Below, in pieces: positions 1 to 34,265 of a DNA stretch of 34,265 nucleotides. The DNA lies in IMG/VR virus record IMGVR_UViG_3300047297_000040, positions 1 to 34,265 of that record; one strand, written 5' to 3'. The position numbers and the translations under genes are program-made. Each line of letters starts with the position of its first letter. Position 1 is the first letter of the stretch. The DNA is from a virus. Under the pieces are notes generated by a model. That model saw nothing but the letters and a program-made list of their open reading frames with translations, had not been told where the DNA came from and did not search any database.

Positions 1-39
1 GTTAAATGCTTCGTCTTCCTCTTTTGTCCATTCAGTCAT
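1..39 (-). CDS. Partial CDS, N-terminal 13 codons of a small phage protein (paralogue of 623-856)
   Basis: The minus-strand start ATG is at 39-37, overlapping the TGA of the upstream gene in an ATGA, with a good AAGGAG ribosome site inside the end of that gene. The 13 visible residues (MTEWTKEEDEAFN) equal the start of the protein at 623-856. The frame runs off the window at base 1. The remaining part of the same gene is at the other end of the window (34095-34265), so this is one gene cut by the ends of a circular or permuted genome. Function is unknown. Confidence 0.8.
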   Translation of the reverse strand, partial: MTEWTKEEDEAFN

Positions 40-626
40 GTGTTCTCCTTAATGCCGTGTGCGGCTTCGATGGCTCTTGTTATTCTCATTGCCGCTTCAT
101 TGGTTAATGCTGTATTTTCTTGAAACCAAGGGCAAATCTCCTCATCCGTCAGCGGCTTGCGCTGTGCCAACTTGCAGTCAGGATGATGGTCAGTCCAAAC
201 ACAATTTGAATCGCAGAACTTCTCCCAAGGCTGTGGTTTAGGGCAATCAATCAGGCTTAATCCACAATCAGGACATGGAGCATTTAATCCGCAAGGATTG
301 CCATCGCTCATCACTCGATTGCATTTACCTTTGTAGCCGTAGCATGAATCTTGCTCTGGTTGTGCCAAGACTTCTTTAATTCTTTGTTTTAAAACATCGG
401 CTCTATGCATACCAAGTTCATGTGGTTTGACAGTTTCTTGAACCCACTCGGTTTTGTCTAGCCACACTTCAAGTGCTTTTTTGTAATTAGGCTCTGGCTG
501 TGCCAAGGCTTCTTTGATGGCGGTGATGGCGTAGGCGGCTCGGTCTGATTGCCATTGGCTGTCGTTGCTCCATTCAATCTCGCCAAACGCCTCTAGCGCC
601 AGCTTCAATGCTTCGTCTTTAGTCAT
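36..626 (-). CDS. Hypothetical phage protein, MTKDE-type N-terminus with Cys-rich C-terminal half
   Basis: A 196-residue protein of unknown function. It starts with MTKDEALKLALEAF, followed by two copies of an Ala-Ile-Lys-Glu-x-Leu-Ala-Gln-Pro-Glu type unit (about residues 36-45 and 82-91), a module I recognise from small proteins of many phages. The second half holds ten or more cysteines and several histidines (residues about 94-155, including C-P-D-C and C-x4-C spacings), which suggests zinc binding. The start overlaps the stop of 623-856 by ATGA and the end overlaps the next start the same way, so translation is coupled. Two short relatives of its N-terminus lie at 9447-9635 and 11741-11914. 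Confidence 0.8.
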   Translation of the reverse strand: MTKDEALKLALEAFGEIEWSNDSQWQSDRAAYAITAIKEALAQPEPNYKKALEVWLDKTEWVQETVKPHELGMHRADVLKQRIKEVLAQPEQDSCYGYKGKCNRVMSDGNPCGLNAPCPDCGLSLIDCPKPQPWEKFCDSNCVWTDHHPDCKLAQRKPLTDEEICPWFQENTALTNEAAMRITRAIEAAHGIKENT

Positions 627-856
627 TTTTTTAAGCCTCTTACAAAACTGGCAAACGATTCAGCAGTAGTGCCAAAGGCTTTCATCTTGTCAAACTCTTT
701 GGCTACCTCCTCTAGCACTTCGTTTCTCTGTGTTGGTGAGACATAAGTGTCATAGTAGTAAGGCTGACCTAAGTCTCTAAGTATTTGCTTACCAAGGTTA
801 GATTGCCTCTCAACCTCGTTAAAGGCTTCGTCTTCCTCTTTTGTCCATTCAGTCAT
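623..856 (-). CDS. Small acidic hypothetical phage protein, intact copy of a duplicated gene
   Basis: A 77-residue, charged, probably helical protein without a recognised domain. Residues 1-13 match the fragment at bases 1-39, and residues 22-77 match the fragment at 34095-34265 with only a few changes (Y-to-F in the Tyr-rich stretch and a divergent C-terminus). The gene has therefore been duplicated, with one unrelated gene (36-626) between the copies. The start overlaps the end of 849-1106 by eight bases, with a GGGGAC-like ribosome site just upstream. Function is not known. Confidence 0.8.
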   Translation of the reverse strand: MTEWTKEEDEAFNEVERQSNLGKQILRDLGQPYYYDTYVSPTQRNEVLEEVAKEFDKMKAFGTTAESFASFVRGLKK

Positions 857-1106
857 GCTTGTCTCCCCTTGCTCGGATGGCTGATGTAATTGAAAAAGCC
901 ATAGCCTTCATTGCAAACAATTGATTCTCGTAATCTGGTTCAGTTTCAATTTGTTCTTTAAACGGGGCTTCCATCACAAGGTTGTAAATGGCCTCACGCT
1001 CGGCTGAAGCGACAAGGGTGGCAAAGCGTCTTAGCGCTCCGTGATCTCCATCCATGCCAACAAACCCAGCTTCTTGTGCTAGACGTGTGATGTCTTCTCT
1101 GTTCAT
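849..1106 (-). CDS. Hypothetical phage protein (85 aa)
   Basis: This 85-residue protein has the layout of a very common but uncharacterised phage family: an N-terminal 'REDI-x-R-LA-EAGF' stretch, a central 'L-RFA-LVA-AEREA' helix, and a C-terminal 'I-RARGD' end. It is predicted all-helical, with no membrane segment. It lies in the early minus-strand operon, overlapping the 47-residue zinc-binding protein upstream by ATGA and 623-856 downstream by eight bases. No function can be assigned from sequence. Confidence 0.8.
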   Translation of the reverse strand: MNREDITRLAQEAGFVGMDGDHGALRRFATLVASAEREAIYNLVMEAPFKEQIETEPDYENQLFAMKAMAFSITSAIRARGDKHD

Positions 1107-1246
1107 GGTTTCACCTGTAAAGATTTAGGTACATAAATGCAAGCCTTGTCCTTAGAGTTCTTGACATTGACAGCATTAGGTAGAAAAAGTCTTTTGCAGT
1201 TCAAACACTTTGCATCAGGCTCTTTTGGTTTACAACCAAGAATCAT
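1103..1246 (-). CDS. Very small putative zinc-binding protein (47 aa)
   Basis: A 47-codon frame runs from ATG at 1246-1244 to TGA at 1105-1103, joined to both neighbours by ATGA overlaps (GTATGA with 1243-1500, CCATGA with 849-1106). That is strong positional support despite its size. The product begins MILGCKPKEP and has Cys5, Cys14, Cys17 and Cys36 (C-x8-C-x2-C), consistent with one zinc site. The end reads YVPKSLQVKP. I recall similar tiny phage proteins with the 'ACIYVP' motif but no function. Confidence 0.7.
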   Translation of the reverse strand: MILGCKPKEPDAKCLNCKRLFLPNAVNVKNSKDKACIYVPKSLQVKP

Positions 1247-1500
1247 ACGGCTCTCAAGTCGTATTCAACAGAAGCAGAATGGTCAGACTCAGCCAACAAG
1301 TGACTTGCCAGTTTCATAGTGCCATCCATCTCAATCTGCATGAATTGTTCATCAGACAGCAAAGCAAAAACATCTACGCCTTCAAAGTGAATTGACTTGA
1401 GATTCTCAGCGTAAGTGCCTTCCTCATCAATCTCGTACTCCAAGACGCATTGCACAGTCTCGCCACCAGCACCAGTAGTTGTTTCAAATTCGTATTCCAT
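1243..1500 (-). CDS. Hypothetical acidic phage protein (85 aa)
   Basis: An 85-residue, strongly acidic protein beginning MEYEFETTTGAGGE, probably beta-rich in its first half. It is the first gene after the control region at 1547-1591 and is preceded by AAGGAT seven bases before ATG. From the putative -10 at 1547-1552 the leader would be about 40 nt. No domain is recognised. Its stop overlaps the start of the 47-residue zinc-binding gene. Confidence 0.8.
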   Translation of the reverse strand: MEYEFETTTGAGGETVQCVLEYEIDEEGTYAENLKSIHFEGVDVFALLSDEQFMQIEMDGTMKLASHLLAESDHSASVEYDLRAV

Positions 1501-1544
1501 GACTTAATCCTTAAAAGTACCCTCACGAATTGTTTGGGCTGACG

Positions 1545-1591
1545 TTAGTATAGCAAACTAAACAAGATGTTTAGTCTAAGTACTTTCCCTA
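1545..1591 (-). promoter_or_regulatory. Putative early promoter with palindromic operator (control region 1)
   Basis: On the minus strand an extended -10, TGCTATACT, lies at 1547-1555. Immediately upstream, in the spacer, is the perfect 8-bp inverted repeat ACTAAACA-AGA-TGTTTAGT (1557-1575). Next is TAAGTACTTTCCCTA (1577-1591), whose exact reverse complement occurs in control region 2 (4319-4333). The 11-mer AGTATAGCAAA (1547-1557) is also shared with region 2 (4290-4300). This looks like a repressible promoter serving 1500 and downstream. No clear -35 was found, so an extended -10 promoter is inferred. Confidence 0.6.
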
Positions 1592-1592
1592 A

Positions 1593-1994
1593 TCACAAAT
1601 TTATTCCGTTATTTGCTGCCCAAGCGTAAAGCCACTCTACAAATTCGCTTGCTTGTTCTTTGGTGAAGTTCCTTGTTTGCATCCCTAGTTGAACAATGCC
1701 AGAGCTATCAAGGTTAGGAATAATCTTTCCTTGGATGTTTTCTGTTTCACGCAAGTATTGGTCAACCAGTAGGCGTTTCCAGTCCTCGGCTGACCACTTA
1801 GCGCCCATATGCTTTGCTTGTTTGGCAATGTCACCAATCATTGCATGGTACTTTTCCTCTTGCTCACGGCTTTTGCTTGCCAGCTTGATCTCCATCGTTA
1901 GATGTTTGCCAGAGTCCAAAGCCTTGGTTATTTTGTCCCAATGAAGACGGATAGTGGTTTTCGCCTGTTCTGTGCTTGTCAGGTTAAGAATCAT
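1593..1994 (-). CDS. ninB: NinB/Orf-family recombination protein
   Basis: The 133-residue product has the features of the NinB (lambda Orf) family: 'MILNLTSTEQAK', a Lys/Arg-rich helix (K-SREQEEKYHAMIGDIAKQ, residues about 41-59), 'W-AEDWKRLLV' (about 68-77) and a C-terminal 'FTKEQASEFVEWLYAWA'. Lambda Orf binds ssDNA and helps load recombinases, acting in the RecF/Red pathways. The gene overlaps the start-proximal nuclease gene 1984-2256 by 11 bases and ends just before control region 1. With the ERF protein on the other strand it forms a plausible phage recombination set. Confidence 0.85.
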   Translation of the reverse strand: MILNLTSTEQAKTTIRLHWDKITKALDSGKHLTMEIKLASKSREQEEKYHAMIGDIAKQAKHMGAKWSAEDWKRLLVDQYLRETENIQGKIIPNLDSSGIVQLGMQTRNFTKEQASEFVEWLYAWAANNGINL

Positions 1995-2256
1995 TTTTTA
2001 CCCCAATCATTCTTAAGGCGCTCTCAGCGTTATCTACCCTGCATAGCGTCCCACCTATCCACCCTTCAAAAAAATCGGCTTGTAGCTTGGTTAAACGCTT
2101 TTTAGAGCCATCTTTGATCTCCACCAAAAAGGTGTGACCCTTGTATCCAACCAAAAGGTCTACTGGTAAGCCAATAATCCAAACGTATGCTCCTGCGGCT
2201 CGCAAGGCAGAAACTATCTGGGTTTGGTTGGCATCAACTCTAGCTGCGTATCTCAT
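1984..2256 (-). CDS. VRR-NUC-like PD-(D/E)XK nuclease, possible Holliday-junction resolvase
   Basis: A 90-residue minimal nuclease domain. Visible catalytic pattern: Asp33 in GLPVDLLVG, then Glu46-Ile-Lys48 in FLVEIKDG, then Gln59 in LTKLQADFF. This is the D-x12-ExK-x10-Q arrangement of VRR-NUC/PD-(D/E)XK enzymes. The length fits a stand-alone phage VRR-NUC protein. Such enzymes cleave branched DNA or replication intermediates. It is coupled by ATGA-type overlap to 2253-2465 and overlaps ninB, which supports a recombination role. Confidence 0.75.
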   Translation of the reverse strand: MRYAARVDANQTQIVSALRAAGAYVWIIGLPVDLLVGYKGHTFLVEIKDGSKKRLTKLQADFFEGWIGGTLCRVDNAESALRMIGVKNDS

Positions 2257-2465
2257 TCGAGTTTCCCTTCTTTCATTTGAGCCATGTACGCTCTGATTCT
2301 GTCTCTAGCACCAGAGCCGTAGATTCGTTCTGCTCGTTCCAGTCTGGCACGAATCAGGTCAGCTTTCTTGCTTTGCATCCAGTTGTGATAAAGCTCCCGA
2401 GCCTCTGCAATCTCTAGGATTTGTCTATCGCTTGGGTTTTCTACATTTCTGCGACTAAAGGTCAC
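2253..2465 (-). CDS. Hypothetical phage protein (DUF7696-like, 70 aa)
   Basis: A 70-residue basic helical protein with the conserved-looking core 'LERAERIYGSGARDRIRAYM', which I associate with an uncharacterised phage family (DUF7696-like). The start is GTG at 2465-2463, overlapping the end of the 34-residue gene 2455-2559. The end overlaps the nuclease start. The position between replication and nuclease genes suggests DNA metabolism, but no activity can be inferred. Confidence 0.75.
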   Translation of the reverse strand: MTFSRRNVENPSDRQILEIAEARELYHNWMQSKKADLIRARLERAERIYGSGARDRIRAYMAQMKEGKLE

Positions 2466-2559
2466 CAGTAAGCTCCAATGCTTTGTTTATCAGGTGTAGA
2501 GGGTAAGGTACGCCTTCACGCACCTTGTCCAGTAGTTTCATGGCTTCATAGTGGCTCAT
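2455..2559 (-). CDS. Tiny hypothetical phage protein (34 aa)
   Basis: A short frame starting with ATG at 2559-2557 and ending TAG at 2457-2455. The product begins MSHYEAMKLLDKVREG and ends 'INKALELTGDL'. The pattern 'EAM-LLD-V--G-P-PL--IN-ALELTGDL' matches a tiny protein family I have seen in many phages. It overlaps the end of 2546-2947 by 14 bases and the start of 2253-2465 by 11 bases, so it tiles the operon exactly. Function is unknown. Confidence 0.7.
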   Translation of the reverse strand: MSHYEAMKLLDKVREGVPYPLHLINKALELTGDL

Positions 2560-2947
2560 GGTTACCCCATTCTTTTTTAAACTGTGCAAACTTTGCTAAT
2601 GCTTCAGCTTTGGCTTTGTCAGCCGCCATTTGTTCATGCAGCGTTTTTTTGCGCTCAATCTGAACTAATGGTTTGACAGGAATCTCAGGGCCAGCATTGC
2701 AAAGATTTCGGAACTTAATGGCGCTCGGAATGAACTCTCCATCAAGTTTGGCAATAGCAAAGTCCATGCTTGGCCTGTATGTCAGGAACTTGCCTAGTTG
2801 GTTTTTCCATTCCTGACGAACAAAGTCTGGGTCTAGTCCATCAAAGTGGCGATTAAATGGCGCACCAAAAATAGCCATCATTCGTCCAAAGATGTAATCA
2901 AGTCCTTGGTCTTGCGTACAGAAATCAGTTTCCGAGTAGCTTGACAT
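2546..2947 (-). CDS. Putative phage replication protein, lambda P-like
   Basis: I chose the ATG at 2947 (MSSYSETD) because GAGG lies eight bases upstream. The result is 133 residues. Core motifs 'MMAIFGAPFNRHF', 'QEWKNQLG-FL' and 'IPSAIKFRNLC' resemble lambda P-like replication proteins that load the host helicase, and it follows a DUF1376 protein, the usual partner position. The last third (residues about 100-133) is a charged Ala/Lys/Glu helix. The overlap with 2925-3647 is 23 bases. The assignment is by motif and context; a generic 'replication-associated' label would be safer. Confidence 0.6.
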   Translation of the reverse strand: MSSYSETDFCTQDQGLDYIFGRMMAIFGAPFNRHFDGLDPDFVRQEWKNQLGKFLTYRPSMDFAIAKLDGEFIPSAIKFRNLCNAGPEIPVKPLVQIERKKTLHEQMAADKAKAEALAKFAQFKKEWGNHEPL

Positions 2948-3647
2948 TGCTGTTGCCTCCAATAAGTCCACGAGTTAAGCCTGAAATTACACGCTGATTC
3001 ATTTGACCAGTCTTGCTCAAACTTTCGTCTTTTACCCAATCAGCTTTAAAAGACTGCCAGTTGCGAACAATGGTTTCTTTCAATGCGTCTTCCAATGACC
3101 AACCAGCAATCTTTGCTTGCTCTTGTATGCCATCAATAACCAATTGAGTTACACGAGCCTTCTTGGATTTCCTGTGAGCAATAAACTCTTGCCAAACAGA
3201 ATCAGAAACACCTTCAGGTGTTGCAACGCTAGTTGCTGTATTCTTTATTGGTTTATGGTTAGTGGTTATTGGTTTATGGTTAGGTGGCGCTTCGTCAACG
3301 ACTTGTTCACGCTTCGTGCGATTCTCTCTACGCTTTGCTTCTCTTTCATCAGCGATTCGTTTGTTAGTGTCAGCATTTTTATGGTAGTGCAATAACTCTT
3401 GAAGTATCCTGTCTTGCACATAACAGCCATCTTTATCAAGCACAAAGAACCTACTTAAAACAAACTTGACAGCCTCTACCTCTGCTTCTGTAGATGCCCA
3501 AGTCCATTCAAGTGCTTGTTCAAGTGTTGGGAAAACTTCCCTGTCGTAACACGAATCAATAAGAAGCGTGTACGCTCCGTGTTGAAGCATTGTTAAACGA
3601 CCTGCTTTCTTGGCATAGTCGCCAAGATTTCTCTTGTAGTAGTGCAT
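2925..3647 (-). CDS. DUF1376 (YdaU-type) replication initiation-like protein
   Basis: A 240-residue protein whose first ~95 residues are a clear DUF1376 domain ('YYKRNLGDYAKKAGRLTMLQHGAYTLLIDSCYDRE', Trp-rich 'EWTWAST', 'RFFVLDKDGCYVQ'). A Lys/Arg-rich linker follows, with two copies of NHKPI encoded by a 21-bp tandem repeat near 3244-3285, then a C-terminal domain from about residue 146 ('VSDSVWQEFIAHRKSKKARVT'). DUF1376 proteins occupy the position of phage O-type initiators and probably bind origin DNA. An AT-rich stretch or iterons inside the gene could hold the origin, but I see no convincing iteron set. Confidence 0.8.
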   Translation of the reverse strand: MHYYKRNLGDYAKKAGRLTMLQHGAYTLLIDSCYDREVFPTLEQALEWTWASTEAEVEAVKFVLSRFFVLDKDGCYVQDRILQELLHYHKNADTNKRIADEREAKRRENRTKREQVVDEAPPNHKPITTNHKPIKNTATSVATPEGVSDSVWQEFIAHRKSKKARVTQLVIDGIQEQAKIAGWSLEDALKETIVRNWQSFKADWVKDESLSKTGQMNQRVISGLTRGLIGGNSNVKLLGN

Positions 3648-3711
3648 ATCTCTCGCCTTTTAAACCACTCCCTAAAAGAAACAAGCGGCAGGAGAGGGAG
3701 GAACTCTTTTC

Positions 3712-3733
3712 GGCAGGGTAATTACTCCCCGCC
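3712..3733 (-). other. RNA hairpin in the leader of the DUF1376 gene
   Basis: On the minus strand GGCGGGG (3733-3727) can pair with CCCTGCC (3718-3712), a seven-pair stem with one G-U and an eight-base loop. It sits in a 109-nt gap between two otherwise tightly packed genes. It has no T-run, so it is not an ordinary terminator. A second CCTGCCG further downstream (3685-3691 region) offers an alternative partner for the G-rich arm. A regulatory role is inferred. Confidence 0.4.
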
Positions 3734-3756
3734 TAGCCGTGTTTCAAAACATTGTA

Positions 3757-4134
3757 TCAAATAAATTGATTGTTGGTAATTGTTTTCGTAAAGTCTGGAT
3801 TGGCCTTGTAAAGCCTACGAGCTTGGGCGTTCATCACTCGATACTCAGCAGGGCTAAAAATACCCTTGGCGTTACGAATGTCAAATGGGTTTAGCTTGCA
3901 GCGTATTTCCTCGTCATCCTTCTTAGGCTTGTACTCGATCAGGTCATCATCCAAGGTGTACTGAGCAACCCAATGGCGACCTACTTTGACGATTTCTGTG
4001 GTCAGCTTACCTTGGTGGCGTAGTTTCTTTGCCGTAGAGAGGACTGTGGCTTGTGGCATCCCAGTCAGGTTAGCTACCTCATGCGAGGTTAGTGGGCCGT
4101 TCTGGAGGGCTTTAATTACTTTTGCTTGTGTCAT
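3757..4134 (-). CDS. Winged-helix DNA-binding protein
   Basis: This 125-residue protein starts with a helix-turn-helix/winged-helix domain: 'AKVIKALQNGPLTSHEVANLTGMPQATVLSTAKKLRHQGKLTTE' (about residues 4-46) is a MarR/IclR-like layout, followed by a 'HWVAQYTL' wing strand. The C-terminal half ('LNPFDIRNAKGIFSPAEYRVMNAQARRLY') is a conserved-looking helix pair with no known function. It is the second gene after the minus-strand early promoter, coupled by ATGA to the Cro-like gene. It may be a transcriptional regulator or an origin-binding accessory. Confidence 0.7.
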   Translation of the reverse strand: MTQAKVIKALQNGPLTSHEVANLTGMPQATVLSTAKKLRHQGKLTTEIVKVGRHWVAQYTLDDDLIEYKPKKDDEEIRCKLNPFDIRNAKGIFSPAEYRVMNAQARRLYKANPDFTKTITNNQFI

Positions 4135-4283
4135 TTAAACCAATCTGGTCTGAGTTCTTTGAGTTGATAAATACGGAGTAATGGAATCTTTTTCCACTGG
4201 TGAACAGCAGACCTTTCAATCCCAAAGATACGGGCAAGCGCACTTTGTGAGCCTGCAAGTTTTATAGCGGTTTGTTTATCCAT
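4131..4283 (-). CDS. Cro-like helix-turn-helix regulator (50 aa)
   Basis: A 50-residue protein read from ATG at 4283-4281 to TGA overlapping the next start (ATGA). Residues 5-32 form a compact helix-turn-helix (AIKLAGSQSALARIFGIERS then AVHQW), the YdaS/Cro type, and the end reads 'IPLLRIYQLKELRPDWF' as in short Cro-family proteins. The ATG lies only six bases below a TATACT -10, so the mRNA may be leaderless; no Shine-Dalgarno is visible. It probably binds operators in 4284-4345 and 1547-1591. Confidence 0.8.
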   Translation of the reverse strand: MDKQTAIKLAGSQSALARIFGIERSAVHQWKKIPLLRIYQLKELRPDWFK

Positions 4284-4289
4284 CCCGTC

Positions 4290-4298
4290 AGTATAGCA
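4290..4298 (-). promoter_or_regulatory. Minus-strand early promoter, extended -10 (control region 2)
   Basis: Minus-strand TGCTATACT (extended -10) lies at 4290-4298, six bases before the ATG of the Cro-like gene. The 11-mer AGTATAGCAAA (4290-4300) is identical to that at 1547-1557, so the same promoter type drives two points in the minus-strand operon. AGTTAACA at 4300-4307 sits where region 1 has its ACTAAACA half-site. The -35 is poorly defined. Confidence 0.6.
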
Positions 4299-4318
4299 AA
4301 GTTAACAAAATACAACAC

Positions 4319-4333
4319 TAGGGAAAGTACTTA
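4319..4333. promoter_or_regulatory. Shared 15-bp regulatory element
   Basis: TAGGGAAAGTACTTA is the perfect reverse complement of TAAGTACTTTCCCTA at 1577-1591. Both copies lie about 20 bases upstream of an extended -10 TGCTATACT on the minus strand, though the element is inverted relative to the -10. It also lies 12 bases upstream of the plus-strand -35 here, so it could serve both divergent promoters as a binding site for a phage or host regulator. Confidence 0.55.
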
Positions 4334-4344
4334 TTAAATAATTG

Positions 4345-4372
4345 TTGACGCTTGTTCAGATTGCTCTACAAT
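4345..4372 (+). promoter_or_regulatory. Plus-strand sigma70-type early promoter
   Basis: TTGACG (4345-4350), a 16-bp spacer and TACAAT (4367-4372) make a good sigma70 promoter reading into the plus-strand operon that starts at 4418. An AT-rich block (4331-4344) lies just upstream like an UP element. The leader would be about 40 nt and ends in AAGGAG (4407-4412). Confidence 0.7.
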
Positions 4373-4417
4373 CACCATCAGCCCAAGCAAATCGCAAGGG
4401 TCTTTAAGGAGAACCAA

Positions 4418-4510
4418 ATGAAAAGTAAGATTATTCAAACGCTAGTTGAGTGGACATTGGCAATCATCATCTTTGGTGGATGGGGCGTACTCTTGGCGTA
4501 TAGAGGGTAA
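4418..4510 (+). CDS. Single-span small membrane protein (30 aa)
   Basis: First frame of the plus-strand operon: ATG at 4418 with AAGGAG five bases upstream, 30 codons, TAA at 4508-4510. Residues about 9-28 (VEWTLAIIIFGGWGVLLAY) form one hydrophobic helix flanked by Lys and Arg-Gly. The strong ribosome site and exact position after the promoter support translation. Function is unknown; it may be an early membrane-acting peptide. Confidence 0.65.
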   Translation: MKSKIIQTLVEWTLAIIIFGGWGVLLAYRG

Positions 4511-4512
4511 GC

Positions 4513-4671
4513 ATGAACACTCAAGAACTAAGACGCAAAGCACGACAGCTTTACAACAACAAGCTAGTCCCTACAGAAGTCAACCAACACAATCAGCGAA
4601 AGTGGGTCAGATCAGTACTCAAGCTAGGTGACAAATGGTTGTTAGCAAAGCAAGTCTCAAGAATTCAATAA
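4513..4671 (+). CDS. Small basic hypothetical phage protein (52 aa)
   Basis: ATG at 4513, two bases after the stop of the membrane peptide, to TAA at 4669-4671. The product starts MNTQELRRKARQLYNN and has 'RKWVRSVLKLGDKWLLA' later. This arrangement is familiar from many small early phage proteins of unknown function. It is basic and helical. The overlapping longer frame in another phase (4446-4631) lacks a ribosome site and was not chosen. Confidence 0.65.
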   Translation: MNTQELRRKARQLYNNKLVPTEVNQHNQRKWVRSVLKLGDKWLLAKQVSRIQ

Positions 4672-4682
4672 GGAAGAATGAA

Positions 4683-5294
4683 ATGGTACATAAGAAGTTA
4701 ATGCAAGCAAGAATCGCCCTGCAAAACGCACCTCTCAAGAAGTCAGGCCACAATAAGTTTGCTGGCTATTCATACTTTGAGCTTGGCGACTTTATTCCCA
4801 CAATCAATGCAATCTTTAACGAGATTGGCCTGTGCGGTGTAGTGTCGTATGACGCTGAGATAGCCAGTCTTACAATCACAGATGTTGACGATGGCACTAA
4901 CATCATCATCACTAGCCCAATGGCTGACGCTAACCTAAAGGGTTGTCATCCTATCCAGAATCTTGGTGCAGTAGAAACCTACACAAGACGCTATCTGTGG
5001 GTAACAGCAATGGAGATTGTTGAGCATGATGCTCTGGATTCTTCTGCACCTACTAAAGAAGAAAAGGTCATCATCACCCCTACACAGGGTGCAACAGATA
5101 ACATTCCTCCAGAGGAAATGCAGTATTTGCAAGAGTTAGCAGTTGATCTAATTGCTATCTGTGAGCAAGAAGAACCTAAGACAGCTTGGGTGAAGTTGGA
5201 AGCTGAGAACCTAGACGATAGTCAAAAGATCGCTCTGTGGACTCTGCTTCCTAGTAAAGTAAGAAGCGCTTTAAAGAAAGCAAAGGAGTTATAA
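4683..5294 (+). CDS. erf: ERF-family single-strand annealing protein
   Basis: A 203-residue protein beginning MVHKKLMQARIALQ at 4683; AAGGAAG six to seven bases upstream supports this start over the earlier in-frame one. Diagnostic ERF features: 'KSGHNKFAGYSYFELGDFIPTINAIFNEIGL' (about residues 20-50) and 'GAVETYTRRYLWVTAMEIVEHDALD' (about 104-128), the 'Y-RRY' core of the family. ERF proteins anneal complementary ssDNA during recombination and genome circularisation (P22 Erf). An SSB-like protein follows directly. The C-terminal region is acidic and probably an interaction tail. Confidence 0.88.
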   Translation: MVHKKLMQARIALQNAPLKKSGHNKFAGYSYFELGDFIPTINAIFNEIGLCGVVSYDAEIASLTITDVDDGTNIIITSPMADANLKGCHPIQNLGAVETYTRRYLWVTAMEIVEHDALDSSAPTKEEKVIITPTQGATDNIPPEEMQYLQELAVDLIAICEQEEPKTAWVKLEAENLDDSQKIALWTLLPSKVRSALKKAKEL

Positions 5295-5546
5295 ATGGAA
5301 TACGACAATAACAATCGGGGTAGCCTTTTCAAGAACGACCGCAAGGACGATGCTAAGTTTCCTGATTACAAAGGCAGTATCAATGTAGATGGCACAGACT
5401 ACTGGCTATCTGCTTGGATTAAGGTCAGCAAGGATGGAAATAAATTCATGTCTTTGTCTGTCAAGAACAAGAACGCAGACGCTTCTTTGCAACCTAAGAA
5501 AAAGGTTAAGCAAGAAGAATTTGACGATTCAGATTTACCCTTCTGA
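5295..5546 (+). CDS. Putative ssDNA-binding (SSB-like) protein with acidic tail
   Basis: An 83-residue protein directly downstream of erf; AAAGGAG at the end of erf is its ribosome site. The body has a small beta-strand pattern ('DYKGSINVDGTDYWLSAWIKVSKDGNKFMSLSVK') typical of a reduced OB-like phage family, and the end is acidic and aromatic (EEFDDSDLPF), closely like the DDDIPF tip of bacterial SSB that recruits partner proteins. This supports a role in binding ssDNA together with ERF. No direct fold evidence can be given. Confidence 0.65.
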   Translation: MEYDNNNRGSLFKNDRKDDAKFPDYKGSINVDGTDYWLSAWIKVSKDGNKFMSLSVKNKNADASLQPKKKVKQEEFDDSDLPF

Positions 5547-5599
5547 TTTACGAGGCGAAAGCGGATGCTGAGAAGTTGGCGAAATCTAACAGTTGAATC

Positions 5600-5712
5600 G
5601 TGGGTATCGAATCCCGCCCAGACGCAGCGAGTAGCCTCACCAATTTAATGTTTACGGGCGGGAAAGCGGACAATTTTGTCGGACGAACGTTAGTACCGCC
5701 CACCCAAAGGAG
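5600..5712 (+). promoter_or_regulatory. Structured leader with alternative pairing arms (candidate RNA switch)
   Basis: The 173-base gap between the SSB-like and 5720 genes holds four complementary GC-rich segments: GTGGG (5600-5604), TCCCGCCC (5612-5619), GGGCGGGA (5656-5663) and ACCGCCCACCC (5695-5705). Segment 1 can pair with 2 or with CCCAC of 4; 2 pairs perfectly with 3 (8 bp); 3 pairs with 4 (GGGCGG/CCGCCC). A further hairpin GACAATTTTGTC lies at 5669-5680. Segment 4 directly abuts the ribosome site AAAGGAG (5706-5712). The layout is that of mutually exclusive hairpins controlling translation or readthrough. No known riboswitch class was recognised. Confidence 0.5.
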
Positions 5713-5719
5713 AAAAGTA

Positions 5720-6052
5720 ATGAGTTTAGATAAAGCATGGTTTGGCGGTGCAGTTGAGAAGTTCTTTGGCTCACCAGTATTTAAGTTACACAGAAAAGAT
5801 AGCCCTCAGACATCGATTGAGGCGGCTGAAGGTGTGGACACCAAGAAGCTAGAAAGTCTTGTCTATGAGGCTATAAAGGGCTTTCCTGATGGGTGTATCT
5901 CAGACGAGATACTAGAGATGTATCCAGACTATCCTTACTCCTCAATAACAGGGAGGTATCGTGCTTTGCTAGACAAAGGTTATATCGAGATTATTGGCGC
6001 TAGAGTAGGACGCTCTGGTAAAAAACAACGACTTATGAAAGCAATCAAATGA
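5720..6052 (+). CDS. Small winged-helix-like hypothetical protein
   Basis: A 110-residue protein starting MSLDKAWFGG at 5720, chosen because AAAGGAG precedes it by seven bases and the longer frame would start within the structured leader. The C-terminal ~70 residues ('LVYEAIKGFPDGCISDEILEMYPDYPYSSITGRYRALLDKGYIEIIGARVGRSGKKQRLM') have the helix-helix-recognition helix-wing order of phage winged-helix proteins. DNA binding is inferred. The stop overlaps the MazG-like start by ATGA. Its control by the leader is unusual for this compact operon. Confidence 0.65.
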   Translation: MSLDKAWFGGAVEKFFGSPVFKLHRKDSPQTSIEAAEGVDTKKLESLVYEAIKGFPDGCISDEILEMYPDYPYSSITGRYRALLDKGYIEIIGARVGRSGKKQRLMKAIK

Positions 6053-6357
6053 GTTATGCAAATGTAGAAATAAAGATAATTCAATGGGCGGAAGCTCGCA
6101 AGATTATCCCTAATAGCAATCCAGAGACTCAGCTACTCAAAGCAATGTCTGAACTCGGAGAATTAGCCGATGCAACCATTAAAAAAGATCGTGACGCAAT
6201 TGTTGATGCTGTGGGCGATGTTATGGTATGCCTTGTTAATTATTGCGCTCTACAGGACTTGAATCTGGTAGACTGTATGGAAGTTGCGTACGATCAGATT
6301 AAGAATCGGAAGGGCACACTATTGTCCAACGGATTGTTCGTTAAAGACGCTACTTAG
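6049..6357 (+). CDS. MazG-like nucleoside triphosphate pyrophosphohydrolase
   Basis: A 102-residue all-alpha protein with the metal-binding signature of the MazG/dUTPase-like superfamily: 'SELGELADA' (ExxE, about residues 35-43) and 'DAVGDVMVCLVNYC' (about 54-67; the usual ExxD appears as a D-x3-D variant). Such phage enzymes hydrolyse (d)NTPs to monophosphates and tune nucleotide or alarmone pools during infection. It is the last gene of the plus-strand operon and ends inside the convergent minus-strand gene 6350-6493 (eight-base overlap). Confidence 0.75.
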   Translation: MSYANVEIKIIQWAEARKIIPNSNPETQLLKAMSELGELADATIKKDRDAIVDAVGDVMVCLVNYCALQDLNLVDCMEVAYDQIKNRKGTLLSNGLFVKDAT

Positions 6358-6493
6358 CAAGTAAGTAAAGACCCACATTCGAGAAGGCGTAGCCTGCGTA
6401 CACAATCGCCATGTGTGGGTTATCTTTCCATAGTTGTTCACCAGCTATGTAGGCGTATATTGCCCCTGTGAGGATAATTAGCCAAGCGCTCAA
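6350..6493 (-). CDS. Small two-span membrane protein (47 aa)
   Basis: Read from TTG at 6493-6491, overlapping the phosphoesterase stop (TTGA), to TAG at 6352-6350. The product (fMet-SAWLIILTGAIYAYIAG, then 'EQLWKDNPHMA', then 'IVYAGYAFSNVGLYLLAK') has two hydrophobic helices (about residues 4-17 and 29-46). The pattern 'GEQLW-NP-MA---AGYAFSNVGL' is one I recall from small phage membrane proteins. It is the last gene of the long minus-strand late/lysis unit. Function is unknown. Confidence 0.65.
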   Translation of the reverse strand: MSAWLIILTGAIYAYIAGEQLWKDNPHMAIVYAGYAFSNVGLYLLAK

Positions 6494-7476
6494 AATGCAC
6501 TCACATCTATAACTTCGCCACGGAACTCAACCATATCCTCGTCAAACTTATGCACGAGTTCAGGCCACAATAACTTGCCATTAAAGAAGTTAAGTACTGC
6601 AAAACCTGATCTGTGGTTGCTAGGGCTTAACTCTCCGTAGGTAAACTGTGGGCCATCAGTCTCAGCAAGTGTTCCAGTATCCACGCCATAGCGAGTGCCG
6701 TTGTAGTCATCAAATGGCGTTACCTTGAGAGAGTGTAGGTGTCCAGTTACGATGGATACGCCAGCGTTAACAGTATTGTTGTGAGTGGCATGGATGCCGC
6801 CTTTATAACGATGCTTAACAATGGTGTTCTCAGTAGGCCAACAAGCCCAACAGAATTCCCAATTAGGAATATGGTCTGTCAGCTTAAAGCCATAAACATC
6901 TTTAAACTGAGGTGCGTGTTGGGCTAGTCTATTGGCAAACCTAGAATCGTGATTACCAAATGTAAACACCAACTTTACATTGTGTCTCTCAGCTTTAGCC
7001 GTTTCCTCGATTTCCTCAAGCGCTGCCTGACAAGCCTTTAACTCTTGGATAACAGAAGTCTGTGGTAAATCAGAAGCGTCAAAACGGCTTATAGACGCTC
7101 CATCAAACGCATCTCCGTTACATATCACCGCTTTAGGTTTGAACTCTTGGATAGCCCATAAAAGCCCTTTAAAGGCTGTTGAGCGTTGGCTAGGAATGAA
7201 GTGAGCATCAGAGAATACGATAACTGTCCCATCCTCAATGCCTAAGTTAATCTGCTTTAAAGGAGAGAATGACTTTGGCCTTTTAAGATCATATTTAGCG
7301 CCTCGATGGTCAGAAGCACCTAATTTGACCTTGTAGTGTTCCTCAATCCATCTTCTACGCAAATAGACTGCTCTGATTGCAATCTTAAGATGCTCTGCAA
7401 GTTTAGCCGCAGACTGATATTCTCCCCATAACTTGATGAACTCAACATCAGTACAGGTTTGATTATGATTGCCCAT
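6490..7476 (-). CDS. Calcineurin-like metallophosphoesterase
   Basis: A 328-residue protein; I chose the ATG at 7476 (MGNHNQ) because AAAGG lies six bases upstream, whereas the ATG at 7482 would be fused to it. The two-metal phosphoesterase motifs are all present: Asp90-x-His92 (SDAHF), Gly-Asp122 (CNGDAFDG), Gly-Asn175-His176-Asp (GNHDS), His229 (GIHATH) and Gly-His246-x-His248 (GHLH). The first ~75 residues are helix-turn-helix-like ('SAAKLAEHLKIAIRAVYLRRRWIEEHY'), suggesting DNA association. The substrate is unknown; phage relatives act on nucleic acids or phosphate esters. Confidence 0.85.
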   Translation of the reverse strand: MGNHNQTCTDVEFIKLWGEYQSAAKLAEHLKIAIRAVYLRRRWIEEHYKVKLGASDHRGAKYDLKRPKSFSPLKQINLGIEDGTVIVFSDAHFIPSQRSTAFKGLLWAIQEFKPKAVICNGDAFDGASISRFDASDLPQTSVIQELKACQAALEEIEETAKAERHNVKLVFTFGNHDSRFANRLAQHAPQFKDVYGFKLTDHIPNWEFCWACWPTENTIVKHRYKGGIHATHNNTVNAGVSIVTGHLHSLKVTPFDDYNGTRYGVDTGTLAETDGPQFTYGELSPSNHRSGFAVLNFFNGKLLWPELVHKFDEDMVEFRGEVIDVSAF

Positions 7477-7834
7477 GAACATCCTTTAAGAGATTTTCCA
7501 AGAGATTGATAACCCTATGCTCTTGCATTTCAATATCCTCGTCTGAGGATTTAGGGTCAGTCGCTACGATCATTAAATCGTGCAAGAAAATATGCAGACA
7601 CTCATGGAGTGCAGTCTTATCTAGCGAATCATCGGTTATTTTCTCAGCACCAAAGTCACCTAATCTATAAACAGCAAGTCTTGCGCTCTCGTTGAACTCA
7701 ACAGAGGCCATCGCTTGTTTGGCGGGTTTGATGCCCTTCTCTATCCGCCAATCACCCAGATTTAATATCTGTTGCCATTTTCTAACGCTCTCAGCAAAAA
7801 TCTCAGCGTCTTGGGGTGTTGGTATGTTTGGCAT
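7463..7834 (-). CDS. Putative zinc metalloprotein with HExxH motif
   Basis: A 123-residue protein carrying a perfect HECLH (residues 77-81) within 'TALHECLHIFLHDLM', the zinc-binding and catalytic motif of zincin peptidases; Glu105-His106 further on may supply a third ligand. The protein is short, so it is a minimal domain. It overlaps the phosphoesterase start and follows the endolysin gene, separated by 31 bases. It may be a late protease or an anti-host factor. The start at 7834 has only a weak ribosome site. Confidence 0.65.
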   Translation of the reverse strand: MPNIPTPQDAEIFAESVRKWQQILNLGDWRIEKGIKPAKQAMASVEFNESARLAVYRLGDFGAEKITDDSLDKTALHECLHIFLHDLMIVATDPKSSDEDIEMQEHRVINLLENLLKDVHGQS

Positions 7835-7865
7835 AGGCGAGATTAAATCGTTTGTCTATGTCAGT

Positions 7866-8303
7866 TTAATTAAAAGCCCTAGTGCCAGTTTTATCAATGA
7901 TTAACGCTTGCTGACGAGGCTGACCTTCTTGAGTATTAGGGATGCTTACATGAGTCCATCGGTCAAACTCACGAATCACTTGGTCATAGGGTAAACCCGC
8001 ATTTATGATGGTTCTGACAACTTCATCAGGTGTTAATTGAGGTACTCGGATGTCCACAGCACAACCACTACGATGCTGGCTAGTATCTTTAGAGCCAACA
8101 GCGTCATTGACTTGCTTACTTCTAAAAGCCGAGTTAACCATGACGGGTCTTCCACCCAAGGCTGCTTTGACATCCTCAAGGAACTCAGCAAGTCTTTTAA
8201 GGTTTTCAAGTTCTGCATCATTTGGAGTATTGTCCCATCCGTTGCGCTCTGCGGTTTCTGAGAATGTCAGTTCTTCTAAAGTAAAGTGTTTAGTAAGATT
8301 CAT
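7866..8303 (-). CDS. Endolysin, peptidase M15 family
   Basis: A 145-residue M15-type (Peptidase_M15_3) domain. Zinc ligands are visible: His77 in SQHRSG, Asp84 in CAVD, and His118 in RWTHVS; 'VMVNSAFRS' precedes them. The family cleaves peptidoglycan stem peptides (L-Ala-D-Glu or D-Ala-D-Ala bonds) and serves as phage lysin. There is no signal peptide, so it needs a holin. Its start overlaps the stop of the 3TM holin by ATGA, giving a two-gene lysis pair. Confidence 0.88.
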   Translation of the reverse strand: MNLTKHFTLEELTFSETAERNGWDNTPNDAELENLKRLAEFLEDVKAALGGRPVMVNSAFRSKQVNDAVGSKDTSQHRSGCAVDIRVPQLTPDEVVRTIINAGLPYDQVIREFDRWTHVSIPNTQEGQPRQQALIIDKTGTRAFN

Positions 8304-8701
8304 TTCTTAACCCTATCTGCAATCTTTTCCATAGTGCGTCCACCAAAGTAAAACGACATCACCAACATACCCCATTGCCCAAGCAACTCAACATAAGCGC
8401 CTCTGGTTTCGTATTCAAAGATTGAGGCAATAGCAAAGCCAGAATAAGCCACCAAAAGGAATACAAGAGTCAAGGGACGAATATTCTTAGACATCCATGA
8501 GTCACTAGCCATGTCAGCCTTAACTCGCTCTGTGAGGTTATTTTGCTCAGTCTCATACAGCTTAGTCTCATTAGCCATCTTAGCTAACTCACCATCTTGA
8601 GCCATCTTTTGTAACTCAAGTTGTGCTTTAGCCTTGGCCTCTGGGTCTGGTAGAATTTTATCTATTATCTTTGACGCAAATGGGAGCAACTCTTGAAGCA
8701 T
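8300..8701 (-). CDS. Holin of the 3TM (GTA-type) family
   Basis: A 133-residue protein with an N-terminal amphipathic stretch 'SKIIDKILPDPEAKAKAQLEL', a charged coiled region, then hydrophobic segments at about residues 77-96 (LTLVFLLVAYSGFAIASIF) and 104-122 (VELLGQWGMLVMSFYFGG), ending 'RTMEKIADRVKK'. This order is typical of the GTA_holin_3TM family, which permeabilises the inner membrane to release the lysin. It is coupled to the endolysin. The first three codons overlap the opposite-strand HNH gene. Confidence 0.82.
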   Translation of the reverse strand: MLQELLPFASKIIDKILPDPEAKAKAQLELQKMAQDGELAKMANETKLYETEQNNLTERVKADMASDSWMSKNIRPLTLVFLLVAYSGFAIASIFEYETRGAYVELLGQWGMLVMSFYFGGRTMEKIADRVKK

Positions 8702-9148
8702 ATTAAAGACCTTTCTGGTTCAAAAAACCCAAGTTTTTCACATGGACACGCTTTGCGTGGGAAACGCACTTCTACTTACCAAATATGGGAGGGGCTTAAA
8801 AAACGATGCACTAGCCCTACTTGCAAAGCGTACAAGAATTATGGCGGCAGGGGAATAACTATTTGCGACCGATGGATGCACTTTGAAAATTTCTTGGCCG
8901 ATATGGGGGAGCGCCCAGAAGGACTTTGTATTGAACGAATTGACAACAACCAAGGATACACCCCTGAAAACTGCGTGTGGGCTGATAGAACGCAACAAGC
9001 CAAGAACAGAAGAAACACCCGATTTATTGAAGCGTTTGGCAAAAGACAAACTGTATCTGAATGGGTTGCTGAAACAAGTCTTTCCTACTACACCATCTAT
9101 CTTAGACTGCGTAGGGGCAAAACAGCGGAAGAAGCGGTTTGTGTGTAG
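8693..9148 (+). CDS. HNH homing endonuclease-like protein, inserted on the opposite strand
   Basis: A 151-residue protein on the plus strand inside a minus-strand lysis cluster. Start TTG at 8693, with GGGAG six bases upstream. The central block is a phage homing-endonuclease family: 'YQIWEGLKKRC', 'YGGRGI' (50-55), 'RIDNN' (82-86) and 'PENCVW' (91-96). The C-terminus 'SEWVAETSLSYYTIYLRLRRGKTAEEAV' is a modular helix-turn-helix that aids target binding. The orientation, the overlap with the holin 5' end (nine bases) and the endonuclease identity suggest a mobile gene that entered the intergenic space. No intron is evident. Confidence 0.82.
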   Translation: MKHIKDLSGSKNPSFSHGHALRGKRTSTYQIWEGLKKRCTSPTCKAYKNYGGRGITICDRWMHFENFLADMGERPEGLCIERIDNNQGYTPENCVWADRTQQAKNRRNTRFIEAFGKRQTVSEWVAETSLSYYTIYLRLRRGKTAEEAVCV

Positions 9149-9157
9149 TTTAGCCAT

Positions 9158-9364
9158 TCAGTATTCCAGATCTAACTCTTTAGCATTCTCTGCCTTTTTG
9201 TCGAGGGCTTGTTGGCTTTTCTGCCATTGCACACCTGCGTCATAGCCGTAGTTCCAGCCCATCTCAACTAAGGCAAGTTCATCTTTTGAGTATGCTTGCT
9301 TGCGCGGCTCTCCCGTTTCAAGGAAACGTCCCTTGACCCATTGTTTAAATGTTGTGTAGATCAT
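9158..9364 (-). CDS. Hypothetical phage protein (68 aa)
   Basis: The ATG at 9364 overlaps the stop of the 29-residue gene (ATGA), so I prefer it over the in-frame GTG at 9373. The product begins MIYTTFKQWVKGRF and carries 'ALVEMGWNYGYDAGVQWQKSQQALDKKAENAKE', a charged helical tail. No domain is recognised. The stop faces the HNH gene with nine bases between. Confidence 0.7.
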   Translation of the reverse strand: MIYTTFKQWVKGRFLETGEPRKQAYSKDELALVEMGWNYGYDAGVQWQKSQQALDKKAENAKELDLEY

Positions 9365-9450
9365 TTTGCCCACTTGTTAAATGTTTGAATCAAGACGACA
9401 AATAAAGCGCCCAAAATAAAACCTGCTAAAAAAATGCTTTCTTCAGTCAT
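9361..9450 (-). CDS. Single-span membrane peptide (29 aa)
   Basis: Read from ATG 9450-9448 (preceded by GGAGGTAAAG) to TGA 9363-9361; both ends join neighbours by ATGA. The sequence MTEESIFLAGFILGALFVVL is followed by IQTFNKWAK, a short acidic head, one hydrophobic helix and a basic tail, an arrangement like small holin or lysis-modulating peptides. It lies inside the lysis region. The role is inferred only from topology and place. Confidence 0.6.
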   Translation of the reverse strand: MTEESIFLAGFILGALFVVLIQTFNKWAK

Positions 9451-9635
9451 TCCTTTACCTCCAATTCGGTTTCAATTTCAATTGGCGCTAATGCTTCCCG
9501 TGCTCTTGCAATAGCAAACCTTGCATTTTGTAGCGCCACGTGGTCATGCTTCATACTAAAGAAACGGCATTCTGTTTGCGCGACCAATTCTTTTAATGCG
9601 TCTAATGTAAGTTGCAGCGTTTCGTCTTTAGTCAT
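9447..9635 (-). CDS. Short MTKDE-family protein (62 aa)
   Basis: A 62-residue relative of the N-terminal part of 36-626: MTKDETLQLTLDALKEL, with 'AIARAREALAP' replacing the usual 'AIKEALAQPE'. Function is unknown; this module occurs repeatedly in some phage genomes. ATGA overlaps connect it to the 15-codon frame upstream and to the 29-residue peptide downstream. Confidence 0.7.
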   Translation of the reverse strand: MTKDETLQLTLDALKELVAQTECRFFSMKHDHVALQNARFAIARAREALAPIEIETELEVKE

Positions 9636-9679
9636 ACCAGCTTGCCACCCACGTTAATCAGTGCGTCTAGTCCAATCAT
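9632..9679 (-). CDS. 15-codon frame resembling a truncated holin N-terminus
   Basis: ATG 9679-9677 to TGA 9634-9632 encodes MIGLDALINVGGKLV. Both ends are ATGA overlaps with 9676-9954 and 9447-9635. The peptide resembles the first residues of GTA-type holins (hydrophobic start, then G-K-L before 'IDK-PDP'), so it may be a decayed second holin or simply a leader that keeps ribosomes coupled. It is very short and may not have its own function. Confidence 0.35.
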   Translation of the reverse strand: MIGLDALINVGGKLV

Positions 9680-9954
9680 TTTGAGTCCCTTGGTTTGTTG
9701 TCTTCATTCTGCATGAGTTTGATACCAGACAGGAACCCAATCATGCCGCCGATAAGAGTAGAAAAAGCGGGTGAAATCATTTTGAAGATCTCCCCGTTGT
9801 CCACTTCCTTTGCCCAAAGTCCTAGGATAAAGGCTGCGACCATGGCCAGCACCGAGATGCACAATGTTGTGCTTACCATCAGCGTGACGTACAGCGTCAG
9901 TTTCTCTTTGGTGTCCGGCACTGGCTGGCGCGGTTTGCGTGTTGGTGTGTTCAT
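9676..9954 (-). CDS. Two-span membrane protein, possible holin/antiholin
   Basis: A 92-residue protein with a basic N-terminus rich in Pro/Arg, hydrophobic helices at about residues 20-47 (LYVTLMVSTTLCISVLAMVAAFILGLW) and 58-78 (MISPAFSTLIGGMIGFLSGIKLM), and a charged tail. The region lies between holin candidates. No family recognised with certainty; holin-like is a reasonable guess. It starts in an ATGA overlap with 9951-10190. A parallel frame in another phase (9704-9967) was rejected because it lacks membrane or motif sense. Confidence 0.65.
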   Translation of the reverse strand: MNTPTRKPRQPVPDTKEKLTLYVTLMVSTTLCISVLAMVAAFILGLWAKEVDNGEIFKMISPAFSTLIGGMIGFLSGIKLMQNEDNKPRDSK

Positions 9955-10190
9955 ACAAGGGCATCAATCTTTCGTTTCAGATTTGTAATGTCAATGTTTA
10001 CCGTAATTTGCCGCATCCGGTACTCGTAGATTTCATACTCGTACTGGTGAAACTTCTTTACCGTGTGGTCAATTTGCACCTGCAAAGCGTACTCTGCATT
10101 CTGTCTTTCTACGCGCTTAGCAAAAACCTCCGCCTGTAAACCAACTTGGGGCTGAACAATCGGATACCACTTGTCAAAGCTGATCTTCAT
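9951..10190 (-). CDS. Hypothetical helical phage protein (79 aa)
   Basis: A 79-residue protein, MKISFDKWYPIVQPQVGLQ followed by a long charged/aromatic helix ('VKKFHQYEYEIYEYRMRQI') and a coiled 'NIDITNLKRKIDAL' end. There is no signal or membrane segment. It is translationally coupled on both sides (ATGA). In lysis regions such coiled proteins can be spanin-like, but it lacks an anchor, so no function is claimed. Confidence 0.7.
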   Translation of the reverse strand: MKISFDKWYPIVQPQVGLQAEVFAKRVERQNAEYALQVQIDHTVKKFHQYEYEIYEYRMRQITVNIDITNLKRKIDALV

Positions 10191-10474
10191 TTCTTTTCCC
10201 TCTCAACCGCTCGGGCATAGTAAAAAAGAATCTTTGACCTTAATTCAGCACTATCCGCAACCCCTGCCCACAATGCTAGGTTATTCCAAATGCCTACCAG
10301 TTGTTCAGAACTGCAACTATCGCCATTTGTTGTCAACCACTCAGATAATCTTTGGTGTCTCTCAGAAGGGTTATGCAACCAACTTAACCCGTAAAAATCA
10401 GTAACGATACAAACAGTTTGCGCCTTAGCCCATAAAACAATGCAAATGAGCAGTAGCCCAAACCATTTAGTCAT
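10187..10474 (-). CDS. Exported or membrane-anchored small protein in the lysis region
   Basis: A 95-residue protein with an N-terminal hydrophobic segment (residues 3-18, KWFGLLLICIVLWAKA) that looks like a signal peptide (cleavage A-K-A) or a single anchor. The mature part has Cys22 and Cys54 and a helical C-terminus ('WNNLALWAGVADSAELRSKILFYYARAVEREKK'). It has no canonical lipobox. It overlaps the pinholin-like gene by eight bases. It could be a periplasmic lysis accessory; the family is not recognised. Confidence 0.65.
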   Translation of the reverse strand: MTKWFGLLLICIVLWAKAQTVCIVTDFYGLSWLHNPSERHQRLSEWLTTNGDSCSSEQLVGIWNNLALWAGVADSAELRSKILFYYARAVEREKK

Positions 10475-10685
10475 ATCCCGCTTCTTTACGAGCTAACTTT
10501 AAGTGTTGGTGCTTAAACCAGATATTCGCCACTAGACCAACCAAACCAATCACAACACCGCAAATAGTGCCAAACTCATTAGCCGTTAAGCCAAAGAATA
10601 CGGCACTACTAGCGCCCCCATAAGTGGCTACTGATGCTACTTTTGTAGCTACTGCTGATGCGGCTTCTGCGGTGTGCTGTTCCAT
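10467..10685 (-). CDS. Class II holin-like protein (phage 21 S type)
   Basis: A 72-residue protein with a short N-terminus (MEQHTAEAASAVATKVASVATYGGA), first hydrophobic helix about residues 21-35, the turn 'LTANEFGTICG', second helix about 42-58 (VVIGLVGLVANIWF) and a basic tail (KHQHLKLARKE). The 'TANE' turn followed by a Gly-rich helix and 'K--HLKLAR' is characteristic of phage 21-type pinholins. It sits about 2 kb upstream of the M15 endolysin in the transcript. Together with 8300-8701 it gives two holin candidates. Confidence 0.78.
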   Translation of the reverse strand: MEQHTAEAASAVATKVASVATYGGASSAVFFGLTANEFGTICGVVIGLVGLVANIWFKHQHLKLARKEAGYD

Positions 10686-10686
10686 G

Positions 10687-10896
10687 TTATTCCTCTGGCT
10701 TTTCTAGTGAAGTTTTCAGTAGGTTAAAGAAAGCGTCTCTGCCTACCTGAAGCTGATCTGTGTTGAACTTAGCAGAGTTAAGTTTGCGTTCCAAGTCAAT
10801 GACATGGTTGAGCAAGGTTTGTTGCTCTGGTGTCATATCCTCAACGATGTACTCAACTCCGTCAATTGTCACAGGGTTTGTTTTTTTCTCGCCCAT
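10687..10896 (-). CDS. Hypothetical phage protein, DUF6447-like
   Basis: A 69-residue protein with 'TIDGVEYIVEDMTPEQQTLLNHVIDLERKLNSAKFNTDQLQVGRDAFFNLLKTSLEK', the pattern of the DUF6447-type family: a small 'IDG-EY' hairpin, then a long coiled coil. Such proteins often sit beside tail-fibre and lysis genes. The TAA is one base from the pinholin start. Function is unknown. Confidence 0.7.
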   Translation of the reverse strand: MGEKKTNPVTIDGVEYIVEDMTPEQQTLLNHVIDLERKLNSAKFNTDQLQVGRDAFFNLLKTSLEKPEE

Positions 10897-10905
10897 GATT
10901 TTCCT

Positions 10906-11457
10906 TTAATGTGCCACCAAGATCAGGTGGTGGCTTCCTGATTTACCATTGTTTGCAAACTCTCCGTGTGCAATTGAACGCCACAAATCCATAAAATCAG
11001 CAGCGTCTTCTTTTGTAATAAACCCAGAAACTTCTTTTGTCTTATTTTTAAAAGACAAAGAGCATCTCCAACATTTATTTTGCTTGCTATAACTTACGCC
11101 TTTTACACCAGAGGTATTATGCCTTGCAAGTCTCGAATTATGATTATTTGTTTGCCGTGTTGCGGCTCTTAAATTTTCAATTCTGTTGTCTGCTGTTTTG
11201 CCATTGATATGGTCAATAACTTCTGGCAAATACCCATGGTGCATTAGAAAAATTACCCTATGAACGCCAATTGATTTGCTTCCTTGTTTATAGACAACAC
11301 GCCTATAACCTTTACCATCAAATCCACCAACCTCTTTGTTTGCATAAAGAGTGTTAAAAAACTTACTACGCTTTATATTATTTGGTTTTGGCTTCCAAAA
11401 AAGGATGCCATTTACCTCATAAAATAATTCGTGTGCAAGCTCTTTGGTTAGTTCCAT
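10906..11457 (-). CDS. HNH endonuclease with C-terminal AP2 domain
   Basis: A 183-residue homing-endonuclease-type protein. HNH_3 core: His66-Arg67 (HRVIF), 'HHGYLPEVIDHINGKTADNRIENLR' with Asp82-His83, Asn85 and Asn91/Asn95. AP2-type DNA-binding domain at about 113-152 ('SGVKGVSYSKQNKCWRCSLSFKN', 'FITKEDAADFMDLWR'). Its start lies within the last codons of 11448-11744 (ten-base overlap) with no clear ribosome site, suggesting a recently inserted selfish gene that relies on translational coupling. Unlike the HNH at 8693 it follows the local strand. Confidence 0.85.
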   Translation of the reverse strand: MELTKELAHELFYEVNGILFWKPKPNNIKRSKFFNTLYANKEVGGFDGKGYRRVVYKQGSKSIGVHRVIFLMHHGYLPEVIDHINGKTADNRIENLRAATRQTNNHNSRLARHNTSGVKGVSYSKQNKCWRCSLSFKNKTKEVSGFITKEDAADFMDLWRSIAHGEFANNGKSGSHHLILVAH

Positions 11458-11744
11458 GGAACACCAGCCATCTTTACAGGCGCTTTAAGCAAAGCAATCT
11501 GAGCAGCCAATGCAGACTCAGTAGCGGCTTTATCTACGCTCTCCCAGACCCAATTAAGGACTGTTGCTTCTGTGAGTGAAGCATAGGGAATCGCTGGAGT
11601 ACCTTCAGCCCATGAGACTGTTGCGTAGGCAGAGGCAGAGTGTTCTCCATCTACTGCGGTGCAAGTCCAGTGGGCGCAGTCCACATAACCTGTGGCGACT
11701 ACGCTCTCAAGTGTTGGGGCTTTCCAAGTGTATGTAATAGTCAT
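11448..11744 (-). CDS. DUF7936-like protein next to the tail fibre
   Basis: A 98-residue protein: MTITYTWKAPTLESV, a central beta-rich part ('VDGEHSASAYATVSW') and a C-terminal helix 'VLNWVWESVDKAATESALAAQIALLK' ending in P-W-N. This matches a family (DUF7936-like) commonly encoded beside tail fibres, possibly aiding fibre assembly. It overlaps the short MTKDE-type gene upstream by ATGA and the HNH gene downstream. Confidence 0.7.
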   Translation of the reverse strand: MTITYTWKAPTLESVVATGYVDCAHWTCTAVDGEHSASAYATVSWAEGTPAIPYASLTEATVLNWVWESVDKAATESALAAQIALLKAPVKMAGVPWN

Positions 11745-11914
11745 ATTGTTTCCTTTGTGTTTAAAAATTCTTTGATGGCATTAATGGCTTTATTACTTAA
11801 TTCAACAGACTTATCGTTTATTGTGCAAGTTCCATCTTCTCGGTACGGATGAGTTGATGCAAAAATGCTTTCAAATGCTTCTAAAGCCATTTTTAAAGTT
11901 TCATCTTTAGACAT
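11741..11914 (-). CDS. Short MTKDE-family protein (57 aa)
   Basis: ATG 11914-11912, with AAAAGGAAAAC upstream, to TGA 11743-11741 (ATGA overlap). The product begins MSKDETLKMALEAFESI and ends in an 'AINAIKEFLNTKETI' helix, a third member of the family seen at 36-626 and 9447-9635. No function is known. It lies just after the tail-fibre gene in the transcript. Confidence 0.75.
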   Translation of the reverse strand: MSKDETLKMALEAFESIFASTHPYREDGTCTINDKSVELSNKAINAIKEFLNTKETI

Positions 11915-11926
11915 GATGTTTTCCTT

Positions 11927-13726
11927 TTAAAGATTAGCGGCATCTAAACGAGCCTTGAGTGATTCAATGATTGCTTGTTGTTCTTTAATGGCGGCTGTGA
12001 GAGTTGCCACCAAGAATGAAACATCAATACCTTGATACTGTGGATTGCCTTCAGCATCTACAGCGTCTTTCTCGCCTGTTACAGCATCAGGCACAACCTC
12101 TGCCAACTCATGAGCAATGAAGCCTTGTCCATCAGAGCCGTCTGCGTTCCACTTGTAAGTTACTGGTTTAAGTTGAGCTACTTTTGCCAATGCACCCGTC
12201 ATTGGTGCAATGGTGTTCTTTAGGCGGTAATCGGAGGAAGTGTTGTAGCTTGTGGTAGAGCCGTTGCTTGCAATCTTTCCAACAGTACCATTGCCGTTGA
12301 TAAAATAAATATAGTCGCCTGCACCTGTGTATGAACCAAATGAAAAACGAGTTTGATTTGCGTTTGAGATTTGAACGCCTGAAACAGTGCTACTTGGTGT
12401 ACTCGTAGTACCCACTAGCAAATTACCAGATGAGTCTATACGGGCACGTTCTGCATAAGTGCTGCTACCTGTAGTATAAAAAGATAGGCTGGTGTCTGCG
12501 GTACTTGCATAATTGGTATTTGCTACAACCCCTACGCCATATGCACCAGTTGCGCTGTAAGAGCCAATCCGAAGATGCGTAGATCTGCTTGTAGAGTCAA
12601 ATGCAGTGATGTTGGCTGCGTCCCCCGAGTTCGGGGCCGAGACTGTCAACTTACCAAATGCAGACGTCGTTCCAACCAACAAATTACCACTAGCATCCAG
12701 AGTCATTGCCTGAGTAAAGGTAATGGCGTTTCCTGCTGTGCCTGTGGAGGCTGCGTGCCATTGATGTTCACCAGCAACTTGCTGATACATGGTTGCAGAT
12801 TGAGAAGATGCGGCATATCCCCAAGTACCAACACCTGTATTTTTTGCGTTATTTGTCAATGAAACACGATGGTCATTGGTATTGATTGGTTGTATCCAAA
12901 GAGTCAATAAGTCACTTGCTGGGTCGCCACTAATCTGAAACCCTTTGCCATATCCACCTGTTGTAGGAGTAACTCCTAATCCAAGGTTGCCAGAGGAGTC
13001 GAGGGTTGCAGAGTTAAACCAGCCAGCGCCACCGTTTTGGAAAGTCCAGAACGCAAGCCCGCCAGATGTGTTCAGTTGCAAGTTGGCTGCACTGGTTGTT
13101 GCAGAGTTCGCCAACAACATAGAGGCTTGAACGGAGTTTGACGGCGTTACCGTGCCCCTGATTGCGCCAACAACTTCAAGTTTTTGGCTAGGTGAACTTG
13201 TACCAATACCTAGACCTGTAGAGGTTAGGCGCATTTGTTCGGAGTTGTTGATGCCAAACATCATTGAGCCAGAACGGGTATTAAAACCTAAGTCTGATGC
13301 ACCTCCTGTGTTCAATGTTTGTTTTGCAGTTCCAATGTCCCAAACAGCCGTTCCACTTGAGTAGCCAGAAAAGTAACCACCATTAGTATTTGAACTTTTT
13401 AATGCTAAAAAAAGTCCACCAGAACCAGAATCAGATGTTAGCGTTGTCCCATCAAAAGTAAGCGCAGAGCCACTTGTAACAACTTTAGAGCCGTTTAAAT
13501 AAGTAACACCATTGGCAGTACCTTGATTCAATGTAAGGCTACCAGACGAGCCTATAACCATTGGGTCATTCGATGTACCTGCTTGCCAGTCTTTTAGTTG
13601 TGACATTAGCTCACGGATAGCATCGTTAATGCCACTCGGGCTGCAGCCCTCGGCTATGTTGATGCTGTCAATGTCGGTATTCAGCGCAGGGTTTGCGTTA
13701 AATTCTGAGATTTTTGTCTTGGCCAT
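11927..13726 (-). CDS. Tail fibre/spike protein with S74 self-cleaving chaperone
   Basis: A 599-residue receptor-binding fibre. The N-terminus (MAKTKISEFNANPALNTDIDSINIAEGCSP) is a virion-attachment type; the shaft has repeats of 'LDSSGNLLVGTTS' and 'GIGTSSPSQKLEV' through about residues 165-455. Residues 497-599 (bases 11930-12238) are a Peptidase_S74 intramolecular chaperone: 'SSDYRLKNTIAPMTGAL', 'YKWNADG-DGQGFIAHEL', 'YQGIDVSFLVATLTAAIKEQQ'. The S-D/R-L-K segment carries the Ser-Lys autocleavage site, so the chaperone is probably released after trimer folding. CGGAG precedes the ATG by six bases. Confidence 0.9.
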   Translation of the reverse strand: MAKTKISEFNANPALNTDIDSINIAEGCSPSGINDAIRELMSQLKDWQAGTSNDPMVIGSSGSLTLNQGTANGVTYLNGSKVVTSGSALTFDGTTLTSDSGSGGLFLALKSSNTNGGYFSGYSSGTAVWDIGTAKQTLNTGGASDLGFNTRSGSMMFGINNSEQMRLTSTGLGIGTSSPSQKLEVVGAIRGTVTPSNSVQASMLLANSATTSAANLQLNTSGGLAFWTFQNGGAGWFNSATLDSSGNLGLGVTPTTGGYGKGFQISGDPASDLLTLWIQPINTNDHRVSLTNNAKNTGVGTWGYAASSQSATMYQQVAGEHQWHAASTGTAGNAITFTQAMTLDASGNLLVGTTSAFGKLTVSAPNSGDAANITAFDSTSRSTHLRIGSYSATGAYGVGVVANTNYASTADTSLSFYTTGSSTYAERARIDSSGNLLVGTTSTPSSTVSGVQISNANQTRFSFGSYTGAGDYIYFINGNGTVGKIASNGSTTSYNTSSDYRLKNTIAPMTGALAKVAQLKPVTYKWNADGSDGQGFIAHELAEVVPDAVTGEKDAVDAEGNPQYQGIDVSFLVATLTAAIKEQQAIIESLKARLDAANL

Positions 13727-13729
13727 GTT

Positions 13730-15622
13730 TTACTCCGTTAAACCAAATGCAGCACCATAACCTAAAGCTAGTGCCTTCCGTTGTAATTCTCTGTTAAGAG
13801 GCTCTACAGTCATAACTGATGCTTTTTTCATCAATGAAGCCGCAAGTTTAGGGTCTAGCATTGCATTGACCAACAACTCACGGATGGCATCGTCTGTGCC
13901 GTTATATAACCAGTTCATTGGTGCGGCTACCTTTTGCAAAGCAGGAGGAACATCACCAAACATCTGTTTACCAATAAGCCCACCAATCACATTGGCAGTA
14001 CTCATGTTCTTAAATGTATCTGAACCCATCGGTTTTGTAGCTCTTGGCAATACACCGCTATCTAAGTCTTCAGCAACACGTTTCAAAACCGCTAACTGAG
14101 TGCTAGACAGATTCGTATCTTTTTCTGCCGCACGAATAGCACGAGTAAACGCAGGTTGAGAGATCAGATAGTCATTAACCCTTGATGGGTCAGGAGTTGT
14201 TGAAAGAACCTTGCCCTTAAACTGTTGAGCCGCTTCAAGACGCTCGATGCCTTTGCTAGAAGCCGCATACTTAGCTAAGTAGTCTTTATAGCCAGTAGCA
14301 CCCGCCTCGATAGCATCGTCAACAGCACGAATTACAGACTCCAGTTGAGGTTTAGCGGCTCTGTAAGCACCAGAGGTAGGGCCACCACTCTCAGACTTGT
14401 CCAACAAGCCTTGTGCCTTTGCTCTCAAGTCTTTGCGAATCTCATACAGTTCAGCAGGGCTTGCCGCACGAGCCACATCGTCTTTTGCATCTTTAAGCAC
14501 AGACATAACAGTCTGGCGTTTGCCTACTGGAGAAGCCAGAATGTCATCAATCGTCTTGTTAACTGTCAAAGCAATAGCAGATTGGAATGTATCTGGGTCA
14601 ACAGTAGAGTTGGCAAATGCTTGCTCTCTCAATGGTGCAGTTACTTCATCACGCTTCTTTAAAGCAGATTTAAGTACATCCTCGTCTTTTGCTAAACGAT
14701 TAAGGATAGCCATTTGAGCCTGATTAGCTTCCATGGCTTGTGTAGCAAAACGACCACCAGTTACATCCAAACCTTTGATTGCAGTCTCAGCGTTAATCAA
14801 ACCAAGATCACGGGTAGCTTGTGCTGTAGTAGGCGTATATCCACCAATCTTAGGCGTATAAGTCTCACCCGCTTTAATCGCTTGTTCAGCGTCTGTTGCC
14901 AAATTACGCAATACATTGCCTGTGATAACTTCACGACCTGCTTGGGTAAATGGACGCACAGTTTCTTTTGCTGTTCTAGCTAGGATAGGAGCAGCGCCTA
15001 CTGCACCACCCGCACCAATAGAACCCATCAAAGCGCCTAGTGTCTGACCAACAGGGCCAACATCACTTTCACGAGCCGCACCAGAAGCCAAAGCACCCGC
15101 TGTAGCCGCAGCGCCTTGAGTACCTAAACTCTTAGTAAAGAACTCTTGAGCCGCAGTAGGCAACTTGCTTGCAATAGAGGCGGGGCCAGCAACACCAAAT
15201 CCTGCGCTTGCTACATCTTGCACCACACGCTCTTGAGGTGTTTGTGCAGTCGGCACACCTAACTGAGTCATTAGGTTTTGCAAGCCTTGACTAGATGGTT
15301 GCATGACTTGTCTGCCAGCAATGGTGTTAATCAACCCTGTAAGAGCATCAGCACCAATCGTAGGCAAAGACATAGCGCCAGTAATAGCGGCTCTGCCTGT
15401 CAAACCTAATTGACGACCAAAATCACTAGCACTACCTAATTGCATTTGCTCTGGACGAGGTGAGGTAGTAATTTCCTTAATGGCCTCTTGCCTTGTCATT
15501 TTCTTAGGTGGCTTTGGTTGCTCAGTACCACTAAGAATGGCTAAACCCTCATCAGAGACTTTAGACAAGTCCCCAATTTGCAAAGCCATCAAATCATCGT
15601 CTGACAGTTTTGTTAAATCCAT
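13730..15622 (-). CDS. Large internal virion/DNA-ejection protein candidate
   Basis: A 630-residue protein starting MDLTKLSDDDLMALQIGDL (AAGGAG six bases upstream, in the end of the previous gene). The N-terminus has two similar 'LSDDDLMAL'/'VSDEGLAIL' elements. The middle (about residues 75-215) is Gly/Ala-rich and hydrophobic enough to insert into membranes, and the rest is long helix ('AMEANQAQMAILNRLAKDEDVLKSALKKRDEV'). Size, composition and place between fibre and 15622-16896 resemble ejection proteins of podoviruses (P22 gp16/gp20-like role). This is inference, not a family match. Confidence 0.6.
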   Translation of the reverse strand: MDLTKLSDDDLMALQIGDLSKVSDEGLAILSGTEQPKPPKKMTRQEAIKEITTSPRPEQMQLGSASDFGRQLGLTGRAAITGAMSLPTIGADALTGLINTIAGRQVMQPSSQGLQNLMTQLGVPTAQTPQERVVQDVASAGFGVAGPASIASKLPTAAQEFFTKSLGTQGAAATAGALASGAARESDVGPVGQTLGALMGSIGAGGAVGAAPILARTAKETVRPFTQAGREVITGNVLRNLATDAEQAIKAGETYTPKIGGYTPTTAQATRDLGLINAETAIKGLDVTGGRFATQAMEANQAQMAILNRLAKDEDVLKSALKKRDEVTAPLREQAFANSTVDPDTFQSAIALTVNKTIDDILASPVGKRQTVMSVLKDAKDDVARAASPAELYEIRKDLRAKAQGLLDKSESGGPTSGAYRAAKPQLESVIRAVDDAIEAGATGYKDYLAKYAASSKGIERLEAAQQFKGKVLSTTPDPSRVNDYLISQPAFTRAIRAAEKDTNLSSTQLAVLKRVAEDLDSGVLPRATKPMGSDTFKNMSTANVIGGLIGKQMFGDVPPALQKVAAPMNWLYNGTDDAIRELLVNAMLDPKLAASLMKKASVMTVEPLNRELQRKALALGYGAAFGLTE

Positions 15623-16896
15623 TATCTGCTCCTTCTACGAGCAATCTCAGCTTGAATATCAGCCGCAGTTGGCATACCCATAGGTTTCTCTACAGGGGCA
15701 TTTAATGCCTCTGCTAATGGGTTTAACAACAAAGAACCATTACCGCCCATTTGCTGAGAAATGTTTATATAAGGTGCTTTTTGAGCCTCAAGATTCTTAG
15801 CCTTAGATTCAACCACCTTAGAAGCAACAGCCAACAATCCTGCACGTTCTTCTGGCAACAATGATTGACCATTCAATGCTCTTTGAGCATAGGCTTTGAT
15901 TGATTGAGGAATAGAACGATTGCCAAGAATAGTGGCTTTATCACCCTCTTGAACAGCGCCTGATGGGTCATAAATCTTACCGATTGCATAGATCAATGCG
16001 CCATCAGCGGCTTTGTTTCCTGAGTTTCCTTCTTCTACTGCTGATTTAGCTGCCTTAAATCTATCAGCAACTTCCATTGCTCCTGTGTCTTTAACAACAC
16101 CACGCCAATCTTTAACAATTTCAGATTGTGCTTTTGCAATAGCTGTAGGGTCTTTCAAATCTACTGCTACTTTGGGTGCACCAGCGGCTCGTTTGGCTAA
16201 CTCAAAATCTTGGAAGCTACCTTTAAAACCTTGATCTTGTGCAAACTTATATTCAGCAATTGCGCTAGGTACTGGCTCACGCTTTGGTGCGCCTTGAGCC
16301 ACAGTCTCAACTTTTCCAGTAATCGGATTGACACGGATAAGGTTAGCACCTTCAGCCAATGTAGTTGTTTCACCTGCCATTGACTTTTGTAAATCAAGAG
16401 CAGTTTTCAGTTGAGCCTGACCAGCAGGGCCAAGAGCCATCAATTCTGGTGCTACAGAGCTAAGATCAAATCTAGATGGTTGAGCCGCAATTGCTTGTGA
16501 GTCACCAATGAATCTACCATCTTCCTCAACAGGCATAGACGCTTGACCAGCAACAGCAGGTTGATAGCCACGCAAGAGAAGTTGTCTAGCCATTAACTCT
16601 TGTTTCTTCTGTTGTTCCTCTTGTTGACGCTTACGCAACATCTCTTGCAATTGAGCCTTTTGTAGTTGCTCTTGCAGACCGCCTTGCATAGCTTGTCGAT
16701 AGGCTTGCTGACCTTGCTGTAAGCCTTCTAAAACAGACGATGCACCGCTACCACCTTTGAACAAACGTCCTGCTAGTGCGTATAGTGCTTGGGCTTGTGC
16801 CTCATCACGGCTACGACCAATATCCTCTGGAGACATACCCAGAAGACCCATTGTGTCTTGACCGCTAGTGCCAAATATGTCTAGTAATCCTGCCAT
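15622..16896 (-). CDS. Gln-rich coiled-coil internal virion protein candidate
   Basis: A 424-residue protein. The first ~35 residues are Gly/Met-rich, then 'RDEAQAQALYALAGRLFKGGSGASSVLEGLQQGQQAYRQAMQGGLQEQLQKAQLQEMLRKRQQEEQQKK' forms a long Gln-rich coiled coil (about 31-105). The C-terminal part has 'GLLAVASKVVESKAKNLE', and the end is basic (EIARRRSR). It overlaps the 13730-15622 start by one base (TAATG) and has GGAG upstream. Coiled-coil, Ala/Gln-rich proteins in this position are usually ejected with DNA. No exact family is known to me. Confidence 0.6.
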   Translation of the reverse strand: MAGLLDIFGTSGQDTMGLLGMSPEDIGRSRDEAQAQALYALAGRLFKGGSGASSVLEGLQQGQQAYRQAMQGGLQEQLQKAQLQEMLRKRQQEEQQKKQELMARQLLLRGYQPAVAGQASMPVEEDGRFIGDSQAIAAQPSRFDLSSVAPELMALGPAGQAQLKTALDLQKSMAGETTTLAEGANLIRVNPITGKVETVAQGAPKREPVPSAIAEYKFAQDQGFKGSFQDFELAKRAAGAPKVAVDLKDPTAIAKAQSEIVKDWRGVVKDTGAMEVADRFKAAKSAVEEGNSGNKAADGALIYAIGKIYDPSGAVQEGDKATILGNRSIPQSIKAYAQRALNGQSLLPEERAGLLAVASKVVESKAKNLEAQKAPYINISQQMGGNGSLLLNPLAEALNAPVEKPMGMPTAADIQAEIARRRSR

Positions 16897-16899
16897 GAT

Positions 16900-18462
16900 T
16901 TAATCTCCAGAGCCGCCAGAACCATAGAAAAACGGAGCTAATGACGAGCCAGTAAATCCACCTGATTGTGTTTCGGGGTTGTAAGCACCAGCACCACCAC
17001 TTAACCAGTTACCAATTTGTGATAGCCCTTGAGTGCCACCCAAAGTCTTATAGATACCTGCCGCAGTAGCCGCACCACCTAATAGGTTTTGCCAACCAGA
17101 GGGTTGAGCAGCAGCGCCAGTAGAACCTTGTTGCATCCTACCCAAAGGATTGCCATAAACAGTAGATGTAAAGTTAGCCAAGTTTTGTAGTGGCTGAGTC
17201 TGTTGGTAGTTGAATTTAGCAATATCGGCTTGCTGTTGAGCGCCTGTGTAGCCCTCACGCATTTGACCTGCTTTGAGCATATTCTGAATATCAGCGTAGT
17301 CAGCTTGAGCCATCGCAGGAGCAGCCATCGTAGCCGCTTGCTGACGACCACGCTCATCAGCGTAGTTTTGATAAGCCAGAGTTCCTGCTGTGTCAGCCAA
17401 TGTCTTAGCAAACTGACCGCTTGCACCTTGTTGCATGGTTGACATAGCGCCAGAGCCATAACGACCTGCTTTAGATGCCGCAGAACCAATGTCACCCAAT
17501 GATTGTTTGAACTTAGACTCAGCCGCTTGTGCCGCAGGGTTAAACGCACCTTGGAAGAAAGGGTTTCCACTTAGGTAATTACCCTGAATAGTTCCTTGCA
17601 ATTGGCTCTGAGCCGCACCAGTCAAAGGGCTACCTTTAGATGCTCGTTGCTCAAGGGCTTGCAGACCAGTCTGGGTTTGCTCTGATGGGCTTACATAAGT
17701 CTGACCACCATAGTACTGAGGGCCACCGCCTTGGTACAGCTTCTGAGCTTCTGACAGACCATAGCTGAGATAAGGCTGAATTGTTGGGTCAATGTTTGAT
17801 GTTGTTGCCATAGTAGGACTCGCAGTCGTAGTAGGTGTTGCTACAGGCTCTGGTGTAGGAGCAGGTGTTGGTGCAGCCACAGGTGCGGGTTGTGGTGCGG
17901 GTTGATTAAAAGCAGAAACTTCCTGATAAACAGGCTCACCTGTAGGAGGAGGTGGCGTAGGCGAATATGACTCAGCCACAGGAGGAGCAGCCACAGGCGC
18001 AGGAGGCGGTGTAGGCGCAGGTTGTGGTGTCACCACAGGAGGAGGTGTAGGTTGTGGTGGGGGCGCAGGAGTATCTTGATAAGTGATTTGCTCAATCATG
18101 TTACCCTCTGCGTCCATAGAATAACTTTTTGTAAATGGCGCAGATTGTGGCGCTACAGGCGCATTGCCAGCTAAGAAATTTGGCTGTTGTTCAAGTGGGA
18201 CAAATTGATCGTATTCATTATTTCCATCGCCCATATTCCAAGCAGCAGGAACAGAAACTCGCTGATTCTTTCCGTAAACAGTTTCTAAATCCTTTTCATC
18301 TAGGTACTGTTTTGTGGTACTTGAATTTCCGTCCCATCCTGTACCGCCACCTTCACTAACTAAAACAAAATACCGACCATCTTCGTCTGTTTGAGCAAAC
18401 TGTCCGTTGTATTTCTTTTTACTTATGACATCTTTATCAGCAATAGAAGGATAACCAATCAT
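16900..18462 (-). CDS. Pro-rich structural protein, putative DNA-transfer protein
   Basis: A 520-residue protein starting MIGYPSIADKD at 18462 (GGAG eight bases upstream). The first ~110 residues are a small folded domain ('GQFAQTDEDGRYFVLVSEGGG'). Residues about 130-215 are nearly all Pro/Ala/Val/Gln/Thr (repeated PAP and TPPP units), a stiff linker. The second half is Gln/Ala/Gly-rich with 'YLSYGLSEAQKLYQGGGPQYYGG' and 'YNYADERGRQQAATMAAP'-like helices, a layout common in ejected or tail-internal proteins. It follows a dedicated promoter, 18514-18542. Confidence 0.6.
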   Translation of the reverse strand: MIGYPSIADKDVISKKKYNGQFAQTDEDGRYFVLVSEGGGTGWDGNSSTTKQYLDEKDLETVYGKNQRVSVPAAWNMGDGNNEYDQFVPLEQQPNFLAGNAPVAPQSAPFTKSYSMDAEGNMIEQITYQDTPAPPPQPTPPPVVTPQPAPTPPPAPVAAPPVAESYSPTPPPPTGEPVYQEVSAFNQPAPQPAPVAAPTPAPTPEPVATPTTTASPTMATTSNIDPTIQPYLSYGLSEAQKLYQGGGPQYYGGQTYVSPSEQTQTGLQALEQRASKGSPLTGAAQSQLQGTIQGNYLSGNPFFQGAFNPAAQAAESKFKQSLGDIGSAASKAGRYGSGAMSTMQQGASGQFAKTLADTAGTLAYQNYADERGRQQAATMAAPAMAQADYADIQNMLKAGQMREGYTGAQQQADIAKFNYQQTQPLQNLANFTSTVYGNPLGRMQQGSTGAAAQPSGWQNLLGGAATAAGIYKTLGGTQGLSQIGNWLSGGAGAYNPETQSGGFTGSSLAPFFYGSGGSGD

Positions 18463-18513
18463 CTTTTTTCTCCAAAGAGTTTTGGACTGCAAGACGCGTC
18501 ATCCTTGGACGCA

Positions 18514-18542
18514 ATTATACATAAATTACTAAAATCAACCAA
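18514..18542 (-). promoter_or_regulatory. Late-region sigma70-like promoter
   Basis: Minus strand: TTGGTT (18542-18537), 17-bp spacer, TATAAT (18519-18514, perfect -10). It lies in the 72-base gap before 18462, with its -35 inside the last codons of 18535-18837. The ~45-nt leader contains a short GCGTC/GACGC hairpin. It would give extra transcription of the ejection-protein, fibre and lysis genes. Confidence 0.6.
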
Positions 18543-18837
18543 TAAGTGCATACGCATATTTCATATCAAAGTTATGACTTCCATGGGTCAAAGTAGCAGT
18601 CCCTTGGCCTCTTGAGGAAACATATAAACTAGCAATCTCAGATGCAGCCTTTTCATTTATTGGGCTAAACAGAATAACTGTACTAACACCAATCCTTCTG
18701 TCGTTCAGGGTGGTTGTCGTAGAAGACTGAGTTAGTGTTATTTCACCAGTGTTGTTGGTCTTTCCGTCCATGATGCCACGGACAACCTCTGCTGTCTGAC
18801 GCTGATCTCCACCAAACGGAGGTAGTGTTCTAAACAT
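18535..18837 (-). CDS. Hypothetical tail/neck protein (100 aa)
   Basis: A 100-residue protein beginning MFRTLPPFGGDQRQTAEVVRGIMDGK, then a beta-rich body ('GEITLTQSSTTTTLNDRRIG') and 'ASLYVSSRGQGTATLTHGSHNFDMKYAYALIG'. It overlaps the stop of 18837-20282 by one base (TAATG). The composition and position between stabiliser and ejection proteins point to a small virion protein. I have seen similar proteins in freshwater phage genomes without function. Confidence 0.7.
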   Translation of the reverse strand: MFRTLPPFGGDQRQTAEVVRGIMDGKTNNTGEITLTQSSTTTTLNDRRIGVSTVILFSPINEKAASEIASLYVSSRGQGTATLTHGSHNFDMKYAYALIG

Positions 18838-20282
18838 TATCTAGTCCCCTGACCTTGAATATCAACATCCAAGGCAACAGCAGTTTTCCATTGTCCAGTA
18901 GGAGTTACCTGAAACTGGTGGAAGTTACCATTAGCCCTTAAAGACACTCGATTGTCAGAATCAGCCGCTACAGACGTTCCAAAGATAGCCTGTTCACTCA
19001 AGAGCTTCCTAGAAGCAACAGCAACACTTGCCGAGCCTCCATCAATCAAAGGTCTAGCTAGGGTTACTACTGATCTTCCACCTGCGTTCAAGTCGCCAGT
19101 CACAATGTTGCCAGTAGCGTTTGCTCCGTTATAGGTAACGACATACCTACCATTTGTGCCACCAAGGAAATACTTACCACCCATGTACAGGATAGAGTCC
19201 AAAGATACTGTCAAGGCATCAATGCTTGAACTAATAGAATCCAAGGCTTCTAGCGTTACAGCAGAGGTAGAGGCATCAGAAATGTAGTCAGCGCCAGCAT
19301 CTCCATAAGTCCATTTGCCGTTCTTAAAGTTGTAAATTAACAACTGTCTGTTACCAAAAGTAGTTCTAAAGTTCCAGATAATCAACTTACGAACAGGGTC
19401 AACAGCAGAGGACATGATGTTGAACTGGCTCTCGTCAGCATTGTTAAAGAACCAACGATCTATTTTTTCAGAGCCAATGGCGGTAACTTGTTGACCATCG
19501 CATGAGTAGAAACCATCGTCTGACAAGAAAAAGGTAATGCCTTGAACTTGAGCAATAGAACCCGCAGCGATACAACCCTTACCCCTAGAGATATTGTCAA
19601 ACTGGAAAATGAAAGGTGTGCCGATGTAGCTCATTCGGCTAATACCCTTTTCCATCAGGATAATGCCAAACTCACCACCACGGATGCCCATGATCTGACC
19701 ACCATCAGGAATATCTTGATAGTCAGCTTGGGTTACTTGATCTGCATCCCATTCAGTCTCATCGTTGATACCAGACCAACGAACCCGAGATGGGTAAATG
19801 ACTGAGCTTTCAGTTGTAAACGCTGTCACCACAAAATCACGAACAACAGTCAAATATCTGCAAATTGGCGCAGTAGCCGCTAGGTCTGTGAACCCTGTGG
19901 ATGTACCCAAGGTATATACCTGCATTGGGTCACTATTGTTAGTTCCAATGATCGCATTGCCAAACTGAGTGAATCGGAATCTATCAGCAGAGGCATTAGG
20001 TGTGTAGCCACCAGACTTAGAGACATCGGTTAAAGCACCAACACCAGAAACGCTATAAATCTTGGTAGAACCTGCCGCAAACAACTTAGTGTCGTTAGTA
20101 GGGGTTTTCCCTGCTACAAGTGTAGTAAGGTCTTCTGCCGCTTCAGCAGAGAAAGTAGCCGCAGTAGGAAGTGGGCCATAACCGATAGCCTGAGACACTA
20201 CATTTTTAGCATCCACCAAAGCACCAGAGATGCTTGTTTGGTCAGGCATCCACTCACCAAATGTTAGTTTTGTCGTAGCCAT
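18837..20282 (-). CDS. Phage stabilisation protein (P22 gp10-like tail accessory)
   Basis: A 481-residue, beta-rich protein starting MATTKLTFGEWMPDQTSISGALVDAKNVVSQAIGYGPLP. The pattern 'F--FGN-I-GTN', 'VRDFVVTAF', 'RVRWSGINDETEWD', 'SDDGFYSCDGQQVTAIGSEKIDRWFFN' and 'RKLIIWNF' is typical of the phage stabilisation family, a beta-propeller tail component that closes the portal channel. It contains 'SSSIDALTVSLDSILYMGG' (near 19190-19240), a motif shared with the upstream repeat protein. The start lies in the end of 20264-21154 (19-base overlap). Confidence 0.75.
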   Translation of the reverse strand: MATTKLTFGEWMPDQTSISGALVDAKNVVSQAIGYGPLPTAATFSAEAAEDLTTLVAGKTPTNDTKLFAAGSTKIYSVSGVGALTDVSKSGGYTPNASADRFRFTQFGNAIIGTNNSDPMQVYTLGTSTGFTDLAATAPICRYLTVVRDFVVTAFTTESSVIYPSRVRWSGINDETEWDADQVTQADYQDIPDGGQIMGIRGGEFGIILMEKGISRMSYIGTPFIFQFDNISRGKGCIAAGSIAQVQGITFFLSDDGFYSCDGQQVTAIGSEKIDRWFFNNADESQFNIMSSAVDPVRKLIIWNFRTTFGNRQLLIYNFKNGKWTYGDAGADYISDASTSAVTLEALDSISSSIDALTVSLDSILYMGGKYFLGGTNGRYVVTYNGANATGNIVTGDLNAGGRSVVTLARPLIDGGSASVAVASRKLLSEQAIFGTSVAADSDNRVSLRANGNFHQFQVTPTGQWKTAVALDVDIQGQGTR

Positions 20283-21154
20283 GTATTACTTCCTTGAGCC
20301 TGAATTGTCCATGTGTTGTCATTAGCTGACACAGGTGTCCATGTGTTAGTGTCGCTCGATACTGTCGTCCAAGTGTTTGAATCCGTAGAAACTGGTGTCC
20401 AAGTATTGTCATCCTCTGGTACTGGTGTCCAGTTTTTACCAAGAATATCGCCCTTGGCTGTGATCGTAGCCACACCAAGAACACTAGCAACACCTGCGTA
20501 AATTACGGAAGCAGAGGCCGTAAAATCTGTATCGCAAACAATACTTGCATTGCCTTCAGCAACCAATCCACCATTTGCCGTTACTGTTGCACTACCAGTA
20601 ATCGTACCTACAGCGTCACGAACTCTTATGCCATCAGCAGTTACTGTTGCATCAGCCGTTATCGAGGCAGAACCATTAGCAACAATTCCACCTACGCAAG
20701 TTACATCGGCATAACCAGTAACAACCGCATCACCAAACTGAACTCTTGTACCAGTTGCTATTACATCAGCACTAGCGGTAATACTTGCCGCACCATATTG
20801 AACCCTGATTGCATCGCATATAACGATTGCTACAGCGTCAATTCCTACTGAGGCGTTCTGTACCCTTATGCCTTCGCATGTTGCGCTTGCAGAGGCTGTA
20901 ATGCTTGCACTTGCGTATTGAATCCTGACAGCATCAGCCGTAACTGTTGCCGTTCCATTTACTGCCGCTACACCTAACTGAACCCTAGTAGCGTCTGCTG
21001 TAACAGTCGCAGAAGCGCTCACAGACCCATAGGCATCCCATAGGGTTACTGAGGTTTCGTAAAGTGGACTATCGAGTGTGAGTGTTAAGTCATCAATGCT
21101 AGACTTTAAATTGTCTAGCGAATCAATTGTCCACGGAGGCAGTAAATCAGCCAT
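20264..21154 (-). CDS. Repeat-rich structural protein (20-aa and 10-aa tandem repeats)
   Basis: A 296-residue protein built almost wholly of repeats. Residues 1-43 are a unique head containing 'NLKSSIDDLTLTLDSPLY'. Residues 44-241 are ten 20-residue units (consensus like A-S-I-T-A-S-A-T-V-T-A-D-G-I-R-V-Q-x-G), probably beta-strand coils. Residues 242-291 are five 10-residue units (W-T-P-V-S-x-D-x-N-T). It is probably a tail or adhesin-like virion component. The family is not recognised. The order and ends suggest it attaches through the head region. Confidence 0.75.
   Translation of the reverse strand: MADLLPPWTIDSLDNLKSSIDDLTLTLDSPLYETSVTLWDAYGSVSASATVTADATRVQLGVAAVNGTATVTADAVRIQYASASITASASATCEGIRVQNASVGIDAVAIVICDAIRVQYGAASITASADVIATGTRVQFGDAVVTGYADVTCVGGIVANGSASITADATVTADGIRVRDAVGTITGSATVTANGGLVAEGNASIVCDTDFTASASVIYAGVASVLGVATITAKGDILGKNWTPVPEDDNTWTPVSTDSNTWTTVSSDTNTWTPVSANDNTWTIQAQGSNTWLRQN
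20282..20431 (-). repeat. Five 30-bp tandem repeats (10-aa units)
   Basis: Residues 242-291 of the repeat protein are five decapeptides starting with Trp-Thr (WTPVPEDDNT, WTPVSTDSNT, WTTVSSDTNT, WTPVSANDNT, WTIQAQGSNT). On the plus strand this shows as repeated 'GGTGTCCA-GTGTT' words spaced 30 bases. The last unit ends exactly at the start codon of the next gene (20282). Confidence 0.8.
20432..21025 (-). repeat. Ten 60-bp imperfect tandem repeats (20-aa units)
   Basis: Inside 20264-21154, residues 44-241 divide into ten units of 18-20 residues, diverged in DNA but keeping the pattern hydrophobic-x-A-x-A-x-V-x-A-x-G-x-R-V-Q. The phase is exact over nine units of 60 bp. They are probably beta-helix or fibre coils that can expand and contract by recombination. 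Confidence 0.75.
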
Positions 21155-21155
21155 C

Positions 21156-21542
21156 TCACGCCAATGTGACGCTCAATGAACCCGCAGCAATGCGAAACAC
21201 ATCACCAGTAGCGATGGTCTTAGACGCATCCAAAGGCGTGTGATACAGCAAGTTACCCGCAGTAGAAGCATCACGAATACCGATATAGGCAACAGTACCC
21301 CATGAACCACCAGCTTGAGGAAACTCAATAGCCGCAGAGTTGGTAGTCGCACCATTGCTAGGCGCACCAAATGTGATTGACTGACGAGCATAGCTAGTAC
21401 CAGATACCTCAGTACCTGTGTCAGCATCTGTTGGGTCAGAAGTGTATAGAGCCAAATACACAGTTGTTGGTGCTGTGTAAGTAGTGTTTCGGAGAGTGCC
21501 GTTAATTAGGGCGTTCTCGAGGTAGTTGGAAAGTTCTGCCAT
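21156..21542 (-). CDS. Beta-sandwich tail-associated phage protein
   Basis: A 128-residue protein: 'MAELSNYLENALINGTLRNTTYTAPTTVYLALYTSDPTDADTGTEVSGTSYARQSITFG'. The block 'YLALYTSDPTD-GTEV-G-SYARQ' followed by 'A-SWGTVAYIGI-DA-TAGNLLYHTPL' is a widespread phage tail or fibre-associated family that I recognise by pattern, with no proven function. It is 1 base from the repeat protein start and 4 bases from the adaptor stop. Confidence 0.75.
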   Translation of the reverse strand: MAELSNYLENALINGTLRNTTYTAPTTVYLALYTSDPTDADTGTEVSGTSYARQSITFGAPSNGATTNSAAIEFPQAGGSWGTVAYIGIRDASTAGNLLYHTPLDASKTIATGDVFRIAAGSLSVTLA

Positions 21543-21546
21543 AGTT

Positions 21547-22167
21547 TCACCTTGAAGTAAGTTTCATTGCTAAAGGAACACCAGAATACTGAGTGCTTTC
21601 ATCAGACTTGGTGAGTGTGGAAATTGCACGATCATACATAGAACCCCATGTATTTATTCGAGCATCGTTGTACAAGTATGGCTCTGCCTCAAGCAAAGAC
21701 GCATACAAAAGTGCATCTGGTGCAACATTGAGGAACACATTAGATGTATTCGTGCTAGACAAGTATGCAGGGGCTGCGTAGTACAAAAGCCTGAGTGTGT
21801 AAATGCCATCAGGGATAGGCGCTAACAGAAACTCATTAGCCAAGATTGTGTAAGACCGAGGAACACCAACTTGTGATGCAACAGGGTCATTAGACAATGT
21901 AGATGGGCTAGAGTAGCTTAGTGGTGTGATTGGGTTTGTCAATGCGACAAAATCACGAATCTCTAAGAAGTCGCTAGGAACTTCAACAGTAGAGTCACCA
22001 GATACAGTTGCAGTCGTTACAGACTTGAGCATCTGACGAACACGCAATTCTCTGCGGAGTCGATTCTCAGCAAAGGTAATAAAGTCTGGAATCTGAGTTG
22101 TTAGATCAGTCCGAGCTAGATAACCTGCAATTGAGGTTTGTAAATCAGAGTATGTTGCGAAACTCAT
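21547..22167 (-). CDS. Head-tail adaptor protein (SU10-type)
   Basis: A 206-residue protein: 'FATYSDLQTSIAGYLARTDLTTQIPDFITFAENRLRRELRVR' (helical N-terminus), a middle strand region with 'VEVPSDFLEIRDFV' and a C-terminal helical region 'DALLYASLLEAEPYLYNDARINTWGSMYDRAIS'. This is the layout of the phage adaptor proteins that bind below the portal (SU10/P22 gp4-like). It overlaps 22164-22469 by ATGA. Confidence 0.75.
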   Translation of the reverse strand: MSFATYSDLQTSIAGYLARTDLTTQIPDFITFAENRLRRELRVRQMLKSVTTATVSGDSTVEVPSDFLEIRDFVALTNPITPLSYSSPSTLSNDPVASQVGVPRSYTILANEFLLAPIPDGIYTLRLLYYAAPAYLSSTNTSNVFLNVAPDALLYASLLEAEPYLYNDARINTWGSMYDRAISTLTKSDESTQYSGVPLAMKLTSR

Positions 22168-22469
22168 ACTACTCCAGTCCGAGTTCTAAAAACTCTGTTG
22201 TCGCTGTTGTTCAACCACGCTTTGAATCGCTTTTCATCAAGAACAGCAAACCCACGCATGATTCCTAGTTTGTTTAGATCATCAATAACTGTTAACGGAA
22301 TTGAGGCAACCTTATTGCCAAACAAATGATCTGACCATCTTGCTCGCTCGTCATAAGAGTTGTACTCCTTCTTGTTTTGCTCAATGATGCCAGACACATC
22401 CTGACGAGTCTCAATGATGATTCCACCATCGCCATCAGCGTGAACAGCAGATTGTCTAAAGTTTTCCAT
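22164..22469 (-). CDS. Hypothetical virion-region protein (101 aa)
   Basis: A 101-residue, soluble, charged protein starting MENFRQSAVHADGDGGIIIETRQDVSGIIEQNKKEYNSYD; the later 'FGNKVASIPLTVIDDLNKLGIMRGFAVLDEKRFKAWLNNSDNRVFRTRTG' is a conserved-looking block. It lies between the capsid terminator and the adaptor gene. I recall similar proteins next to adaptors in podoviruses without function. It is the first gene after the terminator and has no obvious own promoter. Confidence 0.7.
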   Translation of the reverse strand: MENFRQSAVHADGDGGIIIETRQDVSGIIEQNKKEYNSYDERARWSDHLFGNKVASIPLTVIDDLNKLGIMRGFAVLDEKRFKAWLNNSDNRVFRTRTGVV

Positions 22470-22498
22470 AGTGCAATTCTATCAGTTTGAGTAGAAAA

Positions 22499-22532
22499 GA
22501 AAATGCCCCAGAGGGTTAGTCTGAGGCATTTT
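22499..22532 (-). terminator. Intrinsic terminator after the major capsid gene
   Basis: On the minus strand AAAATGCCTCAG (22532-22521) pairs along twelve positions with CTGGGGCATTTT (22511-22500), one T-G pair included, around a nine-base loop, followed by TCTTTTC. It lies 17 bases after the capsid stop and reads as a bidirectional hairpin. It would attenuate transcription so that capsid exceeds tail proteins. Confidence 0.75.
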
Positions 22533-22548
22533 TTAGATCACCTAGTGA

Positions 22549-23496
22549 TTAGCTAATGTCAGCGATGATGCCGTGGGCAGCTTCGTTGTTCACCTGCAAG
22601 GTGTACTCAGCCAACAGTTGTGTTGACTCATTGTCGCCAGTCACAGCCAATTCGTTGGTCTGGAAAGGACGCAAATAGGCAATAGATGCCATATCAGGGT
22701 CAATCACAAAAGCGGCATCAGCGCATGAGTTGGTAGAAGTCATAAAGCGGTTAGGCACAACAGAAACTGTACCGAAATCGCTCAAATAGACATCAGCCGC
22801 ACCGATGATGGTGGTTGGCTCATTGGCGGGGGCCATAAAGCGTTGAGCAGCGATACCAGCAAAAGCAGAAACTGTTTGCTTGTGTGCGGGGTTAACCATC
22901 AACACTTTAGGATTGCCACCAGAGGCATACACTTCTTTGATGACAGTCTTCAAGATGTCTTCTGTGAAAGTGCGATCTGTACCAGTAGTACGGGCTGTAG
23001 TGCCAGAAGCGCCAGCAGAACCACCTGTACCGAAGTCACCATTGGTAGCCAACCATGCTTGCAGACCGCCCAATTTGCGGGCAGTTGTAGAGTCACCGTT
23101 AGAAGCGATCTGGTTGCTCAAAACTGAGGTTTCCATGTCGCGCTTGATTTCAGCAGAGGCTTTAGCCAACTGATAAGCCTTTTCAGACTTACGACCAGCT
23201 TTGTCAACAGACTGCAAAGTGCCAGAAATCTTGATGGTTTTCTGAGCGATCTGAGTGCGGTTGCCAACACGAGTAGTTGGAGACATAGTAGCGTCAGATG
23301 CTGTTGCACCCTCGACTGCGTAGTTGCTCAAAGAAGCGGCAGCCAAGCTGTCGGTTTGCCACTCATGGTAAACAGCAGTTGCTTTGGTTTTACCGACAGA
23401 CGAAAAAAATGGTGTGTCTGTTGGTGAGATGTTATAGATAACATCCGAAAGGTCTTCACGCTGACCGATAGCGGTGTAGGTTTGATATGTAGACAT
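22549..23496 (-). CDS. Major capsid protein (SU10-type HK97 fold)
   Basis: A 315-residue protein starting MSTYQTYTAIGQREDLSDVIYNISPTDTPFFSSVGKTKA. The 'LSD-I-NISPTDTPFFS--G' N-terminus, 'TVRVGNRTQI-KTIKISGTLQ'-like centre (actual 'TTRVGNRTQIAQKTIKISG') and 'MVNPAHKQTVSAFAG', 'YLSDFGTVSVVPNRFM' C-domain match the SU10 major head protein family. GGAG seven bases before ATG. It is directly after the scaffold gene and followed by a terminator. Confidence 0.9.
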   Translation of the reverse strand: MSTYQTYTAIGQREDLSDVIYNISPTDTPFFSSVGKTKATAVYHEWQTDSLAAASLSNYAVEGATASDATMSPTTRVGNRTQIAQKTIKISGTLQSVDKAGRKSEKAYQLAKASAEIKRDMETSVLSNQIASNGDSTTARKLGGLQAWLATNGDFGTGGSAGASGTTARTTGTDRTFTEDILKTVIKEVYASGGNPKVLMVNPAHKQTVSAFAGIAAQRFMAPANEPTTIIGAADVYLSDFGTVSVVPNRFMTSTNSCADAAFVIDPDMASIAYLRPFQTNELAVTGDNESTQLLAEYTLQVNNEAAHGIIADIS

Positions 23497-23511
23497 TTTA
23501 AAACTCCAAAA

Positions 23512-24441
23512 TTAAAAGAATCGTTCAAATGCTTTGGCTGCGTCTGCGACTTTTCCAGTCTGGCGCAACTTCTGCATAGCGTTTTTATCTTGCGATGACT
23601 TAGTAGGCGGGGCTGAAGTTCCAGAACGCATCATCTTGGGAGCAGCTTGAAGTTTCTTGGTAACCTCTGGCTTACTCTTTTGAAGTTGAGCATACTTCAT
23701 TCCGTTATACAAAGTCAGCACAGCACGACTGTCATACAGTTGACCGAGTTCTTGGTCAGTCCACCCAACAGACTTCGCATAGTCACGGATTTGTTTCCGT
23801 ACCGCATCACCCTGTGGCGTAGCTAACTCAGGAATCAGACTAGTTAACTTCTCAGACTCTTGACGTAGATGGTTTTGCAGAGAGGCTTGTTGCTCCGCTT
23901 GTTGCTGTTGGGCAAGGCGTTGCTTTTCGGCTCTAACTACTGCTAACTGCTTCTCACGCTGACTCTGTTCAGCAACCGCCACGGCATAGCCAATGGGGTC
24001 TGTTTCCTTTAGAACATCTAAGTTAACACCCTGATCTTGTTGCGTAAGGAAGCTATCCAACGCTTGCAATTTCTGGGCATATGCTTGTCGCTCTTGTTTC
24101 ACATACTCTAAGTGTTGACGTTCAGCTTCGAGAGCCTTACGTTGTTCAGCTAGAGCCTGAGACTTTTTAGTGTAATCCGCACCTTGTTGATAACCCTTGA
24201 TAAGTTCGTCAAGTTCTACCTCGACTTCCTCACCACTTGCCTTGACTTTATATCTAGGCTTGGGCTGTTCTTCCTCAGATTCCTCTGAGTATTCAACTTC
24301 ATCACTCGCCTCAAGTTCTTCTGTTTGTTCTTCGGCTTGGCCTTGTTCGGCTTCCTCTGAATCACCCATCAGACCTTCAAACGCTGAAGCGGCTTGGTTT
24401 ACATTTAGGCTTTCACTCCCGCTTGGGTTGGTGTTTTCCAT
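23512..24441 (-). CDS. Capsid scaffolding protein
   Basis: A 309-residue, highly acidic then Gln-rich coiled protein. Residues 26-62 are almost all Glu/Asp/Ser. 'ELIKGYQQGADYTKKSQALAEQRKALEAERQHLEYVKQERQAYAQKLQ' (about 80-127) is a long coiled coil, and the C-terminus is basic with 'MRSGTSAPPTKSSQDKNAMQKLRQTGKVADAAKAFERFF', the capsid-binding hook typical of scaffolds. Position immediately upstream of the capsid gene agrees. Confidence 0.85.
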   Translation of the reverse strand: MENTNPSGSESLNVNQAASAFEGLMGDSEEAEQGQAEEQTEELEASDEVEYSEESEEEQPKPRYKVKASGEEVEVELDELIKGYQQGADYTKKSQALAEQRKALEAERQHLEYVKQERQAYAQKLQALDSFLTQQDQGVNLDVLKETDPIGYAVAVAEQSQREKQLAVVRAEKQRLAQQQQAEQQASLQNHLRQESEKLTSLIPELATPQGDAVRKQIRDYAKSVGWTDQELGQLYDSRAVLTLYNGMKYAQLQKSKPEVTKKLQAAPKMMRSGTSAPPTKSSQDKNAMQKLRQTGKVADAAKAFERFF

Positions 24442-24493
24442 GTGTCATCTCAAAAATCGCCAGACACCTTCTGGACGGAGGTTAGGGTTTCCC

Positions 24494-24733
24494 CTAAAGA
24501 ATTTTCCACTTTTTCTCTTTGATTAAGGTTTCCGAGGCCAAGCCTTCTAGGTGTCCTGTAATCAATTCAATCGTCTTGATATGGCGGTAAGCATCTTCTC
24601 TTACACCAATATCAGAACTACTTGTGTTAATTATCACACTAATCTGCTCTTTTTTCAAATTATCTATGACTTCTTTGAAAAAGTCATCATTCAATAGGTT
24701 TTTAGCCCACTGAGCCTGTTGGTGTTTGTCCAT
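24494..24733 (-). CDS. Hypothetical head-region protein (79 aa)
   Basis: I take the ATG at 24733 (MDKHQQAQWAKNLLNDDFFKEV) inside the end of 24702-26300. The product is helical: 'KNLLNDDFFKEVIDNLKKEQI' and 'VREDAYRHIKTIELITGHLEGL'. The 'LLND-FF--V---L' followed by 'R-DAY--IKTIE-I--HLE' pattern recurs in small phage proteins between portal and scaffold. Function is unknown. Confidence 0.65.
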   Translation of the reverse strand: MDKHQQAQWAKNLLNDDFFKEVIDNLKKEQISVIINTSSSDIGVREDAYRHIKTIELITGHLEGLASETLIKEKKWKIL

Positions 24734-26300
24734 ATTGGCTTTGAATTCCTGCAATTACATCGTTGATTGAAACGCTCTGAGTTGGGGTAGATGTTCGGGT
24801 ATTCCCTAACACGCCCATTAACTGATCGAAACTCATGTTGCTTGGGTTTGTTGGTGTAGATGGCATTGCAGGGGCTTTGCCGTAGTCAGGGCTTAGTAGC
24901 TGTTCCCATTGAGTGCCACGGAGCATCTCTTTATTACCAAAGTCGATAGGCGCTAGAGGTGTGAACTCTGCCACGCCTGTAGGCTTGATTGGGCTTGTCC
25001 AGTCACTAGGAATAGGAACGATAGGATAACCACCGCTACTACCCATGGCATCACCTGCCAACTTAGTACCACCTGCCAATGCTGTACCAATACCTGCAAG
25101 GCGGATTGTGTCAGATACGCTTAGTGGAAACTTAGAAGCAGTCGCACCAGCAGCCGCACCAGCAGTATCACCTAATTTAGCCGCTACTGATTCTGGTGTA
25201 ATCCCACCTGCCGCACCTGTAAAGACACCACTACCACCAGTAAGAGCAGTATTTGTGGCTGTTGGCGCACCAGTAGCCAAAGCGTTACCAAGTTCAGTAG
25301 CGCCAGCAGAACCACCAGAACCGCCTAAAGCCATGTCTAATTGAGCAAGCTCTGCCTCTGTCATGCCACCAACTGCACCTGTATTGACAACAGAAGACAA
25401 TTCTCCACCAAATGTCGGGTCAAACACAGACTCTAGTAAACCTGCGCCACCACTAGCACCGCCAGCCAAAGCCGCACCAAGTTCAGCCGCACCCAAAGAG
25501 CCACCTGCACCGCCTAAAGCTAAGTCTAATGCGGCAAGTTCAGAAGCGGTCATTCCAGCACCTGCCGCACCCGCAGCACCTGCGCCAAACAATTCACCTA
25601 GCATTGGCGCACCAAAAGCTAAACCAGCAACAGCAAGAAGTGGGGCAAAGTCTTTAAAATCAGAACTAGACGCACCAGTAGTATAAAAAACTGGAGTGCC
25701 ATCAGGAGTGAACTCTACTCGATAGCCTGTGTTTCCAGAACCTTGGAAAGTACCACCAAAAGCGTTGCCTGTCTGGCGTTCGCTGTATGTGTTTGGGACT
25801 GCCTGACCAGTTTCTTTATTACCAAATGTCTCGCCAACCTTGGCTACTGTCTGACCATCTTTGGTAATAACATCAGATTCTTTGACTGGCGTAAAAAAAG
25901 TTTTTGCTTCACCATAGTCACCATAACCTATGATTTCTCTAGTTCCGTAAATTGGCTCAAGTTTCGCATCCGATGGAACTCCTACAGTTCGCATTGTTGG
26001 GATGTTTTCATTAGTTTCCCAGTTATATGTAGTTTCACCCGTTGGCTCTTTTATATAACTACGCTCAATACCTTCTTCGTCTCGATATTGTTGAACTTGC
26101 TGTCCATTGTATTTATAGCCACCAATCTCTACAGGTTTATAAGTTGGCACTTTGCCAAACTGCTTAATGTCAGATATGCCAATACTGTCAAGAATACGAG
26201 CCATGTCTTTGGTAGCATCCTCTGCACCAAATCCACCAGACCACTTTGACGCAGTACCTTGAGATTGGATTTGCTTAATCAGATCATCTATTCTTGCCAT
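24702..26300 (-). CDS. Gly/Ala-rich virion protein with internal repeat
   Basis: A 532-residue protein starting MARIDDLIKQIQSQ. Residues 1-220 are soluble and Tyr/Gly-rich ('KPVEIGGYKYNGQQVQQYRDEEGIERSYIK'). Residues about 220-420 are Gly/Ala-rich, including a duplication of 'MTASELAALDLALGGAGGSLGAAELG' at residue 250 and 'MTEAELAQLDMALGGSGGSAGATELG' at 313 (63 residues apart). The C-terminus is Pro/Thr-rich. It lies between portal and scaffold, so it is probably an internal head or ejection protein. Not a family I can name. Confidence 0.65.
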   Translation of the reverse strand: MARIDDLIKQIQSQGTASKWSGGFGAEDATKDMARILDSIGISDIKQFGKVPTYKPVEIGGYKYNGQQVQQYRDEEGIERSYIKEPTGETTYNWETNENIPTMRTVGVPSDAKLEPIYGTREIIGYGDYGEAKTFFTPVKESDVITKDGQTVAKVGETFGNKETGQAVPNTYSERQTGNAFGGTFQGSGNTGYRVEFTPDGTPVFYTTGASSSDFKDFAPLLAVAGLAFGAPMLGELFGAGAAGAAGAGMTASELAALDLALGGAGGSLGAAELGAALAGGASGGAGLLESVFDPTFGGELSSVVNTGAVGGMTEAELAQLDMALGGSGGSAGATELGNALATGAPTATNTALTGGSGVFTGAAGGITPESVAAKLGDTAGAAAGATASKFPLSVSDTIRLAGIGTALAGGTKLAGDAMGSSGGYPIVPIPSDWTSPIKPTGVAEFTPLAPIDFGNKEMLRGTQWEQLLSPDYGKAPAMPSTPTNPSNMSFDQLMGVLGNTRTSTPTQSVSINDVIAGIQSQYGQTPTGSVG

Positions 26301-26302
26301 GA

Positions 26303-28438
26303 TTAGCCCTTAATCTCTACGTTGGAAGTGATACCTGCGCCTACCTTCATGGCCTTCAGTTGAGCCTCAACCTCGAACTCTTGCTGTTTCATAGCAAAGT
26401 AAGCCTGTTGTTTCTCACGCTCTAATTGCAACTTAGCAGCCTCTTTCTCACGCATCATTTGCATCTCAAGAGCCGCCTTCTGTTGAGCCATTTGCATATC
26501 AATCTGCTGTTGTTGCTGTTGCAATTGCATATCAGCTTGGGCTTTCTGTTGGTTAGCCTGAATCTCAGCCTGAGTCTTCTGCATCAAAGCCTGTACCTCT
26601 GGAGGCATCTGTGGCTGTTGTGGAGGTGGAGGATTAGACAATTGCTGATCTTGCTCTGGCGTGATCGCCTTGTAGAACTCAGCACTATCCTTGAACCCTG
26701 CCGCTTCAATCATTCTGCCCAAAGTATTGCGATACTGTGCAGGTGAGACATAAGGATTAGCAGGGCCGTATTGACCGATCAATTGCTCTTGTTTGGCAAC
26801 GATCATCTGCAACATAGCCATTTGCTCTTGTCTGTTACCAGCACCCAAGCCAACATTGATAGCTACGTCATACTGGTTAGCCCATGTGCGAGGGTCAAAC
26901 TCTACGAATTCGCCACGCATACGAACCAAACGAGGCTTGTCTTGGTACTTACACAGAAGATGCAAGATACCCTTGAACAAAGACTTAACGCCTGTCTCAG
27001 CAAAGATACGAGCCATTAGTTCGATCTTGCCTGACCCTGCTTGTTGCATAGAGGCAATAGCCGCAGCAGTCACGTTCTGCAAGATAGATGGGTCTAGCCC
27101 TTGTGAGGCATCAGATACACCTGTCCGTTTAGACTGGATTGTGTCCAGATACTGAAGCATTGGGAAAGCGGCTTGGGCTACATTTGTTACCGCAAGTTGC
27201 GACACAGCTCCTTGAGACTTAGCACGAATAACACCACCAGCAGTAGATGTAAGCAAGTCGTCAAGATTTACCTGTCCTTCAACGGCTACCACTCGGGCAT
27301 TGTTTGTCAGATAGAGGTTATCCAGAATCTGACGAGTGATAGTTGTTTTGATGAGTTGTAGATCAACAGTTCTGTCGGCTAGTGAGTTACCAAAGAACTT
27401 GTGCGGAATTGGGATTGGGCAGATTGAGTGGAAAGGAATGTAGTCAACTTCCTCGATCATTTCCTTACCCTTGGCATCCTCAAGAATCTCGTTACCTGCG
27501 TAGAACACCTGAACAAGTGTAGCGATACCTTTGCCATTCAAGTCAGTCTTGACATAGCACTCAAAGACCTCAATCTCTTGCATGGATGGGTCATCAGTCT
27601 GGACTTGGTAGGGCTGCTCACCCGCTGAAAAACGAGCCACACGCTCTGGTGTGTAGGCCAAAGCATCGTCCATTTGCAAGCCTTCAACTTGCTTCTTGTT
27701 AAAGCCCATAGCGACTAGATCACTACGAGTTAACATTTGACGATGGGCTACAAATGGGCTGTCTGCAATCGTTCTAGCCTTCTTGCTAATCAAGAACTCC
27801 TCTGGAGGAACATTCTCGATCACCACCTTGCCGACCATCTTTTTCTGTTGAACAACAACATTGTGGATTGAGTTAACCATTGGCTGACCCATCTGGTCAA
27901 TCGCAGGGTTGCCCATTTGGTCTAGGATAGGGAAGTCCTCTGTATCTTGCTCAACGATCTCCATCGTATCGTCAGACATAAGCATTGCCAGTTCATCGTC
28001 TGACAGATTGAAGTAACGCTCTTTGGTAATGTTTTCTTTGGTGTCGTAGTAGGCTTTCACCACCCCTACTTTCTGAAGTAGAGCATCCTTGAACCAATCG
28101 TGCAAAATGGCTACACCATCGTTATCCCTGTGGAAAACCCAATTACAAAAATCGGTGGCTTGCTTGGCAGACGCTTCGTCACGAGGGCCTTGTGGCTCAA
28201 AAACAACAATCTGATCTGAGCCTGTAAAAATGCGAACAAGTGAGGGCAAAGCACCATCAATGGCTTCTGCTACCTCACCTGTAACGATCTGGCTCTTGCC
28301 TTCGACCTCATTCCCGTACGGCTGACGGAGATAAGCCTGTAACGATTGTTTGCGTTGTTCGACTGTCTCACTCTCAATGTACCCGATCGAGTCATCCAAC
28401 TCAGCTTGTAATATCGACTTCAAGTCGTTCTGTGCCAT
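26303..28438 (-). CDS. Portal protein (P22-like)
   Basis: A 711-residue portal. Start MAQNDLKSILQAELDDSIGYIESE at 28438 with AAAGGA five bases upstream; the further ATG at 28462 lacks a ribosome site. Typical portal features: 'YIESETVEQRKQSLQAYLRQPYGNEVEGKSQIVTGEVAEAIDGALPSLVRIF', 'GVVKAYYD', 'IENVPPEEFLISKKARTI', 'YIPFHSICPIPIPHKFFGNSLADRTVDLQLIKTTITRQILDNLYLTNNAR'. The last ~110 residues are a Gln/Met coiled coil ('QQQQQQIDMQMAQQKAALE') like a P22-type barrel or tail-lumen helix. Confidence 0.9.
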   Translation of the reverse strand: MAQNDLKSILQAELDDSIGYIESETVEQRKQSLQAYLRQPYGNEVEGKSQIVTGEVAEAIDGALPSLVRIFTGSDQIVVFEPQGPRDEASAKQATDFCNWVFHRDNDGVAILHDWFKDALLQKVGVVKAYYDTKENITKERYFNLSDDELAMLMSDDTMEIVEQDTEDFPILDQMGNPAIDQMGQPMVNSIHNVVVQQKKMVGKVVIENVPPEEFLISKKARTIADSPFVAHRQMLTRSDLVAMGFNKKQVEGLQMDDALAYTPERVARFSAGEQPYQVQTDDPSMQEIEVFECYVKTDLNGKGIATLVQVFYAGNEILEDAKGKEMIEEVDYIPFHSICPIPIPHKFFGNSLADRTVDLQLIKTTITRQILDNLYLTNNARVVAVEGQVNLDDLLTSTAGGVIRAKSQGAVSQLAVTNVAQAAFPMLQYLDTIQSKRTGVSDASQGLDPSILQNVTAAAIASMQQAGSGKIELMARIFAETGVKSLFKGILHLLCKYQDKPRLVRMRGEFVEFDPRTWANQYDVAINVGLGAGNRQEQMAMLQMIVAKQEQLIGQYGPANPYVSPAQYRNTLGRMIEAAGFKDSAEFYKAITPEQDQQLSNPPPPQQPQMPPEVQALMQKTQAEIQANQQKAQADMQLQQQQQQIDMQMAQQKAALEMQMMREKEAAKLQLEREKQQAYFAMKQQEFEVEAQLKAMKVGAGITSNVEIKG

Positions 28439-28577
28439 GTTTGTCCTTTGGTGGCCTGCCAATTTTAGGCTTTGAGAGTAATTTTAACTCTTTAATAGCA
28501 TTTTCTAACATTTCGACACGCTTTTCAAGTTCTTTTACTTTAGGCGCTAAGTTTTGGCCTTGAGGCATTATGTACAT
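28401..28577 (-). CDS. Small coiled-coil protein between terminase and portal (58 aa)
   Basis: I use the ATG at 28577 (MYIMPQGQNLAPKVKELEKR), 13 bases after the TerL stop, with AGAAAG upstream; earlier ATGs would lie in the terminase. The product is a short coiled coil ('VKELEKRVEMLENAIKELKLLS') with a basic Lys/Arg-Pro-Lys tail that may bind DNA ('KPKIGRPPKDKHG', an AT-hook-like 'GRPP'). It overlaps the portal start by 38 bases. Function is unknown. Confidence 0.6.
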   Translation of the reverse strand: MYIMPQGQNLAPKVKELEKRVEMLENAIKELKLLSKPKIGRPPKDKHGTERLEVDITS

Positions 28578-28590
28578 GGTTTTCTTTCTG

Positions 28591-29841
28591 TTAAACAATC
28601 CATTTGGGTGCGACATTGATAGGTTTACCCCACGATGAGCCACCCTCGTCTAAGCCAACAGCGGCATATCTCCACGAGTCTGCTGCGTGACTATGTTGGT
28701 CATGTAGCGGTTTATTGCTAAACATCTTGGTACTTGGGTCTACATCGTATCGGTAGTGTCTCAAGTTCTGGAGGCCATCAGCACATCTAGTAGCGTCAAA
28801 GAAGCACCGATTCATCAGCATACGGGCGCTATTGATGCCATCAGCTACAGACAATTTAGGTGTAATCCTGATTGGGAAACCCATGGCTGTAAGAATATCC
28901 TTAACCGATTTGCCAGTCATATTCTTGTGTTCAGCATCGTGAGGCAACCACCAATCCTTGTAGATGTACTCTTTGTCTTGCAAAACCTTGGCATAGTGGT
29001 CAATTGGCTTTTGGCAGTTCTGATAGAAGTCGATCACCCTAACCTCACCGCCAGCGACAACCTGAAGAAACCAGATTGATGTCATGTCAGCCCATCCCAA
29101 GTCCCAGAATGTTTGTACAGGGATAGTCTTGTCAATAATCAAGTCCTTTATGCGGTTTTCCTCTTGGGCTAGGCGTAACTCATTGGCATATACCGCACCA
29201 TCAAGCATTTGCCTTGTGTGACCTTCCCAGACATTCAGATAAGAATCCATGTTCTTATTCTTTAGGTCTTGTAGTTCTTCCTCTAGAACCTTGGGAAACC
29301 ATGGATTGTCAGACCAGTTTACTTTGACAACCTTTGCGCTCGGTGGCGGGTTAATCACAAACCTTTTGTAAGTTTCGTCAGTATCCAAGTCAGGGTTAAA
29401 TGTCACCCATATCTCAGAGTTAGGCTTACGGATAGTTGGGATAAGAACCTCCCATGAGGCTTTAGATACCGCTTGGCCTTCCTCAATCCAACAAATGTCA
29501 ACACCCTCAAATGACTTGATTGAGGTGACATTGTGCTTTAAACCTGCGAATGAGAACTCTGAACCATTGAGGCCATAGATAGCTGTTCTCTGTACATCAA
29601 AGAATGAGTCTAGCCCCATAGCCTTGATCTGGTCATGCAACAAAGCAATAACTGAGTCTGATATTGAGTTTTGTAGCTCACGAGCGCAAAGCACCCTAAT
29701 ATGATTTTGGACAGCCATGGCTATCAAAGCACGAGCAACACCCCAAGACTTACCAGACCCCCTACCTCCGTAGAGAATCTTGTATCGTGATGGCTCAAAT
29801 AGAAATCCTAGCTTTTCAGGAAAGTCTAGATCAATCTGCAT
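28591..29841 (-). CDS. terL: Terminase large subunit (PBSX/Terminase_3 type)
   Basis: A 416-residue packaging ATPase-nuclease. Walker A GGRGSGKS at residues 25-32, Walker B-like VDICWIEE at 114-121 (catalytic Glu120/121), coupling region 'WVTFNPDLDTDETYKRF'. RNase H-like nuclease acidic residues visible at Asp247 (FWDLGWADMTS), Asp302 (LPHDAEHKNMTG) and Asp388 (HSHAADSWRYA). The family cuts and translocates DNA into the prohead through the portal. The gene overlaps the small-subunit candidate by 11 bases. Confidence 0.93.
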   Translation of the reverse strand: MQIDLDFPEKLGFLFEPSRYKILYGGRGSGKSWGVARALIAMAVQNHIRVLCARELQNSISDSVIALLHDQIKAMGLDSFFDVQRTAIYGLNGSEFSFAGLKHNVTSIKSFEGVDICWIEEGQAVSKASWEVLIPTIRKPNSEIWVTFNPDLDTDETYKRFVINPPPSAKVVKVNWSDNPWFPKVLEEELQDLKNKNMDSYLNVWEGHTRQMLDGAVYANELRLAQEENRIKDLIIDKTIPVQTFWDLGWADMTSIWFLQVVAGGEVRVIDFYQNCQKPIDHYAKVLQDKEYIYKDWWLPHDAEHKNMTGKSVKDILTAMGFPIRITPKLSVADGINSARMLMNRCFFDATRCADGLQNLRHYRYDVDPSTKMFSNKPLHDQHSHAADSWRYAAVGLDEGGSSWGKPINVAPKWIV

Positions 29842-30169
29842 TAGGACGCTTTAGATTGATATTGATGCCTGAGATTTGCATTGGCCCACCATTAGCGCCA
29901 GTCATCTCAGTCCTAGCTAACTTAGGAGTTGCGTACTCAGCTAACTTAGAGATCATGTCTAGGGCTTTATAAGGGTCTGGGCGAATGTCTCGCTCTGGGT
30001 CACCCTCGGCTACTAATTCTAGCCATTTAGAGACATTTTCAGAGTTATCCTCTAGTAGACATCTAACTGTCTCTCTAAACTCGTTGGTGACCCGATTAAC
30101 CGCACCCTTGGGTCTTCCTCGACCCCTATTAGTTAAGTTTTCGGATTTTCCCGCCTCTAATTTATTCAT
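29831..30169 (-). CDS. terS: Putative terminase small subunit
   Basis: A 112-residue protein directly upstream of TerL. The N-terminus carries an AT-hook-like 'GRGRPKGAVNRVTNEFRETVRCLLEDN'; the middle 'WLELVAEGDPERDIRPDPYKALDMISKLAEYATPKLARTEM' is a helix-turn-helix-sized segment. 'GRP-GA-N' heads are common in phage small terminases that recognise packaging sites. The assignment rests mainly on position and this motif. GGAG lies ten bases before ATG. Confidence 0.65.
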   Translation of the reverse strand: MNKLEAGKSENLTNRGRGRPKGAVNRVTNEFRETVRCLLEDNSENVSKWLELVAEGDPERDIRPDPYKALDMISKLAEYATPKLARTEMTGANGGPMQISGININLKRPNAD

Positions 30170-30205
30170 TTTGGTTTGACTCCTCTAGGGTTGGTCAAGG
30201 TTAAG

Positions 30206-30562
30206 TTAACGGATACCGAGAGCCTCTTTCAAAACTCTTTTGATGTAGTCCTTCTGATCTAGTTTACTACCTTTTTCTACTTTTTCAACAGCATCAGTAA
30301 TTAACTCAAAGTATTGCTCGCTTGTTAGTGCTTGCTCTTTTTTTGTAAACCAGTAGTCTTTTAGACCTTTAATCCATGCTGCTGTAAAAAAGAAGCATAG
30401 TATAAACGCACCCCATTGATCTGCCATATATGAGGAATAGAACCAGAATGGCTGACCAAGTAACCCGAATATCGGAGCAAACTTTCTGTGGCTTTCTCGT
30501 TTATCTTGTAGTAACCATATTGCTATCAACTCTGTAACAGCAATAAATAACTGCTCTATCAT
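30206..30562 (-). CDS. Membrane protein (118 aa)
   Basis: A 118-residue protein with hydrophobic segments at about residues 2-18 (IEQLFIAVTELIAIWLL), 30-46 (PIFGLLGQPFWFYSSYM) and 49-65 (QWGAFILCFFFTAAWIKGL), then a charged cytoplasmic tail ('YFELITDAVEKVEKGSKLDQKDYIKRVLKEALGIR'). This fits a three-span protein of unknown role; similar genes often sit next to phage terminases. ATGA overlap with 30559-31590. Confidence 0.7.
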   Translation of the reverse strand: MIEQLFIAVTELIAIWLLQDKRESHRKFAPIFGLLGQPFWFYSSYMADQWGAFILCFFFTAAWIKGLKDYWFTKKEQALTSEQYFELITDAVEKVEKGSKLDQKDYIKRVLKEALGIR

Positions 30563-31590
30563 TTAAGCAAGCCTTCTATGTATGTCCAATCAGGCATAAC
30601 GCCTGTTTTTTGTTCTGCGTATATTGTTTCAGAGGGTGAGGCTTTTCTATTGAACTCACCAAATGGTCCATAGTTAACCCATGAATTCTGACCACGCGTT
30701 TCCGATGTAACTGCGGGTAGTGCCTCTGGTGAATACATCCTTGCATGGGCTTGGAAAGCGTTTTCTTCACCACCTGCGCGAAAGCCAACACCATGCTTAC
30801 CATGACCAAATACATCATGGACTGCGCGAAACACATCATTAGCCGTAACATCTTTGCCACCCCATTTTTCACCAATTTTCATTAGTAATGGGTTTGCTTG
30901 TGATGCTTCAACTAAAGAGCCAAAACCTTGTTCTGTTGGGAAAACTGACAATCTTTGGTTTTGAACAATATCGTTAATGGCATTTCTTGGATTGCCATAA
31001 ATATCGCCACTTTCAGGCATAAAACTAAATTTATAACCTTTTTTCCTAAGAGTCTCGTATTGCTCCATGGTTTCATCAATCATAGCGTCATAAGACTTTT
31101 TAACAGCCTTGTTGCTAGGATTGTTCTCCATCTTGTCGTAAGCCTCTGCCAAACGCTTTGCCCTAGCGGGGTCAACTTCAGCATACTTTAACTGGGGGCT
31201 ATAAACCAAACCTTTTTTCTCAGTCAAGTCTTTGGCAATATCGACTAATCGCTGATCTGTACCAAATTCCTCAATGCGACCACCAACATCAACCTTACTT
31301 GGCAAACCCTCTAATGCTTTACCTATATATTTTTTAGGTGCAAGCATCCCAAGTTCAGCAAACCCAAGAAGCCCTTGAGTCATCTCAGTAAGTTGAGATA
31401 AAGCCTTTTTGTCAGTTACTTTTGCAGGATTTCTAGGGTCAGCAAAGGCTTTTGCATAAAGGTCTTGATAACGCTTATCCGACTGCTCAATGTTAAGCAG
31501 ACCTTGTTGGATTGCCCTACCAACACCCTGCATTTGCTGAGTGCGGTTTGGGTCTTGCATCCATCCTAATGCGCTATCAAGTAAGCCCAT
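30559..31590 (-). CDS. Phage protein with HD-x-x-GH putative metal-binding domain
   Basis: A 343-residue protein. The N-terminal half (residues about 1-200) is helical, without a known motif. Residues about 250-335 form a conserved-looking domain, 'FRAVHDVFGHGKHGVGFRAGGEENAFQAHARMYSP' then 'SETRGQNSWVNYGPFGEFNRK' and 'YAEQKTGVMPDW'. His258-x4-His263 with Glu297 gives a two-His-one-Glu spacing like non-haem iron sites; this is a geometric suggestion only. I have seen this domain in phage 'polyvalent'-type proteins. The position beside terminase suggests a virion or packaging-stage role. Confidence 0.7.
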   Translation of the reverse strand: MGLLDSALGWMQDPNRTQQMQGVGRAIQQGLLNIEQSDKRYQDLYAKAFADPRNPAKVTDKKALSQLTEMTQGLLGFAELGMLAPKKYIGKALEGLPSKVDVGGRIEEFGTDQRLVDIAKDLTEKKGLVYSPQLKYAEVDPARAKRLAEAYDKMENNPSNKAVKKSYDAMIDETMEQYETLRKKGYKFSFMPESGDIYGNPRNAINDIVQNQRLSVFPTEQGFGSLVEASQANPLLMKIGEKWGGKDVTANDVFRAVHDVFGHGKHGVGFRAGGEENAFQAHARMYSPEALPAVTSETRGQNSWVNYGPFGEFNRKASPSETIYAEQKTGVMPDWTYIEGLLK

Positions 31591-31592
31591 GA

Positions 31593-31769
31593 TTAACCTT
31601 TGTATCGGCCCATTTTCTTGGCAGCAGAACTAATTGCTATGGCAAGGGCCTGTTTTTGGTTGGAAACTACTTTCCCGCCTTTGCCAGAGTGAAGCTCACC
31701 CTTGCCAAACTCGTGCATGACAGTAGCCATCTTAGCTTTGCCAACTTTGTTCATCTTAGGAGTTTTCAT
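31593..31769 (-). CDS. DUF6496-like small basic protein (58 aa)
   Basis: ATG 31769-31767 to TAA 31595-31593. Product: MKTPKMNKVGKAKMATVMHE, followed by FGKGELHSGKGGKVVSNQKQ and ALAIAISSAAKKMGRYKG. The 'VMHEF--GELHSG--G--V--QKQALAIA-S-A' pattern matches DUF6496-type phage proteins of unknown function. It is highly basic. It lies two bases from the next gene (31590). Confidence 0.75.
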   Translation of the reverse strand: MKTPKMNKVGKAKMATVMHEFGKGELHSGKGGKVVSNQKQALAIAISSAAKKMGRYKG

Positions 31770-31788
31770 AGTTTCATCTGTTGTTTTC

Positions 31789-32040
31789 TTACCACTTCAC
31801 GCGGTTTGCCCAGAAAGCCGCAGACATCTTGCCTTTGGCAATATTGTCAGCATGGCGAGCCTTAAATGCTTCGTTCCTTGCTGAACCATCAGGAGAGCCT
31901 TTAACACCTTGTTGACCAAAACGGATGAGCTTCACATCATCACCAGACTTCGCTAAAACAGCGTGAGACTTGGTTGGATGGTTAGGAGTTCTCTTAGGCT
32001 TGTTATAGCCAGAAAACTGCTCTGAGCCTCGTTTAATCAT
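31789..32040 (-). CDS. Small basic hypothetical phage protein (83 aa)
   Basis: An 83-residue basic protein: 'SHAVLAKSGDDVKLIRFGQQGVKGSPDGSARNEAFKARHADNIAKGKMSAAFWANRVKW'. The 'KLIRFGQQGVKGSP---ARNEAFKARHA-NI-KGKMS-A-WAN-VKW' pattern is one I recognise from many phage genomes beside terminase genes. It is possibly a virion or DNA-binding protein; no tested function is known to me. Coupled by ATGA to 32037-32195. Confidence 0.75.
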   Translation of the reverse strand: MIKRGSEQFSGYNKPKRTPNHPTKSHAVLAKSGDDVKLIRFGQQGVKGSPDGSARNEAFKARHADNIAKGKMSAAFWANRVKW

Positions 32041-32195
32041 TTCTTTTTAGCAGTCTTAGCTGCTTGCTTAAACGCACTCGCAGTTGGCGCACCCTTCGAG
32101 CCAACCTTACGCATACGCTCTGGAGTCTTTCCAGCAGCCTTTTGCGCTTCAATTCGCTCACGCTTTTTTCGGATGTTTTCGTAGAGTCCGTTCAT
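32037..32195 (-). CDS. Tiny basic phage protein (52 aa)
   Basis: ATG 32195-32193 to TGA 32039-32037, tiled by ATGA on both sides. Product: MNGLYENIRKKRERIEAQKA, then AGKTPERMRKVGSKGAPTAS and AFKQAAKTAKKK. 'MNGLY-NI--KRERI--G---KMRK-GSKGAPT--AF--AA-TAK' is a very common phage micro-family. It is Lys-rich and probably binds nucleic acid or the virion interior; this is an inference from composition. Confidence 0.75.
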   Translation of the reverse strand: MNGLYENIRKKRERIEAQKAAGKTPERMRKVGSKGAPTASAFKQAAKTAKKK

Positions 32196-32317
32196 TTTTT
32201 AGGCTTCTTTGCTTTGTTCTTTGCAGTACGCTCACCCCTGACTGGCATGGGCGCAGGTTTCTTTTTATCCATGTACTTTTGCATCATTTCTAATGCCTGT
32301 TGGTTTGTAGTACCCAA
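32192..32317 (-). CDS. Tiny Lys-rich protein with TTG start (41 aa)
   Basis: Start TTG at 32317-32315 with AAGGAG seven bases upstream, located in the end of 32320-32802; stop TGA overlapping the next ATG (ATGA). Product: fMet-GTTNQQALEMMQKYMDKKK then PAPMPVRGERTAKNKAKKPK-K. It is extremely basic at its C-terminus. Small Lys-rich gene products in this place may be minor head proteins. Function is unknown. Confidence 0.65.
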   Translation of the reverse strand: MGTTNQQALEMMQKYMDKKKPAPMPVRGERTAKNKAKKPKK

Positions 32318-32319
32318 GA

Positions 32320-32802
32320 TTATTCTCCTTCAGACATTTCGTCTTCTGAATCGTCTTTGTCCGTTTCTTCAGTAATCGGACCGCCTGCAATCCATGCCTC
32401 ACAAGTTCTCTTGGAAGCACACTTAAAGTCGAAAACTTCGCAATATCCTAAGTCACCAGCATCGATGACTTCCCACGCGTCCATTTCCTCGCCATTCATC
32501 TCTAAACCAGTCTCAATACATGAGAGCATCTTAGGTGTTTGGATGAAGGCTGAACAGTTACCGCAACGAGACTTTTTGGCTTGTTCTGGGGAATTTCTCC
32601 AAGTCTTAGAGACTTCACGCCAGTAATCCATGCTGGATTCGTTAGGATTCATTGGGCCGTAGTTGGCCTTATCAATGGCTTTTTGACGATTCTCAAGGTT
32701 TACCTCAATATCGCCTGTAGCAACAGGACACGCATCGCCATTCTTTTCTTGGCTTTGTATCTCAATTTCAATCTTTACGGATGGCTCAAGTAGTCCAGAC
32801 AT
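32320..32802 (-). CDS. Cys-rich, putative metal-binding phage protein
   Basis: A 160-residue protein; I chose ATG 32802 (MSGLLEPSVKIEIEIQSQEK) with GAGGA upstream, because the longer frame would have to be translated from across the terminator. A C-rich block 'RCGNCSAFIQTPKMLSCIETG' plus 'LGYCEVFDFKCASKRTCEAW' holds six cysteines in a pattern known from a phage family (CxxC ... C ... C), probably a zinc or Fe-S site. The C-terminus is very acidic (EETDKDDSEDEMSEGE). It is the first gene of the late region. Confidence 0.7.
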   Translation of the reverse strand: MSGLLEPSVKIEIEIQSQEKNGDACPVATGDIEVNLENRQKAIDKANYGPMNPNESSMDYWREVSKTWRNSPEQAKKSRCGNCSAFIQTPKMLSCIETGLEMNGEEMDAWEVIDAGDLGYCEVFDFKCASKRTCEAWIAGGPITEETDKDDSEDEMSEGE

Positions 32803-32826
32803 AACAGTCCTCAAGGAGTTTGTACC

Positions 32827-32855
32827 ATTATCCCATAAAAAAAAGAGAGGTACAA
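32827..32855 (-). promoter_or_regulatory. Possible late promoter overlapping the terminator
   Basis: On the minus strand TTGTAC (32855-32850), a 17-bp spacer that is the right half of the terminator plus its T-run, and GATAAT (32832-32827). The -10 is good (five of six), the -35 weak. It would start transcription about 20 bases before the late gene at 32802, next to the point where early transcripts end. Confidence 0.4.
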
Positions 32856-32863
32856 GACCTCTC
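32837..32863 (-). terminator. Strong intrinsic terminator at the end of the early operon
   Basis: Minus strand: GAGAGGT (32863-32857), loop CTTGT, ACCTCTC (32851-32845), then eight Ts (32844-32837). A perfect 7-bp GC-containing stem with a T-run. It lies 26 bases after the Ref-like gene and just before the late gene 32802, separating early from late transcription. Confidence 0.85.
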
Positions 32864-32888
32864 AAAACCTTGGCAACTCAACTAGATT

Positions 32889-33146
32889 CTATCCAATCAA
32901 CTTAGCCAATGTGTCGTTTAAAACAGACATTTCGTCATGTTTATAAACTGCCCAAATTCGTGCTTGACCATGGATTCCATTGTGAGGCCCTTGATGGCAG
33001 TCTTTGCAAAGCGGAATACAGAGATACTGGTGGTGTTGCTTAATGTGGTGTGCATCCGATGGCCCAGACTGACCACAAACACCGCAAGGCATCTCTTTGA
33101 TTCTTGCTAAATGCAGTCTCTCACGCTTTGTTGGGTTGTTATTCAA
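32889..33146 (-). CDS. Ref-like RecA-dependent HNH nuclease
   Basis: An 85-residue protein with the zinc/HNH layout of the P1 Ref family: Cys21-x2-Cys24 (MPCGVCG), His33-His34 (DAHHIKQHHQ), 'CIPLCKDCHQGPHNGIHG' with Cys47, Cys50, His51 and His55/His59. Ref nucleases cut DNA at RecA-formed D-loops. Short stand-alone versions are common in phages. It overlaps the end of 33139-33600 by eight bases and is the last gene before the terminator. Confidence 0.78.
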   Translation of the reverse strand: MNNNPTKRERLHLARIKEMPCGVCGQSGPSDAHHIKQHHQYLCIPLCKDCHQGPHNGIHGQARIWAVYKHDEMSVLNDTLAKLIG

Positions 33147-33600
33147 TCTCTATCACCTTGTCGCCATGTGATCTTATGTAGTCTTTTGTTTTCTGAATGT
33201 ATCTCTCAAATTCACTTCTTGAGATACTTCCTTGCTGTAGATCAGCATATTCGATTAAGTCTCTACAGGCTTTTATTCCTTCTCCATCCAATCCCATGCT
33301 CAAAGTCTCTTGGTAGCGCATAGCGGCTTTATGGAGGCTTTCTTGGGCTTTTTGGCAGATAGGTAGCACCTCTGGGCCTACTCCGTTCTTTCCCATCATT
33401 TCAGATAGGTTTAGAACATCGACTAGGACTCGCCAGTCATGGATAGTGCCGTTGCCCTTAGTGATGGCCTCCAAAGCGGAATACTCAAGCATCCGTAGTT
33501 TGTCCAGCTTGTCCCTCTGGGTTATCGCTGCTCCCACTAGGGCGTGCGTCAGCGGATCGATCAAGTTCCAATGCTTTCTCTTTGTTTTCTTGCGAGTCAT
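33139..33600 (-). CDS. Hypothetical phage protein (153 aa)
   Basis: A 153-residue helical, soluble protein. Starting MTRKKTKRKHWNLIDPLTHALVGAAITQRDKLDKLRMLEYSALEAI, then 'GTIHDWRVLVDVLNLSEMMGKNGVGPEVLPICQKAQESLHKAAMRY' and 'LQQGSISRSEFERYIQKTKDYIRSHGDKVI'. The pattern 'W-L--P--HA--GAAIT', 'DW--L---LN--E-M---G-GPEVLP-C-KAQ' is familiar from phages of Burkholderiales. Function is unknown. GGAAAAGAT precedes ATG. It overlaps the end of 33485-33685 by 116 bases in another frame. Confidence 0.75.
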   Translation of the reverse strand: MTRKKTKRKHWNLIDPLTHALVGAAITQRDKLDKLRMLEYSALEAITKGNGTIHDWRVLVDVLNLSEMMGKNGVGPEVLPICQKAQESLHKAAMRYQETLSMGLDGEGIKACRDLIEYADLQQGSISRSEFERYIQKTKDYIRSHGDKVIEIE

Positions 33601-33685
33601 TATCTTTTCCGAAAATGGCGTTCCATCGGTTTGCGTATTCTTCGTTAGTTACTGAGAATTTTCTTGGAGTAGAACCTTTGCCCAT
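33485..33685 (-). CDS. Small hypothetical protein, MGKGSTPR family (66 aa)
   Basis: I take the second of two adjacent ATGs (33685; AAAGG seven bases upstream). The product begins MGKGSTPRKFSVTNEEYANR and contains WNAIFGKD, a block that is common in small early phage proteins. The C-terminal ~40 residues are low-complexity (Asp/Ser/Gly/Gln) and encoded on top of the start of 33139-33600. It also overlaps the end of 33645-33812. Function is unknown. Confidence 0.65.
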   Translation of the reverse strand: MGKGSTPRKFSVTNEEYANRWNAIFGKDNDSQENKEKALELDRSADARPSGSSDNPEGQAGQTTDA

Positions 33686-33812
33686 CATCTTGCCTTTCTT
33701 GATTTCCACATCTATGCCTATTTGCTGCCTGTAATGCTTCAAACGCCCATTTGCAGTTAGTGCAAACCCAATATGGCGGATTATTAGGTGCGTCTTTCTT
33801 TTGTTCAATCAT
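33645..33812 (-). CDS. Small C2H2/C2HC-type zinc-finger-like protein (55 aa)
   Basis: The start is the ATG at 33812 (MIEQKKDAPNNPPYWVCTNC) overlapping the upstream stop; an in-frame ATG at 33818 is also possible. Cys17-x2-Cys20 ('WVCTNCKWAFEALQAANRHRCGN') with His31-x-Cys33 gives a one-finger pattern. It sits between two other small Cys proteins. It may bind DNA or host protein. Function is unknown. Confidence 0.65.
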   Translation of the reverse strand: MIEQKKDAPNNPPYWVCTNCKWAFEALQAANRHRCGNQERQDDGQRFYSKKILSN

Positions 33813-34098
33813 AATCATCACACTCACAGATAAAGTTATAGCAACGCAAGCAGTAACCAGCATCGCCCATTTGCATCCTGACTTCGTGCTTCAGGCTGTA
33901 ATAACGCTCAAATAATGGCGTCCCGTTTTCCATGTCAGCATCCGTTGGCAAATCAGCATCGTAAAACCTTGCCCATGCCTCAAATAGCTCGTCATTTTGC
34001 TTAAATACCCTTGCGCTTCTCTCGATTAGCTTTTTGTTGCCTTCGGTTAAATCGTCTATTTTCTTTTGTTGTTCAGCAATAATTCTCTCTAAGCTCAT
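33805..34098 (-). CDS. Hypothetical protein with coiled coil and C-terminal Cys cluster (97 aa)
   Basis: A 97-residue protein: an N-terminal coiled coil ('RIIAEQQKKIDDLTEGNKKLIERSARVFKQNDELFEAWARFYDADL'), an acidic middle, and a C-terminal 'GYCLRCYNFICECDDYD' with C-x2-C-x4-C-x-C. The zinc-knuckle-like tail suggests binding to nucleic acid or protein. ATGA overlap with the split gene 34095-34265/1-39. Confidence 0.7.
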   Translation of the reverse strand: MSLERIIAEQQKKIDDLTEGNKKLIERSARVFKQNDELFEAWARFYDADLPTDADMENGTPLFERYYSLKHEVRMQMGDAGYCLRCYNFICECDDYD

Positions 34099-34265
34099 GA
34101 TTTCATATTCCTTACAAAAGTTGCAAATGACTCAGCAGTAGTGCCAAATGCTTTCATCTTGTCAAACTCTTTAGCTACCTCCTCTAGCACTTCGTTTCTC
34201 TGTGTTGGTGAGACATAAGTGTCAAAGTAGTAAGGCTGACCTAAATCTCTCAGTATTTGCTTACC
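34095..34265 (-). CDS. Partial CDS, C-terminal part of the duplicated small protein
   Basis: The frame enters at the right end with GKQILRDLGQPYYFDTYVSP and runs 56 codons to TGA overlapping the next ATG. It is nearly identical to residues 22-77 of 623-856 (Phe for Tyr in the Tyr cluster; 'FATFVRNMKS' instead of 'FASFVRGLKK'). The N-terminal 13 residues are at 39-1. If the genome is circular, only residues 14-21 (24 bases) are missing. Function is unknown. Confidence 0.8.
   Translation of the reverse strand, partial: GKQILRDLGQPYYFDTYVSPTQRNEVLEEVAKEFDKMKAFGTTAESFATFVRNMKS

Follow-up and report, generated by a model that had tools for sequence, protein, structure and literature searches.

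What fills the 173 nt that separate two co-directional genes at positions 5547–5719 of the window, the 34,265-nucleotide stretch of viral DNA analysed here? An earlier note on this DNA had described four GC-rich arms in the gap, and proposed that their mutually exclusive pairings form an RNA switch ending at a ribosome site. From comparison with related loci, I conclude that the gap holds two tandem, related modules of a widespread, structured phage RNA family that matches no Rfam family. The features concerned are the following.

4635–5294: ERF recombinase gene, upstream of the SSB gene
5295–5546, plus strand: upstream gene, phage single-strand DNA-binding protein (SSB), matching phrog_18154 and phrog_7364
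5547–5719, plus strand: gap of 173 nt between two co-directional genes, with two tandem RNA modules inside
5552–5638, plus strand: module A, a type-A element (match to model R1, 61.4 bits; P1 and P4 covariation)
5552–5556/5634–5638, plus strand: module A, helix P1
5557–5560 opposite 5629–5633, plus strand: module A, GAAA opposite GAGUA, loop-E-like
5561–5562/5627–5628, plus strand: module A, putative helix P2
5563–5565, plus strand: module A, GGA
5566–5568/5624–5626, plus strand: module A, putative helix P3
5569–5570/5619–5620, plus strand: module A, helix P4
5571–5618, plus strand: module A, variable insert (other elements have unrelated inserts here)
5621–5623, plus strand: module A, GAC
5639–5655, plus strand: linker between modules A and B (linkers are short in the 19 distinct A-then-B tandems)
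5656–5701, plus strand: module B, a type-B element (match to model R2, 66 bits)
5656–5661/5696–5701, plus strand: module B, closing helix P1, corresponding to arms 3 and 4 of the earlier note
5662–5665 opposite 5691–5695, plus strand: module B, GAAA opposite UAGUA
5666–5668/5688–5690, plus strand: module B, helix P2
5669–5680, plus strand: module B, P3 hairpin
5681–5687, plus strand: module B, GGACGAA bulge
5706–5712, plus strand: Shine-Dalgarno AAAGGAG of the downstream gene, read from the sequence, outside module B helix P1
5720–6052, plus strand: downstream gene, phrog_1123 family by phrog match

The element comes after the ERF and SSB genes of its own operon, and module A begins 5 nt past the stop codon of the SSB gene, whose product has the C-terminus DDSDLPF. 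The downstream gene has its ATG at 5720, and its product is probably a winged-helix/HTH protein, as judged from the character of its sequence. The gap had been called exceptional in a genome where genes otherwise overlap. The genes are indeed mostly packed, with a median co-directional spacing of 1 nt in my own choice of ORFs, but the statement is too strong, as several long gaps exist: by the same choice the 173-nt gap is the second largest, the other long spacings being 260, 136, 128, 124 and 109 nt. The longest (24442–24701, 260 nt by this choice) may be filled by a small ORF. No promoter-like or terminator-like site was found inside the gap, and promoter-like matches upstream of the element are no more numerous than expected by chance. 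Protein coding, either by a GTG ORF at 5600–6052 or by read-through from the SSB stop codon, was rejected, because the lengths of type-A elements vary freely modulo 3, being distributed over all three residues. A search for further copies elsewhere in the window returned chance-level matches only.

Relatives were gathered by protein searches with the ERF and phrog_1123 proteins, which gave 149 viral loci. Aligning the junctions behind their SSB genes showed that the gap is composed of recurring modules, labeled types A, B and C. Each module is an imperfect hairpin, closed by a variable but always paired helix P1 and a GAAA/AGUA loop-E-like joint; the inner part consists of short helices and conserved bulges. 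The bulges of type A are GGA and GAC, that of type B is GGACGAA. The general form of type A is P1-GAAAGCGGAUGC-insert-GACGCAGCGAGUA-P1', and module A reads GAGGC-GAAAGCGGAUGC-[variable insert]-GACGCAGCGAGUA-GCCUC. Type B follows P1-GAAA-GCG-hairpin-GGACGAA-CGU-NAGUA-P1', in module B GGGCGG-GAAA-GCG-hairpin-GGACGAA-CGU-UAGUA-CCGCCC, and type C resembles B but is longer and has an RGACGAR bulge. Model R1, trained on type A with no type-B sequence, matches module B with 21.1 bits (E = 3e-4), which shows that modules A and B are homologous. The 19 distinct tandems were collected with a pattern that specified the A-then-B order, and covariance-model searches found no B-then-A pair.

An exchangeable insert is a feature of type A. 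The insert type of the window was found only in four other loci (L088, L303, L100 and L039). Elsewhere, three groups of loci (L007/L037/L045/L107; L017/L034/L066/L110; L001/L027/L054/L085) each share the same or a very similar insert while their P1 helices and flanks differ, as if inserts had been exchanged between phages.

Is the element a structured RNA? Folding energy is of little help for the gap as a whole, which folds no better than shuffled sequences (z = +0.36; 127 of 200 shuffles are as good), so that this test is uninformative; module B alone gives z = −1.6, and its minimum free energy fold is the covarying structure but for one extra pair. The real support for structure comes from covariation. 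For type A, 100 loci (89 distinct sequences) were collected with a pattern leaving P1 and P4 untouched. Double changes occur at every pair of P1 (five) and of P4 (four), with 174 double-changed cells against 64±5 in shuffles, and a covariation score of 0.381 against 0.123. The signal collapses when the partner is shifted by one position, and was found again in 40 sequences from another group of loci, for which protein homology was the main criterion. P2 and P3 hardly vary in the sample, and relaxed pattern scans turned up only a handful of changes on one side of a pair and, at the middle pair of P3, one A-U; these two helices therefore stay putative. Types B and C were aligned by the inner helix and by model fitting. 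Type B shows 63 double-changed cells against 13±3 in shuffles, with compensatory changes in 8 of 11 pairs among 14 sequences, and in 9 of 11 among 41 sequences whose alignment was fitted to the model.

The wobble pairs indicate which nucleic acid is folded. On the plus strand, 17 cells are G-U and 3 are A-C, a bias that indicates sense-strand RNA of the operon. Together with the covariation this shows both modules to be sense-strand RNA structure, on comparative grounds. That the structure forms instead in single-stranded DNA, as a replication or recombination site, would suit an element adjoining ssDNA-binding and annealing genes, but is very unlikely given the wobble counts, the GNRA- and UNCG-type loops found in many copies, and the orientation of the element, which is co-directional with the operon in most cases where the neighbours can be assigned.

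No known class accounts for this RNA. Rfam 15, which includes riboswitches, ribozymes, GOLLD and ROOL, gave no match at gathering score in the window and none around the gap at E values up to 5, and in 19 related loci it returned only tRNAs. Rfam also has a model for the STAXI motif, and this too gave no match. A riboswitch or other known RNA class was set aside on these grounds, and the suggestion of a structured RNA of no catalogued class is borne out both by the missing Rfam match and by the compensatory changes in homologous phages. Exact core strings, searched in the open-access literature, retrieved only unrelated short strings; an earlier description outside open access is possible. A T-arm-like string had also been pointed out. 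It is present (GGGTATCGAATCCC), but ARAGORN found no gene with a tRNA cloverleaf or tmRNA fold in the window, and the string, seen only in the window's closest relatives, lies within the swappable insert. A tRNA or permuted tRNA was thus ruled out.

I then considered the proposed switch, in which arms 1-2 and 3-4 would pair in one state, and arms 2-3 and 1-4 in the other. The arms are where they had been placed (arm 1, 5600–5604, GTGGG; arm 2, 5612–5619, TCCCGCCC; arm 3, 5656–5663, GGGCGGGA; arm 4, 5695–5705, ACCGCCCACCC), and the described pairings are possible; in the window arms 2 and 3 match perfectly over 8 bp, and the last arm is directly followed by the Shine-Dalgarno sequence. Arm 1, most of arm 2 and the T-arm-like string fall in the module A insert, arms 1 and 2 forming a hairpin within it. 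Among the 19 distinct tandems, the pairing of arms 3 and 4 (module B P1) is kept in every one at 4–6 bp, whereas the 8-bp pairing of arms 2 and 3 occurs only in the window and two relatives (L088 and L303). In other tandems, the longest pairing between an A insert and a B arm spans 4–7 bp, mostly at the level expected from shuffling. In L100 and L039 arm 2 reads CCCACCC, a single base change that breaks the 2-3 pairing while improving the 1-2 pairing (U-G to U-A). The 2-3 pairing being confined to the window lineage, and broken in these two loci, the switch is not a conserved feature, and single-module loci lack the arms altogether. The perfect 8-bp match in three sequences speaks for the switch, but the tandem comparison has largely refuted it, and I consider it highly improbable. 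The homologous phages, to which the earlier note had looked for a check, thus preserve the element with its compensatory changes, but not the switch pairing. Moreover, module B P1 ends at 5701, 4 nt short of the Shine-Dalgarno sequence, which leaves the ribosome site free; no conserved alternative pairing sequestering this site was found among the tandems.

How widespread is the element, and where does it sit? IMG/VR contains the type-A core in at least 120 stretches, whereas 84,980 genomes of bacteria and archaea yielded only 3, two of which bear titles of beta-proteobacterial assemblies. The core also occurs in two GenBank genomes of environmental phages (L344 and L349), and among named phage records the element was seen only in environmental genomes. 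Near-complete records of 31–36 kb have at most one site each, single or tandem. In about 109 of 135 cases, the distance from a stop codon to the beginning of P1 is 3–12 nt. A start codon preceded by a Shine-Dalgarno sequence was found in 93 cases, and in about 60 of these P1 ends 15–22 nt before it. The element shows a preference for junctions behind ssDNA-binding or annealing genes. These belong to functionally alike but unrelated families (SSB/PF00436 with phrog_44, phrog_18154, Enc34_ssDNA-bd and RecT), next to many unknown families, several of which have acidic SSB-like C-termini by eye. Downstream genes are mixed and unrelated, and include terminase small subunit, MazG, DNA polymerase and endonucleases. 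Nearly all of 114 SSB junctions have either a P1-closed hairpin (A, B, C or A+B) or, in 6 loci, a plain hairpin such as GGGGCUACGGCCCC; in the remaining inspected junctions an inserted gene comes first. The six loci (L010, L018, L022, L036, L050 and L139) have a plain stable hairpin, GGGGGCTTAGTCCCCC or GGGGCTACGGCCCC, in place of the element.

Two features stay constant: a closing hairpin that takes up exactly the room between two ribosome sites and, in most copies, the conserved core. My tentative preference is for an intercistronic cis element on the polycistronic mRNA, acting in insulation, stability or processing, with a core perhaps bound by a trans factor. The RNA would form its structure immediately behind the ribosome that terminates on the ssDNA-binding gene, leaving both flanking ribosome sites free, and would allow the upstream and downstream genes to be set to different levels, either by blocking 3'-to-5' decay or by providing a fixed processing point; a trans factor, from host or phage, might bind the core. 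The boundary-element half of this proposal is suggested by the position and by the plain-hairpin replacements, while the trans-factor half comes from core conservation: the near-invariance of the type-A core suggests recognition by a host or phage factor. RNA families that covary this much around a near-invariant core usually prove to have a definite biochemical job. A plain stabilising hairpin has no need of a near-invariant 25-nt core, so that a specific partner, a ligand or catalysis is likely.

One set of loci argues against this preference. In loci with extra genes between the SSB and the phrog_1123-type gene, it is the latter that has the element beside it in 9 cases, with about five kinds of inserted gene, and SSB in 1 (L067). 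This favours a 5'-leader role, in which the element would regulate the downstream gene as a protein operator or ligand-binding RNA, the Shine-Dalgarno sequence not being sequestered by the proposed arms. P1 ending just upstream of that sequence agrees with a leader, and the T4 ssDNA-binding protein is known to autoregulate through RNA structures (PMC3014915). Against it, the downstream genes are unrelated across phages, there is no conserved alternative pairing, and the upstream binding proteins come from unrelated families, which makes a single shared RNA core unlikely as their common specific operator. I regard a leader as possible but doubtful.

Some copies, a minority, are found in extended non-coding stretches with tRNA genes nearby. 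Loci where the type-A core is found in such stretches, several of them beside tRNA genes, include L154, L151, L172, L173, L263, L218, L220, L353 and L341. These copies, like a conserved core set in internal loops with variable helices and inserts, are compatible with a small self-cleaving ribozyme or a nuclease-processed domain that would cut the operon RNA at the junction, and release tRNAs in arrays; theta ribozymes near tRNAs in gut phages (PMC10879173) offer a precedent. This appears unlikely, as no Rfam family matches, most of the A core is missing from types B and C, and a plain hairpin stands alone at some sites. A broader reading, to which I give limited credence, is a novel class of autonomous phage RNA domain, either catalytic or recognised by a host factor, in which inserts can be swapped. 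Phages would employ it as a movable module: by itself between genes, in A-B tandems, and inside long non-coding RNAs next to tRNA genes.

HK022 putRNA, a ∼70-nt two-hairpin RNA that suppresses termination (PMC9378689), raises the alternative of a cis-acting processive antitermination RNA. Like putRNA, whose bulges are functional, the element is a small, presumably cis-acting RNA of phage early-type recombination and replication operons, with one site per genome, sometimes with two tandem hairpins and sometimes before untranslated RNAs. No sequence relation to putRNA is apparent, and putL and putR are no more than about 270 nt from their promoters, whereas the window element comes behind two other genes of its operon. 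Only two short genes separate the gap from the convergent genes at 6490, so there would be little for antitermination to protect. I judge it quite unlikely.

Other systems are also close in kind, and, like putRNA, none fits. STAXI, presumed to be RNA, likewise consists of structured modules in tandem near single-stranded-DNA-binding protein genes, a location shared by the phage element, but each of its two or three repeats forms a pseudoknot with UUCG loops (Weinberg et al. 2010, PMC2864571), unlike the imperfect hairpins with a GAAA/AGUA joint and swappable inserts described here. The T4 gene 32 mRNA, a precedent for the proposed intercistronic role, has RNase E processing sites, one of them near its stop codon (PMC3014915); as would be the case here, a phage ssDNA-binding gene is controlled post-transcriptionally through RNA structure and through processing near that codon. 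The operator in T4, a pseudoknot, precedes the gene it regulates, whereas the phage element lies downstream of the ssDNA-binding gene and is common to unrelated binding-protein families. GOLLD and ROOL are structured phage RNAs, some near tRNA islands (PMC12286853), but are much larger, and neither matched in Rfam searches of the window or of the tRNA-near loci, where only tRNAs were found in those searched.

The family is common in metagenomic phage contigs and tied to phage DNA replication and recombination genes. If the preferred intercistronic role were confirmed, it would mean that phage ssDNA-binding proteins are subject to a level of control so far unrecognised, and the modular inserts make the element easy to test.

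Some further observations concern its surroundings. In nine loci (L241, L253, L207, L216, L247, L160, L156, L165 and L169) the next gene starts 7–11 nt after the element, with no visible Shine-Dalgarno sequence. Downstream of the element in L199 and L202 lies a further non-coding stretch, likely structured (GGTCATCTAATCATCAGG...CCTGATG...). A second recurring, structured-looking motif, ACGCATGRGGATTG...CAGTCCYCAGYCGTGTTGG, is found shortly before or after type-A elements (L154 at 1244, L178, L228, L218, L353, L164 and L359), and is possibly another unlisted phage RNA.
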